The position numbers were made by a program, and so were the translations under genes. Below are positions 1-64,000 of a stretch of DNA of 64,000 nucleotides, piece by piece. Positions within the stretch are counted from its first letter, which is position 1. The number at the start of each line of letters is the position of its first letter. Location of the stretch: contig NZ_BOMW01000019.1 of NCBI RefSeq assembly GCF_016862395.1, positions 62,001 to 126,000 of the forward strand, given 5' to 3'. The notes below the pieces were generated by a model that saw only the letters and a program-made list of their open reading frames with translations, did no database searches and was not told the DNA's origin. Source of the stretch: Actinoplanes siamensis (lineage in GTDB: Bacteria > Actinomycetota > Actinomycetes > Mycobacteriales > Micromonosporaceae).

Positions 1-633
1 GGCGACCAGTTGCTGGCCGGCCTGGCCAGTTACCGCGTGGGCAGCGCGCTGCTGGCGCTCGGCCGGGTCCGCCCGTCGCTCGAGGTCAACGTCAACATCG
101 CGAACCGGCTCGCGCCCGGGCCGAACCGGCCCGACGCGGAACAACTCTCGGTGTACGGGATGCTGCTGCTCAACGGCGCGATGTCGGCGTCCCGGATCGG
201 CGACAGCGCGACCGTGCGCGACCTGCTCAGCGGCGCCGAACAGGCGTCGATCGAGCTGGGTGGCGACTTCAACCACTACTGGACCTCCTTCGGGCCGACG
301 AACGTGCAGCTGCACCGCTGTGCCACAGCTGTGGAACTGGGCGACGGCCGGTTGGCGGTGGAGGCCCACGAGCGGATGGACCGGGCCGGGTTCAACGCCC
401 TGCTTCCGGAACGGCGGGCGCACCACTACCTGGACATCGCCCGCGGGTACACACAGATCGGCGACGTGGAGAAGGCCGGCGAGATGCTGCTGGAGGGCGA
501 CCGGCTCGCCCCCTCGGAGATCCGCTGCCGCCCACTCGCCCACGAAGTCCTTTCCGACGTGCTCCGGCGTACCCGTGGCACGCCGCCGGCTCCGATCGCG
601 GAGCTGGCCGAACAGATGGGAGTCGGCGTATGA
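1..633 (+). CDS. C-terminal part of a TPR-containing transcriptional regulator (5' truncated)
   Basis: The open frame runs in from the left edge, so the true start lies outside the window. The visible 210 residues are all-helical, with repeated Ala/Leu-rich helix pairs and motifs such as YTQIGDVEKA. These resemble the TPR half of actinobacterial XRE-type regulators, whose N-terminal HTH would lie upstream of the window. No HTH is visible here, so the regulator assignment rests on the TPR style and on the last residues (LAEQMGVGV), which are typical of that family. The stop overlaps the leader of the downstream flavoprotein gene, so the two are probably cotranscribed. A generic TPR protein is possible. 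Confidence 0.6.
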   Translation, partial: GDQLLAGLASYRVGSALLALGRVRPSLEVNVNIANRLAPGPNRPDAEQLSVYGMLLLNGAMSASRIGDSATVRDLLSGAEQASIELGGDFNHYWTSFGPTNVQLHRCATAVELGDGRLAVEAHERMDRAGFNALLPERRAHHYLDIARGYTQIGDVEKAGEMLLEGDRLAPSEIRCRPLAHEVLSDVLRRTRGTPPAPIAELAEQMGVGV

Positions 634-649
634 GGTGGGTCCACGCGTG

Positions 650-1234
650 ATGACGGGTAACCCCTCACCCGGTGTGCTGTACGTCCTGGTGTGCGGCTCA
701 CCGATGGCCCGGGACGTCGGGATCCTCGTCACTCTCGCCCAGAACGAGGGCTGGGAGGTGTGCGTGATCACGACCCCGGACGGTCGCAAGTTCGTCGATG
801 TGCAGGCCCTGCAGGAGCAGACCGGGCATCCGGTGCGCACGTTCTACAAGAGCCCCGGCGACCCGGACGTGCTGCCGGCCGCGGACGCGATGATCGTCGC
901 GCCGGCGACCGTCAACACGGTGAACAAGTGGGCCGCCGGGATCACCGACACGCTGGTGCTCGGCCTGCTCGTGGAGGGGTACGGCTACGGCGTCCCGACC
1001 GCCGTGGTGCCGTACACCAACCGGGTCATGGCCCTGCACCCGTCGCTGCACGAGAGTCTCGCCAAGCTCCGTGACTGGGGCGTGCACGTGCTCTACGGCG
1101 AGGACGTGTGCCGGCTCGGCGGCCCCGGTCAGACCGACAGGTTCCGCGGCCAGTTCCCGTGGCGCCGTGCCCTGCAGGCGGTGAGCAACCCGATCGCGGC
1201 GGCCGGCCGAGTCGAGCCTGGAGCGGTTTCCTAG
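650..1234 (+). CDS. Flavoprotein (phosphopantothenoylcysteine-decarboxylase-like fold)
   Basis: A 194-residue single-domain protein. It opens with a beta strand and a Gly/Ser-Pro turn (YVLVCGSPMARDVG), as in HFCD flavoproteins that bind FMN. It carries the family's APATVNTVNKWAAGI segment around residues 84-98, equivalent to the substrate/FMN loop of PPC decarboxylases. The family decarboxylates cysteine-derived substrates or acts as a flavin carrier; the substrate cannot be told here. It lies 16 bp after the TPR regulator, which suggests a regulator-flavoprotein pair, common in actinomycetes. ATG 650 is chosen because a GAGGTGGG ribosome site lies about 10 bp upstream. In-frame GTG codons at 635 and 647 are alternatives. 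Confidence 0.75.
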   Translation: MTGNPSPGVLYVLVCGSPMARDVGILVTLAQNEGWEVCVITTPDGRKFVDVQALQEQTGHPVRTFYKSPGDPDVLPAADAMIVAPATVNTVNKWAAGITDTLVLGLLVEGYGYGVPTAVVPYTNRVMALHPSLHESLAKLRDWGVHVLYGEDVCRLGGPGQTDRFRGQFPWRRALQAVSNPIAAAGRVEPGAVS

Positions 1235-1253
1235 CCGTATAGAGTTTCTGGTC

Positions 1254-2114
1254 GTGACCGACCGCACCGCGCCGAGCCCCGTACCGACCGTTCGCCAGGT
1301 GGTCGACGCCCTCGACGCGCGCTATCCCAGGAGCTGGGCGGAGTCCTGGGACCGGGTCGGCCTGGTGCTGGGCGAGTTCGAGCACGCCGTCTCCCGCGTC
1401 CTCTGCGTGGTGGACTGCGTGCCCGAGACCGTCGACCAGGCTCTCGCGGCCGGCGCCGATCTGATCGTCGCCCATCATCCGCTGCTGCTCAAGCCGGTGT
1501 CGTCGATCGCCCCGGACACCTTCAAGGGGCGGATCGTGCACCGGTTGATCCGCGCCGAGGTGGCGCTCTACACCGCGCACACCAACGCGGACGTCGCCAA
1601 CCCCGGCGTCTCCGACGCGCTGGCCGCCCGGCTCGGCCTGACCGGGCTGCGCCCGCTGGCGCCGGCCGAGGGCGCGGCCGCCGGCGAGGGTCGCGGCGCA
1701 GGCCGGATCGGCGAGTTGGCCGAGCCGCTCACCCTGGCCGCGCTCGCCGCGCTCGCGGCGGAGCGCCTGCCGGCCACCGCGGCCGGGGTGCGCGCCGCCG
1801 GTGATCCGGAGCGGACGATCCGCACGGTCGCGGTCTGCGGCGGCGCCGGTGATTCCTTCCTGGCCGACGCGGCACGTGCCGGCGTGGACGCGTATCTTTG
1901 CGCGGACCTGCGGCACCACCCGGCCGGCGAGCACCTCGCGAACGACGGCCCGGCGCTGCTCGACGCCGCGCACTGGGCCACCGAGCGGCCTTGGCTGGAC
2001 GACGTGGCGGCCTGGCTGCGTTCGCGGTTCCCCGTCGATGTGGTGGTGTCCGACCTGGACACGGACCCCTGGACCGTTCATTCCGCATCCGCGCAGAAGG
2101 AGACCCACTCGTGA
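1254..2114 (+). CDS. Nif3-like dinuclear metal-centre hexameric protein
   Basis: A 286-residue member of the Nif3/YbgI (DUF34) family. The metal-binding hallmark is LIVAHHPLLLKP near residue 75; TAHTNADVANPGVSDALA follows, and YLCADLRHHPAGEH lies in the C-terminal half. Members form toroidal hexamers with two metals per subunit. Proposed roles include GTP cyclohydrolase-like or metal-insertase activity, but the function is unsettled. The GTG start overlaps nothing upstream. A TANNNT box (TAGAGT, 1240-1245) ends 8 bp before it, so the message may be leaderless. The stop overlaps the next start by 4 bp (GTGA), and the order Nif3, zinc ribbon, RNase H matches Mycobacterium. Confidence 0.92.
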   Translation: MTDRTAPSPVPTVRQVVDALDARYPRSWAESWDRVGLVLGEFEHAVSRVLCVVDCVPETVDQALAAGADLIVAHHPLLLKPVSSIAPDTFKGRIVHRLIRAEVALYTAHTNADVANPGVSDALAARLGLTGLRPLAPAEGAAAGEGRGAGRIGELAEPLTLAALAALAAERLPATAAGVRAAGDPERTIRTVAVCGGAGDSFLADAARAGVDAYLCADLRHHPAGEHLANDGPALLDAAHWATERPWLDDVAAWLRSRFPVDVVVSDLDTDPWTVHSASAQKETHS

Positions 2115-2845
2115 AGGCCGCCCCGGAAGCCCAGCGCCGCCTGCTCGACCTGCAGGCGGTCGACACCGCGCTGGCCCAGCTCGCGCACCGCCGCAAGAAC
2201 CTGCCCGAGCTCGCCGAGATCGCGGCGGTGGTCCGGGAGATCTCCGCGCTGGAGGACGAGCGGGTCCGCGCCCAGGTCGCGGTCGACGACCTGGACCGTG
2301 ACATCGCCCGGTTCGAGAAGGACATCGACCAGGTCCGGCAGCGCAAGGCGAAGGACCAGCAGCGGCTCGACGCGGGCGGCTCGCTCCGGGAGGTCGAGGG
2401 CCTGCAGCACGAGCTGGCCACGCTGAACCGGCGCCAGTCCGAGCTGGAGGACTCCGAGCTGGAGCTGATGGAGCAGCGGGAGTCCGCCGCGGCGGCGCTC
2501 GCCGACGTGCAGGCCCGGATCAGCGCGGCGGGTGAGCGGCGCGCCGCCGCCGAGCAGCGCCGCGACGAGTCGTACACGGAGATCACCAAGGAGCAGGAGT
2601 TCAAGTCGGCGTCGCGTGGCCCGCTCGCCGCCGACCTGCCGTCCGACCTGGTCACCCTGTACGACAAGATCCGTACCGAGACCGGGATGGGAGCGGCGCT
2701 GGTGTACGCCGGACGCTGCGGCGCCTGCCGGATCGAGCTGTACGGCGCCGACCTGAACCGGGTGAAGTCCGCCCCGGCCGACGAGGTGGTCCGCTGCGAG
2801 GAGTGCCGCCGGATCATGGTGCGCACCGCCGAGTCGGGGCTGTGA
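2111..2845 (+). CDS. Coiled-coil protein with C4 zinc ribbon
   Basis: A 244-residue protein. Residues about 1-165 are a long charged heptad-repeat helix (Leu/Glu/Arg-rich coiled coil). They are followed by a C-terminal zinc ribbon with CGAC near residue 205 and CEEC near residue 235. This layout matches the widespread actinobacterial zinc-ribbon family (Rv2229c-like); related proteins bind nucleic acid or act as chaperone-like coiled coils, but no reaction is known. The GTG start overlaps the Nif3 stop (GTGA), implying translational coupling. A good AGGAGG follows before the next gene, so the three genes form one operon. Confidence 0.88.
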   Translation: MKAAPEAQRRLLDLQAVDTALAQLAHRRKNLPELAEIAAVVREISALEDERVRAQVAVDDLDRDIARFEKDIDQVRQRKAKDQQRLDAGGSLREVEGLQHELATLNRRQSELEDSELELMEQRESAAAALADVQARISAAGERRAAAEQRRDESYTEITKEQEFKSASRGPLAADLPSDLVTLYDKIRTETGMGAALVYAGRCGACRIELYGADLNRVKSAPADEVVRCEECRRIMVRTAESGL

Positions 2846-2885
2846 TGCGACAGCACCGGGCGGCAGGCCAGGAGGAAACGGCACC

Positions 2886-4010
2886 TTGAGCACAGTGAGC
2901 GGTGAGCTTCGGGTCGTCGTCGAGGCGGACGGCGGCTCGCGGGGCAACCCCGGGCCGGCCGGCTACGGCGCCGTGGTCAAGGACGAGTCCGGCGAGGTGC
3001 TGCTGGAGCGGTACGCCGGTCTCGGCACCACCACGAACAACGTCGCGGAGTACTCCGGGCTGATCGCCGGCCTGCGTGCGGCCGCCGAGCTGAACGCCAC
3101 CCGGGTCGACGTCCGGATGGACTCCAAGCTGGTCATCGAGCAGATGTCCGGTCGCTGGCAGATCAAGAACCCGGGGCTGCGGCCGCTCGCCGCGGAGGCG
3201 GCCGGGCTGGTCGCGCGGTTCCGGGCGGTCACCTTCGAGTGGATCCCGCGCGACCGCAACCGGGACGCCGACGCCCTGGCCAACCGGGCCATGGACGAGG
3301 CGGCTGGCCGGGTGCCGCGGGACGCGGCGGCCCGGGTCCCGCAGGAGAAGGGGACAGCCGCGCCGAAGTCCTGGGCCCCGCCCTCGCTCGACAACGCCAC
3401 CCGGCTGATCCTGGTCCGGCACGGGGCGACCGCCATGACCGCGCAGGGCCGCTACTCCGGCCGGGGCGACGTGCCGCTCACCGAGGAGGGCGAGGCCCAG
3501 GCGATGGCCGCGGCTGGCCGGGTGGCCGGGCTGTCCCGGGACGTCGCGGCCGTGCTGACCTCGCCGCTGACCCGTTGTGTGCGGACCGGCGAGCTGATCG
3601 CCGCCGAGGTGGGCGGCGTGCCGGTGACGGTGATGGACGACCTGATCGAGTGCGACTTCGGACTCTGGGAGGGCAAGACCTTCGCCGAGGTGCAGGAGGC
3701 CTGGCCCCGGGAGATGACGGCGTGGCTGGAGTCGACGAGCGTGGCGCCGCCGGAGGGGGAGTCGTTCCAGGCGGTCGCGAAGCGGGTGCGCGGCGCGCTG
3801 GCGAAGATCCTGCAGGCGTACCCGGGTCAGGTGATCGTGGTGGTCTCGCACGTCACGCCGATCAAGCTGATCCTGCGCGACGCGCTGGCCGCCGGTGACG
3901 CGTTCCTGCACCGGCTGTTCCTGGACGCGGCCGGCGTTTCCACCATGGACGTCTGGCCGGACGGCAACATCGCGGTCCGATCGGTGAACGAGACAGCCCA
4001 TCTTCGATAG
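2886..4010 (+). CDS. Bifunctional RNase H / acid phosphatase
   Basis: A two-domain protein of 374 residues. The N-terminal RNase HI-like domain carries the acidic catalytic set at about D15 (EADGGSRGN), E55 (NNVAEY), D79 (MDSKLV) and D127/D129 (RDRNRDADALAN). The C-terminal histidine phosphatase domain has RHG at about residues 178-180 and the late His in VVSHVTPIKL. In Mycobacterium the equivalent (Rv2228c) degrades RNA in RNA:DNA hybrids, and its phosphatase domain resembles CobC. A Pro/Ala-rich linker joins the domains. TTG 2886 is chosen because AGGAGG lies about 11 bp upstream; GTG 2895 is too far from it. Confidence 0.95.
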   Translation: MSTVSGELRVVVEADGGSRGNPGPAGYGAVVKDESGEVLLERYAGLGTTTNNVAEYSGLIAGLRAAAELNATRVDVRMDSKLVIEQMSGRWQIKNPGLRPLAAEAAGLVARFRAVTFEWIPRDRNRDADALANRAMDEAAGRVPRDAAARVPQEKGTAAPKSWAPPSLDNATRLILVRHGATAMTAQGRYSGRGDVPLTEEGEAQAMAAAGRVAGLSRDVAAVLTSPLTRCVRTGELIAAEVGGVPVTVMDDLIECDFGLWEGKTFAEVQEAWPREMTAWLESTSVAPPEGESFQAVAKRVRGALAKILQAYPGQVIVVVSHVTPIKLILRDALAAGDAFLHRLFLDAAGVSTMDVWPDGNIAVRSVNETAHLR

Positions 4011-4404
4011 AGACCGTCGAACCTCCCGGGGCGGCACGTCTCCGGCCCGGGGACAAGCAGAACTTCACGCTGCCCGGCACCTGAGGTCACCCCTCGGGCG
4101 CCGGGCGTCGGTCAGCTCACCGGTTTCGCCTCCCTCCGCGTCGCTGACGGGCGCGGCACACCACCGGCTCACGCCGTCACCAGGACCCGCCTCGGCGCGA
4201 CGTCAGTGATCGTCGATGCCGTCCTCTGGAAGGCGTGGACGCGCGGCGGGGCGGACGAACTCGCGGAGCTCGGGACGAGCCGCCGCCGGCGGGTACGGGC
4301 CGTTCGGCGCACGGCCCGGCCCGTTCGGCGCAGGTTGATCGCCAGCGGTCCGGCCGGATCGCTAGCGTGACAAAAACCCTACGCGCTGTTGACGGAGGCG
4401 GATC
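4011..4404 (+). other. Gene-free spacer of about 394 bp
   Basis: No coding region with convincing codon bias is seen on either strand. A 7-bp inverted repeat (GCCCGGC at 4072-4078, GCCGGGC at 4100-4106) could be the terminator of the RNase H operon but is weak. Immediately before the next gene there is a good ribosome site (GACGGAGG, 4391-4398). A TAGCGT box at about 4363-4368 could be a -10 element for the DUF3311-symporter operon. Confidence 0.4.
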
Positions 4405-4629
4405 ATGGCGGAGCCCCAGTCCCCACCACCACGTACCGATAGCAGTCCCTGGAACTGGTTGCTCCTGGTGCCGATCGTGGTGCCGCTGCTGACCTTCCTG
4501 TTCAACCACGACCAGCCGCGGCTCGCCGGCTTTCCGCTCTTCTACTGGCTGCAGTTCGCCTTCATCCTGCTCGGCGTGGGCACCACCACGCTGGTCTACC
4601 GGATGACCACGAAGCGGAGCCGGCCATGA
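4405..4629 (+). CDS. DUF3311 small membrane protein, symporter partner
   Basis: A 74-residue protein with two predicted transmembrane helices (LLLVPIVVPLLTFLF and the later FAFILLGVGTTTLVY stretch) separated by FNHDQPRLAGFPLFYW, the signature of DUF3311. In actinobacteria DUF3311 proteins almost always precede a sodium:solute symporter and are thought to be its small subunit or assembly partner. That is the arrangement here, with an ATGA overlap of 4 bp. A strong GGAGG lies 6-10 bp before the ATG. Confidence 0.9.
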   Translation: MAEPQSPPPRTDSSPWNWLLLVPIVVPLLTFLFNHDQPRLAGFPLFYWLQFAFILLGVGTTTLVYRMTTKRSRP

Positions 4630-6272
4630 GCGGTCACGTGACCGAGATCGTCGTCTTCTCCGTCCTCTTCCTGCTGGTGAGCGGGATGGGCTTCGTCGCG
4701 GCGCGGTGGCGGGCGCCGCGGGACATGGCTCATCTCGACGAGTGGGGGCTGGGCGGGCGCAGCTTCGGCGGCTGGATCACCTGGTTCCTGGTGGGCGGGG
4801 ACCTCTACACGGCGTACACCTTCGTGGCGGTGCCCGCGCTGATCTTCGGCGCCGGGGCGGCCGGGTTCTTCGCCGTGCCGTACACCGTGGTGATCTATCC
4901 GTTGTTCTTCCTGATCCTGATCCGGTTGTGGTCGGTGTCGCACCGGCACGGCTTCGTCACCCCGGCCGACTTCGTGCGGACCCGGTACGACTCGCCGACG
5001 CTGGCGCTGCTGATCGCGGTCACCGGGATCGTGGCGACCATGCCGTACATCGCCCTGCAGCTCGTCGGCATCGAGGCGGTGCTCAAGACGATGGGGGTGA
5101 CCGGGGACAGCGCGATCGCCCGGCACCTGCCGATCATCATCGCGTTCGCGATCCTGGCGGCGTACACCTACCAGTCCGGGCTGCGGGCACCGGCGCTGAT
5201 CGCGTTCGTCAAGGACACCCTGATCTACCTGGTGATCATCGTGGCGGTGCTGTACCTGCCGTACAAGCTCGGGGGTTGGGGTGCGATCTTCGAGGCGGCG
5301 GACAAGAAGTTCCAGGCCTCGCCGGCGCCCGGCGACGGGATCATCCTGAACGCCAACAACCAGGTGCAGTACTTCACGCTGGCGCTCGGGTCGGCGCTCG
5401 CGCTCTTCCTCTACCCGCACAGCATCACCGGCGTGCTGGCCAGCAGGAACCGGGACGTGATCAAGCGGAACATGTCGGCGTTGCCGGCGTACAGCTTCCT
5501 GCTCGGCCTGATCGCGCTGCTCGGCTACATGGCCATCGCGGCCGGGGTGAAGCCGCTGCCCGGCGCCAAGGCCGGCAGCGTGGACAGCAACACGGTGGTG
5601 CCGCTCCTGTTCGACCTGCACTTCCCGGCCTGGCTCGCCGGGGTGGCGTTCGCCGCGATCGGGATCGGCGCCCTGGTGCCGGCCGCGATCATGTCGATCG
5701 CCGCGGCCAACCTGTTCACCCGCAACATCTACAAGGAGTACCTGAAGCGGGACGCCAGCCCGGCCCAGGAGGCGAACGTCGCCAAAATCACCTCGCTGGT
5801 GGTGAAGATCGGCGCGGTGGCCTTCATCGTCTTCCTGGACCCGCAGTTCTCCATCGACCTGCAGTTGATCGGCGGGGTGATCATCCTGCAGACCGCGCCG
5901 TCGGTGATCCTCGGCCTCTACACCCGCTGGCTGCACCGGGGCGCGCTGATCGCCGGCTGGGCGGGCGGCATGATCCTGGCGTTCTGGATGCTCTGGCAGA
6001 TCCCGAACGCGGCCACCGGACGCGAGCACTTCGGCGGCTCGGCGTTCTCGCTCGCCGAATTCGGACTGGACACCCCGAAGACCATCTACGTGGGGTTCGT
6101 CGCGGTGCTGGCGAACCTGGTCGTCGCGGTGCTGGTGACGTTCCTGCTGCGGGCGCTGCGGACGCCCGAGGGAGCGGACGGGACGACGCCCGACGACTAC
6201 TTCGCCGACGAGGGCGACCCGCGGATCGGGCGGGAGACGAGCACCACTGTCGGCACGGTCTCCTCGACCTGA
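4626..6272 (+). CDS. Sodium:solute symporter (monocarboxylate permease MctP-like)
   Basis: A 548-residue polytopic membrane protein with about 13 hydrophobic segments and the SSF-family start (LGGRSFGGWITWFLVGGDLYT). It resembles rhizobial/actinobacterial MctP and acetate/pyruvate permeases, driven by Na+ or H+. FGAGAAGFFAVPYTV and the tract around ALVPAAIMSIAAANLFTRN match the conserved core. The C-terminus (FADEGDPRIGRE) is cytosolic and acidic. It is coupled to DUF3311, which points to monocarboxylate or amino-acid uptake at the cytoplasmic membrane; the exact substrate cannot be deduced. Confidence 0.88.
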   Translation: MSGHVTEIVVFSVLFLLVSGMGFVAARWRAPRDMAHLDEWGLGGRSFGGWITWFLVGGDLYTAYTFVAVPALIFGAGAAGFFAVPYTVVIYPLFFLILIRLWSVSHRHGFVTPADFVRTRYDSPTLALLIAVTGIVATMPYIALQLVGIEAVLKTMGVTGDSAIARHLPIIIAFAILAAYTYQSGLRAPALIAFVKDTLIYLVIIVAVLYLPYKLGGWGAIFEAADKKFQASPAPGDGIILNANNQVQYFTLALGSALALFLYPHSITGVLASRNRDVIKRNMSALPAYSFLLGLIALLGYMAIAAGVKPLPGAKAGSVDSNTVVPLLFDLHFPAWLAGVAFAAIGIGALVPAAIMSIAAANLFTRNIYKEYLKRDASPAQEANVAKITSLVVKIGAVAFIVFLDPQFSIDLQLIGGVIILQTAPSVILGLYTRWLHRGALIAGWAGGMILAFWMLWQIPNAATGREHFGGSAFSLAEFGLDTPKTIYVGFVAVLANLVVAVLVTFLLRALRTPEGADGTTPDDYFADEGDPRIGRETSTTVGTVSST

Positions 6273-6306
6273 CCGATCGCCGGAGAACACGACTGAGGGG
6301 TACGGG

Positions 6307-6334
6307 GCGCCGCGTCCCGCCGTGGACGCGGCGC
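6307..6334. terminator. Hairpin terminator between symporter and rnpB
   Basis: A perfect 11-bp stem (GCGCCGCGTCC / GGACGCGGCGC) with a 6-nt loop lies between the convergent symporter gene and rnpB. There is no U-tract, as is usual for actinobacterial terminators. It can act in both directions. Confidence 0.6.
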
Positions 6335-6403
6335 TCGTGCTCAGGCCGTGCGGCCGGACCGGACCGGCCCATCACGCCCTCGGTCCGGCGACTTCGAGGG
6401 CGG

Positions 6404-6814
6404 CGGACGAGTCGGCCTGTACGCCGGATTCTGTGGCCGGGACCTTGCGGTCCGCGGTGGCGGCCATCCATCTCGGCCTGCCGTCGCCGACAGGCTCTTG
6501 CGGCCTACCCGCAGGATCAGGCGAGCAGCCCTCGAACCCTGCGCCGGCCGTGACCTCGCGGTCGCGGCCTTGCTTGGCCTTGCTCCGGGTGGGGTTTACC
6601 GAGCCACCCCGGTCACCCGGGGTGCTGGTGAGCTCTTACCTCACCGTTTCACCCTTACCGCCTGGCGCCGAGGCACCGGCGGCGGTCTGTTTTCTGTGGC
6701 ACTTTCCCGCGGGTCGCCCCGGGTTGCCGTTAACAACCACCCTGCTCTGCGGAGTCCGGACGTTCCTCGGCGGTGCCACAGGGCACCGACGCGGCCGCCC
6801 AGCCGACTCGTCCG
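6404..6814 (-). ncRNA. rnpB: RNase P RNA, bacterial type A
   Basis: On the minus strand this stretch carries the universal RNase P RNA elements. CR-I reads GAGGAACGTCCGGACTCC (plus positions 6751-6768). The 3' CR-V reads CACAGAATCCGGCGTACAGG. A core segment GGTAAACCCCACCCGGAGCA precedes the L15/CCA-binding region. The two ends form a perfect 12-bp P1 helix (GGACGAGTCGGC at 6802-6813 with GCCGACTCGTCC at 6405-6416), which fixes the limits and gives about 410 nt. The RNA is the catalytic subunit that matures tRNA 5' ends. It is transcribed towards the symporter gene, with a hairpin between them. No protein-coding reading of this region is credible. Confidence 0.96.
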
Positions 6815-6928
6815 TCGCGCCGCAATACTACGTCGCACCCGGTGGCCCGCCGCGGACCCGGTGGGTGTCGGTCGTGCGGCGGGTTCCCGGACAGCGCTGG
6901 CGGGCACGGCAGTAGATTCACTCCCATC

Positions 6929-7693
6929 ATGGATCTGGCACATGTGGTGTTGCTCGTGGCGGCGGGCCTGGCGGCCGGCGGCGTGAACGCGATCGCCGGC
7001 GGCGGCTCGCTGATCACCTTTCCCAGTTTGATCGGCACCGGGCTGGCCTCGGTGGCGGCGAACGTGACTAACTCCGTGTCGGTCTTCCCGGGGTACGTCT
7101 CCAGCGTGGCCGGCAGCCGGGCGGATCTCGCCGGGCAGGGGCGACGGGTGCGGGCGGTGCTGCCGGCCGCGGTGATCGGAAGCATCGGCGGGTGCGTGCT
7201 GCTGCTGGCCACTCCCGGGCGGGTCTTCGAGGTGGTCGTCCCGTTCCTGGTGCTGGGCGCGGCGGCGACTCTGGCCTTCCAGGAGCGGCTGCGCGGGCTG
7301 GTCGGGCACCCCCACGCGATGTCACCGCGGCGGGCGTCGCTCACCCTGCAGGGTGTCGTGCTGGTCGGGGCGGTGTACGGCGGCTACTTCGGCGCGGCGC
7401 TCGGCGTGATGTACGTGGCGGCGCTCGCGCTGATCCTGGACGAGCCGCTGAAGCGGATCAACGCGTTGAAGAACGTGCTCTCGGCGACCGTCGGGCTGCT
7501 GACGGTGCTGGTGTTCGCGCTGTTCGCGGATGTGGACTGGGTGGCGGTGGCGGTGCTCGCGCCGGCGACGGTGGTGGGCGGGTACGCCGGGGCGCGGGTG
7601 GCCCGCCGGCTGCCGGCGCGGGTGCTGAGGTACGTCATCGTGACCTTCGGTACGGCGATCGGGCTGGTGCTGCTGTACCGGGCCTTCGCGTGA
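6929..7693 (+). CDS. TauE/SafE-family membrane permease (sulfite/anion exporter type)
   Basis: A 254-residue integral membrane protein with 7-8 hydrophobic helices and the internal duplication of the TauE/SafE (DUF81) family. The repeat motifs are NAIAGGGSLITFPSLI near residue 20 and VYGGYFGAALGVMYVAAL near residue 150. Members move sulfite, sulfoacetate or other organosulfur anions; the substrate is not evident. ATG 6929 is preferred because it starts right at the first helix, with a TANNNT box (TAGATT, 6913-6918) 10 bp before it, suggesting a very short leader. It stands alone, divergent from rnpB. Confidence 0.88.
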   Translation: MDLAHVVLLVAAGLAAGGVNAIAGGGSLITFPSLIGTGLASVAANVTNSVSVFPGYVSSVAGSRADLAGQGRRVRAVLPAAVIGSIGGCVLLLATPGRVFEVVVPFLVLGAAATLAFQERLRGLVGHPHAMSPRRASLTLQGVVLVGAVYGGYFGAALGVMYVAALALILDEPLKRINALKNVLSATVGLLTVLVFALFADVDWVAVAVLAPATVVGGYAGARVARRLPARVLRYVIVTFGTAIGLVLLYRAFA

Positions 7694-7759
7694 CGACGCC
7701 GGCCGGTCACGATTGACGATCTGCATACTCCACATCGAGCGGAGTCAAACGGCCCACAA

Positions 7760-8149
7760 TCACGGCGTACGCGAAAAAGGGCTTTGCGGGCCGCCGACGG
7801 CGGCCATCAGGATCTCCAGAGCCTCCTCTTCATCCAGGTCGTGCAGGCTTTCGCAGTCGGCGGCGCGCAACGCCGGCGGCACCGGGCAGGAATCCAGTCG
7901 AAGCACCGTCAAACCGGTCGAGACGGGCACCGCGGACCAGTCCGAATGGGACGCCCGGTGCTCGGCGGAGACCAGGATGATCACCGGATCCGCACCGGCG
8001 AGCGCTGATGCGATCCGGTGCGCGAAGCCGGTTCCGGCGGGCAGCATTTCCACCGTATGGCCCGCTGCCTGCAGCGCACCGCGGATCCATTGTGCCCAGA
8101 GGGCGTCCGCCGGGGCGAAGGAGAGGAGTACGGGCACGCCTTCCAGCAT
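7760..8149 (-). CDS. Small stand-alone TIR-like domain protein
   Basis: A 129-residue protein consisting of one TIR-like domain. It has the opening strand and box 1 (VLLSFAPADALWAQWIRGAL), the hydrophobic strand DPVIILVSAEHRAS and the SDW motif. TIR domains either bind partners or hydrolyse NAD+ using a Glu a few residues after SxWCxxE. Here that stretch reads SDWSAVPV with no Glu, so catalysis is doubtful. The C-terminus holds an acidic HDLDEEEALEIL helix. Similar TIR modules occur in actinomycete signalling or conflict proteins, usually fused to other domains; this one is not fused. It is divergent from the GAPDH-like gene and shares its promoter region. Confidence 0.7.
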   Translation of the reverse strand: MLEGVPVLLSFAPADALWAQWIRGALQAAGHTVEMLPAGTGFAHRIASALAGADPVIILVSAEHRASHSDWSAVPVSTGLTVLRLDSCPVPPALRAADCESLHDLDEEEALEILMAAVGGPQSPFSRTP

Positions 8150-8205
8150 GACGCAACCCTCTCCCCAGCGGGCGCAGGGCTTCGAAGGGCGTCACTCGGA
8201 GGGTG

Positions 8206-8250
8206 TGACATTGTCATCCGTTGACGTGCAACTTGCACAACTCATAGTGT
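8206..8250 (+). promoter_or_regulatory. Promoter with two palindromes upstream of the GAPDH-like gene
   Basis: A consensus-like promoter reads TTGACG (8221-8226), an 18-bp spacer, then TAGTGT (8245-8250). Two perfect inverted repeats flank or lie inside it: TGACA-T-TGTCA (8206-8216), just upstream of the -35 box, and GTGCAA-C-TTGCAC (8226-8238), inside the spacer. The second is placed as a repressor operator would be. The predicted start of transcription (about 8257) nearly coincides with an in-frame ATG at 8258. Confidence 0.65.
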
Positions 8251-8338
8251 CGACTCCATGACACCGGGTGCGCTCTTGCGCGAACAAGGGCGTCCGGCGG
8301 CGGGGACACATAACAGCACCGGAGTCGAGGAGCGCTCG

Positions 8339-9397
8339 ATGACTGTCGCGATCGGGATCAACGGCCTCGGGCGGATCGGTAAAAGCTTGACCCGAATCGT
8401 GGCGTCGGCGACGAATCCGGGTGTCTCGATCGCCGCGGTGAACGACATCGCGACCACCGAGAAGCTGGCGTACGGCCTGCGCCGGGACAGCATCCGGGGG
8501 TCGTTCCCCGGCACGGTGACCGCCCGCGGCGAGTACCTGGTGGTCAACGACCACGCCATCCGCGCCTATCACCACGAGCGCCCGGAACGCATCCCCTGGG
8601 CCGACCAGGGCGTGGACGTGGTGATCGAGGCGACCGGCCGGTTCCGGGCCGGCGGCACCGCGCGGACCCACATCACCCACGGCGGCGCCCGCAAGGTGGT
8701 GATCAGCGCCTCGGCCGACGACCCGGACGCGTTCCTCGTCTTCGGGGCGAACCACCTGAGCTACAACCCGTCCGTGCACGACGTGGTCTCGCCGGCCTCC
8801 TGCGGGGTGAACGCGCTGACCGTGATGGCGAAGGTGCTGCTCGACCGGTTCGGGCTGCGCTCGGTGAACACCTCGGTGATGCTCGCCAGCCAGGGCTGGG
8901 GCCGGGTGCAGGACTCGCTGATCGGCGCCTCGCGGGACGATCCGCGGCTGGGCCGGGCCAGCGCGGAGAGCATCATTCCGCACAATCACGTGGTCGGCGA
9001 CCTGGTCCGGATGGCGCTGCCGGAGATCGGCGAGATGCGCTACAGCTACTACTGCGTGCCCACCCCGGTCGGCTCGCTCGCGGAGCTCTCCGGGCAGATC
9101 GATCGGCCGGTGTCGGCCGAGGAGGTCAACCGGGCGATGGCCGAGGCCGCGGCCGGGCCGCTGCGCGGCATCCTGGCGTACGACCCGGACCCCACCGTCT
9201 CGATCGACGTGAAGAACAACCCGGCGTCGTGCCTGTTCGACCCGTCCGGCACCCAGGCCACCACGGACGGCGGGGTGAAGGTGCGCGGGTGGTTCGACAA
9301 CGAATGGGGCTTCTCGAACCGATTACTCGACCTCGCACGGCTGATCGGTGAGCGTCTGCCCGTCCCGTCCGGTCAGGTGAGCTGGAGCGTCGCCTAG
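8339..9397 (+). CDS. Divergent type I glyceraldehyde-3-phosphate dehydrogenase homologue
   Basis: A 352-residue protein with the complete two-domain GAPDH layout: the NAD-binding GINGLGRIGKSLTR at the N-terminus and the C-terminal WFDNEWGFSNRLLDL. The active-site signature is altered. The usual SCTTN reads SCGVN (Cys155 kept). The catalytic-His segment (canonical HSYTNDQ) reads ASQGWGRVQ with no His. The phosphate-binding TSTGAAKA reads HNHVVGDL. Canonical glycolytic activity is therefore doubtful; the protein may use another aldehyde, hydrolyse an acyl-enzyme, or be regulatory. ATG 8339 has GAGGAG 6 bp upstream. An in-frame ATG at 8258 would add 27 residues. A promoter with palindromes precedes it, and the PLP enzyme gene follows after 9 bp. 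Confidence 0.85.
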   Translation: MTVAIGINGLGRIGKSLTRIVASATNPGVSIAAVNDIATTEKLAYGLRRDSIRGSFPGTVTARGEYLVVNDHAIRAYHHERPERIPWADQGVDVVIEATGRFRAGGTARTHITHGGARKVVISASADDPDAFLVFGANHLSYNPSVHDVVSPASCGVNALTVMAKVLLDRFGLRSVNTSVMLASQGWGRVQDSLIGASRDDPRLGRASAESIIPHNHVVGDLVRMALPEIGEMRYSYYCVPTPVGSLAELSGQIDRPVSAEEVNRAMAEAAAGPLRGILAYDPDPTVSIDVKNNPASCLFDPSGTQATTDGGVKVRGWFDNEWGFSNRLLDLARLIGERLPVPSGQVSWSVA

Positions 9398-9406
9398 TTT
9401 GACGGC

Positions 9407-10294
9407 ATGACGAACCTCGCGGACGTGGAAGCCGCCGCCCGGCGCATCGAGGGCCGGATCCGGCGTACCCCGCTGGTCGAAGCCGGGCCGGATCGGTGGT
9501 TCAAGCTCGAGTACCTGCAGCACGCCGGGTCCTTCAAGACCCGCGGCATGATGAACAAGATCCTCGGCAGCACGGTCCCGGAGGCCGGCATCGTGGCCGC
9601 CTCGGGCGGCAACGCGGGGCTGGCGGCCGCCTGGGCGGCGCGCGAGCTGGGCGTGCCGGCCGAGGTTTTCGTGCCGGTCACCGCGCCCCCGGTGAAGGTC
9701 GCCAAGCTGGGCAGGCTGGGCGCCAAGGTGGTGCGGACCGGCAACGAGTACGCGGAGGCCTACGCCGCCGCGCGGGAGCGGACCGGCGCGCTGTTCTGCC
9801 ATGCCTACGACGACCCGGCCATGGTCGCCGGGAACGGCACGATCGGCCTGGAGATCTCCGAGGTCACGGATACCGTGCTGGTCGCGGTGGGCGGCGGTGG
9901 CCTGGTCGCCGGCGTGATCGCCGCTCTGCGCGACCGGGTCCGGGTCGTCGCGGTGGAACCGGTCACCTCGCCGACGCTCCACGCCGCCTTGCGGGCGAAA
10001 AAGCCGGTGGATGTACGGGTCTCCGGAGTCGCCGCGGACTCGCTGGGCGCCCGCCGGGTCGGGGAGATCGCCTTCGAGCTGGCCACCGACGCGAGGATCG
10101 AGTCCGTCCTGGTCGAGGACGACGCGATCGTCCAGGCCCGGCAGAAGCTCTGGGACGACTACCGGATCGTGGTGGAGCACGGCACGGCCGCCGCCTATGC
10201 CGCTCTCACCTCGGGCGTCTATCGCCCGGCTCCCGGTGAACGGGTGACGACGCTGCTCTGCGGCGCCAACACCGACCCCGCCGACCTCGGCTGA
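9407..10294 (+). CDS. PLP-dependent threonine/serine dehydratase-like enzyme
   Basis: A 295-residue fold-type II PLP enzyme. The Schiff-base Lys lies in AGSFKTRG (about residue 47), the phosphate-binding loop is ASGGNAG (about residues 64-70), and a second Gly-rich loop is VGGGGLVAGV (about residue 166). It lacks the C-terminal ACT regulatory domain of biosynthetic threonine deaminase and is slightly shorter than the 310-330 residues of catabolic dehydratases. The reaction would be deamination of Thr or Ser to an oxo acid, though racemase activity is possible. It starts 9 bp after the GAPDH-like stop. A TAGTTT box (9395-9400) overlaps that stop, so it may have its own leaderless promoter. Confidence 0.88.
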   Translation: MTNLADVEAAARRIEGRIRRTPLVEAGPDRWFKLEYLQHAGSFKTRGMMNKILGSTVPEAGIVAASGGNAGLAAAWAARELGVPAEVFVPVTAPPVKVAKLGRLGAKVVRTGNEYAEAYAAARERTGALFCHAYDDPAMVAGNGTIGLEISEVTDTVLVAVGGGGLVAGVIAALRDRVRVVAVEPVTSPTLHAALRAKKPVDVRVSGVAADSLGARRVGEIAFELATDARIESVLVEDDAIVQARQKLWDDYRIVVEHGTAAAYAALTSGVYRPAPGERVTTLLCGANTDPADLG

Positions 10295-10348
10295 GAGAAT
10301 CTCGCGGAGCACCCTCAGATTTTTCCCACCGCGCCGAACCAGTAGAGC

Positions 10349-10954
10349 GTGGGAATCGACGGAGTGAACGCACGCATCGCCGACATCCAGAGCCGCATCC
10401 TGGCGCTGCAGACCCAGCAGGCCACCACGACCACCGCGACCACCGCGTCCCGGACGTCCCGGGTGAGCGGCACCACGTCGTTCGCCAGCGAGCTCCAGGG
10501 CGCCATCGCGGCACAGAACGCCCCCGCGGCGAACAAGACGTACAAACTGAACGGCAAGGGCATTCCGCAGGATCTCGCCGCGTACGGCAACGGGAAGATC
10601 CCCGCGAGCGCCCTGGAGCAGGTCGGCGGCACCCGGCACAAGCTCTGGGCGCCGGCCGCGCAGAAGCTCACCCGGCTGATCGCCGACGCCAAGCGGGACG
10701 GGGTCACCATCGGCATCACCGACTCCTACCGTCCCTACGCGGAGCAGGTGGACCTGGTCCGCCGGAAGGGGCTCTACTCGCAGGGCGGCCTCGCGGCGCG
10801 GCCGGGCACCAGCGAGCACGGCTGGGGCATGGCCACCGACCTGGACCTGAACTCCGAGGCGCTGTCCTGGATGCGGAAGAACGCCGGCCGATACGGCTTC
10901 GTCGAGAACGTCAAGCGGGAGAGCTGGCACTGGGCGTTCCGCCCCAACACCTGA
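10349..10954 (+). CDS. M15-family D-alanyl-D-alanine carboxypeptidase (VanY-like)
   Basis: A 201-residue protein. The first 60 residues are helical and Gln/Thr/Ala-rich (IADIQSRILALQTQQ). They are followed by a VanY-like zinc peptidase domain with TDSYRPYAEQ, the metal motif SEHGWGMATDLD (His and Asp ligands, about residues 153-164) and the C-terminal ESWHWAFRP, which carries the last His ligand. Such enzymes trim D-Ala-D-Ala stem peptides or act as peptidoglycan-associated endopeptidases. No signal peptide is seen, so export is unexplained; the N-terminal coil is like those of phage- or sporulation-linked M15 proteins. GTG 10349 is the only good start. Hairpins follow the gene. Confidence 0.88.
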   Translation: MGIDGVNARIADIQSRILALQTQQATTTTATTASRTSRVSGTTSFASELQGAIAAQNAPAANKTYKLNGKGIPQDLAAYGNGKIPASALEQVGGTRHKLWAPAAQKLTRLIADAKRDGVTIGITDSYRPYAEQVDLVRRKGLYSQGGLAARPGTSEHGWGMATDLDLNSEALSWMRKNAGRYGFVENVKRESWHWAFRPNT

Positions 10955-11029
10955 CGATCGAGGGGTACGCCGCCGGCTCCACCGCACTCCGGGCCCGGCC
11001 GCGCCCGGCGCTTCCCGGCTGGTCGCCAA

Positions 11030-11056
11030 GGGTGTCTCCACCCGGTTGAGACACCC
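11030..11056. terminator. Hairpin after the DD-carboxypeptidase gene
   Basis: A 9-bp perfect stem (GGGTGTCTC / GAGACACCC) with a 9-nt loop lies in the spacer between two convergent genes. It probably terminates the carboxypeptidase transcript. Confidence 0.55.
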
Positions 11057-11087
11057 CGGGGGACCGGCCGGAGACCCGGCGCCTGGG

Positions 11088-11115
11088 CCTCAGCGGTCTC
11101 TGCGGCCCGCTGAGG
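11088..11115. terminator. Second hairpin in the convergent spacer
   Basis: A 9-bp perfect stem (CCTCAGCGG / CCGCTGAGG) with a 10-nt loop lies 60 bp before the 3' end of the minus-strand methyltransferase gene. It probably terminates transcription of that gene. Confidence 0.5.
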
Positions 11116-11175
11116 GACATCCGGGTGCCGGCCGCGAGGTTGCGGCTGGCGCGCGGGGCTGTCTGCGGGGCCGGC

Positions 11176-13095
<1,920 letters not shown>

Positions 13096-13110
13096 TCCCG
13101 GTTCTCCCCA

Positions 13111-13143
13111 CCGCCCCCGGTCGCCCCGCGCGACCGGGGGCGG
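13111..13143 (+). terminator. asd terminator
   Basis: A perfect 13-bp GC stem (CCGCCCCCGGTCG / CGACCGGGGGCGG) with a 7-nt loop starts 16 bp after the asd stop, followed by a short T-containing tail (CGTCGTTTCG). Confidence 0.8.
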
Positions 13144-13201
13144 CGTCGTTTCGAGGCAGTGATGGTCTCTGTGGTGTGAATGCGAGCGGGAAGCCGGGCG
13201 A

Positions 13202-13281
13202 ATTGACCGGGTGGCTCGTTCCGATGAGATATGACGGTCAATCCACTCGGATCCACAATGGAAATCTTGGGCATTTTGCCC
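13202..13281 (+). promoter_or_regulatory. Palindrome-rich leader before the small conserved gene
   Basis: This segment is clearly less GC-rich than its surroundings. ATTGACC (13202-13208) is mirrored by GGTCAAT (13236-13242). GGGCA-TTT-TGCCC (13269-13281) is a tight perfect palindrome 42 bp before the next ATG. Both look like operator sites; no factor can be named. Confidence 0.4.
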
Positions 13282-13323
13282 GAATCGGTAGCGCATGGTC
13301 GTTTTTAGTTGCACAGTGATGGG

Positions 13324-13530
13324 ATGAACGACAGTGGGCTCGGTGGGGCGGGCTACTTCTGGTGCCTCCGACACCACCGGGTCGAGATCGGCGACGAGGT
13401 GTGTCCCGCTCAGTACCGGCTCGGCCCGTTCGCCACGGCTGACGAAGCGACGCGGGCCCTCGAAACGGTCGAGAAGCGCAATGCCGAGTGGGATGCCGAA
13501 GACGCCCGCTGGACCGGGGAGAGCAGTTAG
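13324..13530 (+). CDS. Small conserved actinobacterial protein (SPOR-like)
   Basis: A 68-residue protein, MNDSGLGGAGYFWCLRHHRVE followed by CPAQYRLGPFATADEATRALETVEKRNAEWDAED. The YRLGPFATADEATRALE stretch resembles the strand-turn-helix of SPOR-like small proteins, and many actinomycetes carry a WCLRHHRVE-type orthologue, but no function is established. Two Cys and a His pair could bind metal. ATG 13324 is the only plausible start; no strong ribosome site is seen. It lies 74 bp before the H1-like gene and may be cotranscribed with it. Confidence 0.65.
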   Translation: MNDSGLGGAGYFWCLRHHRVEIGDEVCPAQYRLGPFATADEATRALETVEKRNAEWDAEDARWTGESS

Positions 13531-13604
13531 ACCGTCATCGCTCCCTGTTCGACCTTCCCTGGCGCAGACGTGCCCGCAGTCATTCGCAAGGAGGAACGCC
13601 CCCG

Positions 13605-16600
13605 ATGTCCGCTGCCAAGAAGAAGGCTCCGATCAGACCCGCCGCCTCCGGCGCGGGTCCAGATTCCGTTTCCGGTACGGGGAAACGCGCGACCGCGAGC
13701 AGGACGACGGCCGGTGTGGCCGGGGGGAAGGGTGTGGCCGGGCGGGCGCCCGCGTCGCGGGCCGGCACGCCGAAGACGGCAGCGCTGGGACGTGCCGCCG
13801 CGAAGGCGGGGAGTGGTGTCGCGGTGGCGGCCAAGACGAAGGTTCCGGCGGGTGTGACGGCCCGGGTGCCCGGCAAGCAGGCGGCGGCGCAGCCGGGTGC
13901 GGTCCGGGCGAAGGTGAGCAAGGCGGCGGCCGGCAAGCCGGCGGTGAGCAAGACGGCGGTGAGCAAAGCGGCGGCCGGCAAGACGGCGGTGAGCAAACCG
14001 GCGGCCAAGAAGGCGACCGTGGCGAAGACGGTGGCTGCGGCCAAGCCGGTGACCTCCGGGAAAACGGTAACCCCGGCGAAGACGGTGCGGAAGACGGTGG
14101 TTCCCGCCGCGCGGACCGCCAAGGCGGTTCCGGTCGAGCGGGCTGCCGGCACCAAGGCGACCGGCGTGCGAGCGACCCCGGCCAAGGCGTCCGCGACCAA
14201 GAAGGTTGCCGCGGCGAAGGCGACCGCGACCAAGACGGCCGCGACCAAGAAGGTTGCCGCGACCAAGAAGGTTGCCGCGGCCAAGGCGGCCGCGACCAGG
14301 ACACCTGCGGGCAAGGCGACTTCCGGCAAGGCAGCTGCGAGCAAGACGACCGCGGGTAAGGGGACCGCGGGCGGGGCGAGCGCGGGGAAGTCCGGGGTGA
14401 CGAAGGCGGTGGGGAGCAAGGCCGCTGCCGGGCGGGGGAAGGTTCCCGCGGCGCGGGCTGAGGTCGTACAGAAGCGGGGTCTGTCGCAGGCGCCGAGCCC
14501 GAGTGCGGCAGCCGGCCGGAGCGGGCGGCGGGTCGCGGCGGCCAGCGGCAACGTGCCCAACAAGAGGCAGGTGACGGTCTCGGCGGACGCCGGGGAGGAG
14601 AAGGACCGGAGCGATGTGCGGAACTCCGAGTCCGCCTGGCCGGCGTCGACGTCCGAAGGGGCGCCACCCGGAGGATCGGACGAACCGGAGACGTCGCCCA
14701 GTGAGCTGACCGACCGGCCGTTCCTGGGTGGGTGGTTCGCGCCGCCCCGCGACGCGGCGAACCCCGAACGGGAATCCGACCAGTGGGGCGCGGACCGGCC
14801 CGACCTGGAGGCGCTGAGCACGCCGGAGAGTCCGGTCGCGGAGGCCGGCCGGGCCGGGATGGAGGCGGCGTCGGCGCAGATGGAGGCGTTCGCCATGAGC
14901 GCGCGGGCCCGGGGACAGTTGTTCCTCTCACCCGAGGACGAAGGGGTGATCGAGGAGGACGACGGGATCGTCCGGAGCACGCCGGTACGGAAGCGGGCCG
15001 GGGCCGCCGAGCGGGCGGCCGCTGCCGGTTCCGCCGGGCGTGGCTCCGAGGCGGCTGCCGGGCAGCCCGCGGCCCGTCGTGATGCCGGGGCGGTCGCCGG
15101 GCGACCCGCGGGTGAGCGCGGCGACTCCGAGGCGGCGGCGGTTCGGGCGGCGCAGGCGCAGAGGGCGGCCACCCGGGCGGCTCAGGCCGGGACCGTGGCG
15201 GTCGGGCAGTTCGGGCCGGATCAGCCGGAGCCGCCGGCCGGGCAGGTGGCGGTGGGCGCCGGTGGGGTGCCTGGTGGGCCCGCCGCGAGGCGGCCCGGGC
15301 TGGCTGCCGTTCCGCCGGCCGCACAGGCCGGGGCTGAGCCCTCCGCGCCGGAGTCTGCTCCGGCGGCCGACCGGGGAGAAGCCGGGCGGTCGTCGGTGGA
15401 GCCGGGTGCCGCTACGGAGGCCGCGCCGGCGCGGATGACCCGGCGGGAGGCTGCGGCCCGGCGTGCTGCCGGGCGGGCCACCCGGGCCGGTGCGCCCGGT
15501 GGGCGACCGGCGGTCCAGCCGGAGGAGGACTGGGACTCGAAACCGGCGGCGGACGTCGACGAAGGGCTCGAAGCCGCGCCCGGGGCCGTCGGGGCGGCTC
15601 GCGGGGCGGCGGTCAAGGCGGCGGAGGCGGCGGAGGCCGCGGCGGAGGCCGCGGAACTCGCTGACGAGGCGGTCATGGCGACGGTCGAGGAGCAACAGCC
15701 GGCCGTACGCCGCAGGAGGGCGACGCCGGTCAAAGCGGTCGGCTCCCGGGCGACTGCCGAGCGGGGCGCCCGGCCGGCGAAGGCTGTCGGATCCAAGGCC
15801 GCTGGGGCGAAGAAGGCGACCCCGGTGAAGAGGGCCGGGGGCGCCGGCAAGGCGGCCGCGGCGGCTGCCGCCCGGGCAGCGGCCGCGGCTGAGGAGGCGG
15901 CGGCCGCCACCACCCGGGAGCGGGCGGCGGCGAAGAAGACCGGGGGACGGGTGACCGGCGCTTCCAAGGCGGTTCCGGGCAAGGCGGCTGCCGGTAGGGC
16001 TGCCGCGGGCCGGGGCGCCGCCAAGGCGACGGGTGCGAAGGCCGCGCCGGTGAAGGCTTCCGCGGCGAAGGCTGCGGGCGCCAAGACCACCGGGGCGAAG
16101 GCTGTGGGTACCAGAGCCACCGGGGCGAAAACCGTCGCGGGTAAGGCCGCGGGCGCGAAGGCTGTTGCGGGCAGGACGGCGGGTAAGGCGGCTGGTGTCA
16201 AGGCTGCGCCGGGCAAGGTGGCGGCCACCAAGGTGACCGCGGTCAAGGCGACCGGTGTCGAAGCGACCGGGGCAAAAGCGACCGGGGCAAAAGCGACCCG
16301 GACCAAGGCGACCGGGACCAAGGCGACCGCGGCGAAGGCCACTGCTACGAAGGCTACCGCCGCCAAGGCCGCTGCCAGCAAGGCCGCTGCCAGCAAGGCT
16401 GCCAAGGCGACGGCCGCGAAGGCAACCGGCGCCAAGGCGACGGCGGCCAAGGCGACCGGGACCAAGGCGACCCGCACCAAGGCGACGGCGGCGAAGGCGG
16501 GCGGGACCAAGGCTGCGGCTTCGAAGGCGACTGCGGCGAAGACGACCGGGACCACGGCGGCCAAGGCCAAAGCGACGGCGGCGAAGGCCGCTCCGGCCAA

Positions 16601-17783
16601 GTCGGCTGCCAAAACGGCTGGGAGCAGGGCGGCCGCGGCCAAGGCCACTGGTACCAAGGCGACAGCCGCGAAGGCGACTGCGGCCAAGGCGACGGGAACC
16701 AAGACGGCCGCGATCAAGGCGACCGGGACCAAGGCGACCGGGACCAAGGCGACCGGGACCAAGGCGGCGCCGGCCAAGGGTGCGGCTGCCAAGGCTACGG
16801 CGGCGGGCCGCAAGACGACGGCTGCCAAGACCGCCACCGCGAAGACCACCGGGAGCAAGGCGGCGGCGAAGGCGGGCGGCACCAAGGCCGCGGCGGCGAA
16901 GTCGGGCGGGACGCGTGCGGGGGCGGGCCGGTCCACGGCCGCCAAGGCGTCCGGCCGGGGTGCCGCGGCGAAGGCCGCGGCTCTGGCCGAGGCGATGGTC
17001 GCCGAGGCGGCGGCCGCGGAGGCCGCGGCCACCGAGGTCGCGGCCGCGAAGGCGGAGGAGGCGATGGCCTCCGCGAGCCAGGCGGCGGAGTCGGCCACCG
17101 CCGCCCGGAGTGCCGTGGCCAAGGCTGCCAAGATCGCCTCGACCACCCGGACGGCGGCGGTGAAGGCTGCCAGGACCACCAAGGCGGCTGCCGCGAAAGC
17201 CGTGCAGGCGGCCGAGACGATGCCCGGGGAACCACCGGCGAAGGCAACGAGCCGGTCCACCGCCAGGAAGACCGCGTCCAAGTCGGCCACGTCGAGGACG
17301 ACGAAGGCTGCCGGAGCGACGAGAACGGCGGGCGCGACGAAGGCGGCCGGGACGGCGAAAGCCGCAGGCGCGACGAAGAAGGCCACCGCGACGAAGGTGG
17401 CCACCGCGACGAAGAAGGCCAACGCCGCGAAGGCGGCCGGGGCCACGAAGGGAACGGGGGCGGCGAAGCCGAGCCGGGCGGGTGCCGGATCCGCGGCGGC
17501 GAGGGCCGCTTCGGCCGCGAACTCCGCGGCCTCGGCCAGGAAGGCGCCCGCGAAGAAGGGCGCCAACCAGCCGGCGGCCGCGACCGGCGGTAAGGCCACC
17601 GGAAACGGGGCCAAGCCCGCCAAGGCCACCGGAAACGCGGCCAAGCCCGCCAAGGCTGGACGTGCCTCCGGTACGAAGGGCGGCGCCGGTGGGTCCCGCA
17701 CCTCGAAGAACAGTGCTGCCACCGCGGCGTCGCGCGCTCGCGCCGTCCGCGCGCCGTCCGAGACGGTCCGGCGGCGCCGGTAA
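13605..17783 (+). CDS. Giant Lys/Ala-rich histone-H1-like repetitive protein
   Basis: A 1392-residue protein built largely of short Lys-Ala units (ATGTKATAAK, KAAASK, TKKVAATKK types) like the tail of eukaryotic H1 or of mycobacterial HupB. Lys-rich blocks span about residues 1-315, 715-1210 and 1225-1390. Two breaks occur. One is an acidic, ordered-looking segment (about residues 325-470, with SELTDRPFLGGWFAPP and FLSPEDEGVIEEDDGIV). The other is an Ala/Glu-rich helical stretch near 1120-1190 (EAMVAEAAAAEAAATE). The ribosome site AAGGAGG lies just before the ATG. Inferred role: DNA compaction or nucleoid/RNA binding. No known globular DNA-binding domain such as HU is recognisable, so this is composition-based. 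It shows strong codon-level repetition. Confidence 0.75.
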   Translation: MSAAKKKAPIRPAASGAGPDSVSGTGKRATASRTTAGVAGGKGVAGRAPASRAGTPKTAALGRAAAKAGSGVAVAAKTKVPAGVTARVPGKQAAAQPGAVRAKVSKAAAGKPAVSKTAVSKAAAGKTAVSKPAAKKATVAKTVAAAKPVTSGKTVTPAKTVRKTVVPAARTAKAVPVERAAGTKATGVRATPAKASATKKVAAAKATATKTAATKKVAATKKVAAAKAAATRTPAGKATSGKAAASKTTAGKGTAGGASAGKSGVTKAVGSKAAAGRGKVPAARAEVVQKRGLSQAPSPSAAAGRSGRRVAAASGNVPNKRQVTVSADAGEEKDRSDVRNSESAWPASTSEGAPPGGSDEPETSPSELTDRPFLGGWFAPPRDAANPERESDQWGADRPDLEALSTPESPVAEAGRAGMEAASAQMEAFAMSARARGQLFLSPEDEGVIEEDDGIVRSTPVRKRAGAAERAAAAGSAGRGSEAAAGQPAARRDAGAVAGRPAGERGDSEAAAVRAAQAQRAATRAAQAGTVAVGQFGPDQPEPPAGQVAVGAGGVPGGPAARRPGLAAVPPAAQAGAEPSAPESAPAADRGEAGRSSVEPGAATEAAPARMTRREAAARRAAGRATRAGAPGGRPAVQPEEDWDSKPAADVDEGLEAAPGAVGAARGAAVKAAEAAEAAAEAAELADEAVMATVEEQQPAVRRRRATPVKAVGSRATAERGARPAKAVGSKAAGAKKATPVKRAGGAGKAAAAAAARAAAAAEEAAAATTRERAAAKKTGGRVTGASKAVPGKAAAGRAAAGRGAAKATGAKAAPVKASAAKAAGAKTTGAKAVGTRATGAKTVAGKAAGAKAVAGRTAGKAAGVKAAPGKVAATKVTAVKATGVEATGAKATGAKATRTKATGTKATAAKATATKATAAKAAASKAAASKAAKATAAKATGAKATAAKATGTKATRTKATAAKAGGTKAAASKATAAKTTGTTAAKAKATAAKAAPAKSAAKTAGSRAAAAKATGTKATAAKATAAKATGTKTAAIKATGTKATGTKATGTKAAPAKGAAAKATAAGRKTTAAKTATAKTTGSKAAAKAGGTKAAAAKSGGTRAGAGRSTAAKASGRGAAAKAAALAEAMVAEAAAAEAAATEVAAAKAEEAMASASQAAESATAARSAVAKAAKIASTTRTAAVKAARTTKAAAAKAVQAAETMPGEPPAKATSRSTARKTASKSATSRTTKAAGATRTAGATKAAGTAKAAGATKKATATKVATATKKANAAKAAGATKGTGAAKPSRAGAGSAAARAASAANSAASARKAPAKKGANQPAAATGGKATGNGAKPAKATGNAAKPAKAGRASGTKGGAGGSRTSKNSAATAASRARAVRAPSETVRRRR

Positions 17784-17803
17784 CCCACGCCGGGGAGCAC
17801 CAG

Positions 17804-17830
17804 CGGGCCGCGCCGCAACGGCGCGGCCCG
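17804..17830 (+). terminator. Terminator after the H1-like gene
   Basis: A perfect 12-bp stem (CGGGCCGCGCCG / CGGCGCGGCCCG) with a CAA loop lies 20 bp after the stop, followed by TTCG. Confidence 0.75.
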
Positions 17831-17900
17831 TTCGACGTGCGCGGCGGCAGGCGGGAGGCGCTGCGGTGAGGAAACGGCGCCGGCCTGGTAGGAATGGGCG

Positions 17901-19325
17901 GTGCCGATCAAAAGGGTGTGGGCGCCGCAGATCGACTTCTCGGTTCTGCGGCGGGAGCTGGGACTGCCGGGCGAGTTCCCGGCCGAGGTGATCGCCGAGG
18001 CCGAGCGGGCGGCCGGGACGTCGCCGGGTGGGGCCGACCGGACCGCGGTGCCGTTCGTGACCATCGACCCCGCCGGGTCGCAGGACCTTGATCAGGCGAT
18101 GCATCTGAGCCGCCGGGACGGGGGCGGCTACCGGGTGCGGTACGCGATCGCGGACGTCGCCTCGTTCGTGCCGCCCGGCAGCGCGGTCGAGGCGGAGAGC
18201 TGGGTGCGCGGTCAGACCGTCTACCTGCCGGACGGGCGGATCCCGCTGCACCCGCCGGTGCTGAGCGAGGGCGCGGTGAGCCTCTTCCCGGACGTCGACC
18301 GGGCCGCCGTGGTGTGGACGATCGACCTGGACGCGGACGGGGCGACCAGCGGGGTGGGCCTGGAACGGGCGCGCGTGCGCAGCCGGGCCAAGCTGGACTA
18401 TCCGAGAGTGCAGCGGGAGCTGGACGGCGGGAACCCGTCCGAGACGGTGGCCCTGCTCGCGGAGATCGGCACGGTGCTGGCCCGGCGCGCGGCCGAGCGG
18501 GGTGCGGTGAATCTGCCGCTTCCGGCGCAGGAGGTGGAGCGGGACGGGAACGGCTGGCGGCTGGTGCTGCGGGCGCCGCTGCCGGTGGAGGAGCACAATG
18601 CACAGATCTCGCTGCTGACCGGGATGGCCGCGGCGCGGATCATGCTGGACGGCGGGATCGGGATGCTACGGACCATGCCGCCGCCGAAACCGGAGGCGGT
18701 GGCGGGGCTGCGGGCCGCGGCGGAGTCGCTCGGGGTGGACTGGCCGGACGGGGCGAGCGTGGGCGCGGTGGTGGCCTCGGTGGATCCGGGCGGCCCGCGC
18801 GGCGCGGCGTTCCTCGACCAGGCGGCGGAGCTGTTGCGCGGTGCGGCGTACACGGCGTTCGGCGGGGCCGCCGGGCCGGTGCCGGAGCAGACCGGGCACG
18901 GTGGCGTGGGCGCGCCGTATGCGCACGTCACGGCGCCCCTGCGGAGGCTGGCCGACCGCTATGTCACCGAGGCCTGCCTTTCGCTGTACGAGAACCGCCC
19001 GGTCCCGCAGTGGGTCCGCGACGCCCTGCCGCGGCTGCCGGAGCAGATGACCACCACGGACCGGCTCGCCGGGGCCGCCGACCGGGGCGCGATCGACCTG
19101 GCCGAGGCCGTGCTGCTGCAGGGCCGGGTGGGTGACCGGTTCGACGCCGCGGTGCTGGACCGCGAGGAGGCGTCCGGGAAGCGGCCGGCCGGCGGCACGG
19201 TGGCCCTCGACGATCCGGCCGTGCGGGCCCGTTGCCTCGGTGATCTGCCGCTGGGCGGCCGCGTCCAGGTGCGCCTGACCACCGCCGACCCGGCGACGCG
19301 TACCGTCCGCTTCGAAAAGGCCTGA
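17901..19325 (+). CDS. RNB-domain exoribonuclease (RNase II/R family, short form)
   Basis: A 474-residue protein that is almost only the RNB catalytic domain. It has the acidic cluster FVTIDPAGSQDLDQAMHLSR (about residues 53-72), VADVASF-like and DGRIPLHPPVLSEGAVSLFP segments, and YAHVTAPLRRLADRYV near residue 342. These enzymes degrade RNA 3' to 5'. No cold-shock or S1 RNA-binding domains are visible, as in many actinobacterial stand-alone RNB proteins. The start is GTG 17901. It is convergent with panB and followed by a long hairpin. Confidence 0.88.
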   Translation: MPIKRVWAPQIDFSVLRRELGLPGEFPAEVIAEAERAAGTSPGGADRTAVPFVTIDPAGSQDLDQAMHLSRRDGGGYRVRYAIADVASFVPPGSAVEAESWVRGQTVYLPDGRIPLHPPVLSEGAVSLFPDVDRAAVVWTIDLDADGATSGVGLERARVRSRAKLDYPRVQRELDGGNPSETVALLAEIGTVLARRAAERGAVNLPLPAQEVERDGNGWRLVLRAPLPVEEHNAQISLLTGMAAARIMLDGGIGMLRTMPPPKPEAVAGLRAAAESLGVDWPDGASVGAVVASVDPGGPRGAAFLDQAAELLRGAAYTAFGGAAGPVPEQTGHGGVGAPYAHVTAPLRRLADRYVTEACLSLYENRPVPQWVRDALPRLPEQMTTTDRLAGAADRGAIDLAEAVLLQGRVGDRFDAAVLDREEASGKRPAGGTVALDDPAVRARCLGDLPLGGRVQVRLTTADPATRTVRFEKA

Positions 19326-19330
19326 CCCGG

Positions 19331-19365
19331 CGGCGCGCTGCCCACCGGGAGTGGGCAGCGCGCCG
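19331..19365. terminator. Bidirectional terminator between RNB gene and panB
   Basis: A perfect 15-bp stem (CGGCGCGCTGCCCAC / GTGGGCAGCGCGCCG) with a 5-nt loop sits between the convergent stops. Confidence 0.85.
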
Positions 19366-19386
19366 CGCGTACGTACGACTCGATAA

Positions 19387-20217
19387 TCAGAACGTGTGCT
19401 CAGCGGCCGGGAACTCGCCGCTGCGGACCTCTTCCGCGAATCGCCGCGTCGCCTCGGTCAGCACGCCGGACAGGTCGGCGTAGCGCTTCACGAAGCGCGG
19501 CGCCTTGCCGGTGCGCAGCCCGGCCATGTCCTGCCAGACCAGCACCTGGGCGTCGGTGTCCGGACCGGCCCCGATGCCGACCGTGGGAATCGCCAGCTCC
19601 TTGGTGATCTGCTTGGACACCTCGCCGGGCACCATCTCCAGCACTACCGCGAACGCTCCCGCGTCGGCCACCGCGCGGGCGTCCGAGATCACCTCGGCGC
19701 CCTCGTTCTCCCGGCCCTGCACGCGGTAACCGCCGATGGCGTGCTCGCGCTGCGGGGTGAAGCCGATGTGCGCCATCACCGGGATGCCGGCGCCGGTGAT
19801 CGCCTCGATCTGCGGGGCCATCCGGCGGCCGCCCTCCAGCTTGACCGCGTGGCAGCCGCCCTCCTTCATGAACCGGACGGCGGTGCGCAGCGCCTGGGTG
19901 GGGCCCTCCTCGTAGCTGCCGAACGGCAGGTCGCCGACGATCAACGCGGTCCTGGTGGCCCGGACGACGGCCTTGACCAGGGGCAGCATCTCGTCGACGG
20001 TGACCTGGACGGTGGTCTCGTAGCCGTAGACGTTGTTGGCCGCCGAGTCGCCGACCAGCAGCACCGGTACGCCGGACTGATCGAAGACGGAGGCGGTGTA
20101 CTGGTCGTAGGACGTGAGCATCGGCCAACGGTCGCCGCGGGCCTTGGCGTTGAGCAGGTCACGGGTCCGGACCCGGCGGGTGGCCGGCCCTCCGTACAAA
20201 GTCGGGATCTCCGACAT
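19387..20217 (-). CDS. panB: 3-methyl-2-oxobutanoate hydroxymethyltransferase
   Basis: A 276-residue TIM-barrel enzyme of pantothenate (CoA) biosynthesis. It transfers a hydroxymethyl group from methylene-THF to 2-oxoisovalerate to give ketopantoate. Diagnostic segments: [18 protein letters not shown], the metal-ligand motif [50 protein letters not shown] and the catalytic Glu in [10 protein letters not shown]. Length matches the family. The start is ATG 20217 with GGGAGGAGAG upstream. It is the first gene of a minus-strand unit not joined to panC. The neighbouring genes (nadE, glnA2) match the Mycobacterium/Streptomyces region. Confidence 0.96.
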
Positions 20218-20318
20218 CTCGTCACTCTCCTCCCTCGAGGCCGCCTGGTGCGGTCCCCGGGTGTTGCGAGCATCGTCGCACCGGGAGCCAGGCCGCTGTC
20301 AGGGTGCAGTGGAGGTTT

Positions 20319-22094
20319 TCACAGACCTTCGCGATACCGGTTGGTGATGGGTAGGCGCCGGTCCCGGCCGAACGCCTTGCCGGAGATCTTGGTGCCGGGA
20401 GCCGACTGGCGGCGCTTGTACTCCGCCAGGTCGACCATCCGCAGCACCCGGTCGACCAGCTCGGGGTCGTTGCCGGCCGCGATCAGCTCGGCGCGGCCCA
20501 GGTCGTGGTCCACGTACCCCTTGATGATCGGATCAAGCACGGCGTAGTCCGGCAGCGAGTCCGAGTCCTTCTGGTCCGGGCGCAGCTCCGCGCTCGGCGC
20601 CTTGGTGATCGAGTTCTCCGGGATGGGCGGCTCGCCCTGCGTGTTCCGCCAGCGGGCGAGCTGCCAGACCATCGACTTGGGGACGTCCTTGAGCGGGTTG
20701 AAACCGCCCACCGAGTCACCGTAGAGCGTGGAGTAGCCGACCGCGAGCTCGCTCTTGTTGCCGGTGGTGAGCACCAGGTGCCCGTCGGAGTTGGAGAGCG
20801 CCATCAGGATCACGCCGCGGACCCGGGCCTGCAGGTTCTCCACGGCGACGCCGGAGAGCGACAGGTTCGCCAGGAACGCGTCGACCATCGGCTGGATCGG
20901 CTCGACGCGGTAGTGCAGGCCGGTGCGCTTGGCCAGGTCGGCGGCGTCGTCCTTGGAGTGCTCGGAGGAGTAGCCGCTGGGCAGGGAGACGCCGGTGACG
21001 CGGTCCGGGCCGAGCGCGTCGACGGCGATCGCGGCGACGACGGCGGAGTCGATGCCGCCGGAGAGGCCGAGGATCACCGAGGGGAAGCCGTTCTTCTCGA
21101 CGTAGTCGCGCAGTCCCAGGACGAGGGCGGTCCAGACCTCCTGCTCGTCGGAGATCCGCGGGGCGATCTGCCCGGTCCGGCGCTCCGGCGGCGGCGCGAG
21201 GGCGCCGGGGATCGCGACCCGGTCGATCGCCATGTCGTGCGGTATCTCCTGCTCGACCGACGGCTTCGCCGCGTCGGTCGAGCCCGCGGCGTTCGGCGCG
21301 GCGCCGGCCGGCGGCAGATCGAGATCGTGTACGAGCAGCTCCTCGGTGAACTGCCCGGCGCGGGCCAGCAGCTCCCCGTCCGGCCCGACGATCATCGAGT
21401 CCCCGTCGAAGACCAGCTCGTCCTGCCCGCCGATCAGGTTCACGTACGCCACGGTGGCGCCCGCCTCGGCGGCCCGCCGTTGCACCAGCGGAAGCCGCAC
21501 GTCATCTTTGTTCAACTCGTACGGCGAGGCGTTGATGTTCACGACCAGCCCGACACCGGCCCGCCGCGCCGCGGTGAACGGCCCCCCGGCCTGCCAGATG
21601 TCCTCGCAGACGGTGAGCGCGACGTCCACCCCGCCCAGCCGCACCACGGTCAGCGAGTCGCCGGGCTCGAAGTATCGATCCTCGTCGAAGACGCCGTAGT
21701 TGGGCAGATGGTGCTTGAAGTAGGTGGCGGCCACGGCGCCCCGGTGCAGCACCGCGGACGCGTCCCGGCGGCCGGCGCCGGGCGTGGCGTCCGCGCTGAT
21801 CGCGGCCGGGCCGTCGGCGTCCACGTAACCCACCACCACGGCCAGCTCGCCGAGGCCGTCCGTGGCCAGTCCGGCGGCCAGCTCCTCCAGGGCCCGCCGG
21901 GAGGCCTGCACGAACGAGTTGCGGAAGACCAGATCCTCGATCGGATAGCCGGTCAGCATCATCTCGGGGAAGGCGACCAGATGCGCGCCGGCGTCCGCCG
22001 CGGACCGGGACCAGCGCCGGATCGCGGCCGCGTTGCCGGGGAGGTCACCGACCGTCGAATTCACCTGTGCGAGGGCGATGCGCAGCGTGGGCAT
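20319..22094 (-). CDS. nadE: Glutamine-dependent NAD+ synthetase
   Basis: A 591-residue two-domain enzyme. The N-terminal nitrilase-like amidase (about residues 1-260) has catalytic Glu in VAFPEMMLTGY, Lys in YFKHHLPNYGVFDE and Cys in LTVCEDIW. The C-terminal ATP-pyrophosphatase domain has the PP-loop LGLSGGIDSAVVAAIA (about residue 328). Glutamine-derived ammonia is channelled to deamido-NAD to make NAD+. The start is ATG 22094 (MPTLRIALAQVN), directly at the first amidase strand; an upstream extension is not conserved in character. The gene is divergent from glnA2, with 107 bp between the starts. Confidence 0.95.
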   Translation of the reverse strand: MPTLRIALAQVNSTVGDLPGNAAAIRRWSRSAADAGAHLVAFPEMMLTGYPIEDLVFRNSFVQASRRALEELAAGLATDGLGELAVVVGYVDADGPAAISADATPGAGRRDASAVLHRGAVAATYFKHHLPNYGVFDEDRYFEPGDSLTVVRLGGVDVALTVCEDIWQAGGPFTAARRAGVGLVVNINASPYELNKDDVRLPLVQRRAAEAGATVAYVNLIGGQDELVFDGDSMIVGPDGELLARAGQFTEELLVHDLDLPPAGAAPNAAGSTDAAKPSVEQEIPHDMAIDRVAIPGALAPPPERRTGQIAPRISDEQEVWTALVLGLRDYVEKNGFPSVILGLSGGIDSAVVAAIAVDALGPDRVTGVSLPSGYSSEHSKDDAADLAKRTGLHYRVEPIQPMVDAFLANLSLSGVAVENLQARVRGVILMALSNSDGHLVLTTGNKSELAVGYSTLYGDSVGGFNPLKDVPKSMVWQLARWRNTQGEPPIPENSITKAPSAELRPDQKDSDSLPDYAVLDPIIKGYVDHDLGRAELIAAGNDPELVDRVLRMVDLAEYKRRQSAPGTKISGKAFGRDRRLPITNRYREGL

Positions 22095-22201
22095 GCGCCT
22101 TATTGTTCCCCCATACCGCGGTTTCGGATCCTGACCCGGGCCGACGTCACAGGCCAAGGTCAGCGTAGTCTCGGCTCCAGGGATCGACACCGGGACGAGG
22201 G

Positions 22202-23560
22202 GTGGAAGTGGACCGACAGCAGGAGTTCGTGCTTCGCACGCTCGAGGAGCGCGACATCCGTTTTGTCCGGCTCTGGTTCACCGACGTGCTCGGTACGCTG
22301 AAGAGTGTGTCGGTCGCCCCGGCCGAGCTGGAGTCCGCCTTCGAGGAGGGCATCGGCATCGACGGCTCGGCGATCGAGGGCTTCGCCCGGGTCTTCGAGT
22401 CCGACATGGTCGCCATGCCGGACCCCACCACGTTCCAGGTGTTCCCGTTCGAGGGTGGCGGCAGCGGCGAGAGCGCCCGGATGTTCTGCGACATCCTGCT
22501 CCCCGACGGCAGCCCGGCCTGGGCCGACCCGCGCCACGTGCTGCGCCGCGCGCTGGCCCGGGCCGCGGAGAAGGGCTTCACCTTCTACACCCACCCCGAG
22601 GTCGAGTTCTTCCTGGTCCAGGACGGGGAGAACGACGGCTCGGTGCCGGTGCCGGTGGACACCGGCGGCTACTTCGACCACACCACCCACGCGGTGGCCC
22701 GCGACTTCCGCCGGCAGGCCGTGCTCGCCCTGGAGCGGATCGGGATCTCCGTCGAGTTCAGCCACCACGAGGTCGCGCCCGGCCAGCAGGAGATCGACCT
22801 GCGGTACGCGGACGCGCTGACCACCGCCGACAACATCATGACGTTCCGGCACGTGGTCAAGGAGGTGGCGCTCTCCCAGGGGGTGAAGGCCACCTTCATG
22901 CCGAAGCCGTACACCGATCAGCCCGGCTCCGGCATGCACACCCACCTGTCGTTGTTCGAGGGCGAGCGCAACGCGTTCTACGACGGCGAGGATCCGCAGA
23001 AGCTGTCCAAGACGGCGCGGGCGTTCATCGCCGGCCTGCTGGTGCACGCCCGGGAGTACACCGCGGTCACCAACCAGTGGGTGAACTCGTACAAGCGGCT
23101 TTTCCCGATGCAGCTGCCGGACCGGATCACCGAGTCGCCGGCGTTCGTCAGCTGGGGCCACCTGAACCGGTCCGCCCTGGTCCGCGTCCCCGCCTTCGGC
23201 AAGCCGAACTCGGCCCGCGTCGAGGTGCGGTCGCTGGACTCGGCGACCAACCCGTACCTGGCGTTCGCGGTCATGCTCGGCGCCGGCCTGAAGGGCATCG
23301 AGGAGGGGTACGAGCTGCCGCCGGGCGCCGAGGACGACGTCTGGTCGCTCTCCCCGGCCGAGCGGAAGGCCGCCGGTTACGAGGCGTTGCCGGAGAACCT
23401 GTCCGAGGCGATCGACGTGATGGCCGGCTCCGAGCTGGTCGCCGAGGTGCTCGGGGAGCACGTCTTCGACTTCTTCCTGCGCAACAAGCGGGCCGAGTGG
23501 GAGCAGTTCCGGCGCGAGGTGACCCCGTACGAGCGGCAGCGGTACCTGGGCGCGCTCTGA
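22202..23560 (+). CDS. glnA2: Glutamine synthetase, type I (GlnA2-like, not adenylylated)
   Basis: A 452-residue GS. Seen: RFVRLWFTDVLGTLKSV, DGSAIEGFAR, the metal/ATP residues in HPEVEFFLV, EFSHHEVAPGQQEID, the KPYTDQPGSGMHTHLSLF loop, and RSALVRVPAFGKPNSARVEVR. The adenylylation loop, which reads NLYDLP in regulated enzymes, reads DVWSLSPAER here with no Tyr, so GlnE cannot modify it in the usual way. This matches the GSI-alpha type (mycobacterial GlnA2), for which glutamine- or D-iso-Gln-forming roles have been suggested; polyamine or ethanolamine ligases are alternatives. GTG 22202 or GTG 22208 may be used. No GlnR box is seen upstream. Confidence 0.9.
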   Translation: MEVDRQQEFVLRTLEERDIRFVRLWFTDVLGTLKSVSVAPAELESAFEEGIGIDGSAIEGFARVFESDMVAMPDPTTFQVFPFEGGGSGESARMFCDILLPDGSPAWADPRHVLRRALARAAEKGFTFYTHPEVEFFLVQDGENDGSVPVPVDTGGYFDHTTHAVARDFRRQAVLALERIGISVEFSHHEVAPGQQEIDLRYADALTTADNIMTFRHVVKEVALSQGVKATFMPKPYTDQPGSGMHTHLSLFEGERNAFYDGEDPQKLSKTARAFIAGLLVHAREYTAVTNQWVNSYKRLFPMQLPDRITESPAFVSWGHLNRSALVRVPAFGKPNSARVEVRSLDSATNPYLAFAVMLGAGLKGIEEGYELPPGAEDDVWSLSPAERKAAGYEALPENLSEAIDVMAGSELVAEVLGEHVFDFFLRNKRAEWEQFRREVTPYERQRYLGAL

Positions 23561-23586
23561 TCTTCGCCGGGCATTTCGGGCTTGTC

Positions 23587-23615
23587 CGGCGGCGGCTCCT
23601 GCGGGGCCGCCGCCG
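23587..23615 (+). terminator. glnA2 terminator hairpin
   Basis: A 10-bp perfect stem (CGGCGGCGGC / GCCGCCGCCG) with a 9-nt loop begins 27 bp after the glnA2 stop. Confidence 0.55.
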
Positions 23616-23679
23616 CGCCGCGAAGTTTTGCACCAGGGGGTACGGTCTCCTCTGACGTCAGGCGACAAGGGGAGAGGCC

Positions 23680-24105
23680 GTGCTGCAGGATCTGCTGGAG
23701 GGAGCCGGGCGGAGCATCGTCTTCGGCCTGATCGGTATCGGTCTGATGGCCGTCGGTTTTGTGCTGATCGACCTGCTCACGCCGGGCAGGTTGCGCGATC
23801 TGATCTGGGTCGAGCGCAACCCGAACGCATCGCTGCTGCTGGCCGCGAACCAGCTCGGCATCGCGGCGATCGTGTTCACCGCGATCTGGACCACCTACGA
23901 CTCGTTCGGCCAGGGCGTCGCGTCGACCCTGATGTTCGGCCTGCTCGGCATCGTGATCATGGGGCTGGCGTTCAAGGTGCTGGACTGGATGACCCCGGGC
24001 AAGCTCGGCGAGGTCATCTGCACCGACAACTTCCACGGCGGCGCGCTGGTGAGCGCGGCCTCCCACTTCGGAGCGGCGTTGATCGTCTGCGCCTGTATCG
24101 CCTGA
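23680..24105 (+). CDS. DUF350 integral membrane protein
   Basis: A 141-residue protein with four predicted transmembrane helices arranged as two repeats. Each repeat ends in a short hydrophilic D(L/W)(L/M)TPG(R/K)L motif (residues about 31 and 105), characteristic of DUF350 (YjfL/UPF0719) proteins. Function is unknown; members are often near transglutaminase-like or stress genes, which is not the case here. The GTG start at 23680 has AAGGGGAG upstream. Confidence 0.85.
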   Translation: MLQDLLEGAGRSIVFGLIGIGLMAVGFVLIDLLTPGRLRDLIWVERNPNASLLLAANQLGIAAIVFTAIWTTYDSFGQGVASTLMFGLLGIVIMGLAFKVLDWMTPGKLGEVICTDNFHGGALVSAASHFGAALIVCACIA

Positions 24106-24136
24106 ACCCGTCCGCCGGTACGGGGCTCCGGCGCTG

Positions 24137-24168
24137 CTCGGCCGGGCCGGGGTGGCGGTCCGGCCGAG
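24137..24168. terminator. Hairpin between DUF350 and YqeY genes
   Basis: A 9-bp perfect stem (CTCGGCCGG / CCGGCCGAG) with a 14-nt loop lies between two convergent stops. Confidence 0.5.
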
Positions 24169-24221
24169 GCGGCCGCGCTCCGATGTGGACAGCCGGCGGC
24201 CCGTGGGTCATCCCGGAGCGG

Positions 24222-24563
24222 CTAGGCCGTCCCGGGTGACAGCTGGGTGTCGAGCACGTCCGCCTCGGCACGCAGCCGGACGGACTCCGCCTCACGGCCC
24301 AGGCGGTCGTACTCCGCGGCGGCCGCCCGGCGCTCGTCGATCTCGGCTCGGACGATCCGCTCGATCTCGGCGTCGTCCTGCTCGCGGCGCGGCACCTCGG
24401 TCACGCCCAGCCCGGTGGCGGGCAGCCCGAACGCGGCGTCCCGCGGCGTCACGGCGGCCGCGTTCTCGATCGCGGCCAGCGCCGAGCGCAGCGCCGACAC
24501 CGCGGCCTTGTCCCGGGCCTTCATCGCCGGCAGCAGGGCGGCCTGGAGACGGTCGCGCAACAT
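24222..24563 (-). CDS. GatB/YqeY-domain protein
   Basis: A 113-residue helical protein beginning MLRDRLQAALLPAMKARDKAAVSALRSALAAIENA, the conserved helical pair of YqeY. It is shorter than the usual 150 residues; the C-terminal tRNA-binding-like subdomain is largely absent. YqeY resembles the tail of the GatB amidotransferase subunit, but its own role is not known. The charged helix (IVRAEIDERRAAAAEYDRLG) is typical. It is convergent with the DUF350 gene and divergent from the GNAT gene. Confidence 0.8.
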   Translation of the reverse strand: MLRDRLQAALLPAMKARDKAAVSALRSALAAIENAAAVTPRDAAFGLPATGLGVTEVPRREQDDAEIERIVRAEIDERRAAAAEYDRLGREAESVRLRAEADVLDTQLSPGTA

Positions 24564-24587
24564 TGTCGTACCCCCCGATCATCCCAC

Positions 24588-24662
24588 GTGCGTGGCGTGA
24601 ACCGTACCGACCGGCTGTACGCCCTTGTCGAGCGATTAAACGGGCGGTGGCGCTCCGGCCCC
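24588..24662 (+). pseudogene. Remnant of a WYL/DeoR-type regulator N-terminus
   Basis: Reading from about 24588 gives VNRTDRLYALVERLNGRW, which closely resembles the first helix of actinobacterial HTH-WYL regulators (RTDRLYALVEEL). The HTH that should follow is missing, and the reading becomes low-complexity Arg/Pro. The remaining spacer up to 24819 shows nothing else coding. It is interpreted as a decayed fragment left by deletion; a chance resemblance is possible because only 18 residues match. Confidence 0.35.
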
Positions 24663-24819
24663 GTGGCGGGCGGCGGCCGGCCGGATCCTCCGGACCGACC
24701 GGATCGGCGCCGTCCGCGCAGGCCCGCGAGCCGGCGCCGCCGCCCACGTTCCCGGAGACCCATCTGGACATCCCGGACGGCCGGCACGAGCGCCTGACCC
24801 GGTTTGCCAAGATCCTCCG

Positions 24820-25269
24820 ATGACTTCCACACCGATCCGCCTGGAGCCGGTCACCGCCGGCAACTGGCGTGACTGCGCCGCCCTGACCGTCCACGAGGAA
24901 CAGCGGCGCTTCGTCGCCGACGTGACCTACTACCTCTGCATGTGCCACTACGGCGACACCTGGCAGCCGCTCGCCGCGGTGCGCGGCGACGAGGTGGTGG
25001 GCTTCGCGATCTGGGCCGTCGACGACGACGGCAGCCGCTGGATCGGCGGTCTGGTCGTGGACGCGAAGCACCAGCGTCAGGGGATCGGCCGGGAGCTGGT
25101 CCGCCAGTTGCGGGAGCGGCTGGTCGCCGAGCCCGGCACGCCGAACGTGGCGCTCAGCTACCAGCCGGGGAACACCGCGGCGCGCGCCCTCTACCTGTCG
25201 ATGGGGTTCGTGGAGACCGGCGAGGTGGAGGACGACGAGGTGGTGGCCCGCTGGACCCCGGCGGCCTGA
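24820..25269 (+). CDS. GNAT-family N-acetyltransferase (polyamine-type)
   Basis: A 149-residue single GNAT domain. It has the acetyl-CoA loop QRQGIGRELVRQL (about residues 85-97), the preceding strand IGGLVVDAKHQ, and the terminal ALSYQPGNTAARALYLSMGF. The N-terminal YYLCMCHYGDTWQPLA block resembles spermine/spermidine acetyltransferases of the BltD/PaiA group, so a polyamine or small-amine substrate is plausible but unproven. ATG 24820 follows the family pattern; no strong ribosome site is present. Confidence 0.85.
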   Translation: MTSTPIRLEPVTAGNWRDCAALTVHEEQRRFVADVTYYLCMCHYGDTWQPLAAVRGDEVVGFAIWAVDDDGSRWIGGLVVDAKHQRQGIGRELVRQLRERLVAEPGTPNVALSYQPGNTAARALYLSMGFVETGEVEDDEVVARWTPAA

Positions 25270-25292
25270 TCCGGGGCGCCGGCTGGGGCTGA

Positions 25293-25368
25293 GGGTCGTC
25301 TCAACCCGCCCGGAGAGGGCCCTGACGACCAGCCGGAGACTGGCGGCCCGGTGCCGGCGAGACGACCC
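25293..25368. repeat. Long-arm inverted repeat between GNAT and amidotransferase genes
   Basis: GGGTCGTCTC (25293-25302) is the exact complement of GAGACGACCC (25359-25368). The 56-bp interior contains a smaller stem-like CCAG...CTGG. It could be a structured terminator or a short structured RNA 25-100 bp after the GNAT stop. Confidence 0.4.
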
Positions 25369-25451
25369 GGAAGGGCTCCGGGGAACTCCGGCGGCCGGGC
25401 CGGCAACGTCCTGTCGGTGTCTGCCGGCGGGTAATTCGTTAGCCTCGACAC

Positions 25452-26222
25452 GTGAGCACAGCGCTTGTCATCGAGAACGACCCGACCGACGACCTCCGGC
25501 GCCTCGGGGACTGGCTGACCGAGGCCGGGCTGGGGATCACCGTGCTCCGGCCGTACGCGGGCGACGAGCTGCCGGAGAGCCTGGAGCGGTTCGCGGCGCT
25601 GGTCGTGCTCGGCGGCGACCAGAGCGCCTACCCGGACGCGGCCGGCGCTCCCGGCGCGCCGTGGTTCCCCGCGGTGGAGGCGTTGTTCCGCAAGGCGGTC
25701 CGGCACCGGGTGCCGACGCTCGGGGTCTGTCTCGGCGGGCAGCTGCTGGCCCGGGCGCACGGCGGTCAGGTGGAGCGCAGCCCGAGCGGGCCGGAGATCG
25801 GGCCCGGATTGGTCGGCAAGCGTGACTCGGCCGACACGGATCCGCTGTTCAAGTGGGTGCCGCTGCTGCCCGACGTGATCCAGTGGCACCGGGACGAGAT
25901 CACCGAGCTGCCGCTGAACGCGACGCTGCTGGCGGCCTCCAGCCGGTATCCGCATCAGGCCTTCCGGATCGGGGACCGGGCCTGGGGCCTGCAGTTCCAC
26001 ATCGAGTGCGACGCCGAGATGATGGCCGACTGGACCCGCTCCGGGGCGGCCGACCTGGCGGAGCTGGGCTACGACGCGGAGGCCGTGGTGCTCGCCGTCG
26101 CCGAGATCCTTCCGGACGTCGAGGAGGTCTGGCAGCCGTTCGCAGCCCGGTTCGCGGCGCTCGCGCTCGGTGAGCTGCCGGACGCCGGCCTGCCCACGAC
26201 GCTGCCGCTGCTGGGGCACTGA
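25452..26222 (+). CDS. Class I glutamine amidotransferase
   Basis: A 256-residue stand-alone GATase1 domain. The nucleophile elbow is GVCLGGQLLA (Cys about residue 97), the catalytic His lies in GLQFHIECDAEM (about residue 183), and AALVVLGGDQSAY marks the oxyanion Gly-rich turn. Such proteins hydrolyse glutamine or related gamma-glutamyl compounds; GMP-synthase-like and gamma-glutamyl-polyamine hydrolase functions are both possible. The gene ends one base before glnE, in an operon with it, which suggests a nitrogen-linked role. The GTG start lies 6 bp after a TAGCCT box (25440-25445), consistent with a leaderless message. Confidence 0.88.
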   Translation: MSTALVIENDPTDDLRRLGDWLTEAGLGITVLRPYAGDELPESLERFAALVVLGGDQSAYPDAAGAPGAPWFPAVEALFRKAVRHRVPTLGVCLGGQLLARAHGGQVERSPSGPEIGPGLVGKRDSADTDPLFKWVPLLPDVIQWHRDEITELPLNATLLAASSRYPHQAFRIGDRAWGLQFHIECDAEMMADWTRSGAADLAELGYDAEAVVLAVAEILPDVEEVWQPFAARFAALALGELPDAGLPTTLPLLGH

Positions 26223-26223
26223 G

Positions 26224-29193
26224 ATGACGCGGCCGACCCGCCTGGCGCGGTACGGCTTCGCCGAGAACGGGGCCGGCCTGCTCGGCGCCACCGGCCTGCG
26301 GCTGTGGGACGCCGAGCACGGCCCGGTCAGCGCCGACGCGGCCGAGCTGATCCGCGCGCTGTCCCGGGCCGCCGACCCGGACCTGGCGCTGCGCCAGTTC
26401 CACCGCCTGGTCGACTCGGTGTCGCGGGCCGCCGAGCGGGCCAACGGCGGCCGGCCCACCGGACCGACCGGCGAGATCACTCCGAACGCGGCGACCGAGG
26501 AACTCGTCGGTGAGCTGTTCCGCGACCACGGGCTGCGCCGGCGGCTGGTCGCGGTGCTCGGCGCGTCGTCGACGCTCGGCGACCACCTGGTCGCCAACGA
26601 GCAGGAGTGGCGCACGCTGGCCACCACCAAGAGCGGGCTGCCGCCCGACCCGGAGGGCCATCTCGAACTGGACGCGCCGACCGTGCCGGCGCTGCGCCGG
26701 GCGTACCGGATCGCGCTGCTGCGGATCGCCGCGGCCGACCTGACCGGCGGGCGGGGGCTGGAGCCGACCATGGTGGCGCTCTCGACGCTCGCCGACGAGA
26801 CGCTGTCCGCGGCGTACGGGATCGCCGTGGCCGGCCTGCCGGAGGGCACGCCGGAGCCACGCCTCGCGGTCGTGGCGATGGGCAAGTGCGGCGGCAACGA
26901 GCTGAACTACGTCTCCGACGTCGACGTCATCTTCGTGGCCGCCGGCGACGAGGACCTGCAGGCCGGCACCACTGTCGCGGCCCGGCTGATGGAGATCTGC
27001 GGGCAGGTGGCCTGGCCGGTGGACGCCGCGCTGCGGCCGGAGGGCAGCCGTGGCCCGCTGGTCCGCACCCTCGCCAGCCACCAGGCGTACTACCGGCGCT
27101 GGGCGCGCACGTGGGAGTTCCAGGCGCTGCTCAAGGCCCGGCCGGCGGCCGGCGACCTGGCGCTGGCCGGTGAGTGGCTGGCCGACCTGGCCCCGCTGAT
27201 CTGGCACGCCGCGGAGCGGCCCGAGGCGGTCGCCGACGTCCGCGACATGCGCCGGAAGATCATCGACAACGTGCCGGCCAAGGAGCTGGACCGGGAGATC
27301 AAGCGCGGGCCGGGCGGGCTGCGCGACATCGAGTTCGCGGTGCAGCTGCTGCAACTGGTGCACGGCCGGGTGGACGAGTCGCTGCGGCTGCCGGGCACGC
27401 TGCCCGCGCTGCGCGCCCTGGTCGCCGGGGGATACGTGGGCCGGCAGGACGGCGAGACGCTGCTGCGCGGTTACCGGTTCCTGCGCGCCGTCGAGCACCG
27501 GCTGCAGCTGCAGCAGCTGAAGCGGACGCACACCGTCCCGGACGATCCGGCCGGCCTGCGCTGGCTCGCCGCAGCGCTCGGCTACACCGCGCTGCCCGGG
27601 CAGGACGCCGTCGAGGCGTTCCGCTCGGACTGGGTCGGGCACGCCGCCAACGTCCGGCGGCTGCACGTCAAGCTGCTCTACCAGCCGCTGCTGGAGGCGG
27701 TGGCCCGGGTGCCGGCCGATGCGCTGCGGATGACGCCGGAGTCGGCCCGCAAGCGGCTGGAGATCCTCGGGTTCGCCGACCCGGCCGGCGCGCTGCGCCA
27801 CCTGGAGGCGCTGACCGGTGGCGTGACCCGTACCTCGGCGATCCAGCGCACCCTGCTGCCGATGCTGCTGCAGGACTTCGCGGACGCCCCGGAACCGGAC
27901 CGTGGGCTGCTCAACTACCGGCAGGTGTCCGACAAACTCGGCAGCACGCCGTGGTACCTGCGGCTGCTGCGCGACGGTGGCCCGGTGGCCCGCCGGCTGG
28001 CCCGGGTGATCGGCCTCTCCCGGTACGCCACCGACCTGCTCACCCGTGACCCGGAGGCGCTGCGGCTGCTCGCCGACGACCCGGAGCTGCGCCCCCGCTC
28101 CCGGGAGAGGCTGGTGGACGGCTTCGCCGCGGCGGCCGGGCGGCACGCCGGCGACCCGGTCAAGGCGATCGCCGCGGTCCGCGCGCTGCGCCGCCGCGAG
28201 CTGTTCCGGCTGGCCTGCGCGGACATCCTGAGCCAGGCCGGAGATCTGGCGCCGGTCCACCCGATCGACGTGCACGAGCTGGGGTCGGCGCTCTCCGCGG
28301 TCACCGACGCGACGCTGAACGCCGCGCTGCTGATCGCCCGGCGGGCCAAGCCCGGACCGGCCGGGATGCGCTTCGCGGTGATCGGGATGGGCCGATTGGG
28401 CGGGTACGAGATGAGCTACCCCTCCGACGCCGATGTGCTGTTCGTCTTCGACGGCGGTTCCGAGGCCGCCGCGCACGCCGTCGCCGAGGAGATGCGCCGG
28501 CTGCTGAACGCGCCAGCCCCCGACCCGGCCCTGGGCATCGACGCGGACCTGCGGCCGGAGGGGCGTCAGGGGCCGCTGGTCCGCAGCCTGCAGGCGTACC
28601 GGCAGTACTACGACCGGTGGTCGAAGGTGTGGGAGGCGCAGGCGCTGCTGCGGGCCCGGTTCGTCTGCGGGGACGAGTCGCTGGGGCTCGCCTTCGAGGA
28701 ACTGGCCGACGCCAAGCGGTACCCGGACGGCGGGCTCAGCCGCGAGCAGGTGGTGGAGATCCGGCGGATCAAGGCGCGGGTGGAGAACGAGCGCCTGCCC
28801 CGCGGCGCGGATCCGAACACGCACACCAAGCTGGGGCGGGGCGGGCTGGCCGACGTGGAGTGGGCGGTCCAGCTGCTGCAGTTGCGGTTCGCGCACGAGC
28901 TGCCCGAGCTGCGCCGCACCCGGACCCTGGAGGCGCTGGCCGCCGCGCGGGATGGTGGCCTGGTGGAACCGGCCGACGCCGCCGCCATGACCGACGGCTG
29001 GACGCTGGCCGCGCAGGTGCGCAACGCGCTCACGCTGGTGCGCGGGCGGCCCACCGATCAGCTGCCGCAGCACGGGGTGGAGCTGGCCGGGACGGTGCTG
29101 CTGCTCTCCGGCGGCGATCCGGGCGAGTTCGTCGACCGTTACCTGCGGATCACCCGCCGGTCGCGGGCCGCGATGGAGCGGGTCTTCTCATGA
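26224..29193 (+). CDS. glnE: Bifunctional glutamine synthetase adenylyltransferase/deadenylylase
   Basis: A 989-residue protein with two nucleotidyltransferase modules, each followed by a helical GlnE-type domain. The catalytic signatures are MGKCGGNELNYVSDVDVIFV (about residues 218-237) and IGMGRLGGYEMSYPSDADVL (about residues 719-738), both with the D-x-D pair. One module adenylylates and the other deadenylylates glutamine synthetase, here presumably GlnA1, which has the acceptor Tyr. Duplicated RGPGGLRDIEFAVQLLQL and RGGLADVEWAVQLLQL mark the domain ends. The start is ATG 26224, one base after the upstream stop. The 3' end overlaps the convergent MarR gene by 6 bp. Confidence 0.95.
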   Translation: MTRPTRLARYGFAENGAGLLGATGLRLWDAEHGPVSADAAELIRALSRAADPDLALRQFHRLVDSVSRAAERANGGRPTGPTGEITPNAATEELVGELFRDHGLRRRLVAVLGASSTLGDHLVANEQEWRTLATTKSGLPPDPEGHLELDAPTVPALRRAYRIALLRIAAADLTGGRGLEPTMVALSTLADETLSAAYGIAVAGLPEGTPEPRLAVVAMGKCGGNELNYVSDVDVIFVAAGDEDLQAGTTVAARLMEICGQVAWPVDAALRPEGSRGPLVRTLASHQAYYRRWARTWEFQALLKARPAAGDLALAGEWLADLAPLIWHAAERPEAVADVRDMRRKIIDNVPAKELDREIKRGPGGLRDIEFAVQLLQLVHGRVDESLRLPGTLPALRALVAGGYVGRQDGETLLRGYRFLRAVEHRLQLQQLKRTHTVPDDPAGLRWLAAALGYTALPGQDAVEAFRSDWVGHAANVRRLHVKLLYQPLLEAVARVPADALRMTPESARKRLEILGFADPAGALRHLEALTGGVTRTSAIQRTLLPMLLQDFADAPEPDRGLLNYRQVSDKLGSTPWYLRLLRDGGPVARRLARVIGLSRYATDLLTRDPEALRLLADDPELRPRSRERLVDGFAAAAGRHAGDPVKAIAAVRALRRRELFRLACADILSQAGDLAPVHPIDVHELGSALSAVTDATLNAALLIARRAKPGPAGMRFAVIGMGRLGGYEMSYPSDADVLFVFDGGSEAAAHAVAEEMRRLLNAPAPDPALGIDADLRPEGRQGPLVRSLQAYRQYYDRWSKVWEAQALLRARFVCGDESLGLAFEELADAKRYPDGGLSREQVVEIRRIKARVENERLPRGADPNTHTKLGRGGLADVEWAVQLLQLRFAHELPELRRTRTLEALAAARDGGLVEPADAAAMTDGWTLAAQVRNALTLVRGRPTDQLPQHGVELAGTVLLLSGGDPGEFVDRYLRITRRSRAAMERVFS

Positions 29194-29616
29194 CGCCGCC
29201 GCGATCACCTGGGTCAGCGCGCCGTGCAGCTTCTGCAGGTCCTCGACGGGCAGCCCGAGCCGGGCGACCACGGCCGGCGGGATCTTCGTGGCCTCGGCAC
29301 GCAGCGCCCGCCCGGCGTCGGTGAGCGTGATGGCCAGGCTGCGCTCGTCGGCGGGATCCCGCTCGCGGCGCAGGTAACCGATCGTCTCCAGCCGCTTGAG
29401 CAGTGGCGAGAGCGTGCCCGGGTCGAGTTGCAGCAGCTCGCTGAGGCGGCGCTGGGACAGCGGCGAGTGCTGCCACAGGGCCAGCATCACCAGATACTGC
29501 GGATGGGTCAGGCCCATCGGTTCGAGCAGCGGGCGGTAGATCGCCACCACGCTGCGGGCCGCGACCGAGAGCGCGAAACAGACTTGTTGTTCCAGTGCGA
29601 GGGGATCGTCACTCAC
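29188..29616 (-). CDS. MarR-family regulator, OhrR-like
   Basis: A 142-residue winged-helix protein. The N-terminal EQQVCFALSVAARSVVAIYRPLL contains a Cys at the place of the redox-sensing Cys of OhrR (about residue 12). It is followed by LTHPQYLVMLAL, the recognition helix area LSELLQLDPGTLSPLLKRLE and the wing RRERDPADERSL. OhrR proteins repress organic-peroxide resistance genes until the Cys is oxidised. No ohr gene is adjacent; the divergent gene encodes an unrelated 76-residue protein. Operator-like repeats lie between them. This is a confident MarR member and a probable one-Cys OhrR type. Confidence 0.88.
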   Translation of the reverse strand: MSDDPLALEQQVCFALSVAARSVVAIYRPLLEPMGLTHPQYLVMLALWQHSPLSQRRLSELLQLDPGTLSPLLKRLETIGYLRRERDPADERSLAITLTDAGRALRAEATKIPPAVVARLGLPVEDLQKLHGALTQVIAAAS

Positions 29617-29648
29617 TTGCGGTACTCCTCAGGTCGGCGGTTATCCTA

Positions 29649-29685
29649 CCAATAGTTGGGGCACCAACTGTTGGCACACCAACTG
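29649..29685. promoter_or_regulatory. Candidate MarR/OhrR operator
   Basis: Overlapping inverted repeats lie in the 83-bp divergent spacer: CCAA-TAG-TTGG (29649-29659), AGTTGG-GGCA-CCAACT (29654-29669) and CCAAC-T-GTTGG (29664-29674). CACCAACTG also occurs twice (29662-29670 and 29677-29685). The block lies just upstream of the ribosome site of the plus gene and near the start of the MarR gene, as expected for autoregulation. Confidence 0.65.
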
Positions 29686-29699
29686 ACGGAGGAGGCGTC

Positions 29700-29930
29700 G
29701 TGGCGCAGTTCCAGGACCGGTTCGCCCGCTGGTTCCACGAGACTTTCGACGACATGTGGTTCCGGTCGATGATCGGGCCGGCCCAGACCAAGGGCGCTGT
29801 GCAGGGCTGCGACGAGTTCGCCCGGGAGGGCTGGAAGGCCGACCTGGAGCGGCGCAAGCAATACACCCGTGAGCAGCGCGAACGCAAGCGCGCCGAGCGC
29901 GAGGCCGCGAAGTCCGACGCACGGTCCTGA
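29700..29930 (+). CDS. Small charged protein divergent from the MarR gene
   Basis: A 76-residue protein: MAQFQDRFARWFHETFDD, then MWFRSMIGPAQTKGAVQGCDEFAREGW, then a very basic/acidic helix (YTREQRERKRAEREAAK). It has one Cys. It is not recognised. GTG 29700 is chosen because GGAGGAG lies 6-10 bp upstream; the longer in-frame reading would cross the operator. Its position across the operator from the OhrR-like gene suggests it is a regulated target, and the Trp/Phe-rich amphipathic N-terminus may associate with membrane. Confidence 0.6.
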   Translation: MAQFQDRFARWFHETFDDMWFRSMIGPAQTKGAVQGCDEFAREGWKADLERRKQYTREQRERKRAEREAAKSDARS

Positions 29931-29968
29931 CGTCGCGGGCCGCGGCCGGTCGCCGCTCCGGCCGGGCA

Positions 29969-31678
29969 TCAGCTGGACAGCGTGTAGCGCCCCGGTCCCG
30001 GGACCCGCAGGATCGTCCAGTCGCCGTCGCGGAGCACCTCGGCGCCGCCCGAGGCGCGCAGCCAGCGGTGCCAGCGCACCCTCAGGCGCACGTCGCCGGC
30101 CGCGGGCGCGTCCAGGGTGATCGCGGCGGCGGTGTGCCGGACCAGCGCCGCCGGGGCGGCGACGATCGGCCGCGGGCCGGCGACGGCGTACAGGCGCCAG
30201 TGGGGCCCGGTCCAGATCAACGTGAGGTACGGCAACCCGTCCGTCACCAACCGCGCCTCCGCCCGTCCCGGCCAGGACAGCTCGGCGTCGGGCACCGCGA
30301 CGAACTGGACCGCCTGCTCGGCCAGCCAGGCGCGGTAGGTTTCCGCGGTGAGCGCCACCCGGGTCCCGGACGCGCCGGGCACCGTGGTGAAGAACAGCGG
30401 ATTCCGATCGATGTCGGCCTGCCGCAGCCAGCCCCGGGCCAGCGGGACGTCGCCCATCCGCGCCGCCTCCCAGTAGTCCCGGGTCGGCGGGATCTCCACG
30501 CGCCCGGTCAGTTCCCGGGTGGCCAGGACCTCGGTGAGAGGGCGGAAGTAGTCCGGGTCCGCGGTCGGGTTCCCGAGATCCCGCAGATCGGCGGAGACGA
30601 TGGGCGGCTGCCACCAGGCCAGCAGTGCCAACGGCAGCACGATCAGCCACTTTTTCCGAAGAGCCGGGATCCGGCCGTACGCGGCCAGCACCGGCAACGC
30701 GAACATCACCGCCAGCCGTGTCGCGTTCAAGCCCACCGGCGTATGGATCAGAGCGGCCCCGAGCACTCCCGCCGAGGACAGCAGCGCACCCATCCGAATC
30801 GGGCGCACCGGCACCAGCGCGGCCACGACGAGCCCGGTCACCACGGCGTGCACGGTGTCGGTGCGGCTGATGTTCATCCACCCGCCGTCCCCGAACAGCA
30901 GCGCGTTGAGCCCGATCAGCACCGCCGCCGGCCCCGCCACGAGCAGCCCCCGCACCCCCGCGGACCAGCCGCCCGCTCGCGGCCGGCGCCCAGGGGTGTC
31001 CCCGCGACGGGAAGGGACCTCTGGGGGCCGGCCGCCGGCTCGCGGCCGGCCTCCAGGGATGTGTCGGGGCTCGGGAGAGGCCTCCGGGGGCCGGTGGGGC
31101 TGGGGCTCAGGGGTGTGTGGGCGGGGGAAGCGGACGTGGGGGGCGGCGAGGAGGGCGGTGCCGGTGAGACCGAGGAACAGGGCGACCACCGGGCTGGTCG
31201 CGGCGGCCAGCGCGGCGAGGAGCAGGGCGGCGAGCGCCGCCGAGCGGCGCGGGAGGAAGGTGAGCGCGACGAGAGCCGCCAGCCCGAGACAGACCCCGAG
31301 GCCGTACGTCACCCGCCCGCTCACCAGGTTCCCGGCCAACCCCGCCAGGCCCAGCCCACCGGCCAGCCACAGCCGCCGGCCACCGGTCCGGCGCAGCAGC
31401 ACGGCCAGCAGCACCGAGCCGGCGACCACCGAGACCACGCCGGCGACCCGCACCCCGAGGACCGCCATCACCGGCTGCGAGAGCAGGCTGTACCCGAGCT
31501 GGTCCACCCCGGCGTACCAGCGCAGGTCGACAGGCGTCCAGCCGTGCGCGGCGAAGAACCCGGCCCGCGCCACCTGGGCGGCCAGGTCCGAGCCCATCCG
31601 GGGCAGAGCGAGGTACACCCCGCCGAGAGCCGTCGCCACCAGCGCGATGATCGATTCCAGCCGGTGCCTGACCCACAT
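29969..31678 (-). CDS. Polytopic membrane protein, probable GT-C-type glycosyltransferase
   Basis: A 569-residue protein with about ten transmembrane helices in the first 370 residues and a soluble C-terminal region of about 200 residues. LPRMGSDLAAQVARAGFF with an early Asp in the first extracytoplasmic loop resembles GT-C lipid-linked sugar transferases, but no diagnostic motif is certain. A Pro/Arg-rich loop at about residues 185-240 contains tandem imperfect repeats (GRPRAGG twice), visible in the DNA as 62-64-bp units. It is divergent from the mannosyltransferase pair, which supports a cell-envelope glycan role. A generic membrane protein is the alternative. Confidence 0.6.
   Translation of the reverse strand: MWVRHRLESIIALVATALGGVYLALPRMGSDLAAQVARAGFFAAHGWTPVDLRWYAGVDQLGYSLLSQPVMAVLGVRVAGVVSVVAGSVLLAVLLRRTGGRRLWLAGGLGLAGLAGNLVSGRVTYGLGVCLGLAALVALTFLPRRSAALAALLLAALAAATSPVVALFLGLTGTALLAAPHVRFPRPHTPEPQPHRPPEASPEPRHIPGGRPRAGGRPPEVPSRRGDTPGRRPRAGGWSAGVRGLLVAGPAAVLIGLNALLFGDGGWMNISRTDTVHAVVTGLVVAALVPVRPIRMGALLSSAGVLGAALIHTPVGLNATRLAVMFALPVLAAYGRIPALRKKWLIVLPLALLAWWQPPIVSADLRDLGNPTADPDYFRPLTEVLATRELTGRVEIPPTRDYWEAARMGDVPLARGWLRQADIDRNPLFFTTVPGASGTRVALTAETYRAWLAEQAVQFVAVPDAELSWPGRAEARLVTDGLPYLTLIWTGPHWRLYAVAGPRPIVAAPAALVRHTAAAITLDAPAAGDVRLRVRWHRWLRASGGAEVLRDGDWTILRVPGPGRYTLSS
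30970..31110. repeat. Imperfect 62-64-bp tandem repeat inside the membrane protein gene
   Basis: About two and a half units share CTCGCGGCCGGC followed by CAGGG(G/A)TGT and end in GGGGGCCGG. The repeat encodes Pro/Arg/Gly-rich 21-residue units in a hydrophilic loop and leaves the reading frame open. Confidence 0.6.
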
Positions 31679-31736
31679 CCCGCCGACAGTACCGGGCGCC
31701 CCGTACGTTGCAGCGCGTCACGGTATGGTCGTCGCC

Positions 31737-33131
31737 ATGCCCCGTCCGTTCCTCGTCCGATACACGGGGCTCGCAGGTAGCGCCCTGTTGGGCGGTGCCG
31801 CGTTCCTGGGTGGCGCGCACCGCCCGTGGGAACCGACCGTGACCCCGCTCACCATCGTCACCGGCCGGGACGGGGTGCTGCTGCCGCTGTTCTGGATCCT
31901 CGGCATGACGTTGCTGATCGGCGCGTGGCTGACCGGGCGGCGGTCGGTGCCGTCCGCGCGGTGGGCCTACGTGACGGCCGGGCTGTGGGCGCTGCCGCTG
32001 CTGCCGTTCCTCCCGCTGGGCAGCTACGACGCCTACTCGTACGCGTGTCAGGGCTGGCAGCAGGCGAGCGGGCTGGATCCGTACAGCGGTGGTGTCGACG
32101 TCCTGGGCTGTCCCTGGGCCGACGCCGTCGCGCCCACCTGGCGTGGCGCCCCCGCCCCGTACGGCCCGGTCTTCCTGGTCCTGGCCGCCCTGGCGGCGAA
32201 GGTGGGCGGCACGCTCACCGGGACCGTCGCCCTGCTGCGCCTGATCGCGGTGGCCGGTCTGGCCGCCACCGGCGCCTGCCTGCCGTTGCTGGCCCGGCGG
32301 ACCGGCGTGCCGGTGCGGCGTGCGGTCTGGCTGGTGCTGGCCTGCCCGCTGGTCCTGATCCACCTGGTGTCGGGCACGCACAACGACGCGGTGATGGTGG
32401 CGTTGCTGGCCGGCGGCCTGGCGGTGGCCGCGACCGGGCGCGGCTGGCCGGCCGGCGTGCTGTTCGGCCTCGCGGTCGGGGTGAAGGCGACAGCGATCGT
32501 CGTACTGCCGTTCGCGATCTTCCTCGTCCCGCGGGCATGGTGGCGTGCCGCGCTGGAACTGGCCGTGGGCGCGATCGGCGCGCTGGCGCTGGTCTCGATC
32601 GGGTCCGGGCTGGGCCTGGGCTGGGTGACCGCGCTGGCCGACAGCGGCGTCTCGGTGCAGTGGACGTCGCCGCCGACCGCGCTGGGGATGACGCTGGAGC
32701 TGATCGGGGCGCCGCACGCGGTCGCGGTGACCCGGGCGCTCGGCGTGATCGTGCTGGCCGGGGTGCTGCTCGTGCTGTTCCGGCGGGCCTGGCGGGGCGG
32801 TGACGCGCTGCTGCACGCCGCGCTGGCGATGGCCGCGACGGTGGTCCTCGCCCCGGTGTTCCACCCGTGGTACGCGATCTGGCCGCTGACGCTGCTGGCC
32901 GCCACGTTGCGGCCGGACACCCGCTGGCTCACCGTTCCGTGCACGGTGGCGGCCGCGCTCTGCCTGCCGGACGGCTACAACCTGGCCCTCGCCACCAAGG
33001 CGCAGGGCGCCGTCGGCATGACCGTGTTCGCCGGATATCTAGCGTGGAAAGTGCTGCATGAAGCGAATCGTGACCCTGGTGGCGTCGGTGCTGGCCGCGG
33101 TGGGGCTGATCTACATCGCGTGGGACCGTAA
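31737..33131 (+). CDS. Polyprenol-phosphate-mannose-dependent alpha-(1->6)-mannosyltransferase-like (MptB type)
   Basis: A 464-residue GT-C membrane protein. The loop PLGSYDAYSYACQGWQQASGLDPYSGGVDVL carries the acidic catalytic residue near residue 100, and there are 11-13 transmembrane segments. FHPWYAIWPLTLLAATLRPD near the end is typical of MptA/MptB and related actinobacterial lipoglycan mannosyltransferases. It would extend mannan chains at the outer face of the membrane using a lipid-linked mannose donor. ATG 31737 is preferred; ATG 31725 in frame is an alternative. Its last 74 bp overlap the next gene in another frame, which is unusually long. Confidence 0.78.
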   Translation: MPRPFLVRYTGLAGSALLGGAAFLGGAHRPWEPTVTPLTIVTGRDGVLLPLFWILGMTLLIGAWLTGRRSVPSARWAYVTAGLWALPLLPFLPLGSYDAYSYACQGWQQASGLDPYSGGVDVLGCPWADAVAPTWRGAPAPYGPVFLVLAALAAKVGGTLTGTVALLRLIAVAGLAATGACLPLLARRTGVPVRRAVWLVLACPLVLIHLVSGTHNDAVMVALLAGGLAVAATGRGWPAGVLFGLAVGVKATAIVVLPFAIFLVPRAWWRAALELAVGAIGALALVSIGSGLGLGWVTALADSGVSVQWTSPPTALGMTLELIGAPHAVAVTRALGVIVLAGVLLVLFRRAWRGGDALLHAALAMAATVVLAPVFHPWYAIWPLTLLAATLRPDTRWLTVPCTVAAALCLPDGYNLALATKAQGAVGMTVFAGYLAWKVLHEANRDPGGVGAGRGGADLHRVGP

Positions 33132-34203
33132 CGGGTTCTTCGACTCCACGGTCTACTACGGCGCGGTGAAGTACTGGTTCCGCGACGGCGGGATGGTCTA
33201 CGACTGGCTGAAGCCGGAGACGCCGTACGGGTTCACCTACCCGCCCTTCGCCGGCCTGGTGATGTCGCCGATGTCGGTGCTGCCGTTCCCGGTCGTCGTG
33301 CTGCTCGCCTCGATCGGCACCGTGCTCACCGTCGGCCTGCTGGTGCGCTGGCTGGCCGGGCCGATGCTGCGCGGCCTGGGCAAGCCGCTGTGGTTCACCT
33401 TCGGGGTGGCGTTCGCCCTGGCGCTGGCGTTCGAGCCGGTCCGCGAGACGTTCAGCTTCGGTCAGGTGAACACGTTGCTGCTCACCCTGGTCACCGCCGA
33501 CCTGCTGTTCGGCGTGGCCCGCGGCCGCTGGTGGGGCGGCGTCGGGATCGGCCTGGCCACGGCGATCAAGCTGACCCCCGGCGTGTTCATCCTGTATCTG
33601 CTGGTCACCCGGCGCTGGCGGGAGGCCGGCACCGCGATCGCCGCGGCCAGTGCGGCGACCGTGCTGGCCGGGGCGCTCTTCCCGGACCAGTCCCGGGAGT
33701 TCTGGACCTCGGCGCTCTGGGACACCAACCGGGTCGGCTCGCTCTGGTTCCTCTCCAACCAATCCGAGCGGGGCATGATCGCCCGGCTGCCCTTCGACGA
33801 GGCGGAGTCGAAGATCTGGCTGGTCTGCGTGCTGGCCACGCTGGCGTGGTGGGCGCTGCGGGTGGCGCGGGCGCCGGAGGACGTGGTCGGCGGGCTGGCC
33901 CTGACCGGCGTGCTGGGCTGCCTGATCAGCCCGGTCACCTGGATCCACCACTGCGTCTGGCTGATCCCGGCGCTGATCCGCTGCGTCGAGGCGAACCGGC
34001 GCGGGCCGGCGGCGCTCGCCGCGGGCGCCTACGCGTTCATGACCTCGCACCTCACCTGGCTCTGGGAGAACCGTCCGTATCCACCGGTGTCCATGCTGGG
34101 CAGCAACATCTATGTCCTGTTCAGCCTGGCTCTGCTGATCTGGACACCTGTCGGCGTCCGCAGCTCGGCTCCCGCCCGCGAGCCCGACAAGGTCCTGGCG
34201 TAG
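33058..34203 (+). CDS. GT87-family (DUF2029) mannosyltransferase
   Basis: A 381-residue GT-C membrane protein with about ten helices. The first loop holds WDRNGFFDSTVYYGAVKYW with the candidate catalytic Asp, and PYGFTYPPFAGLVMSPM is the common TYPP motif of the GT87 family (PimE and alpha-1,2-mannosyltransferases). GQVNTLLLTLVTADLL and SPVTWIHHCVWLIPAL also fit. It probably adds mannose to phosphatidylinositol mannosides or lipoglycans. It overlaps the MptB-like gene by 74 bp; the ATG at 33058 fits the family N-terminus, so coupling by overlap is likely. Confidence 0.8.
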   Translation: MKRIVTLVASVLAAVGLIYIAWDRNGFFDSTVYYGAVKYWFRDGGMVYDWLKPETPYGFTYPPFAGLVMSPMSVLPFPVVVLLASIGTVLTVGLLVRWLAGPMLRGLGKPLWFTFGVAFALALAFEPVRETFSFGQVNTLLLTLVTADLLFGVARGRWWGGVGIGLATAIKLTPGVFILYLLVTRRWREAGTAIAAASAATVLAGALFPDQSREFWTSALWDTNRVGSLWFLSNQSERGMIARLPFDEAESKIWLVCVLATLAWWALRVARAPEDVVGGLALTGVLGCLISPVTWIHHCVWLIPALIRCVEANRRGPAALAAGAYAFMTSHLTWLWENRPYPPVSMLGSNIYVLFSLALLIWTPVGVRSSAPAREPDKVLA

Positions 34204-34782
34204 CCGGTGCGGCCCATGCCGGTCCTGGACGGCCCGGGAGACGAGGGCCACGTCCTCCCAGGCCTGGGCGCCGACGCCCGCGCCGGCTGGGATGAGGCGG
34301 TGGCGCGGCTCAACGGCACCGAGGTCCGATTCGGCGCCGCCCCGTCGGCCCCGCGAGTGTTCGCCCGCGGTCCCGACCGGCCCGGTCGCCGGCCGGCGGC
34401 GCGCTCGGCGCACGCGAAACGGCGGCAGGTCGGCTGGGAGCCGAGCACGACCGATTCCCTTTAGACCCCAGCCCCCTCGCGGGCCGACCAGCAAGAGCTC
34501 CAACAGGTACACCGCGTTACCTCCGCAGCAAGATCCAGAATTCCTCCCCTCCCCCATCGGGGCCCCGGGTTCAGCGCCGCAAACGCCCAGGCCATAGACG
34601 GTGTCACAGACGTTGAACCCGGTGACACCGGCGGCCCGCACGCCTTCGTTGTGCTGGTGGCAACGGTTCAACCACTGCCGCAACGAAAGGCACGCTCCGA
34701 CACCGGGCGCGCTACCGTCGATGACGGCGGCCGGACTCCAGCCGGACCGGCCGCCCCCTGACCGGCTAGCAGGGGACACGAC
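34204..34782. other. Gene-poor stretch of about 580 bp before the decayed regulator
   Basis: Short open frames exist on both strands but none has family-like features or a ribosome site. Base composition is less GC-rich than neighbouring genes. CGGTGTCAC (34599-34607) and GTGACACCG (34622-34630) form a 9-bp inverted repeat that may be a terminator or an operator for the XRE-type gene. The region looks like decayed sequence. Confidence 0.4.
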
Positions 34783-35430
34783 ATGACCTCGGCATTCGCC
34801 GACGAACCGCGTCGGCTTCGCACCCTCGCCGAGCTGTCCTACAGGCAGCTCGCCAGCCTCTCCAGCGTCAGCCATGCGCAGATCTCCGACCTGGAGAAGG
34901 GGCGCCGCCGACCCACGCCCGACATCGCCAAGGCCCTCGATGAGGCGCTCCATGCCTGCGGCCGGCTCACCGCAACCATGCGCACCCCAGCACCCGACGA
35001 CGTCGAAGGCGAGCCGGAGGCGATCGAGCTTGCGCAGCGTGCAGCCGCGTCCGACGCCAGCGACGAGACACTGAAACGCATTGAGAAGGCATTCGACCAG
35101 GTCGCCATGGCGTACGCCACCACTGCGCCCGCCGAGCTGCTACCCCGCGTCCGGCGCCACCTGCGCTACATCGACCAACTGCTCAGCGGCCGGGCAACGC
35201 TCGCGCAGCGCCGGCGGCTGCTGGTCGTCGGGGCTGGCTGTCGCTGCTCCGCGCGACCCTGCACATCGACCTGCAGCAACGTGCCGCCGCTGAAGCCCAC
35301 CTCGACACGGCGGCCGCGCTCCGTCCAGATCGATGGCCTCCGGTGGGTCGGAGATGCCACGGCTCCCCGACCTCGCAACGATCGAGGCTCGTACCGGCGG
35401 CCCGAGGTGCCCTCCCGGCGGGCCTCGTGA
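34783..35430 (+). pseudogene. Frameshifted XRE/TPR transcriptional regulator
   Basis: Residues 1-60 form an HTH_XRE domain (LSYRQLASLSSVSHAQISDLEKGRRRPTPDIAKAL). A helical region follows, with LLPRVRRHLRYIDQLLSGRATLAQRRRLLVV. At about 35230-35236 the frame is broken. In the next frame the DNA reads GWLSLLRATLHIDLQQRAAA and EAHLDTAAALR, the conserved continuation of this actinomycete family. Beyond about 35320 neither frame continues the expected TPR domain, so the gene is both frameshifted and truncated. The printed open frame ends in a meaningless Arg/Pro/Ser tail. A sequencing error could explain the shift but not the truncation. Confidence 0.7.
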
Positions 35431-35459
35431 GGCACCCCAGGGAGACCGAAGGAGGCAGG

Positions 35460-35570
35460 ATGACGGCCCAGCCCGAACCGTACGAGGATGACGAGCCGCC
35501 GTCGTTCGTGGTCGTCTCGCCGCGGATGAGCGCCGACGGCAGACCCGGCTGCGGACTCGCTCATGGCTGA
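35460..35570 (+). CDS. Very short open frame with a good ribosome site
   Basis: A 36-residue frame, MTAQPEPYEDDEPPSFVVVS plus PRMSADGRPGCGLAHG, is preceded by AGGAGG at -5 or so. It lies in frame with the shifted tail of the decayed XRE gene, so it may be the start of a formerly longer downstream gene or spurious. Function unknown. Confidence 0.25.
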   Translation: MTAQPEPYEDDEPPSFVVVSPRMSADGRPGCGLAHG

Positions 35571-35582
35571 GACGCTTGCGGA

Positions 35583-35612
35583 CTCTGTGCGGACTGAGAA
35601 GCCCGCACAGAG
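35583..35612 (-). terminator. glnA1 terminator
   Basis: A perfect 10-bp stem (CTCTGTGCGG / CCGCACAGAG) with a 10-nt loop lies 28 bp beyond the glnA1 stop on the minus strand. Confidence 0.7.
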
Positions 35613-35639
35613 CCGCTGACCTGCGGTTATAGCCTCTGG

Positions 35640-37064
35640 CTACACGTTGTAGTACATCTCGAACTCGTGCGGGGTCGGGCGCAGCCGGACCGGGTCGATC
35701 TCGTTCGTGCGCTTGTAGTCGATCCACGTGGCGATCAGGTCGTCGGTGAAGACGCCGCCGGCGGTGAGGAACTCGTGGTCGTTCTCCAGCGAGTTCAGGA
35801 CCGCGTCCAGGGAGCCCGGCACCTGCTTGACGTTGCCCCACTCCTCCGGCGGCAGGTCGTACAGGTCCTTGTCGATCGGCGCCGGGGGCTCGATCTTGTT
35901 CTTGATGCCGTCCAGGCCGGCCATCATCTGGGCGGAGAACGACAGGTACGGGTTCGACGACGGGTCCGGCACGCGGAATTCGACGCGCTTGGCCTTAGGG
36001 TTACTGCCGGTCACCGGGATGCGGGTGCAGGCGGAGCGGTTGCGCTGCGAGTAGACCAGGTTTACCGGGGCCTCGTAGCCGGGCACCAGGCGCCGGTACG
36101 AGTTGACCGTCGGGTTGGTGAACGCGAGCAGCGACGGGGCGTGGTGCAGCAGGCCACCGATGTACCAGCGGGCGGTGTCGGACAGGCCGGCGTACCCGGT
36201 CTCGTCGTAGAACAGCGGCTCGCCGCCCAGCCAGAGGCTCTGGTGGGTGTGCATGCCGGAGCCGTTGTCGCCGAAGAGCGGCTTCGGCATGAACGTCGCC
36301 GTCTTGCCGTGCTCCCAGGCGGTGTTCTTGATGATGTACTTGAACAGCTGCATCTGGTCGCCGGCGTGCAGCAGCGTCGAGAACTTGTAGTTGATCTCGG
36401 CCTGGCCGGCGGTGCCGACCTCGTGGTGCGAGCGCTCGACGGTGAAGCCGGTGTCGACCAGCCGGCGCACCATGGCGTCACGCAGGTCGGAGTAGTGGTC
36501 GACAGGCGAGACCGGGAAGTAGCCGCCCTTGAACGCGGTCTTGTAACCGCGGTTGCCGCCCTCCTCCTCGCGGCCGGAGTTCCACGCGCCCTCGATCGAG
36601 TCGATGTAGTAGTACGCCTGGTGCGCCGAGGTCTCGTGGCGGATCGAGTCGAAGATGTAGAACTCCGCCTCGGCGCCGAAGTAGGCGGTGTCCGCGATGC
36701 CGCTGGAGGCCAGGTACGCCTCGGCCTTCTTAGCCACGTTCCGCGGGTCACGCGAGTACGCCTCGCGGGTGAACGGGTCGTGGATGAAGAAGTTCAGCGC
36801 CAGCGTCTTCTGGATGCGGAACGGGTCGACGAAGGCGGTCGCGACGTCCGGCAGCAGCATCATGTCGGACTCGTGGATGGCCTGGAAGCCGCGGATCGAG
36901 GACCCGTCGAAGGCGAGGCCGTCGGTCACCACACTGTCGTCGAACGACTCGACCGGCATGTTGAAGTGCTGCATCACGCCGGGCAGGTCACAGAAACGTA
37001 CGTCGACGAACTTGACGTCCTCGTCTTTGAGGTATCGAAGGAGTTCCTCGGGATTGGCGAACAC
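35640..37064 (-). CDS. glnA: Glutamine synthetase, type I-beta (main, adenylylated)
   Basis: A 474-residue GS that makes glutamine from glutamate, ammonia and ATP. Seen: [54 protein letters not shown], the [12 protein letters not shown] catalytic loop, [11 protein letters not shown], and [11 protein letters not shown] with the adenylylation Tyr used by GlnE. The start is GTG 37064 ([12 protein letters not shown]), because AGGAGG lies just upstream and the N-terminus matches the family; the longer reading to 37112 is not supported. A four-part GlnR-like box lies 83-120 bp upstream. It is the partner of the glnE gene 6 kb away. Confidence 0.96.
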
Positions 37065-37146
37065 ACGTCCTCCTGGCACAGTTTTCCGATACCGGGCGGC
37101 ATGGGCCGCCACCTGGCAAGGCTGCTCGCGACGTTATGGGTACGGA

Positions 37147-37184
37147 GTTGCCCCGGCGTATCCCTATTGTTTCTGCCGTGTTAC
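37147..37184 (-). promoter_or_regulatory. GlnR-type binding box upstream of glnA
   Basis: On the minus strand, reading towards glnA: GTAAC (37180-37184), 6 bp, GAAAC (37169-37173), 6 bp, GATAC (37158-37162), 6 bp, GCAAC (37147-37151). This is the GTnAC-n6-GAAAC-n6-GTnAC-n6-GAAAC layout known for actinobacterial GlnR. The first two pentamers are perfect; the last two each differ at one or two positions. GlnR activates glnA under nitrogen limitation. The box also lies about 70-110 bp upstream of the divergent RDD gene. Confidence 0.75.
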
Positions 37185-37255
37185 GTAACCGGATGATCAG
37201 GCACGGGGCGAGCGCGCGGCCGACCTCCGGACCCTATCGCGTAGGCTCGGCCGTC

Positions 37256-37651
37256 GTGGCAGCTTCCGCGAACGATGTACCCCGGGCCCCGGGACGTCCG
37301 GAGCCGGCCGGCGGCGGGCAGCGCCTGATCGCCCTGCTCATCGACTGGGTTCTGTGCCTGCTGGTGGCCGGTCTCTACGCCGACCCGTCGAGGACGGCGT
37401 GGCCCCCGGTCGTACTGCTGATCCTGATCAATACGTTCTTCATCGGGCTGTTCGGGCAGACGCCCGGCATGCGGCTGGCCCGGATCAGCTGCCGCTCGTT
37501 CACCGACGGCGGGGCGATCGGCCTCGGCCCCGGCCTGGTCCGGGCGGTGCTGCTGGCCCTGCTGATTCCCGCGCTGATCGCCGACGGCGACGGCCGCGGC
37601 CTGCACGACCGCGCCGCCGGCTCGATGGTGGTCAGGAACCCGAAGCGCTGA
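37256..37651 (+). CDS. RDD-family membrane protein
   Basis: A 131-residue membrane protein with three hydrophobic segments. RLIALLIDWVLCLLVAGLYAD carries the Arg/Asp pattern of the RDD family, followed by NTFFIGLFGQTPGMRLARIS and RAVLLALLIPALIADGDGRGLHDRAAGS. The transported substrate, if any, is unknown. An RDD gene next to glnA is a conserved actinobacterial arrangement. GTG 37256 is chosen because it gives the usual short cytosolic N-terminus; the 40-residue in-frame extension would cross the GlnR box. The 3' end overlaps the convergent gene by 20 bp. Confidence 0.82.
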   Translation: MAASANDVPRAPGRPEPAGGGQRLIALLIDWVLCLLVAGLYADPSRTAWPPVVLLILINTFFIGLFGQTPGMRLARISCRSFTDGGAIGLGPGLVRAVLLALLIPALIADGDGRGLHDRAAGSMVVRNPKR

Positions 37652-38180
37652 GCCCGGCGACGTGGGCGTCCCGCGGGGTCAGCCAGCGCGACGTGAGCAC
37701 CCGCTCCTCGATGAACCGGATCACCGGATGATCGAGAACCTCGTCCCGGCGGACGGTGGACTGCACCGAACCCGCGTTCGTCTCGGACAGGGCCTTGATG
37801 TCGTCGAGCAGCGGAGCGAACTCGGCCCGCGTCAGATAGAACACAACGCCCTGGACGCGGTCCTCGGTCGGCCACGGCAGCGGGAACCGGTCCACGCCAC
37901 CGGCCAACTCGTCGTTGGGCGTCACGGTGTAGGTGGACTGGAGCAGCGTCAGCAGGCGAACCATGTCCGGGTCCTGCAGGTCGCCGTCCTCCTCCGGCGG
38001 CAACGACGCCTCGACCCAGGGCGGGCCGAGATGGTCGAGGCCGTCGATGAAGGCCACCGTCATCCCATGGTTGAGATCGACGGTCCAGCATCCCTCGTGC
38101 AGGTGCGCCTCCTCGGGCGGGTAGTCCCAGCCGGAGAACATCGCCCGGACGTAGTAGTTCGCCGGTGTCCCGATCTTCAC
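37632..38180 (-). CDS. Unrecognised protein at the end of the minus-strand ESX operon
   Basis: A 182-residue soluble protein with mixed alpha/beta character: MKIGTPANYYVRAMFSGWD, HEGCWTVDLNHGMTVAFIDG, RVQGVVFYLTRAEFAPLL and VIRFIEERVLTSRWLTPRDA. No family is recognised. Its ATG overlaps the stop of the Pro-rich ESX protein gene (4 bp), so it is translated with it. Size, acidity and placement last in a secretion operon are those of immunity or secretion-chaperone proteins, which is inference only. Confidence 0.6.
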   Translation of the reverse strand: MKIGTPANYYVRAMFSGWDYPPEEAHLHEGCWTVDLNHGMTVAFIDGLDHLGPPWVEASLPPEEDGDLQDPDMVRLLTLLQSTYTVTPNDELAGGVDRFPLPWPTEDRVQGVVFYLTRAEFAPLLDDIKALSETNAGSVQSTVRRDEVLDHPVIRFIEERVLTSRWLTPRDAHVAGLSASGS

Positions 38181-40087
38181 TGGCCGCCTCCGAGGACGCG
38201 GCGGATCTCCGGCTCGTAGGCCGGCTCGTCGCGTCTGCTGGTCACCACGCCGCCGCCCGGGGTCCGCACCTCGAACGCCCGCTCGTCGGTGACCACGCCG
38301 GGCTCGTCCTCGCCGTCGGGCTGGACCGGAGCCGGCTCGCCGCCGACCCGGCGCTTGGTGAGCTCGGGCGCCACGGTTCCCGGACGTGCCTGCTGCTCAC
38401 CGGCGGCCTGGGTCGCGGCGCGGCTGCGCAGGGCCTCCGGCGCCTCCCCGATGCGGGACGCCGGCGGGGTGGGCGCCCCGAGGACCCCGGCGCCGGCGCC
38501 GGCGCGGGCCTGTTCGGCACCGAACAGGTCGCCCCAGGCGGTGCCGGCGGGCCGGCGTTGCGCGGGCGTGTCCCGGCGGCGGGTGGGCCGCACCGGCGCG
38601 GGGTCGGCCGGCTGGGCGGGCCGGTTCAGCACCGGCGGCGTGGTGCCGTCGGGACGGAACGCGTCCTTGCTGCCGTGCCCCGCCGGATGCAGTTCCTCGG
38701 TGCTGCCCGGGCGGCGCTGCCGGTCGCCGTTCGGGTTCTTCAGCACCGGGGGCATGCTGCCCGGCGTACGCCCGAAGGTGTCCTCGCCGTCCACCGGCGC
38801 GCCCGGCAGGCGGGCCCCGCGCTCCTGGTCGCCACGCCGGCGGTCGCCGGGGCGGCCCGGCGGCAGGCTGCCCGGCTTGCCGGAGGTCGTGCCCGGCCCG
38901 CCTCGGCGCAGGGTGCGGCCGGGCGGCTGGCCGAGACCGGGCGGCTGGGCCGGCCGGTGGAACGCGTTGCGGGTCAGCTGACCCGGGTTGGGCAGGGTGT
39001 GGCCCGGCGACGGCGCTCGCGGCGCGGGCGGTCGCTGACCGCCGAGGCCGGGCGTGAGGCTGGGCGGCGTGCCCCGGCCCAGGCCGCCCGGGTTCGGGAA
39101 CAGCGGCAGGCCGCCGGGCGGCAGCTGACCCGGCGGGAGCTGGCCGGGCAGCGCGGGCGCCTGGCCGGGCAGCTCGCCGGGGGCCGGCGGGGCGTCGCCG
39201 GGCGCGTTCGCCGACGGGTCGAGCGGCTGGTCCTCGCCCAGGGCACCGGGGCCGGGCGGGGGCGCGGGCGCGGGCGGAGGCGGCGCCGGGGCGCTCAACG
39301 CGGGCGGGGGAGGCGGCGGGGCGCCGCCGCCGGGCAGGTTCGGCGGGCTGGTCAGCGGCGGCTTGCCGGGCTGGTTGAGCACCACGTCCATCGGCTTGTA
39401 CGGCGGGCCGACGCCGGCGGTGAGGGCCTTGCTGTACTCGTAGTACTGGTTGCCGTACTTCTGGGCCAGCTCCTGCGCCTGCCGGGTGAACTCCTTCTCG
39501 GCCTCCTGCACCTGCTGCTGCACCTGGTACTTCTCGGCGTCGCCCCAGGTGGTCGTCAGGTACCGGCTGGTGTCGAACCACTCGCTGAGCCGGCCGGTGA
39601 GATCGACCTTCTGGGCGTCCTGCAGCGCCTGGCGATAGCGCTTCATCAGGTCGTCCATCTCCTTGCGGGACTCGATCGCCACGTCGACCAGGTGCCGCAG
39701 GGCGGTCAGGTTCTTCTGCGCCGCCTGGATCCAGGCGTCCAGGTAGACCAGGGCCTCGCCGGGGCCCTTTCGCAGGAACGCGTCCCGCGCCTCCGGCGCC
39801 GTCCAGTCCTCGTTGCGGAGTTGCACACTCTGATCATGCAGATACGTCTTGTACCGGGTGAGCAAAGTGACGACGTTCTGCCAATGGTCGCCCAGAACGG
39901 AGATCTGTTCCGGGTGACTGTTTTTGATCATTAATTCGATGACTTCGATGGTGAGGCCGTTCTTCCCACCGGGGGCCGGCGTGTACTCCGAACTGTAGGT
40001 CGGATTGCCGTAATGCAGCTGACCGCTGTAAGGGCTGTAACCATAATTCGGATCGGCTGTCGCGTCGAAGAACGGATCGTCGGCCAT
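38177..40087 (-). CDS. ESX-associated protein: helical N-terminus with long Pro/Gly-rich tail
   Basis: A 636-residue protein. Residues about 45-230 are helical and WXG/PPE-like: VLGDHWQNVVTLLTRYKTYL, a QLRNEDWTAPEARDAFL segment with W and acidic residues, and a long helix (YRQALQDAQKV). Residues 235-636 are disordered, rich in Pro/Gly/Ala (GGGAPPPPPPALSAPAPPPP), then in Pro/Arg. Such proteins in Micromonosporaceae ESX loci are probable secreted substrates or envelope-spanning adapters. It starts 3 bp after the upstream gene's stop, in an operon with it. Confidence 0.65.
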   Translation of the reverse strand: MADDPFFDATADPNYGYSPYSGQLHYGNPTYSSEYTPAPGGKNGLTIEVIELMIKNSHPEQISVLGDHWQNVVTLLTRYKTYLHDQSVQLRNEDWTAPEARDAFLRKGPGEALVYLDAWIQAAQKNLTALRHLVDVAIESRKEMDDLMKRYRQALQDAQKVDLTGRLSEWFDTSRYLTTTWGDAEKYQVQQQVQEAEKEFTRQAQELAQKYGNQYYEYSKALTAGVGPPYKPMDVVLNQPGKPPLTSPPNLPGGGAPPPPPPALSAPAPPPPAPAPPPGPGALGEDQPLDPSANAPGDAPPAPGELPGQAPALPGQLPPGQLPPGGLPLFPNPGGLGRGTPPSLTPGLGGQRPPAPRAPSPGHTLPNPGQLTRNAFHRPAQPPGLGQPPGRTLRRGGPGTTSGKPGSLPPGRPGDRRRGDQERGARLPGAPVDGEDTFGRTPGSMPPVLKNPNGDRQRRPGSTEELHPAGHGSKDAFRPDGTTPPVLNRPAQPADPAPVRPTRRRDTPAQRRPAGTAWGDLFGAEQARAGAGAGVLGAPTPPASRIGEAPEALRSRAATQAAGEQQARPGTVAPELTKRRVGGEPAPVQPDGEDEPGVVTDERAFEVRTPGGGVVTSRRDEPAYEPEIRRVLGGGQ

Positions 40088-40090
40088 GGC

Positions 40091-41134
40091 CTAGCCCAGC
40101 CCGTCCCGCGTCACCGGGTCGTACGCCGAGGCGATGGTCTTCTCCGGTGGCGTGTCGCCGCCGCCCTGGGTGGACGCGCCGGTCACCACCCGGTCGGTCA
40201 CCTTGCGCTCGCCGTCGACCGGCTTGCTGCTGGTCTCGGTGGTCGACCCGTCCGCCGCGGTGGTGGTGCGCGAGGTGGTGGTCTCCCGGCCCGCGGCGTC
40301 GTGGTTGACAGTGGTCTCCTCGGCGACGCGGCCGCCGTCGTACCGCTGGGTGGTGGTCGACGATCCGGTGAGCCTGTCGCCGGAGGTGTTCTCCGTGGTG
40401 GTGGTCAGGGTGTGCCGGCTGCTGTCGTACGACGTGGTGGTCCGGACCGTCTTGGTGGTCAGGACCTCGCCCCTGGCGTTGTAGACGGTGGTCGTCTCGA
40501 TCGTGACGCCGCTGCCCGGGATGCTGGTGACCACCTTCTCCATGCGCTGCCCGTTCGGCCCCGGGGAGGTCTGCATCTGCTGGTACGGCGAGATGGTCTC
40601 GCTGGTCGGGTGGCCCCACTCCGGGCTGGACTCGCCGGGCGCCCCGGTCTGCGCGGTGCCTCCCTGCGCGGCCAGCGCCTCCAGATAGGTCTGGCCGATG
40701 CCCTTCGGCAGGCCGTCCGGCCGGGGCACGTCCTTGCTGCCGAAGGCGAACAGCACGTCGTTGATCGAGGCGGCCGAGGTGGCGTCGCCGTCGGCGTAGA
40801 TGTCGGCGATGGTCTGCGCGGCCGAACCGATGTTGTAGAAGGCCTGGCCCAGGTAGCCGAGGTAGGCGGAGAGCTCGGAAGCGTTGTTCGCCAGCTGCTC
40901 GCGGACCGTGGCGGCCTCGCCGAGGACCTTGCCGTGCCAGGCCTGCTGTGGAGTGTCGTACAGATGGGTCAGGTGCGCCGAGTCGCCGGCCAGTTGCATC
41001 TGCTGCTTGGCCATCAAGGACGCGTACTCCCGGAGGCCGTCGAGATTCACGTCGACAGGGGTGCTCGCGCTGAGCCACGGCGCGTGAGTGTTTCCGTACG
41101 TCGCCTTGTCGTACGAATCCTTCTCGCCGCTCAT
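40091..41134 (-). CDS. ESX-associated protein: helical domain plus Thr-rich repeat tail
   Basis: A 347-residue protein. Residues about 25-140 form a WXG100/PPE-like helical hairpin (LREYASLMAKQQMQLAGD, QQAWHGKVLGEAATVREQLA). Residues 170-347 are Thr/Ser-rich with alternating YNARGEVLTT, SYDSSRHTLTTTTENTSG and RYDGGRVAEETTV units, like a degenerate YD/RHS-type beta repeat. It is the first gene of the minus-strand ESX operon, divergent from the WXG100 genes. It could be a secreted effector precursor or a structural partner; no enzymatic motif is seen. Confidence 0.6.
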   Translation of the reverse strand: MSGEKDSYDKATYGNTHAPWLSASTPVDVNLDGLREYASLMAKQQMQLAGDSAHLTHLYDTPQQAWHGKVLGEAATVREQLANNASELSAYLGYLGQAFYNIGSAAQTIADIYADGDATSAASINDVLFAFGSKDVPRPDGLPKGIGQTYLEALAAQGGTAQTGAPGESSPEWGHPTSETISPYQQMQTSPGPNGQRMEKVVTSIPGSGVTIETTTVYNARGEVLTTKTVRTTTSYDSSRHTLTTTTENTSGDRLTGSSTTTQRYDGGRVAEETTVNHDAAGRETTTSRTTTAADGSTTETSSKPVDGERKVTDRVVTGASTQGGGDTPPEKTIASAYDPVTRDGLG

Positions 41135-41382
41135 CTCCGCCTCCCCGTCGTCTCTTCGTGCGCACCGGTCAGGTTAGCCGTCCGGTACGCCATGTGGTGA
41201 CGCGATAGAGTACGCCTTCCCCGATGAGCAGGTTCGAATTCATCAATCTGAACCCGAGCGGGCCCGGGGTGGTACACCGGGGTGGCCCCAGTCGGTGAGG
41301 ATGGCTACCTTCGGGGCCGACACGGACGTTTCGCCGGCCGCTCACGGAGTGCGCCGACAAGGAAGAATCGGGGTGAACCACC
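41135..41382. promoter_or_regulatory. Divergent promoter region of the two ESX operons
   Basis: A 248-bp spacer between the two ESX operons. TACCTT (41306-41311) could be a plus-strand -10 box; TACTCT on the minus strand (about 41204-41209) could serve the other operon. No obvious palindrome is seen, and no open frame is convincing. Confidence 0.4.
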
Positions 41383-41742
41383 TTGACAGGAACTCCGGGT
41401 ATGGGCCAGGTCCATGCCACGCAGGATCAGCTGAACTCGATGGCACAGCGCTGCGAGGACACCGGGCAGACCATCACCCGCGGCATGGCGCAGCTGCTGG
41501 ACCGGATCCAGTCGCTCGGCGGCGCGGGCTTCCAGGGCACGGCCAACAACGCGCTGCAGGACGTCTCGGTCCAGCTGAACGACGGCCTGACGAAGATCAT
41601 CAACGCGTTGGACGAGCTGGCCGGCAAGATGAGCAGCGCCTCCAAACAGTACGGCGTGCACGACGAGGACGCCGCCCAGGAGATCCGGGCCGCGGCCGCG
41701 TCCACCGGTGACAGTTCCGTCATCGGAATCCTGCGCGGCTGA
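41383..41742 (+). CDS. WXG100-family (EsxA/EsxB-like) protein
   Basis: A 119-residue helical hairpin protein: HATQDQLNSMAQRCEDTGQTITRGMAQLLDRI, then the turn GAGFQGTANNA, where the WXG turn has Phe for Trp, then LNDGLTKIINALDELAGKM. A C-terminal extension (YGVHDEDAAQEIRAAAAS) holds a YxxxD/E-like secretion signal (YGVHD). It pairs with the next gene as an ESX heterodimer secreted by the type VII system. TTG 41383 (MTGTPGMGQ) or ATG 41401 can start it. Confidence 0.85.
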   Translation: MTGTPGMGQVHATQDQLNSMAQRCEDTGQTITRGMAQLLDRIQSLGGAGFQGTANNALQDVSVQLNDGLTKIINALDELAGKMSSASKQYGVHDEDAAQEIRAAAASTGDSSVIGILRG

Positions 41743-41773
41743 GCGCGCCCGAGCGAGATCGGAGAGGCCAGAC

Positions 41774-42058
41774 ATGAGCATCACCTACAACTTCGGCCAG
41801 ATCAACGACGTCGCGATGGCCATCAGCACCTTCGAGGGCCAGATGGACCAGCAGCTCAACGACCTGTACACGGCTTTCACCGCGCTGTTCGCCGCGGACT
41901 GGCAGGGCAACGCCGGCGAGGCGTGCGACCAGGCCCGGCAGAAGTGGAACCAGGGTGCCGTGGAGATCAAGACCGCGCTGCAGAGCGTCGGTGTCAAGCT
42001 CGGCGCGTCCGCCGAGCGGATGCAGCAGATCGACCAGCAGATCGCCGCGGGCATGTGA
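41774..42058 (+). CDS. WXG100-family protein (second of the pair)
   Basis: A 94-residue classical WXG100 protein with FGQINDVAMAISTFEGQMDQ, the turn AADWQGNAGEACDQA carrying the WxG motif (about residues 43-45), then LQSVGVKLGASAERMQQIDQ. It is expected to form a four-helix bundle with its neighbour and to be exported together with it. ATG 41774 has GGAGAGG upstream. It follows the first WXG100 gene after 31 bp. Confidence 0.92.
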   Translation: MSITYNFGQINDVAMAISTFEGQMDQQLNDLYTAFTALFAADWQGNAGEACDQARQKWNQGAVEIKTALQSVGVKLGASAERMQQIDQQIAAGM

Positions 42059-42147
42059 CCGGGCCGGCCGCCGGGGCCCCGCACCGGGTTTCCGGCGGCC
42101 GGACCGGTACGCCATGATCGGGACACGAGACGGGGAGGTGCCGGCAG

Positions 42148-42555
42148 ATGGCCGAGGTTCCGGGACGGCCCGACTGGGGCGTGCTCCGCGACATGCTCTC
42201 GGACCTGCGCAAGGCCACGGCCGAGATACCCAGCACGCACCGCAGGCTGCTGCAGGTGACCGGCACCGGCTGGTCGCCGGACGGGCTGATCAAGGCGGTC
42301 GTCGGCCCGCGCGGTCACCTGCTGGACCTGGACATCGACCCGCGTGCGCTGCGCCAGCCGAACTCGAAGGCGCTGTCGGCGAGCATCGTGCGGACGGTTC
42401 GCGCCGCCATCGAGGACGCCGGGCGCAAGAGCACCGAGCTGATGACCGAGAGCCTGCCCGGTGACCTGCGCAGGATGGCCGGCACCGACATGCGGACCTT
42501 CGTCGGCGGCCACGACGCCGATGTGCGCATCCGGACGGAGGACGACAATGGGTAA
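42148..42555 (+). CDS. YbaB/EbfC-family protein in the ESX operon
   Basis: A 135-residue protein with the YbaB layout: an N-terminal helix (LRDMLSDLRKATAEI), a sheet (GTGWSPDGLIKAVVGPRG, LDLDIDP) and long C-terminal helices (SASIVRTVRAAIEDAGRKS). YbaB proteins bind DNA and are nucleoid-associated, but divergent copies occur regularly within actinobacterial ESX loci, where they may act as EspG-like chaperones or adapters. That role is inference. ATG 42148 follows GGGGAGG. The stop overlaps the next start by 8 bp. Confidence 0.75.
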   Translation: MAEVPGRPDWGVLRDMLSDLRKATAEIPSTHRRLLQVTGTGWSPDGLIKAVVGPRGHLLDLDIDPRALRQPNSKALSASIVRTVRAAIEDAGRKSTELMTESLPGDLRRMAGTDMRTFVGGHDADVRIRTEDDNG

Positions 42556-42919
42556 CTACGTCTCGATCACCTCGAGCCCGAGTGAGCTCATCAACGTCGC
42601 CGACCGGCTCCGGGACCGCGGCATCGCGCTGGCCGAGACGGCCGGCGGCATCGAGCGGGACATCCGGGCCCACGAGAGCGGCACGTTCCCGTCCGATCAG
42701 TACACCGACGCTTTCGTGCACGACAAGTACCACCAGCCGGTGCCCGGCGCCGACGGCGAGGACAAACCGGCTCACCTGGCGGTCAGCGAGAGCGGCGTGA
42801 TCAGCGGCCGGCAGCTGCAGAAGGTCGGGGAGTACGTCAGCCGGGCGATGGTCGACTACGACGTCACGGACCTGGACAACGCCGGCCAGATCAACACGGC
42901 GACCCGCGTCGCCTCCTGA
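42548..42919 (+). CDS. Small helical ESX-operon protein
   Basis: A 123-residue protein. ELINVADRLRDRGIALAETAGGIERDIRAHES is an amphipathic helix as in WXG/ESX proteins. A less helical region (SDQYTDAFVHDKYHQPV) and VGEYVSRAMVDYDVTDLDN follow. No WXG turn is seen. It overlaps the YbaB gene and ends 15 bp before the giant effector gene, so it is probably a dedicated secretion partner of it. No family name can be assigned safely. Confidence 0.65.
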   Translation: MGNYVSITSSPSELINVADRLRDRGIALAETAGGIERDIRAHESGTFPSDQYTDAFVHDKYHQPVPGADGEDKPAHLAVSESGVISGRQLQKVGEYVSRAMVDYDVTDLDNAGQINTATRVAS

Positions 42920-42934
42920 CGGCCGGACCGCCCC

Positions 42935-45900
42935 GTGAGTGACGATCATGAGTTCATCACGACCATGCTGGACTACTTCTCGGAGTTCGAGGAGTGGCTT
43001 CCGGACTGGATCGACTGGCTCTCGCACATCGTCCTGGGCGAGATCCCGCTGGCCCGGGCGAACGACGTCTACGACCTCGCGGACCAGTGGGAACGGCTCG
43101 CCGACGAGCTGAACACCGCGTACCAGGACGTGCTGCGGGCGGCCGACCCGATCCTGGACAACTGGTCCGGCGACGCGGCGGCCGCCGCCTTCGTCGAGCA
43201 GTGGTACAGCTACCTCGAGGGGCTGCGCCAGTCCGCTGACGGCGCCGCCCAGATGCGCATGGGTGTGCAGGGTTTCGGCCTCGAGGTCGAGCTGATGAAA
43301 TATCTGGTCGCGATCAACCTGCTGATGCTCGCGGTCTCGATCTACATGCTGGTGGTCGCCGCGATCCCGTCCGGCGGCGCATCGCTCGGCGCCGCGCCGG
43401 GCCTGTTCACCGGCTTCCGGCTGGCGCTCGGCAAGCTCGCCGAGAACACCGTCGGCAAGATCGCCCAGATCGTCGTCCGGGTCGCGATCAAGCCGCTGAC
43501 CAACCTGTTCGTCGAACTGCCGGCCACCGCCGCGACCCGGGCCCTGGCCGCCGGCGCGCGGCTGGCCGTCCCGGTGGTCACCCGGATCTCGCTCGGCGAG
43601 GCGATCCCGGCCGCCGTGGTGAAGAACATCGTGACGACCGGCGCCCGGGACATCGCCCGGCGGTTCGGGCAGACCCTGGCCGGCCGGGCGGCCACCAACG
43701 TCGCCGCGCGGGGCGTCTCCAAGGCGGTCGCCAACCGGCTGGCCGCGCAGGCCCTGCGCGGCATGGCCGGCCGGCAGATCCGCGGCCGGCTGGCCGGCCA
43801 GACCACCCGAGCCGTGCAGAAGCAGCTGGCCAAGGAGATCCAGCAGCAGCTGATGAAGAACTGGGCCGGCAGGAAGCTCGGCGCCGAGGCCGCCGAGTCC
43901 GCGCTGACCGGGCTTGCCGTCCAGGAGGCCGCCCACGCCGGGCTGGGCAGGGAGTTCGTCCACTACGTCGGCAGCCGGGTCGCCTTCGGCGCCGGCTTCA
44001 TGGGCGGCGGCGACCTGGGCGCCCAGCTGCTGCAGATGGCCGAGGGCAACCGGGAGAGCCTGGACTGGGCGCATGTCCGCAACAGCGCGATGCAGGGCGG
44101 CGTCTTCGGCGCCGGCATGTTCGGCGGCCCGGTCGGCCACACCGTCGGCGGCGCGCTGGCCGGCGGCGGCATGGGCATCGTCGGCCAGCTCCAGCAGGGC
44201 GTCGGCATCAGCGGCGTCAACTGGACCGAGGTCGGCCACCAGACGGTGCTCGGCGCCTCGGCCGGCGTGATCTTCGGCGGCCAGACCCACCTGGAGATGA
44301 GCCACCTGGGCGGCGGCAGCCTCCGGATCGGCGACAACCTGCACCTGCTGTCCGGCGAGGACGGCGGCTTCGCCGCGATCTCCAGCGGCACGTATCGCGG
44401 CACCGCGGAACATCTGGTGCTCACCGACAACGGGTACGTCGCCTGGCAGGGCGCCGACCCGAGCGGCGAGGCGGGCGGCCTGCGGGTGGTGCCCACCGAG
44501 GTCTCCGCACGGCCCGAGGTGGCCGAGCACATCGCGGCGAACTGGGGTGACGCGCCCGCCTCGGTGGTGACCGGATCCGCCGCCCCGCCGGCCGGCGCCA
44601 CGCCGGTCGCTGCCCGTCCGGAGGCGCCGGCGGCCCGCGCCGAGGCGTCCGCTCCGGCCCGTGCCGACAGCGGCGGCGCCGGGCCGCGGCAGCCCGGTGG
44701 GGACGGTGGCGGCGAAGGCACGCCGGTCCGGGCCGCTGCCGACCCCGGCCGCGCGGGGGGAGACGTCTCCACCCTTGGGGGTACGGACGGAGCCCGCCCC
44801 GCCGCCGAGCCCGGGGCCGGGGAGCACGCGCCCGCGGACGGCGGCGGCTCACCGCCGGACAGCTCCAACCCAGGTCGTGACCGCACGCCCGCGGACGGCG
44901 GCGGCTCACCGCCGGACAGCGCCACCGCAGGCCGTGATCGCACGCCCGCTGACGGTGACGATGCGGCCGCGCCTGGTCGCGGCACGTCCGACCGCGCCGC
45001 GGTTGATCACCGTGCTCCCGAGCGCTCCACCGGGGACCGGCTGGCGACCGACAGTCCTGCTACCGATCGTGCGGTGGCGGAGCGGAGCGTCGAGGATCGG
45101 CCCGCAACGGATCGCACGGCCGATCACGGGCGCGGGGAGCATCGGCGGGACGACGCTCCCGCGCCAGTGGCCCGGGCCGGCGAAGCACCGGCGCGCGACG
45201 ATGTGGACAGTCCGGTCCCGCGCGGCGATGCGGCGGCCGGCGGGCGGGGCGCTGAGCCGGCGCACCGGGCCGACGGCGACTCGCCGGGCGCCGGGCATCG
45301 TGATGGCGGAGCGGCCGCGAGAGAGGGCGGCGACGAGGGCCCGCCGCCCGACGGGCCGCCGCACGATCCGACGGCGGCACGTCCGGACGACGCGGACCAC
45401 TCCATGCGGGACGCCGGCGCCGAGGTGGGCGAAGCCGCCACGCCGGAGACCATCCGGCAGGGCACGGTACGGATGGAGCTGCATCCTGAGTTCCCGCGGG
45501 TCGTCGAGTACCTCGAACAGCACGGCTTCCGGCTGGTCGAGGACCCGCAGGGCGCCCGCGCGGTCCAGCGCGACGTCTACGACGTGACGGGACGGAACCT
45601 TCTTCGCACCGAGCGAGAGGTCCGGCACCTCGACGGCATGCGCTTCCTCGATCTGGAACACGAGGTGGACCATGTCCGCCAGCTCGTGGACCGGTTCGAG
45701 GGCAAGGTGGCCACCGAGGCGGTCCGCGAGCGTCCCGGTAACACCCGGAAGCTGATCGAGAACGCGCAGGGGATTCTCGGCAAGCTGGACAACAAGGTCG
45801 TCGAATATCACGTTCGTCTGCAGGAGTACATCCGGCTCTCCGAACGCGGAGTGGACGCGGAAATCCTGGCCGCGCACGCCGGGGGCGTCGAGACGGCTCG

Positions 45901-48900
45901 AAGCGAGTATCAGGCCGCGGTGTCAGGGCGTGGCAACCAGAGGCGCGCCGATTGGGCGCGGCAGCACTTCGCGGACATTCCGGAACTCCGGCGGCGGTAT
46001 GAGGGGCTGCGGATCGCCCAGGGTGCGGACCCGGCCGCGGCACGGGCATACCCCGAGCTGCGAGACGGGCGGCCGATGTCCAAGGAGCCGATCGGCGATC
46101 GCGGTGCCTCGGACGGTGGTCAGGGCGTTCCGGGCCGGGGAGAGCCGGCCAGCGGGGAGGTGCGCCGGGTAGCGGAGTTCCGGCTGGTCGCGGTGGACGG
46201 GGCGGCTCCGGGGCGGGCGGTGGCCCGGCCCGAGGACGTCGAGCTGGTGGCGGACCAGGAGATCGGGCGGCTGATCGAGGGGCGTGAGCCCGGGGCGCCG
46301 GACCAGCCGCATCGGGCCGGGTTCGATCCCGGGTCGGGGACGATCCGGGTGCGGTACGGCGACGGCGTCGAGGTGGACGTCACGGTTCAGGTCAACGAGT
46401 CGCTGCCGCCGGGTGGAGCGCTGGTGCGGCGGCCGGCCCTGGCGGAACTCGGCGACGGGACCTGGCGGCAGGTGGAGCCGGCGGTGATCGGGCTGTCGCC
46501 GCACGTGCCGGGTGAGCCGGGGGCGCGGGCCGCGTACGTACGGGAGAATTTGGGGAATGCCTGGCGCACGCTGCACGGTGAGGTGGGGGATCAGCTCCGG
46601 CCGGCGGCCCGCGAAGCGGGGCCGGGAACGCACCACCCGGCACCGCCGCGGGACGGCGCGCCCGCCGGAGACCGCGAGCCGGCCGGCGACCCGGCGCGGC
46701 CGCACGACGGCGCCGCCGGAGATCGCGGACTCGCCGGGGATCGGGAGCCGGCCGGGGATCGCGGGTCTGGTGAAGAGGGTCCGCCGGCCGGGGAGCGTGG
46801 CGGGTTCGACGGGGCGCCGTGGGGAGACCGGGTTCCGCCGGACGACGCGCTGCGGGTGCTGGAGGAGCCCGGGCGGGGCGAGATTCCGCTGCGGGACCAC
46901 GACGCGGTGCCCCGGCATGCCGCCGAGCCGGCCGAGCCGCCGCTGCCGCCGCGGTTGAGCTCCGCGGAGATCCAGGCGATCCTGAGCGGGTCGCACCTGC
47001 CGGAGCAACTGCCGCGGTGGGCGGCCGAGCACCTGGCGGATCCGGGGGAGCACGGGGCGGCGCGGCCCAAACCGGCGGACGAGGTCGCGGAACGTCTGCG
47101 CGTGCTCGGGGACGACGCGGTGCGGCGGGTGACCCCGCACGGGTGGGCGGAGCGGCCCGCGGCCCGGTTCCCGGAGCTGGAAGTGCTCGAACCGCGGCGG
47201 CCGGAGCTCCAGGGGCCGGGGCCGGGGCCGCGGCGGCCGGACGACGGGCCGGGGCCGCGGCGGCCGGAGTTCGAGGGGCCGCGCGAGGAGAACATTCAGC
47301 GTGCATCCGATAATTCGGATTCGCCGATTGTGGAGCCGCCGGTGTCCGAGCGGGATGCCCCAGCTCCGCACGAGCACGACGACGGGCTGCCGGCGCACGA
47401 TCCGGCCGATCCGAGCCGGCCGTGGGCGCCGGGGGAGACGCCGCCGATCGACGAGCTGATCCCGCGGACCGACGCCGAGGCGGCGGCGCGCAGGGACGCC
47501 ATCGCGGCGGCCGTGCAGGCCAGGCTGGACGGGCACGAGTTCGCCGGCCTGCGGGTGCGGGTGAAGTTCGAGGGCGTGTACGCGGGCCCCGACTACCTCA
47601 CCGTGCACCTGGAGATCCGGTCGGCCGACGGGCAGCGCGGGCTCGGCGACATCATCCGGGCCTTCGACCGGGCGCCGGACGGCACGCTCGGGGTCAAGCA
47701 CTCGCACCTGGCGCTGCACGAGGAGGCGCAGGGGCAGGGCTTCGCCCGCGAGTTCAACCGGCACCTGGACGGCTGGTACCGGGAGTCCGGCGTCTCCCAC
47801 GTCGAGGTGCGCACCGCCTGGGTCGGCGGGTACACCTGGGCCAAGGCCGGCTTCGAATGGCAGGCGCTCGGCGGCCACGACGTCTTCCGCGGCCTGGGGC
47901 GGGAGGTCGCCGAGCTCGACCGGCACCTGTCCGGGTTGGACCGGTACGGGCCCGACGACCTGCGGCCGCTCTACGAGAAGTTCGGCGGGTCGACCCCGGA
48001 CGAGCTGGCCCGGCACATGCGCGAGCAGGGCCAGCAGGCCAGGGCGCTGATCAACCGGGCCGAGCGGGTGCAGAACGGGGCGCTGCCCGGGCACGAGTAC
48101 CCGACGCCGCAGGAGGTGGCGCGGCTCGGGTACCGCGAGCCGCTGCACGCTCGGGCCACCGGGCCGGAGCGCGCCGCCCAGCACTGGCTGGGCAAGGACG
48201 CGATGATCGACACCAAGTGGACCGGCCGCCGCTACCTGGACGGGCCGGCGCCCGAGGAGTGGCTCGGGTACCACCCGGCGCTGCGCGCGGAGCCGGGCGG
48301 CGCGGTCACGCACACCGCCGCCCCGATCCACGCCACCGGGTTCGTGCCGGCCGGGCGGGGCGCGCACCTGCCCGACGTGACAGTCGAGGAGATGCACGCG
48401 GCCACCGGGAACGTGCGGCCGCGGGACTTCGCCGGCCGCGACATCGTGGAGGTGGTCAGCGACGGCGCGATCGTCCGGGTGACCCTGGCGGACGGCGGCG
48501 CCCGGCACTTCGTGACCGAGGTCGGCCGGGGGATGGACAGCCTCGCGGAGACCACCGTGCGGGCGGGCACCGAGGCGGACCCGCACGTGGTCCGGGTCAA
48601 CCACCGGGTGGCGCCGGAGCAGCTGAGCCGCGTCTGGGTGCACGAGATCACCGAGACGTTGGCGATCAAGCACGCCGAGGAGGCCGGGCGCCCGGCGCAG
48701 GGGCTGGTGCGGCGCGCCGCGGCGGCCGTCGGGCAGGCCGTCGGGCCGGGCGACGGCACGCCGCGGCCGCCGGTGGATCCGCACGTGGCGGCCCGGATCA
48801 ACGAGCGGGTGCACCTGCAACGGCAGTTCCGGGAAACGGCCGGGGACCCGGTCGAGCGGAACCGGCTGCGCGACGAGATCGCCGGGGTGGAGCGGGACCT

Positions 48901-51900
48901 GCGGGCGCTCGGGCACCCGGTGCGCCAGCAGGCCGCGGCGCGCGACGGCGGCCCTCCGGACGGCACCGCGCCGCCACCGGCGGACAGCCGCGCGGACGGG
49001 CGGCCCGACGAGAGCGCGCCGCCGCGGATCGACGAGCGGCGGCGGACCGCGCCGTTGCGGCTGCTCGCCTTCGACGACGTGCCGGACGGGCCGATGCAGC
49101 GCGGGGTGCTGTGGGACCTGGCCGGGGCGCTCGGCGCGGGCGGGGACCACGTCGCGCTGCGGGCGCCCGGCCTGGAGGCGGGCGAGCTCGGGCCGAACGT
49201 GCGGGGCGTCCCGGCCGACCCGGTTCCCGGGGTGACCGGGCGGATCAGCCCGCTGCTGCGGCCCGACCACCTGCCCGCCGACACCGACGTGATCGTCGGC
49301 TATGGACAGACCGCCGGTGTCGCGCAGGCGCGCCGGGACGCCTACCCGGACGCCCGGGTGGTGCAGATCGTCGACAGCCTGCCCACCGAGCCCGCGCACC
49401 TGGACGTGCTGTCCCGGGCCGACCTGGTGGTCGCGGCCGGGCCGGAGCTCGCCGACGGCCTGCGGGCCGCGTTCCAGCGGCACGGCGCCGAACCGGTGCC
49501 ACCGGTGCACGAGGTGGTCCCGCCGGTCGACGGCGGCGGCCCGCCTCCGCCGGTGCGCGATCCCGGCCGGGGCGGCTACCGGGTGCTGGCCGCCGGCGAC
49601 GAGCGGGCGCAGCTCGCGGCCGCCGGGACGGTGCGGGAGCTGCGCTCGCAGGGCGTGGACGCGCGGCTCACGGTGGCCGTGCGCGACCCGGAGGGCCCGG
49701 AGACCCGCTGGCACCGGGACCGGCTGTCCGAGGTGGCGGACAGCGAGGTGACCGTCCGCCGGCTGCCCGGCGACGTGGCCGGGCGGCGCGAGCTGCTGCA
49801 CGGCGCGGACGTGGTGATCGACCCGGTGGCCCGCCCCGAGCTGGACACCCTGGTGCTGCAGGCCACCGGCGACGGCGTGCCGGTCCTGGTGCACCCCGGC
49901 AGCGGCGCCGGGCGCCTGCTGGGCGATCCGCTGCGGGTCGCCGACGATCTCGGCGCCGGTTCGGTGGTCCGGGACGGCGGCGACACCGCCGGGTGGTCCG
50001 ACCGGATTCGGCGTACGTTCCAGGAGCTGCCCGCCGAACGCGACCGCGCCCTGGCGTTGCGGGACGAGATGCGGCAGAGGTACGGCGCGGAGGCGGCCGC
50101 CCGCAGCGTGCACGACGCGATCAGCGGCCTCGGCGAAGGGGTGGCGCGGGTCGGCCACGAGCGGTTCCACGACACGCTGGACCCGCGGGAGGTGGTCCGC
50201 CGCAACGCCGCCACCGACGCCGTGGCCGGCCCGGACGCGGTGCGGGTGATGACCGTCTGCACCGAGTACGACTCCGACGCCGGCGGCGTGATCACCGCGA
50301 ACCGGGAGCTGAGCGAGAGCTTCCGGACCGCCGGCGCCGAGGTGTACGGCCGGGTCTGCCTGGTGTCGGCGGAGCGGCCGCACCTCACCCGGCTGGACAC
50401 CGAGCAGGGCATCCACGTGCGTGGCGTGCACGAGGTCTGGGGCGTGCTGGACGAGAACGGCCGGCCGGACCGCCGCGCGATGTCGATGCTGCTGGACAAC
50501 CTGCCGCCGGACGTCGACGTGATCGTCGGCAACTCCCGCTTCGGCGGCGGCGCGGCCCGGATCCTGCGCGAGCACGTCTACCCCGGCGCCAAGTACGTCC
50601 ACGTGCTGCACACCTCGCCCGAGGTGCTCGACGCGGTGCGTGGCAAGCCGGGCGAGGGACTGGACCGGGCCGCCACCGAGCGCGCGCTGATGACCGGCGC
50701 CGACCTGGTCACCGGCATCGGCCCGCTGCTCGGGCGGGAGGCCGCCCGGCTGGCCGCCGAGGCGGTGCCGGGTGACCCGCCGCCGGCGCACACCATCGTC
50801 TCGGACATGCCGCGGGACACCGGGCCGGCGCCCTCACGAATCCCGGGCGACCGGTACGAACTGCACGTGCGCGGCCGTGCCGACGACACGATCAAGGGTG
50901 TCGAGATGGCCGCCCGGATGGTGCGTGAGCTGCGTGCCGAGGGACTGGACGCGCACCTGACCGTGCGCGGCGCCCCGGCCGGCGCGGGGCCGCGGATGGC
51001 GGAGCGGCTCGGCGAGCTCGCCGGGCATCCGGTCGAGGTGCGCGAGTTCGTGCCGTCCGGCACCCCGCAGGGCCGGGCCGAGCTGCGGCGCGACCTGGTC
51101 GGCGCGGACCTGGTGCTGATGCCGTCCCTCCAGGACGGTTTCGGGCTGGTGGCCAGCGAGGCAGCGCAGGCCGGGGTGCCGGTGGTGGTCGGCGAGGGGA
51201 CCGGCGCCGGGATGTTCTTCGGCGACCCCCGGTACGTCCCGGAGGGGCTGGGCGAGGCGGCGACCGTGCGGGACGGCAACACGGTGCCGGCGCTGCGGGA
51301 CCGGGTGGACCGGGTGGCCGGGGACGCGGCGGTCCTGCCCGAGCACGTGGTGGACGGCGTGCTGCGCGACGTGGACGAGGCCCGCCTCGGCGCCTGGACC
51401 GACCACGTGCGGTCGGCGTTGCGCGGGCTCGACGAGCACTACCGGCGGGCCGCCGAGCTGCGTGACTTCCTGAGCGAGCGGTATCCGCCGGGCAACGCGG
51501 CCCGTGGGGTGCTGGACGTGCTGCGCGGGGTGGCGCCGGCGGATCCGCCCTATCTGCCGTCGGCCGTGCCCGAGACCAGGCACGGCGCGGAACCTCCGGC
51601 GGCCGCGGCGCACGGTTCCGGGACGGCGTTGGGGGAGACCCGGAGCGGCGTACCGGAAAATCGCATCTCATCGGAGGTGCCGCGCGGGCCCGAGGTGGGT
51701 CAGGAGGCCGCCGGGGGGCACTCGGGGCCGCCGGAAAGCGAGCCCGCCGGACCGGACCGGGAACCGGGCGGGCGCGGCGGTGCGGCGGATCGGGAGCCGC
51801 GTCTCGGCGATCTGCTGCCGCACCCCGGCCGGGAGCCCGGACCCGGGCCGGACGCCGTCCGCGAGCACCTCACCGGGCAACTGGACGGGCGCCGCGCCGG

Positions 51901-53647
51901 CGACCGGGTGCTGCGCCTGGAGGGCGACCCGCCGATCACGGTGGGCCACGACGAGGTGGTCGTCCGGTTCCGCGTCGAGGGGCCGGGCGGCGAGCACCTG
52001 GGCAGCGAGACCCGGGTGCTGTCCCGGGACCCGGACGGCAGCCTGGTCGCCCGGCACGAGGGGCGCTCGGTGGACCCGTACGCCGACCGGCGGCTCATCG
52101 AGTGGTACCGCGAGTCCGGAGTGGACCGGATCGAGGTGCGGGCGGGCGGCCGGGACGGCTACGAGCTGGCCCGGGAGGGCTACGGCTGGGGACGCGACGT
52201 CGACCCGGAGGTGGTCGGCGAGATCCTGCGGGACGTGGACGCCCGGGTGCGCCGGATGGAGCGCGCCCTCGACGGGTCCACCGACTCGCCGGCGCTGCGC
52301 GAGCGGTTCGGCGGTCGGACGCCCGAGGAGACCGCCGCGAACCTGCGCCGGGAAGCGGACGCCGGCCGCGACCTGCTGGAACGTGCGAAGCACCCGTTCG
52401 GCAGCCGGGAGTTCCCGGCGCCCCGGGACATCGCGCGGGCCGGCACCGAGGACGGCTGGCACCGCGGCCGCACCTCGCTCGGCGAGGAGGTGATGACCGG
52501 GCGGGAGTGGCCGGCCGGGTTGTCGCTGCACGACCCGGAGTCCCGGGCGGCCGGCTCGCCGTCCCCGCCGGCCGCGGTCCCGCGCCCGCCGGAGCCCCGG
52601 CCGGGCGAGACCGCGCCGGTGCGCCGGTACACCGAGTCGCAGCTGAGCTGGGACGGCCGGCGGGACACGACGTACGGCCAGAAGCTCCTGCGCGGGCCGG
52701 ACGGCAAGGATCACTTCCCCGGCGACCGGGTGGGCACCCGCCGGGGCGCCGACGGCCGGCTGCGGGACGCGCAGACGTACGTCCGGGACGACAACCCGCC
52801 GCCGCGCGCCGACCTCGACGCCCGGGCCGTCCGGGCCTCCGCCGAGCACCGCTGGGACACGTCGGGCGAGGCCGCGACCGACCGGGCGGTGCGGGACGCG
52901 GTGGCGCACCGCGACGGCATCCGCGGCCGGATGGACGCGCTCTGGGACGGTCACCTGGAGCCGATCCTGCGGGTGCTGTCCGGGCACGGCATCGACCTGA
53001 CAAGGCCGGCGCTCGGCCGCGCCTCCCTGGACGCCGCGCTGGCCGAGGGCAGGCGTTTCCTGACCCGCGAGCAGCGGCTGGAGCTGCGCGCCCGCGGCCG
53101 GGAGTTCATCAAGCTCGACGACCAGTTGCACCAGGCCAGCGAGCGGCTCGGCGCCGCCGGGGGCGACCTGGTGCGGGAGCGCCGGTTCCCCGGGGCCCGC
53201 CAGCTGACCGGCAGCGTCGAGGGCGAGCGCGGCACGCCGGACAACGTCGACCGCTGGCTGCTGTACGACGACCCGGACCACGGCCCGGTGCTGGTCGCCT
53301 TCGAGGAGAAGGGCGCGGGCAGCGGCCTGAACGCCCGTTGGGTCGAGGATCCCGCCGACCCGGGCGGCGCGAACATCCGCGCGGAGCAGTGCAGCCCGGA
53401 ATATCTGCGGCATATGCTGCAGAACGACGTCAAACTCCGGGCCCTGCTGGAGGACCGTCCGGAGCTGCGGCCCGTCCTGCGCGGCATCGTCGGCTCCGAG
53501 CGCCTGGGCAGCCTGCGCTACCTGTTGGTGCACACCGGCGTGACCGGGCACGTCACCGCGACGGACTACCTGCTGGCCCACGACCGCCTGCGGCCGGGAT
53601 CGATCCGGCTGGCCGGCGAGAAACCCGCCGAGGGACCACGACCATGA
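42935..53647 (+). CDS. 3570-residue type VII polymorphic-toxin effector with zincin-like, GNAT-like, twin glycosyltransferase-like and nuclease-like modules
   Basis: Domain order by residue. 38-112: helical WXG-like domain with NWSGDAAAA at 76. 121-146: hydrophobic helix, then a CpnT-like Ala/Gly helical region to about 480. 550-840: disordered, with 19-residue repeats. 845-1010: domain with H909-E-V-D-H913 in LEHEVDHVRQL. 1080-1220: beta-rich linker domain. 1506-1650: GNAT-like fold with EEAQGQGFAREFN and YTWAKAGFEW. 1800-1990: linker domain with VWVHEITETLA. 2040-2400 and 2436-2866: two GT-B glycosyltransferase-like modules; the second keeps LMPSLQDGFGLVASEAAQAG. 2969-3196: degenerate GNAT-like repeat. 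3229-3570: PD-(D/E)XK-like nuclease with D3438 and E3457-E-K3459. The GTG start follows the WXG100 genes; the stop overlaps the next start. Confidence 0.85.
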   Translation: MSDDHEFITTMLDYFSEFEEWLPDWIDWLSHIVLGEIPLARANDVYDLADQWERLADELNTAYQDVLRAADPILDNWSGDAAAAAFVEQWYSYLEGLRQSADGAAQMRMGVQGFGLEVELMKYLVAINLLMLAVSIYMLVVAAIPSGGASLGAAPGLFTGFRLALGKLAENTVGKIAQIVVRVAIKPLTNLFVELPATAATRALAAGARLAVPVVTRISLGEAIPAAVVKNIVTTGARDIARRFGQTLAGRAATNVAARGVSKAVANRLAAQALRGMAGRQIRGRLAGQTTRAVQKQLAKEIQQQLMKNWAGRKLGAEAAESALTGLAVQEAAHAGLGREFVHYVGSRVAFGAGFMGGGDLGAQLLQMAEGNRESLDWAHVRNSAMQGGVFGAGMFGGPVGHTVGGALAGGGMGIVGQLQQGVGISGVNWTEVGHQTVLGASAGVIFGGQTHLEMSHLGGGSLRIGDNLHLLSGEDGGFAAISSGTYRGTAEHLVLTDNGYVAWQGADPSGEAGGLRVVPTEVSARPEVAEHIAANWGDAPASVVTGSAAPPAGATPVAARPEAPAARAEASAPARADSGGAGPRQPGGDGGGEGTPVRAAADPGRAGGDVSTLGGTDGARPAAEPGAGEHAPADGGGSPPDSSNPGRDRTPADGGGSPPDSATAGRDRTPADGDDAAAPGRGTSDRAAVDHRAPERSTGDRLATDSPATDRAVAERSVEDRPATDRTADHGRGEHRRDDAPAPVARAGEAPARDDVDSPVPRGDAAAGGRGAEPAHRADGDSPGAGHRDGGAAAREGGDEGPPPDGPPHDPTAARPDDADHSMRDAGAEVGEAATPETIRQGTVRMELHPEFPRVVEYLEQHGFRLVEDPQGARAVQRDVYDVTGRNLLRTEREVRHLDGMRFLDLEHEVDHVRQLVDRFEGKVATEAVRERPGNTRKLIENAQGILGKLDNKVVEYHVRLQEYIRLSERGVDAEILAAHAGGVETARSEYQAAVSGRGNQRRADWARQHFADIPELRRRYEGLRIAQGADPAAARAYPELRDGRPMSKEPIGDRGASDGGQGVPGRGEPASGEVRRVAEFRLVAVDGAAPGRAVARPEDVELVADQEIGRLIEGREPGAPDQPHRAGFDPGSGTIRVRYGDGVEVDVTVQVNESLPPGGALVRRPALAELGDGTWRQVEPAVIGLSPHVPGEPGARAAYVRENLGNAWRTLHGEVGDQLRPAAREAGPGTHHPAPPRDGAPAGDREPAGDPARPHDGAAGDRGLAGDREPAGDRGSGEEGPPAGERGGFDGAPWGDRVPPDDALRVLEEPGRGEIPLRDHDAVPRHAAEPAEPPLPPRLSSAEIQAILSGSHLPEQLPRWAAEHLADPGEHGAARPKPADEVAERLRVLGDDAVRRVTPHGWAERPAARFPELEVLEPRRPELQGPGPGPRRPDDGPGPRRPEFEGPREENIQRASDNSDSPIVEPPVSERDAPAPHEHDDGLPAHDPADPSRPWAPGETPPIDELIPRTDAEAAARRDAIAAAVQARLDGHEFAGLRVRVKFEGVYAGPDYLTVHLEIRSADGQRGLGDIIRAFDRAPDGTLGVKHSHLALHEEAQGQGFAREFNRHLDGWYRESGVSHVEVRTAWVGGYTWAKAGFEWQALGGHDVFRGLGREVAELDRHLSGLDRYGPDDLRPLYEKFGGSTPDELARHMREQGQQARALINRAERVQNGALPGHEYPTPQEVARLGYREPLHARATGPERAAQHWLGKDAMIDTKWTGRRYLDGPAPEEWLGYHPALRAEPGGAVTHTAAPIHATGFVPAGRGAHLPDVTVEEMHAATGNVRPRDFAGRDIVEVVSDGAIVRVTLADGGARHFVTEVGRGMDSLAETTVRAGTEADPHVVRVNHRVAPEQLSRVWVHEITETLAIKHAEEAGRPAQGLVRRAAAAVGQAVGPGDGTPRPPVDPHVAARINERVHLQRQFRETAGDPVERNRLRDEIAGVERDLRALGHPVRQQAAARDGGPPDGTAPPPADSRADGRPDESAPPRIDERRRTAPLRLLAFDDVPDGPMQRGVLWDLAGALGAGGDHVALRAPGLEAGELGPNVRGVPADPVPGVTGRISPLLRPDHLPADTDVIVGYGQTAGVAQARRDAYPDARVVQIVDSLPTEPAHLDVLSRADLVVAAGPELADGLRAAFQRHGAEPVPPVHEVVPPVDGGGPPPPVRDPGRGGYRVLAAGDERAQLAAAGTVRELRSQGVDARLTVAVRDPEGPETRWHRDRLSEVADSEVTVRRLPGDVAGRRELLHGADVVIDPVARPELDTLVLQATGDGVPVLVHPGSGAGRLLGDPLRVADDLGAGSVVRDGGDTAGWSDRIRRTFQELPAERDRALALRDEMRQRYGAEAAARSVHDAISGLGEGVARVGHERFHDTLDPREVVRRNAATDAVAGPDAVRVMTVCTEYDSDAGGVITANRELSESFRTAGAEVYGRVCLVSAERPHLTRLDTEQGIHVRGVHEVWGVLDENGRPDRRAMSMLLDNLPPDVDVIVGNSRFGGGAARILREHVYPGAKYVHVLHTSPEVLDAVRGKPGEGLDRAATERALMTGADLVTGIGPLLGREAARLAAEAVPGDPPPAHTIVSDMPRDTGPAPSRIPGDRYELHVRGRADDTIKGVEMAARMVRELRAEGLDAHLTVRGAPAGAGPRMAERLGELAGHPVEVREFVPSGTPQGRAELRRDLVGADLVLMPSLQDGFGLVASEAAQAGVPVVVGEGTGAGMFFGDPRYVPEGLGEAATVRDGNTVPALRDRVDRVAGDAAVLPEHVVDGVLRDVDEARLGAWTDHVRSALRGLDEHYRRAAELRDFLSERYPPGNAARGVLDVLRGVAPADPPYLPSAVPETRHGAEPPAAAAHGSGTALGETRSGVPENRISSEVPRGPEVGQEAAGGHSGPPESEPAGPDREPGGRGGAADREPRLGDLLPHPGREPGPGPDAVREHLTGQLDGRRAGDRVLRLEGDPPITVGHDEVVVRFRVEGPGGEHLGSETRVLSRDPDGSLVARHEGRSVDPYADRRLIEWYRESGVDRIEVRAGGRDGYELAREGYGWGRDVDPEVVGEILRDVDARVRRMERALDGSTDSPALRERFGGRTPEETAANLRREADAGRDLLERAKHPFGSREFPAPRDIARAGTEDGWHRGRTSLGEEVMTGREWPAGLSLHDPESRAAGSPSPPAAVPRPPEPRPGETAPVRRYTESQLSWDGRRDTTYGQKLLRGPDGKDHFPGDRVGTRRGADGRLRDAQTYVRDDNPPPRADLDARAVRASAEHRWDTSGEAATDRAVRDAVAHRDGIRGRMDALWDGHLEPILRVLSGHGIDLTRPALGRASLDAALAEGRRFLTREQRLELRARGREFIKLDDQLHQASERLGAAGGDLVRERRFPGARQLTGSVEGERGTPDNVDRWLLYDDPDHGPVLVAFEEKGAGSGLNARWVEDPADPGGANIRAEQCSPEYLRHMLQNDVKLRALLEDRPELRPVLRGIVGSERLGSLRYLLVHTGVTGHVTATDYLLAHDRLRPGSIRLAGEKPAEGPRP
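44829..44920 (+). repeat. In-frame 57-bp direct repeat in the effector linker
   Basis: The same 35-bp sequence (starting CGCCCGCGGACGGC, ending CCGGACAGC) occurs at 44829-44863 and 44886-44920, a period of 57 bp or 19 codons. It encodes PADGGGSPPDS twice in the disordered linker, and a third, weaker unit follows. Confidence 0.8.
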
Positions 53648-54132
53648 CACTGCCACCCGCCATCGACCAGCCGTCGCTGGAGAAACTGATCACCGGGATC
53701 CGGGACACCGCGTGGTCCTGGGACCGGGCCGGATTTCCCGCCCTGGCCGAGCGTCTGGGCTGGACGATCCGGCTGGAGAACGAGGACGGCGCGATCGCCG
53801 GCGGCCCCTGGCCGGCCGGCGACGACGCGATCGAGGTGACGTACGACGACGGCCGCGCCGACGAGGTGACCGTCACGCTGGCCTCCACGGCGGGCGCCGG
53901 CGACGTGCCGCCGGAGTTCCTCACCGACGTGTTCGCGACAGCGGTCCGGACAGCCACGGCCGTCCTCGGCGAGCCGGCCACCCGGACCCCCGGCGCGCGG
54001 CGCAGGGCCCGGTGGCGCGGCCCGTCGCACACTGTCGAGATCGCCCACCTGGGGGCCGCGGTGAACCTGGCCTGGGCCGCCAACGACTGGCTGGACCTGG
54101 CCGACCGGCAGAGCGAGCGAGCCGGCCGGTGA
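53644..54132 (+). CDS. Candidate immunity protein for the giant effector
   Basis: A 162-residue soluble, mildly acidic protein: LEKLITGIRDTAWSWDRAGF, LAERLGWTIRLENEDGAIAG, DDAIEVTYDDGRADEVTVTL, then a helix TDVFATAVRTATAVLG and W-rich RWRGPSHTVEI. It resembles DUF6301-type proteins found in actinobacterial ESX loci, which is from memory and moderate. The ATG overlaps the toxin stop (ATGA), the usual arrangement of a toxin with its immunity gene. It would be cytosolic and bind the C-terminal nuclease; this is inferred from position. Confidence 0.6.
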   Translation: MTLPPAIDQPSLEKLITGIRDTAWSWDRAGFPALAERLGWTIRLENEDGAIAGGPWPAGDDAIEVTYDDGRADEVTVTLASTAGAGDVPPEFLTDVFATAVRTATAVLGEPATRTPGARRRARWRGPSHTVEIAHLGAAVNLAWAANDWLDLADRQSERAGR

Positions 54133-54530
54133 CCGGGGACGGGTGGGCGTCGCTGGCCGCGGAGATCGCCCGGATCGTGCCCACGCTGGCCGACGGGGAC
54201 ACCTACATCCTGCGGTCCGGGCCGTACTTCGTGGCGATGCAGCAGCTGCCGGCGTACCTGGCGGTCGAGGCGCCGGCCGGCGGCGGGCACCTGCCCGAGG
54301 ACGGCCGGCTCACCGGGCGGGACCGGCGGCACATGGTGGAACTGGGCTGGCGGCCGCCGCCGTTCCCGGACCGGGTGGACAACTTCGAGCGGCACTTCCG
54401 GTGGCCGCTCGGCTCGGCGGACGCGGCCGAGGTGGCCGAGCTGTTCGTCCGCACGCTGCGCGAGGTGCACGGCGCGACCAGCCCCGCCGATCTGGTGCGG
54501 GAACGGTTCAACGCGCTGCCCGGTCGGTGA
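54129..54530 (+). CDS. TY-Chap-like small protein (type III-chaperone-like fold)
   Basis: A 133-residue protein. Its order, TYILRSGPYFVAMQQLPAYL, EDGRLTGRDRRHMVELGWRP, FERHFRWP and AELFVRTLREVHGATSPADL, fits the actinobacterial TY-Chap N-terminal family (YbjN/secretion-chaperone-like) that accompanies ESX effectors. It starts at GTG 54129, overlapping the upstream stop (GTGA). Role inferred: chaperone for a secreted partner or immunity. Confidence is moderate because the family call is from pattern memory. Confidence 0.55.
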   Translation: MTGDGWASLAAEIARIVPTLADGDTYILRSGPYFVAMQQLPAYLAVEAPAGGGHLPEDGRLTGRDRRHMVELGWRPPPFPDRVDNFERHFRWPLGSADAAEVAELFVRTLREVHGATSPADLVRERFNALPGR

Positions 54531-54537
54531 GCCGGCG

Positions 54538-55563
54538 ATGACGTACCCGCTGGCGCGGACCCGGCAGGAGGCGCACCTGCACATCGACCTCACTCCGTGC
54601 GAGTGCGGCGACCGGCGGCTGGTCACCGCAGGCGAGGCGGTGACGCTGCCGGACGGCACGCCCGGGCGCCGCTACGCCGGCCGGTGTCCGGGCTGCGGGC
54701 GCGACCGGCTGTTCGTGTTCCGGGTGCCGGAGGTCCCCGAGGACTCGGCGGGCGCCCGGGAGATCGTGTACGGGCGCGGCACCCGGCCGTCCGAGCTCCT
54801 CGACCCGGGGCAGTGGCTCTGGGCGGCGGAACAGTACGCGGATGCCGTACCGGCGAATCCCGGACATCTCGCCGGCGAACCGCGAGCCACCGCGCGGACC
54901 TGGCTGATGGCGGCCGTGGCCGCCCTCCGCGAAGCTGTCAAGTTCATCCCGGACGGCGCCGACCGGGTGCCCGCCGAGGCGTTCCGCAGCGCGCCCGGCC
55001 GGGACCGCTACGTCCGGGAGCCGGCCGCCTTCACCCGGCAGCGCCTGGTCGATCTGCGGCTGGGTGTGGAACGGCGGCTGCGGGCCCTGCGCGACGCGCC
55101 GGCGGCGCCGGACCCGGACGCGGTCCGGCGGCAGGCCGCCGAGAGCCGGGCGGTGGAGGCGTGGGCCCGGAGGCACGGCCTGGAGCGGGCCGCCCTCGGC
55201 GCGGGCACCGCGGAGCAGAACCGCGAGATCGAGCGGGAGCTGCGCGCGCTGAACGGCCAGGACCCGGAGACCGGTCTGGGCCGCGCCGGCCCGCGTGGCG
55301 GGTTCGCCGCGTTCCGGCAGCTGATCAGCGGGCTCGAGGCGGAACTGGCGGGCGACGTGCCGCAGCGGGACCTGCGGATCGGGCTGGCGCTGGCCGCCTA
55401 CCAGGCGTGGCTGGAGCGGCACCGGATCGACGACACCGCATGGCGCGACCGGCTCTGGACCGGCAGCGTGGTCTGGGACCTGACCGACGCGGACCTGCCG
55501 CCGGCCGGGGCGGTGTGGGAGATGGTCGCCGCGGCGCGCGCCGCGGCCCGGCGGCAGCTCTAG
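54538..55563 (+). CDS. Zinc-ribbon protein, paralogue A of the locus
   Basis: A 341-residue protein. The N-terminus has a treble-clef-like ribbon: TRQEAHLHIDLTPCECG, then RRYAGRCPGCGRDRLFVFRVP, with Cys at about 20, 22, 43 and 46. RPSELLDPGQWLWAAEQY follows, then a long helical C-terminal part with ELRALNGQDPETGLGRAG. Two more proteins of this window (56264 and 59931) share this N-terminus, so it is a locus-specific family. Function unknown; metal binding is inferred from the four Cys. It starts 7 bp after the TY-Chap-like gene. The stop overlaps the convergent small gene. Confidence 0.7.
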   Translation: MTYPLARTRQEAHLHIDLTPCECGDRRLVTAGEAVTLPDGTPGRRYAGRCPGCGRDRLFVFRVPEVPEDSAGAREIVYGRGTRPSELLDPGQWLWAAEQYADAVPANPGHLAGEPRATARTWLMAAVAALREAVKFIPDGADRVPAEAFRSAPGRDRYVREPAAFTRQRLVDLRLGVERRLRALRDAPAAPDPDAVRRQAAESRAVEAWARRHGLERAALGAGTAEQNREIERELRALNGQDPETGLGRAGPRGGFAAFRQLISGLEAELAGDVPQRDLRIGLALAAYQAWLERHRIDDTAWRDRLWTGSVVWDLTDADLPPAGAVWEMVAAARAAARRQL

Positions 55564-55862
55564 GACGCCCGCCGGTACATGTCGTCGGCCAGCTCGCGGG
55601 CCAGCCGGCTGAGCTCGCCGCCGGACCGGATCGGGCCGGACTCCACGCCCGGGCGCAACCGCGCGGCCAGCTCGTCCAGCAGGTCGGCGATCACGCCGGC
55701 GCGCTGGATGGAGATCGCCACGATGTCCCGCGAGCCCGGGGCGCGGCCGTCGACCGCGGCTCCGGCGGCCAGCGCCGGGCGGGCCTCGGCGGCGAAGTCG
55801 TCGAGCGGCTTGGCGCCGTCCAGTGGGGACTTGCTGAGCCAGTGCCGGGACGGATCGCCCAT
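55560..55862 (-). CDS. Small helical protein, one of a tandem paralogous pair
   Basis: A 100-residue protein ending in ISIQRAGVIADLLDELAARL, RPGVESGPIRSGGELSRLA and RELADDMYRR. The same segment, clearly similar, ends the next minus-strand protein. No family recognised; the helices look like a dimerisation unit. ATG 55862. It lies 4 bp downstream of its paralogue, in one minus-strand unit inserted between two zinc-ribbon genes of the plus strand. Confidence 0.6.
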   Translation of the reverse strand: MGDPSRHWLSKSPLDGAKPLDDFAAEARPALAAGAAVDGRAPGSRDIVAISIQRAGVIADLLDELAARLRPGVESGPIRSGGELSRLARELADDMYRRAS

Positions 55863-55866
55863 GCTC

Positions 55867-56220
55867 TCAATACCCCGTTCCGCTGCGCAGGTGCCGGGCG
55901 GTGCGCGCGGCCAGCTCGCTCAGCGATCCGTCGCCCTGCACCGGGCCGGCGCCGAGGCCGGGCGCGAGCCGCCGGGACAGCTCGTCGAGCAGGGTGGCGA
56001 TCACCTTGGCCCGCTGCCGGGAGAACGCCGCGACCTCGTCACGCGCGTCGTCCGGGTCGAGCCGGGCCTCGGCCGGGCGGCCCGCCTCGATCAGCTCGGC
56101 GAACTCGGCGGCCGCCGCGTCCAGCGGGATCGGGCTGCGTCGCTGCGTGCCGTCCGGCAGCCGGTCGTAGCGCATCCGGGCCAGCAGGTGGCGGGCCGGG
56201 TCATGCTCCACGTCGGTCAC
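55867..56220 (-). CDS. Small helical protein, second of the tandem paralogous pair
   Basis: A 117-residue protein starting at GTG 56220. LDAAAAEFAELIEAGRPAEA is followed by FSRQRAKVIATLLDELSRRL, APGLGAGPVQGDGSLSELA and ARTARHLRSG, which align with the neighbouring 100-residue protein. The extra N-terminus (HDPARHLLARMRYDRLPDG) has a His/Arg pattern. Unknown function; possible small adapter or immunity proteins. The start is divergent from the zinc-ribbon gene at 56264. Confidence 0.6.
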   Translation of the reverse strand: MTDVEHDPARHLLARMRYDRLPDGTQRRSPIPLDAAAAEFAELIEAGRPAEARLDPDDARDEVAAFSRQRAKVIATLLDELSRRLAPGLGAGPVQGDGSLSELAARTARHLRSGTGY

Positions 56221-56263
56221 CGGGCCACCTTATCAACGGCGCCGGTGTGGCAGGGTGGGTCGC

Positions 56264-57289
56264 GTGTTCTCCGCGCAGACCTACGCCGAGGCGTATCTCT
56301 TCATCGATCTCACCCCCTGTGAGTGCGGGGAGACCGGGTTCACGCCGTCCGCGGAGCCGGCCACGCTGCCCGGCGGGGACACGGGCCAGCGGTGGCACGG
56401 CGTCTGCCCGCGGTGCGGCCGGCAGCGCTCGTTCGTCTTCCGGTTCCCCGCGGGCGCCGACAGCCGGGAGTTCAGCAACCGTCGCGAGCCGTCCGAGCTG
56501 ATCGACGCCGGCCAGTGGCTGTGGGCCGCCGAGCGGTACCTGTCCGGCGTCCCGGGCGGCATCGGCGAGATCCGCGCGCTGCCCGAGGAGGCACGCCGGA
56601 CCGCCGGGATGCTGCTCGGCGCCGCCGAGTCCGCGCTGGACGAGGCGGCGAAGTTCTTCGACGGCGAGGACCTGCCCGACTCGGCACTGTGGACGGCGTG
56701 GAGCCGGCGGGCCCGGGACGCCGGGCCGGACCGGTTCCGCCGGTCCTGGCTGCGCGACCGGCAGAGCCACGTGCACCTGCTGATGAGCGCCCTGCCGGCG
56801 TCGGCCGGCTTCGACGGGCCGGCCGACGCCGGCCATCTGGAGGTGGTCCGCCGCCGCGCCGAGGTCCGCGCGATGTGGGTGGCACGGCACGGGCTGGCCG
56901 GGCTCGACGACGACCGGGCCACCCCGCGGCAGCGGCACGAGCTGGTCCGGGCCGAACGCGCGGCGTCCGGGCTGGACGTCGCGACCGGGTTCTCGCTGCT
57001 GTCGCCGCCGGACGCGCTCGCCGCGTACAACGCGCTGGTCTGGGCGGTCGAGCGGGAGTTCGCGCGGGCGCCGGCGGACCGCGACAGGCGCCTGGCCGCG
57101 GCGGCCGCGGTACGCGCCGGCTGGCTGGCCCGGACCGGGCAGCCGGGCTGGGACCCGGACGAGGACGTGTACGCGATCCCCGCCGACCGGCTGCCACCGG
57201 CCGAGGCGGGCTGGGAGATGGTGCGCTCGGCGCGGGCGGCGGCCGGGATGGATCCGTACACCGGGGACTTCGCCGGACCGCTGCCGTGA
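56264..57289 (+). CDS. Zinc-ribbon protein, paralogue B of the locus
   Basis: A 341-residue protein with TYAEAYLFIDLTPCECGE, WHGVCPRCGRQRSFVFRFP and EPSELIDAGQWLWAAERYL, clearly homologous to the protein at 54538, then a helical tail with AYNALVWAVEREFAR. The four ribbon Cys are conserved. GTG 56264 (VFSAQTY) or GTG 56255 may start it. The stop overlaps the start of the HNH-SUKH fusion gene by 4 bp (GTGA), so the two are coupled. Confidence 0.7.
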   Translation: MFSAQTYAEAYLFIDLTPCECGETGFTPSAEPATLPGGDTGQRWHGVCPRCGRQRSFVFRFPAGADSREFSNRREPSELIDAGQWLWAAERYLSGVPGGIGEIRALPEEARRTAGMLLGAAESALDEAAKFFDGEDLPDSALWTAWSRRARDAGPDRFRRSWLRDRQSHVHLLMSALPASAGFDGPADAGHLEVVRRRAEVRAMWVARHGLAGLDDDRATPRQRHELVRAERAASGLDVATGFSLLSPPDALAAYNALVWAVEREFARAPADRDRRLAAAAAVRAGWLARTGQPGWDPDEDVYAIPADRLPPAEAGWEMVRSARAAAGMDPYTGDFAGPLP

Positions 57290-58257
57290 GCGAGCGGATC
57301 GCCGGAGCGCGGTACTCGTTCCGCGCGGCGCACCCGGCCAGCCCGATGCTGCGGGTGCGGTACCGCCACGGCGTGCCGGTCGACCCGTCCGGCTTCCCGG
57401 ACTGGACGCCCTACGCCCGCCTGCTGATCGCGTTGCCGCCGGCCACCCCGGACCTGACCGTGGACGAGTCCCGCGTCGTCGACGTCCGCGCCGCCGACCT
57501 GGTCGCCCGCGCCACCGGCGACCCGATCTGGGCCGGCGCGACCGGCACCCCGGTCGGCTGGACCTGGGCGCACCTGGCGCAGAGCCGGCACCTCGCGCTG
57601 ATCCCGGCCGAGCTGCACGCCGGCTTCCGGCACCTGGGCGGGGTCAGCGTGGGCGGAACCCGCGCCGCCGGGCGCGGCCTGACTGCCGGCGCCGGCGAGC
57701 CGCCGGGCATCGTCGTCACGGAACGCCTCACCGAGGCGGCGCTGGCGGTGGGCGAGGAGATCCTGAAGGTGCGTCTGCCCGGCGCCTACCGGGACTTCCT
57801 GTTGCGTACGAACGGAGCGGCGCCGTCCGTGCCGGCCGTGTACCCGGGTCACGGGTTCGTGCTCGACCAGCCGCTGTTCGGGTGGCGTGAGGACCGGCTG
57901 CAGGACCTCGGCTACCTGAACGCGTGGTTCGGCGACCGGCTCACCCCCGACTGGCTGGCCGTCGGGTACCTGCAGGGCGGGCTGCTCACCGTGAAGGTGC
58001 GCGGCGAGGACACCGGCGCGGTGGGATACCTGGACGACGACGACTGGCGGGACCGGGACCACTACACCGCGGCCGACGTGTGCGAGCGGCTGCTGCACCG
58101 GCTGGCCGGGGACTTCGCGTCGTTCTGGTTCGGGCTGCGGCCCGTACCCGGGCAATTGTCGGATCTTGCCGCGGCGGCCGCGAGCGGCGCCACTCCGGCC
58201 TCCCCGGACCGCCTCGGCGCCCTGCTGCCCGCCACGCACCGCAGGCCCGCGCCGTGA
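57286..58257 (+). CDS. Fusion of a degenerate HNH (LHH-type) toxin domain with a SUKH immunity domain
   Basis: A 323-residue protein. Residues about 15-125 follow the polymorphic-toxin HNH/LHH nuclease: GFPDWTPYARLLIALP, GTPVGWTWAHLAQSRHLALI, PAELHAGFRHLGGVS. The catalytic WHH reads W94-A95-H96, so the domain is probably inactive. Residues about 150-300 are a SUKH (SMI1/KNR4) immunity domain: GEEILKVRLPGAYRDFLLRT, NGAAP, FVLDQPLFGW, DWLAVGYLQGGLLTVKV, GYLDDDDW. The SUKH domain normally protects against nuclease toxins. It is coupled to the zinc-ribbon gene upstream and the SseB gene downstream. Confidence 0.75.
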   Translation: MSERIAGARYSFRAAHPASPMLRVRYRHGVPVDPSGFPDWTPYARLLIALPPATPDLTVDESRVVDVRAADLVARATGDPIWAGATGTPVGWTWAHLAQSRHLALIPAELHAGFRHLGGVSVGGTRAAGRGLTAGAGEPPGIVVTERLTEAALAVGEEILKVRLPGAYRDFLLRTNGAAPSVPAVYPGHGFVLDQPLFGWREDRLQDLGYLNAWFGDRLTPDWLAVGYLQGGLLTVKVRGEDTGAVGYLDDDDWRDRDHYTAADVCERLLHRLAGDFASFWFGLRPVPGQLSDLAAAAASGATPASPDRLGALLPATHRRPAP

Positions 58258-59054
58258 CCTGGGAGCCGGCGAACCCGGTCGAGGAGGCCCTGCTGGCCGC
58301 CGGGCTGGAGAACGACAGGCAGACGTTCTTCCAGGTGCTGGCGTCGGCCGAGCTGTTCCTGCCGCAGTTGAGCGGGACCGGCGGGCCGCAGCGCTTCCTC
58401 ACCGTGCACGCCCTCGGCCAGGTCCTCCTGCCGGTCTTCACGTCGGTGCGGGCGCTCGCGGCGCAGTACGGCCAGGCCGTCGACGGGTACACGGTGACCA
58501 ACTTCGCCGAGCTCAGCCGCAAGTGGCCGGACCCCGACTGGCGGCTGGCGATCAACCCGGGGACGCCTGTGGACGCGTACCTGTCGATCGAGAGCCTGAG
58601 GCGGGCCGCGGTGGGCGAGATCCAGGTGCCGACCGTGCGGGAGCTGGTGGAGACCGCCGAACGGGACGAACTCGTCGACGTCGAGCTGCGGGAACGCCAC
58701 CGCGCCGGCGGGCCGTATCCGTCGCCGCGGGACGCGCTCGACGCCGGGGACGTCTACGGATATCTCGACCAGCTGCTCGACGCCAACGTCCTGATCCCGG
58801 TGACCCGGCCGGCGGACCCGGAGGAGATCCTGACCGGGGACTTCCCCTGGCGGCCCGGCGCGGATCAGGTGATCGAGGTGTTCACCAGCGCGGAGGAGCT
58901 GGCCCGGCGGCACCCGGACGCGGCGCCGCCGGTGGTCGAGGTGGCCCTGGCGTTCGCCCTGGCGATGTGGCCGGACGGGCACGGGATCTCGGTGGACGGA
59001 CTCTTCCAGCTGCCCGCCGACCAGGTGCTCGCGCTGCTCACCTTCGAACCTTAG
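58254..59054 (+). CDS. SseB-family ESX accessory protein
   Basis: A 266-residue protein with the SseB N-terminal fold, probably in two copies. Copy one: PVEEALLAAGLENDRQTFFQ, VLASAELFLPQL, FLTVHALGQVLLPVFTSVRA and WRLAINPGTPVDAYLSIESL. Copy two: LLDANVLIPVTRPADPEEIL and DQVIEVFTSAEELARRHP. SseB proteins occur next to type III and type VII secretion genes and are thought to be secretion-related adapters or effector-binding proteins. It starts at GTG 58254, overlapping the HNH-SUKH stop. It is convergent with the next gene (4-bp overlap). Confidence 0.78.
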   Translation: MTWEPANPVEEALLAAGLENDRQTFFQVLASAELFLPQLSGTGGPQRFLTVHALGQVLLPVFTSVRALAAQYGQAVDGYTVTNFAELSRKWPDPDWRLAINPGTPVDAYLSIESLRRAAVGEIQVPTVRELVETAERDELVDVELRERHRAGGPYPSPRDALDAGDVYGYLDQLLDANVLIPVTRPADPEEILTGDFPWRPGADQVIEVFTSAEELARRHPDAAPPVVEVALAFALAMWPDGHGISVDGLFQLPADQVLALLTFEP

Positions 59055-59902
59055 ACCTTCAGGTACCTCTCGGTGCTGACCTCCGCCCGCGGCGGCGCGG
59101 CGACCAGCACCGGGATGCCGAAGTCGCGGAGGTCGAAAGTGGCCTCGACGGTGCTCGCCACGATCGGGTGCGACAGGTCCCGCACGTCCCGGCTGCCGTC
59201 CGCCTCCAGGTGGTCGAGCACCGCGAAGACTCCCAGGCGCCGCAGCCGGCCGTCGTCGTCCAGCCAGACCCGGAGGTCGGTGGCCTGCGAGGTGTTGAAC
59301 GCGTCGTCCAGCTCGGTCTCGTAGGGCGGCGGGCACTGCGCGACCGTCGCGAAGCAGCGGAACAGGAACTCGTGCGGCGCGCCCGGCACGTCCGGCAGGT
59401 CGTGCTTGGCCTGCAGCGCGTGGGCCCGGTCGACCCCGCCCAGGAAGCGCAGCCAGGTGGTGACGTCGGCGACGCCGGTGCGCGGCGAGGAGATCGGGCC
59501 GAACGTCACGCTGGTGACGTCCGGATCGATCCAGGCACGCTCGTCGGCCGGCCGCAGCGCGGGCGACGACAGGTACTCGGTGCGCTCGTCGAGGTGCAGG
59601 CGGCGCATCGGGGCGGTGCCGTCGCCGACCGTGGCCCTGTCGTACGACGTGTCCCAGACCGGTGTCTCGCCGAAACGCACAGCGCTGGTGCCGGCCCACG
59701 CCCCGCCCGGGATCATCGTGGCGGTGAAGGTGACCCTCGCGGTGCCGGCGCGCACCAGCTCCGCGTTGATCCGCGCGAACCGGCGGTAGGTCTCGTTCTC
59801 GCCGTCCGGCAGCCGGATCAGCCGGCCCCCGCTGATCAGGTCGGCGGCCACCACGCCGGCCAGGACCGCGGCGATGCCGTAGAGGATGACGCGCTTCTTC
59901 AT
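59051..59902 (-). CDS. Membrane-anchored extracytoplasmic protein of unknown function
   Basis: A 283-residue protein with a cleavable or anchoring N-terminal helix (KKRVILYGIAAVLAGVVAADL), then a soluble beta-rich domain: VTFTATMIPGGAWAGTSAVRF, YLSSPALRPADERAW, TTWLRFLGGVDRAHAL, VWLDDDGRLRRLGVFAVLDH. The paired-strand pattern and the VW.DDDGRL turn resemble LppX/LprG-like lipid-binding shells, but no lipobox Cys is present. It may be a cell-envelope component of the secretion locus. ATG 59902; GTG 59905 directly before it is an alternative. Confidence 0.6.
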   Translation of the reverse strand: MKKRVILYGIAAVLAGVVAADLISGGRLIRLPDGENETYRRFARINAELVRAGTARVTFTATMIPGGAWAGTSAVRFGETPVWDTSYDRATVGDGTAPMRRLHLDERTEYLSSPALRPADERAWIDPDVTSVTFGPISSPRTGVADVTTWLRFLGGVDRAHALQAKHDLPDVPGAPHEFLFRCFATVAQCPPPYETELDDAFNTSQATDLRVWLDDDGRLRRLGVFAVLDHLEADGSRDVRDLSHPIVASTVEATFDLRDFGIPVLVAAPPRAEVSTERYLKV

Positions 59903-59930
59903 CACGGCCTCACAGGGTAGCTTTCTGACT

Positions 59931-60425
59931 GTGCTGCCGGTTGCCAGGACCCGTGACGAAGCCCATCTCTACATGGACCTGCACGGCTGTCCGGAGTGCG
60001 GCGGGGTGGACGTCTCCTGGGCCGAGGCGCTCGTCGACCGGTCCGGTGTGCTGGCGCGCCGCTATCACGGATCGTGCCGGGCCTGCGGGCGGTCCCGGGA
60101 GTTCGTGTTCGCGCTGCCCGACCGGCCGACGCCGCCGCGGGCGGGGGAGCACGTGACGTTCGGCTCCGACACCTCGCGGCTGTTCGACGCCGGGCAGTGG
60201 GTGGAGATCGCGGACATGCTGACGCTCGCCGCGGGTCTGTCCGACCCGGACTCGGCGCGGATCGCCGCCGCGTGCCTCGACGAGGCGCTGAAGTTCTGCC
60301 CGGAAGGCGCCGCCGAACTGCCGGACGAGGCGTTCTGGAGCCCCGCGGGGCTCGCCTTCCGGGCGCGGTCGCCGGAGCGGTTCCGGCGCGCCGACCTGCT
60401 GGCCCGGCGAGCGGCACTGGCATGA
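59931..60425 (+). CDS. Zinc-ribbon protein, short paralogue C
   Basis: A 164-residue protein: ARTRDEAHLYMDLHGCPECG, RRYHGSCRACGRSREFVFAL and RLFDAGQWVEIADML, homologous to the N-terminal 160 residues of the two longer zinc-ribbon proteins of this locus, but lacking their helical tail. Four ribbon Cys are kept. GTG 59931 matches the paralogues' starts. Its stop overlaps the mycosin start, so it is translated with the mycosin. Function unknown. Confidence 0.68.
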   Translation: MLPVARTRDEAHLYMDLHGCPECGGVDVSWAEALVDRSGVLARRYHGSCRACGRSREFVFALPDRPTPPRAGEHVTFGSDTSRLFDAGQWVEIADMLTLAAGLSDPDSARIAAACLDEALKFCPEGAAELPDEAFWSPAGLAFRARSPERFRRADLLARRAALA

Positions 60426-61654
60426 TCCTCGGTCGTACGGCCGCGGTGGCCCTTCTCGTCGCTCCGCTCCTGCTCACCCCGGCGCCGGCCCGCGCCGCCG
60501 ACTGCGCGACCGCCGGGCAGGTCACCGGGACCGCCGCGTGGCCCCGGCAGATGCTTGCGGTCGACTCGGTCAGCCAGTTCACCCGGGGCGGCAACGTCGT
60601 GGTGGCGGTGCTGTCCACAGGCGTCCAGGCCAGTCACCGGCAACTCGCCGGGCGGGTGCTGGCCGGGCGCGACGCGGACGCCGGGCGGGGCACCGCCGAC
60701 ACCGACTGCCTCGGGACCGGGACACAGGTGGCCGGGGTGATCGCGGCGTCCCCCGAGGAGGGCAGCCCGGTCGCGGGGGTGGCCGGCCGGGCCACCATCC
60801 TGCCGGTACGGGTGGCGCCGTCCACGCCGGGCGACGAGCCCTCGGCGGCCGGGCTGGCCCGCGGTGTCGAGTTCGCCGTGCAGAACGGCGCCCAGGTGAT
60901 CGTGGTGGCGTCCGCTGTCTACCAGGACAGTGACCGGCTGCGGTCGGCGGTGGCCGCGGCGGTGGCCACCGGCGTGCCGGTGGTCGCCGCGGTGGGTGAT
61001 CTCGGATCGGCCCAGGACCGGAATCCGGTGCCCTATCCGGCGTCCTATCCGGACGTGATCGGCGTCGGGGCGATCGATCAGAGCGGGCGGATCTACGACA
61101 GATCCCAGCATGGGAGGTACGTCGACCTGGTCGCGCCCGGGGTGGCGGTGCCCACCCTGCAGGGTGGCGATGCCGGGCCCCGGGGGTTGGTCGAGTCCGA
61201 CGGGACGGCGCTCGCCGCGGGATATGTGGGCGGGACGGTGGCGTTGATCCGCAGCCGGCTCGGGCGGATGCCGGTCGCCGAGGTGACCCGGGTGCTGAAG
61301 GCCTCGGCCAGTCCGGCTGTCGACGGCGACGCTTTCGGGGCCGGGGTGGTGAATCCGTACGCGGCGGTGACCGGGAAGGCCGCCACCGGAAAGGGACGGG
61401 CGCTGCCGGGTCTGACGGCGCCGCCGGCTGCGCCGGGGTCGGCGGAGAGCCGGCGGCGGATGGTGGCGTTCACCGGCGCGACGATCGCCGGGATGGCGGT
61501 GGTGGCGGTTCTGCTGGTGACCGCGGCGATCCGGCGGAGTCGGCGGCAACACTGGCGGCCGACCACGGCGCCGCCCCTGCCGGAGTACGACGAGCCGGTC
61601 GAGCCCGGCCCTCCGGTGATGCTCCTCGACCCCCCACCCGGCGGAGCCCGCTGA
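60422..61654 (+). CDS. mycP: Mycosin-like subtilisin (S8) without catalytic triad
   Basis: A 410-residue protein with signal peptide (VALLVAPLLLTPAPARA), S8-type core and C-terminal transmembrane helix (IAGMAVVAVLLVTAAIRRSRR), the layout of ESX mycosins. The catalytic positions are changed: VAVLSTGV with Ser65 for Asp, DCLGTGTQVAGVIAA with Thr99 for the His of GHGT, DGTALAAGYVGG with Ala263 for the Ser of GTS, and AAVGDLG with Asp193 for the oxyanion Asn. The fold signatures, such as VPYPASYPDVIGVGAI, stay intact. In mycobacteria, MycP has a protease-independent role in stabilising the ESX membrane complex, so this is a probable structural pseudoprotease. Confidence 0.9.
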   Translation: MILGRTAAVALLVAPLLLTPAPARAADCATAGQVTGTAAWPRQMLAVDSVSQFTRGGNVVVAVLSTGVQASHRQLAGRVLAGRDADAGRGTADTDCLGTGTQVAGVIAASPEEGSPVAGVAGRATILPVRVAPSTPGDEPSAAGLARGVEFAVQNGAQVIVVASAVYQDSDRLRSAVAAAVATGVPVVAAVGDLGSAQDRNPVPYPASYPDVIGVGAIDQSGRIYDRSQHGRYVDLVAPGVAVPTLQGGDAGPRGLVESDGTALAAGYVGGTVALIRSRLGRMPVAEVTRVLKASASPAVDGDAFGAGVVNPYAAVTGKAATGKGRALPGLTAPPAAPGSAESRRRMVAFTGATIAGMAVVAVLLVTAAIRRSRRQHWRPTTAPPLPEYDEPVEPGPPVMLLDPPPGGAR

Positions 61655-61737
61655 CCCGGTCCAGTCGCTGTGCGAGGCGCCGACCCGCCGGCGTCGCGTG
61701 CCCGGCCGGTTCCAGAGGCTTCCAGCGGTCGTCGCGA

Positions 61738-61875
61738 CTATCCGCGCCGAAAAGCCTTGACGTCCTCCCCCGGCCGCCACCGTGTGATGACCAACTCGTC
61801 ACCCTCGACCGCGGTGAGCACTGCTTCGGTGAGGTCGAGCCGGAACGCGTGAAAGTCGCCCGCCGCCGTCGCCAT
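61738..61875 (-). CDS. Tiny open frame, possible antitoxin fragment
   Basis: A 45-residue frame on the minus strand: MATAAGDFHAFRLDLTEAVL, then TAVEGDELVITRWRPGEDVKAFRRG. The VEGDELVITRW part recalls Phd/YefM antitoxins (ExGEEVVITR), but the family's dimerisation core is too short here. It sits between the mycosin and the lipoprotein gene. The remaining spacer (61655-61737 and 61876-62042) shows nothing else coding. It could be a genuine small gene, a remnant, or chance. Confidence 0.3.
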   Translation of the reverse strand: MATAAGDFHAFRLDLTEAVLTAVEGDELVITRWRPGEDVKAFRRG

Positions 61876-62042
61876 GCCGATGATTGTTCCGCCAGCCGCC
61901 CGGTCGGGCGCGCCCGTGAGTCAGCTCCACGAACATCCGCTCAGCGGCATTGTGCGGGTGGCCCCGGTCAGGTGGGTGATCTTGGAGCGCGTCGTCGGAC
62001 AGCGGATCGCGCGGGCCGCCAAGATCCCGCGTCGGCCGCCGG

Positions 62043-62576
62043 TCAGCCTCCCGACGACGAGATTCCGCCGGCCGTGGAGCCGCTGCTCGCGCGACCCACG
62101 ATGTTGGTCTTCACGGTGCCGTTGGAGACACGCCCGGCGGTCGGCAGCTTGAACGCGCGCCGGCTCGTGGTGTCCCCGGGTGGGAAATAGTCACCGCCGT
62201 CCAGGTGAGCCCCCGGCCCGAGGCCGCGGGAGTAGGACGTGGAGTGCCAGATGAAATACCGGCCGGTGTCGTCGTCGCAGTAATCCTCGTCGGCGATCTC
62301 CCCCTCCTCGTCCGCGCAGTAGAACACCTCCTCGGCGGCCTCCTCGTCGAGAAACTCCTCCTCGGCCGGCTCCTCGTCGGTGACCGGGTCCTCGGTGACC
62401 GGATCCTCGACGACCGTACCGCCGCCGCTGCTGCCGGAGTCGTAGGCGTAAGCCGGCTCCTCGGCGTACTCCCGCTCTTCGCCGGCTTTGTTGCAGGCCG
62501 CGGTGCTGCCAGCCGCCAGGGCGAGGAACGTGGCCGTCAGGACGACCTTGCGTGAACTGACGCGCCGGGTGCTCAC
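62043..62576 (-). CDS. Acidic lipoprotein with C-terminal SSGS-type tail
   Basis: A 177-residue protein. The N-terminus STRRVSSRKVVLTATFLALA followed by AGSTAACNK is a lipoprotein signal (lipobox around AAC, lipid-anchored Cys near residue 27). The mature part is extremely acidic (Glu/Asp runs between Tyr), holds YCADEEGEIADEDYCDDDTG with two Cys that may form a disulphide, and ends in VGRASSGSTAGGISSSGG. A similar tail is common in small bacterial surface lipoproteins. GTG 62576 is chosen as start so that the signal peptide begins at once; the longer reading has no signal. Function unknown. Confidence 0.65.
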   Translation of the reverse strand: MSTRRVSSRKVVLTATFLALAAGSTAACNKAGEEREYAEEPAYAYDSGSSGGGTVVEDPVTEDPVTDEEPAEEEFLDEEAAEEVFYCADEEGEIADEDYCDDDTGRYFIWHSTSYSRGLGPGAHLDGGDYFPPGDTTSRRAFKLPTAGRVSNGTVKTNIVGRASSGSTAGGISSSGG

Positions 62577-63103
62577 CTTGGCGTGCCCGAAAGGCTGGCC
62601 GCCAACGACACCGTGGTGAGCAGAAGGACAGACCGAGACAGACGCAACATGAACCATCCTCCGGCACGTGGGGTCAGCAACGTACCTGTTCCCGGCAAGC
62701 GTCGGGTCCGCTCCGTGGCCGGAGGTTCACAACCGGGCACCGCCGTCCACGAATCGGTTGGGTCCCGCCGAGCTTCCGAACGGTTGAAAAAACGCTGGTC
62801 ACACGGGTTGCGCCGGCGGCTCGCCGGTGAGGTGGCGGTGCGGTGGGGTCGCCCCGGGGCGCTGGTGCGCCGGCGAATCGCCGCAGGGGCCGCTGGCTAC
62901 CAGCCGGGCGCGGTGGGCTGGTTCTGAGGGGGATCCCGCGGTCCGGGAGGGGCTTCCGGGCGCCAGCCGGGCCGGCGGTGGCCGGTCTTGGTGCGCCGGG
63001 ATTCTGAGGGGCCGACCCGGGGTGAGGCCGCGGGCGTGCGGTGGCCGGGGTCAGTTGGTGGGGGCGAGGCCGCTGAGGGGCGCCGGGTGTGCGGTGGCCG
63101 GGG
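62577..63103. other. Spacer of about 530 bp between lipoprotein gene and eccB
   Basis: No convincing gene. It holds the promoter side of the lipoprotein gene and, to the right, Gly/Pro-codon-like repetitive sequence with two copies of a GATTCTGAGGGG-type element (around 62923 and 63000). A 30-bp direct repeat duplicates the eccB 3' end. It looks like repeated or decayed 3' sequence. Confidence 0.4.
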
Positions 63104-63119
63104 TCAGTTGGTGGGGGCG
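63037..63119. repeat. 30-bp direct repeat at the eccB 3' end
   Basis: A 30-bp sequence starting TGCGGTGGCCGGGGTCAG occurs at 63037-63066 and, identically, at 63090-63119, a period of 53 bp. The second copy includes the eccB stop codon (63104-63106) and the codons for PAPTN; the first lies beyond the gene. Confidence 0.85.
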
Positions 63120-64000
63120 GGCTTGGCGGCCGCCGCCGGGTCGAGGGTGACGCCCGCCGGGATGGCGTTGACCAGAGCTGTCGGGACCACCGTCGCCGAG
63201 CCCGGGGCGTAGCCGAGACGGCCCAGAGCGTCCGCGTCCGGCACCGCGTGCCGCAGACCGAGATCGGTCACCACCTGGTAGCCGCCCGAGCCGGGCACCC
63301 GGACCAGGGCGAACCGGCCCGCCGGAACACCCACCGCGTCGGCCAGGGCGCGGCCGCCGGAGGCGCCGCTGGTGGGGACCGCCGAGGACAGGGCGGAGGC
63401 GGCCCCGCCGACGCTGATCGCCGGGGCCTCGGCGGCGGCCCGGGTGACCGCGCAGGCGGTCGTACCGGCCGCGACGGTGGCCAGTGTGGGCGGCGTCTCC
63501 GGCGGCTGCACCTCGGCGTTGCCGGCCGGCTTGAGCTGCGGGGCCCCCGAGACCACGGTGACCGGGACGTTCTTCGGGTCGGCCGGGAAGCTCGCGTTGA
63601 GCACCGCGCGCTGCAGGGCGCTGATCGGCAGCAGCCCGTTGTCCAGCACCAGGTAGAACTGCTTGCCGTCGACACCGACGTCGACCGCCAGGACCTGGCC
63701 GTTGGTGAAGCCGGGGACCAGTCTGGACGCGGCGCCGCGGTTCTGCACCCCGACGGCGGCGATGTCCGCGCCGGCCGGGAGGGCGTTCAGCCAGGCCGTG
63801 CCGACGGGGGTGGGGTCGACCGCCCCGTACAGCGCGGGAAGTGTGGTCCTCGAGTTTTGGATCTTGTGTTTCCGGCCGTGCCAGATCAGCTCGGTGTCGG
63901 TGCCGCCGTCACTGACCAGCAGGCCTCGCTCGCCCAGGTCGGCGCCCGCGGGACCGGCCGCGCCGACCAGCAGGACGGCGGCCGGGTTCTCGCCCGGCAC
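63104..64000 (-). CDS. eccB: Type VII secretion core protein EccB (3' part, cut by window edge)
   Basis: At least 298 residues of the C-terminal periplasmic part; the 5' end with the single transmembrane helix lies beyond 64000. Typical EccB features: GLLVSDGGTDTELIWHGRKH, TTLPALYGAVDPTPVGTAWLNALPAG, the Cys-containing strand TTACAVTRAA, and YQVVTDLGLRHAVPDADALGRLGYAPG with VLLVGAAG-like strands. EccB forms part of the ESX membrane complex in the cell envelope with EccC, EccD, EccE and MycP. It is transcribed towards the mycosin, opposite to it. Confidence 0.92.
   Translation of the reverse strand: MPGENPAAVLLVGAAGPAGADLGERGLLVSDGGTDTELIWHGRKHKIQNSRTTLPALYGAVDPTPVGTAWLNALPAGADIAAVGVQNRGAASRLVPGFTNGQVLAVDVGVDGKQFYLVLDNGLLPISALQRAVLNASFPADPKNVPVTVVSGAPQLKPAGNAEVQPPETPPTLATVAAGTTACAVTRAAAEAPAISVGGAASALSSAVPTSGASGGRALADAVGVPAGRFALVRVPGSGGYQVVTDLGLRHAVPDADALGRLGYAPGSATVVPTALVNAIPAGVTLDPAAAAKPAPTN

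What the first reader, a model, noticed from the sequence alone, without database searches (positions are those of the whole stretch)
60422..61654. A mycosin whose whole catalytic machinery is substituted
Asp, His and Ser of the S8 triad read Ser65, Thr99 and Ala263, and the oxyanion-hole Asn reads Asp193, while signal peptide, core signatures and C-terminal anchor are intact. Random decay would not be expected to keep the frame and scaffold while changing exactly these four sites. Mycobacterial MycP is known to be needed for ESX complex stability independently of proteolysis, so this could be a natural structural-only mycosin, or work beside a second active mycosin elsewhere in the genome.
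Basis: partly seen in the sequence, partly recalled or inferred. Interest (0 to 1): 0.92.

Follow-up and report, generated by a model that had tools for sequence, protein, structure and literature searches.

The report
Conserved protease-dead mycosin of an ESX
A soil bacterium's type VII secretion system carries, as its only nearby mycosin, a protein that has lost its cutting site but is kept intact by selection in many relatives, so it most likely serves as a structural cap of the secretion machine rather than as a protease.

Summary
Confirmed. The gene at 60422-61654 (+) is a mycosin homologue (S8 fold, signal peptide, C-terminal anchor) in which D, H, N and S of the active site read S65, T99, D193 and A263. 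It is not a decaying pseudogene. In a 60-genome sample of its genus (Actinoplanes, from one named hit), 23 genomes hold 25 copies; all 25 lack all four residues and 24 keep the frame. In 26 intact genus copies, eight of 84 positions that active mycosins conserve are always changed; seven of the eight are active-site. The same 23 genomes carry one ESX type (EccC at least 80% identical), copy for copy. Codon ML gives omega 0.13, against 0.10 for its EccB. Twelve more genera of the family, and one of another family, hold relatives at different stages: serine always lost, histidine usually, aspartate sometimes; one relative keeps the triad. A cytosolic tail (EPxEPGPPVML) is conserved with most. 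No second mycosin lies within the roughly 20 kb fetched per locus; intact mycosins sit elsewhere in the genomes. Best reading: a natural pseudoprotease acting as the structural EccB cap, as engineered protease-dead MycP1/MycP5 can. That role is inferred, not shown. The papers searched report no naturally dead mycosin.

The parts
60422..61654 (+). pseudomycosin gene (410 aa): mycosin homologue without catalytic residues
60422..60499 (+). signal peptide (residues 1-26, by hydropathy only)
60614..60616 (+). Ser65 codon at the catalytic Asp position
60716..60718 (+). Thr99 codon at the catalytic His position
60902..60910 (+). V161-V162-A163 where active relatives have N-x-S of the INxS motif
60998..61000 (+). 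Asp193 codon at the oxyanion-hole Asn position
61208..61210 (+). Ala263 codon at the nucleophile Ser position
61220..61222 (+). Gly267 codon at the Pro of the GTSxAxP motif
61463..61531 (+). C-terminal transmembrane segment (residues 348-370)
61541..61630 (+). predicted cytosolic tail RRxxWRP...EPxEPGPPVMLL, conserved in the genus set and in most of the wider set
63104..64000 (-). EccB, C-terminal part; the gene runs on beyond the window (L007:5104-6459), followed there by EccD, EccC, EccE and an EccA-like ATPase
59931..60425 (+). small CxxC protein directly upstream, overlapping the pseudomycosin start by 4 bases; paralogues nearby and at many related loci
41407..41742 (+). WXG100 protein (Esx-like), first of a pair
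41768..42058 (+). WXG100 protein (Esx-like), second of a pair
42935..53647 (+). 3570-aa protein with N-terminal WXG100-like domain and GT4-conflict domain; candidate substrate of the ESX (inferred)

Best explanation
The protein is a mycosin turned pseudoprotease: the only mycosin found at its own ESX (type VII) locus, exported by its signal peptide and anchored by its C-terminal helix. It most likely does what mycobacterial MycP does apart from cutting: its S8 domain binds and caps the extracytoplasmic EccB assembly, and its transmembrane helix ties that cap to EccD, holding the EccB-EccC-EccD-EccE complex together. The conserved cytosolic tail may add a contact on the inner side. Shown here: loss of the active site, purifying selection, one-to-one coupling with one ESX lineage in the genus sample, no second mycosin in the stretch fetched at each locus, and graded loss among relatives. 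Inferred: lack of any proteolysis, the cap role, and the tail's role.
For: All four sites replaced in 25 of 25 copies from 23 of 60 genus genomes. Two genomes with two such ESX loci (G019, G028) have a pseudomycosin at each, and an EccB tree pairs the copies as the mycosin tree does. Of 84 positions near-invariant in actives, eight are changed in all 26 intact genus copies and seven of those are active-site. Omega 0.130 for pseudomycosin, 0.101 EccB, 0.083 EccD, 0.068 active mycosin, the same 9 genomes. One significant mycosin-like domain per pseudomycosin locus fetched. Mycobacterial precedent: MycP1 S354A and MycP5 S461A still support secretion (PMC5082899, passages); a MycP5 trimer caps the EccB5 chamber and its helix binds EccD5 (PMC8131196, passages).
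Against: No binding or secretion data. Mycosins with intact triad exist elsewhere in every genome checked: 30 of 30 read in the genus (22 of the 23 pseudomycosin genomes among them) and in all 28 other genomes, so help in trans cannot be excluded. The two-sequence AlphaFold model failed (pLDDT 34.8), so the EccB interface was not modelled. Omega is about twice that of the active mycosin. One copy (G046) is frameshifted. One always-changed position (49) is not active-site. MycP5's buried interface Trp (PMC8131196) was not mapped. G090, in the wider set, lacks the tail.
Confidence: 0.72

Rival explanations
1. Partnership in trans: the pseudomycosin is a scaffold or regulator that works with an active mycosin of another ESX, for example in a mixed trimer, so that this ESX still has substrates processed.
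For: An orthologue of the C53 mycosin was found in 60 of 60 genus genomes, triad intact in 30 of 30 read. All 28 other genomes checked have a mycosin over the TIGR03921 cut-off with intact triad.
Against: The C53-type gene is universal in the genus sample, with or without the pseudomycosin ESX (60 against 23 of 60), so it is not coupled. Each duplicated ESX keeps its own pseudomycosin. Mycobacterial mycosins stabilise their own respective complexes (PMC5082899, passages).
Confidence: 0.15
2. The fold is reused as a binding platform: the vacated cleft holds or escorts substrates in the secretion chamber without cutting, or senses a ligand, as proposed for the S8 pseudoprotease CspC.
For: Replaced sites are mostly not free to drift: positions 65, 193 and 263 lie at the 36th entropy percentile of 270 domain columns, and 193 is D or E in 24 of 24 rows of A1. 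Natural S8 pseudoproteases with new roles exist (abstract beginnings in a listing).
Against: Position 99 varies widely (67th percentile); no ligand or substrate evidence.
Confidence: 0.1
3. Relaxed decay: a gene on its way out, not yet broken.
For: One of 25 genus copies is frameshifted (G046); omega is higher than in the active mycosin; in a neutral simulation 32% of 200 runs still had no stop at 30% amino-acid change, so an open frame in one copy proves little.
Against: Omega 0.13; 24 of 25 genus copies open; loss of the nucleophile in 13 genera of the family (own genus included), with fold and usually tail retained.
Confidence: 0.03

Closest known systems
MycP1/MycP5 mycosins of mycobacterial ESX systems (TIGR03921, S8 peptidases)
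   Same: S8 domain, signal peptide, C-terminal membrane helix, locus with eccB/C/D/E; best NCBIfam model
   Different: The M. tuberculosis mycosins carry Asp-His-Ser (PMC5156307, passages); this one and its relatives do not. It also carries a conserved cytosolic tail EPxEPGPPVML not seen in the nine active genus relatives aligned
Laboratory protease-dead mycosins (MycP1 S354A, MycP5 S461A in M. marinum; PMC5082899)
   Same: Mycosin without protease activity that would still support the ESX
   Different: Made by mutation, one residue; here natural, shared by many genera, all four catalytic positions gone in the genus, kept by selection
CspC and CspA, S8 pseudoproteases of Clostridioides difficile (PMC6636752, PMC12880746; listing only)
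   Same: Naturally inactive subtilisin-like proteins with a retained role
   Different: Spore germination sensors, soluble, not part of a secretion machine

Membership tests
Mycosin (MycP), T7SS serine protease | S8 subtilase domain | tested here: met
   PF00082, 1.5e-32, over the cut-off
Mycosin (MycP), T7SS serine protease | Asp-His-Ser triad and oxyanion Asn | tested here: not met
   S65, T99, D193, A263
Mycosin (MycP), T7SS serine protease | Score over the TIGR03921 equivalog cut-off (278.75) | tested here: not met
   209 bits, yet the best-matching NCBIfam model
Mycosin (MycP), T7SS serine protease | Signal peptide and single C-terminal transmembrane helix | tested here: met
   Hydropathy and alignment; no dedicated predictor was run
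Mycosin (MycP), T7SS serine protease | Gene in a locus with eccB, eccC, eccD (eccE) | tested here: met
Mycosin (MycP), T7SS serine protease | Caps EccB and stabilises the membrane complex | not testable with these tools
   Needs biochemistry; a structure model was not usable
S8 pseudoprotease | S8 fold with lost triad, kept by selection | tested here: met
S8 pseudoprotease | No proteolytic activity | not testable with these tools
   Inferred from missing residues

The most novel reading that the evidence does not exclude
One ESX lineage has lost mycosin proteolysis several times independently: its EccC clade (51 rows) contains a fully intact triad (G120) nested among copies that lost Ser (with or without Asn) alone, Ser and His, or everything, nearly all keeping the fold and a cytosolic PPxxL tail. 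In this lineage the mycosin would be a purely structural clamp linking the outer cap to the cytosolic side, and proteolysis an optional feature of type VII secretion.
Probability: 0.35. Interest if true: 0.82.

Novelty: new variant of a known kind. Interest (0 to 1): 0.7.

Why it matters
Why type VII systems keep a mycosin whose cutting is dispensable for secretion has rested on point mutants and cryo-EM. A natural, widespread and selected set of mycosins without an active site is an independent test of the structural role, done by evolution. The relatives include stages from intact to fully vacated, which shows which parts are kept when cutting is not needed (S8 core, cysteines C28 and C96, anchor, mostly the tail), and so where the EccB/EccD contacts may lie. 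It also warns that automatic annotation calls such proteins serine proteases: some Ser-less members score over the TIGR03921 cut-off (G128, G109, G143 and G114).

Tried and rejected
It was not searched or interpreted, and I did not hand in other genomes' proteins.

Nei-Gojobori dN/dS (median 0.479 over 276 pseudomycosin pairs, 0.499 over 26 of 28 active pairs) does not model the extreme GC bias; I rest on the codon ML instead (omega as last logged by IQ-TREE). In one search the active-mycosin set was misaligned (4 codons kept) and was redone.

Pseudogene: rejected for the clade (see rivals). Misread register: rejected by active controls and subtilisin structures. Single origin of the loss: left open. 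The first tree (70 rows, catalytic columns in) put 48 dead rows and one active row in one clade (92/90). The second (74 rows, seven active-site columns out, f13 added) needs 3 changes, and 0% of its 200 bootstrap trees have one; holding all dead rows together is not rejected (p-AU 0.42). The EccC tree (63 rows, short search, simple model) groups the ESX lineage at SH-aLRT 100 with the active G120 inside; G032, G128, G071, G084 and G074 were not given to it.

Wider spread: the class sample gave no other genome at 1e-85 (0 of 393 besides G000), but only 4 candidates per genome were scored and the profile was genus-biased. Family hits at or below about 314 bits were mostly not read residue by residue, so the family counts are lower bounds.

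Literature: searched for natural inactive mycosins or Actinoplanes/Micromonospora T7SS in the open-licence PMC library; no listing or passage seen reports one. Most listed papers were not opened, and subscription papers are largely not in it.

Rows dropped before counts: A1 holds 24 of the 25 genus copies (G046 left out). The tree dropped L073, L154, L162 and L156b of 74 proteins; the tree dropped the same four of 78.

Full report
What is there. The ORF at 60422-61654 encodes 410 aa: a signal peptide, an S8 domain, one transmembrane segment near residues 348-370 and a basic, then proline-rich tail. Pfam calls it Peptidase_S8 (1.5e-32). Its best NCBIfam model is the T7SS mycosin, but at 209 bits against a cut-off of 278.75. 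Aligned as a family profile to subtilisin-type structures, S65, T99, D193 and A263 fall at the catalytic Asp, His, oxyanion Asn and Ser.

Where it lies. The window is part of contig C19 of an 8.2 Mb genome. About 1.4 kb past the gene's end lies EccB, then EccD, EccC, EccE and an EccA-like ATPase. A WXG100 pair and a 3570-aa protein with a WXG100-like N-terminus and a GT4-conflict domain lie 7-19 kb upstream. A search of the genome with the mycosin model gave no other hit on this 220-kb contig. Elsewhere the genome has a canonical mycosin with intact triad next to another EccC (C53; 316 bits, over the cut-off; triad read) and a mycosin-like orphan on C35 (257 bits, under the cut-off), whose triad reads intact by eye. 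One named relative identifies the group: Actinoplanes liguriensis (L096), whose contig length equals that of G032:C179.

The genus. Of 60 genomes sampled from the genus, 23 (window genome included) hold 25 copies at 51-100% identity; all 25 have all four residues replaced, as S/A, T/I/S/V/L/A, D/E and A/G. The next best hits, at 37-46%, read D-H-N-S in the 7 of 7 fetched. Twenty-four of the 25 are open frames; the G046 copy is split between two frames. EccC of at least 80% identity is listed for the same 23 genomes and for none of the other 37, again as 25 copies counting the fragmented one of G032; the other genomes' best is 59% (the weak end of the list was cut). G019 and G028 have two such ESX loci and a pseudomycosin at each; the copies pair alike in mycosin and EccB trees. 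In contrast, all 60 genomes have an orthologue of the C53 mycosin, with D-H-N-S in 30 of 30 read, 22 of the 23 pseudomycosin genomes among them.

Selection. On the same nine genomes, codon ML (GY+F3X4) gives omega 0.130 for the pseudomycosin, 0.101 for EccB, 0.083 for EccD and 0.068 for the active mycosin. It evolves faster than the active mycosin but is clearly constrained. Of 84 columns near-invariant (at least 14 of 15) in active mycosins, the window protein keeps 66. Across 26 intact genus copies (two of them, G088 and G191, from the family sample), eight of the 84 are changed in every copy: 65, 99, 161, 163, 193, 263 and 267, all in the S8 active-site motifs, and 49, which is not (motif assignment from general knowledge of subtilases). 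The replaced sites 65, 193 and 263 are more conserved than the median column; 99 is not. An open frame alone would prove little: 32% of 200 neutral simulations had no stop at 30% amino-acid change.

The family and beyond. A profile of the genus set, searched in 200 family genomes, found at least 24 genomes of 12 other genera with a relative lacking the nucleophile (one of them, G084, a fragment). Site readings include DHND, DHTD, DHVD and DHDA (g13), DREA (g25), DTDA and DTDR (g22, g6), DTDG and DTDA (g34, g21, g11, g31, g26), ETDG and DSNG (g44), GADA, SADA and GQDA (g4), and SLDG (g37, g31). Three genomes of another family of the order (f13) read AGDA, SVNA and AFDA. Of these 27, Ser is replaced in 27, Asn in 24, His in 23 and Asp in 9. 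In 25 of the 27, eccB, eccD and eccC matching the window's (EccC 63-74%) lie in the stretch fetched; G071 showed only eccC and eccE, and G084 only eccA. G120 keeps D-H-N-S and has the tail; its eccA is about 2.6 kb and its eccB-eccD-eccC about 23 kb away. On the EccC tree the lineage is one clade (51 of 63 rows, SH-aLRT 100) with G120 inside, which favours more than one loss; the mycosin trees do not settle it. If order can be read from the states, Ser went first, then His, then Asp; the trees do not prove the sequence.

The tail. In the 24-row genus alignment E391, P392, E394, P395, P397, P398, M400 and L401 are invariant. In the broader 24-row alignment P395, P398 and L401 still are (G090, which lacks the tail, was not among its rows). 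The nine active genus relatives aligned have no such tail. The tail is present in G120 with its intact triad, so it is not simply a product of the loss.

How it most likely works. In mycobacteria, protease-dead MycP1 and MycP5 still restore secretion, and mycosins are needed for stability of the complex (PMC5082899, abstract beginning and passages). In the ESX-5 structure three MycP5 cap the EccB5 chamber, let the EccB dimers trimerise and contact EccD5 by their helix (PMC8131196, passages). The parts needed for that (fold, anchor, co-inheritance with EccB) are what this set keeps, and the cutting site is what it drops. I therefore read it as a natural structural-only mycosin. This step is inference. 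The main open point is whether active mycosins from other loci help: all 28 other-genus genomes checked (27 with a dead copy, plus G120) have one with intact triad.

Membership. It is descended from mycosins and probably works like their structural half, but it fails the triad and the TIGR03921 cut-off, so it should not be filed as a mycosin serine protease. 'Pseudomycosin' is my label. Known S8 pseudoproteases such as CspC (listing only) are a parallel, not the same family.

Print. Eight searches of the open-licence PMC library showed no report of a natural inactive mycosin in the listings and passages seen. A survey of T7SS variants (PMC11217815) and one of ESX evolution that includes Micromonosporales (PMC4791881) mention mycosins as proteases or core parts in the passages seen.

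Noticed in passing
window 42935-53647 (+): 3570-aa protein with N-terminal WXG100-like domain (PF25547) and a GT4-conflict glycosyltransferase domain (PF20706), just after a WXG100 pair and a YbaB-like protein: looks like a type VII secreted conflict effector.
   Followed up: partly
window 54538-55563, 56255-57289, 59931-60425 (+): Family of CxxC-containing proteins (no Pfam match for the two of three scanned), repeated near the pseudomycosin and at many related ESX loci (for example L056, L057, L061, L129, L131, L135); the last one overlaps the pseudomycosin start by 4 bases.
   Followed up: partly
L007:15434-17092 (G000:C19:135434-137092, beyond the window): EccA-like protein with a right-handed beta-helix N-terminus (PF13229) before its AAA domain; it matches EccA (TIGR03922) only in its C-terminal half.
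   Followed up: no
L013:1378-2493 (G000:C35): Mycosin-like gene with triad intact by eye and a C-terminal anchor but GC3 of only 0.54, far below the 0.8-0.98 of ORFs called around it (a listing filtered at 0.8); looks acquired. No match to the window's ecc proteins in 20 kb around it.
   Followed up: partly
L073 (G046): The one genus copy whose reading frame is split; a real break or an assembly error cannot be told apart here.
   Followed up: no
G128, G109, G143, G114: Ser-less members of the lineage score over the TIGR03921 equivalog cut-off, so automatic annotation would call them serine proteases.
   Followed up: no
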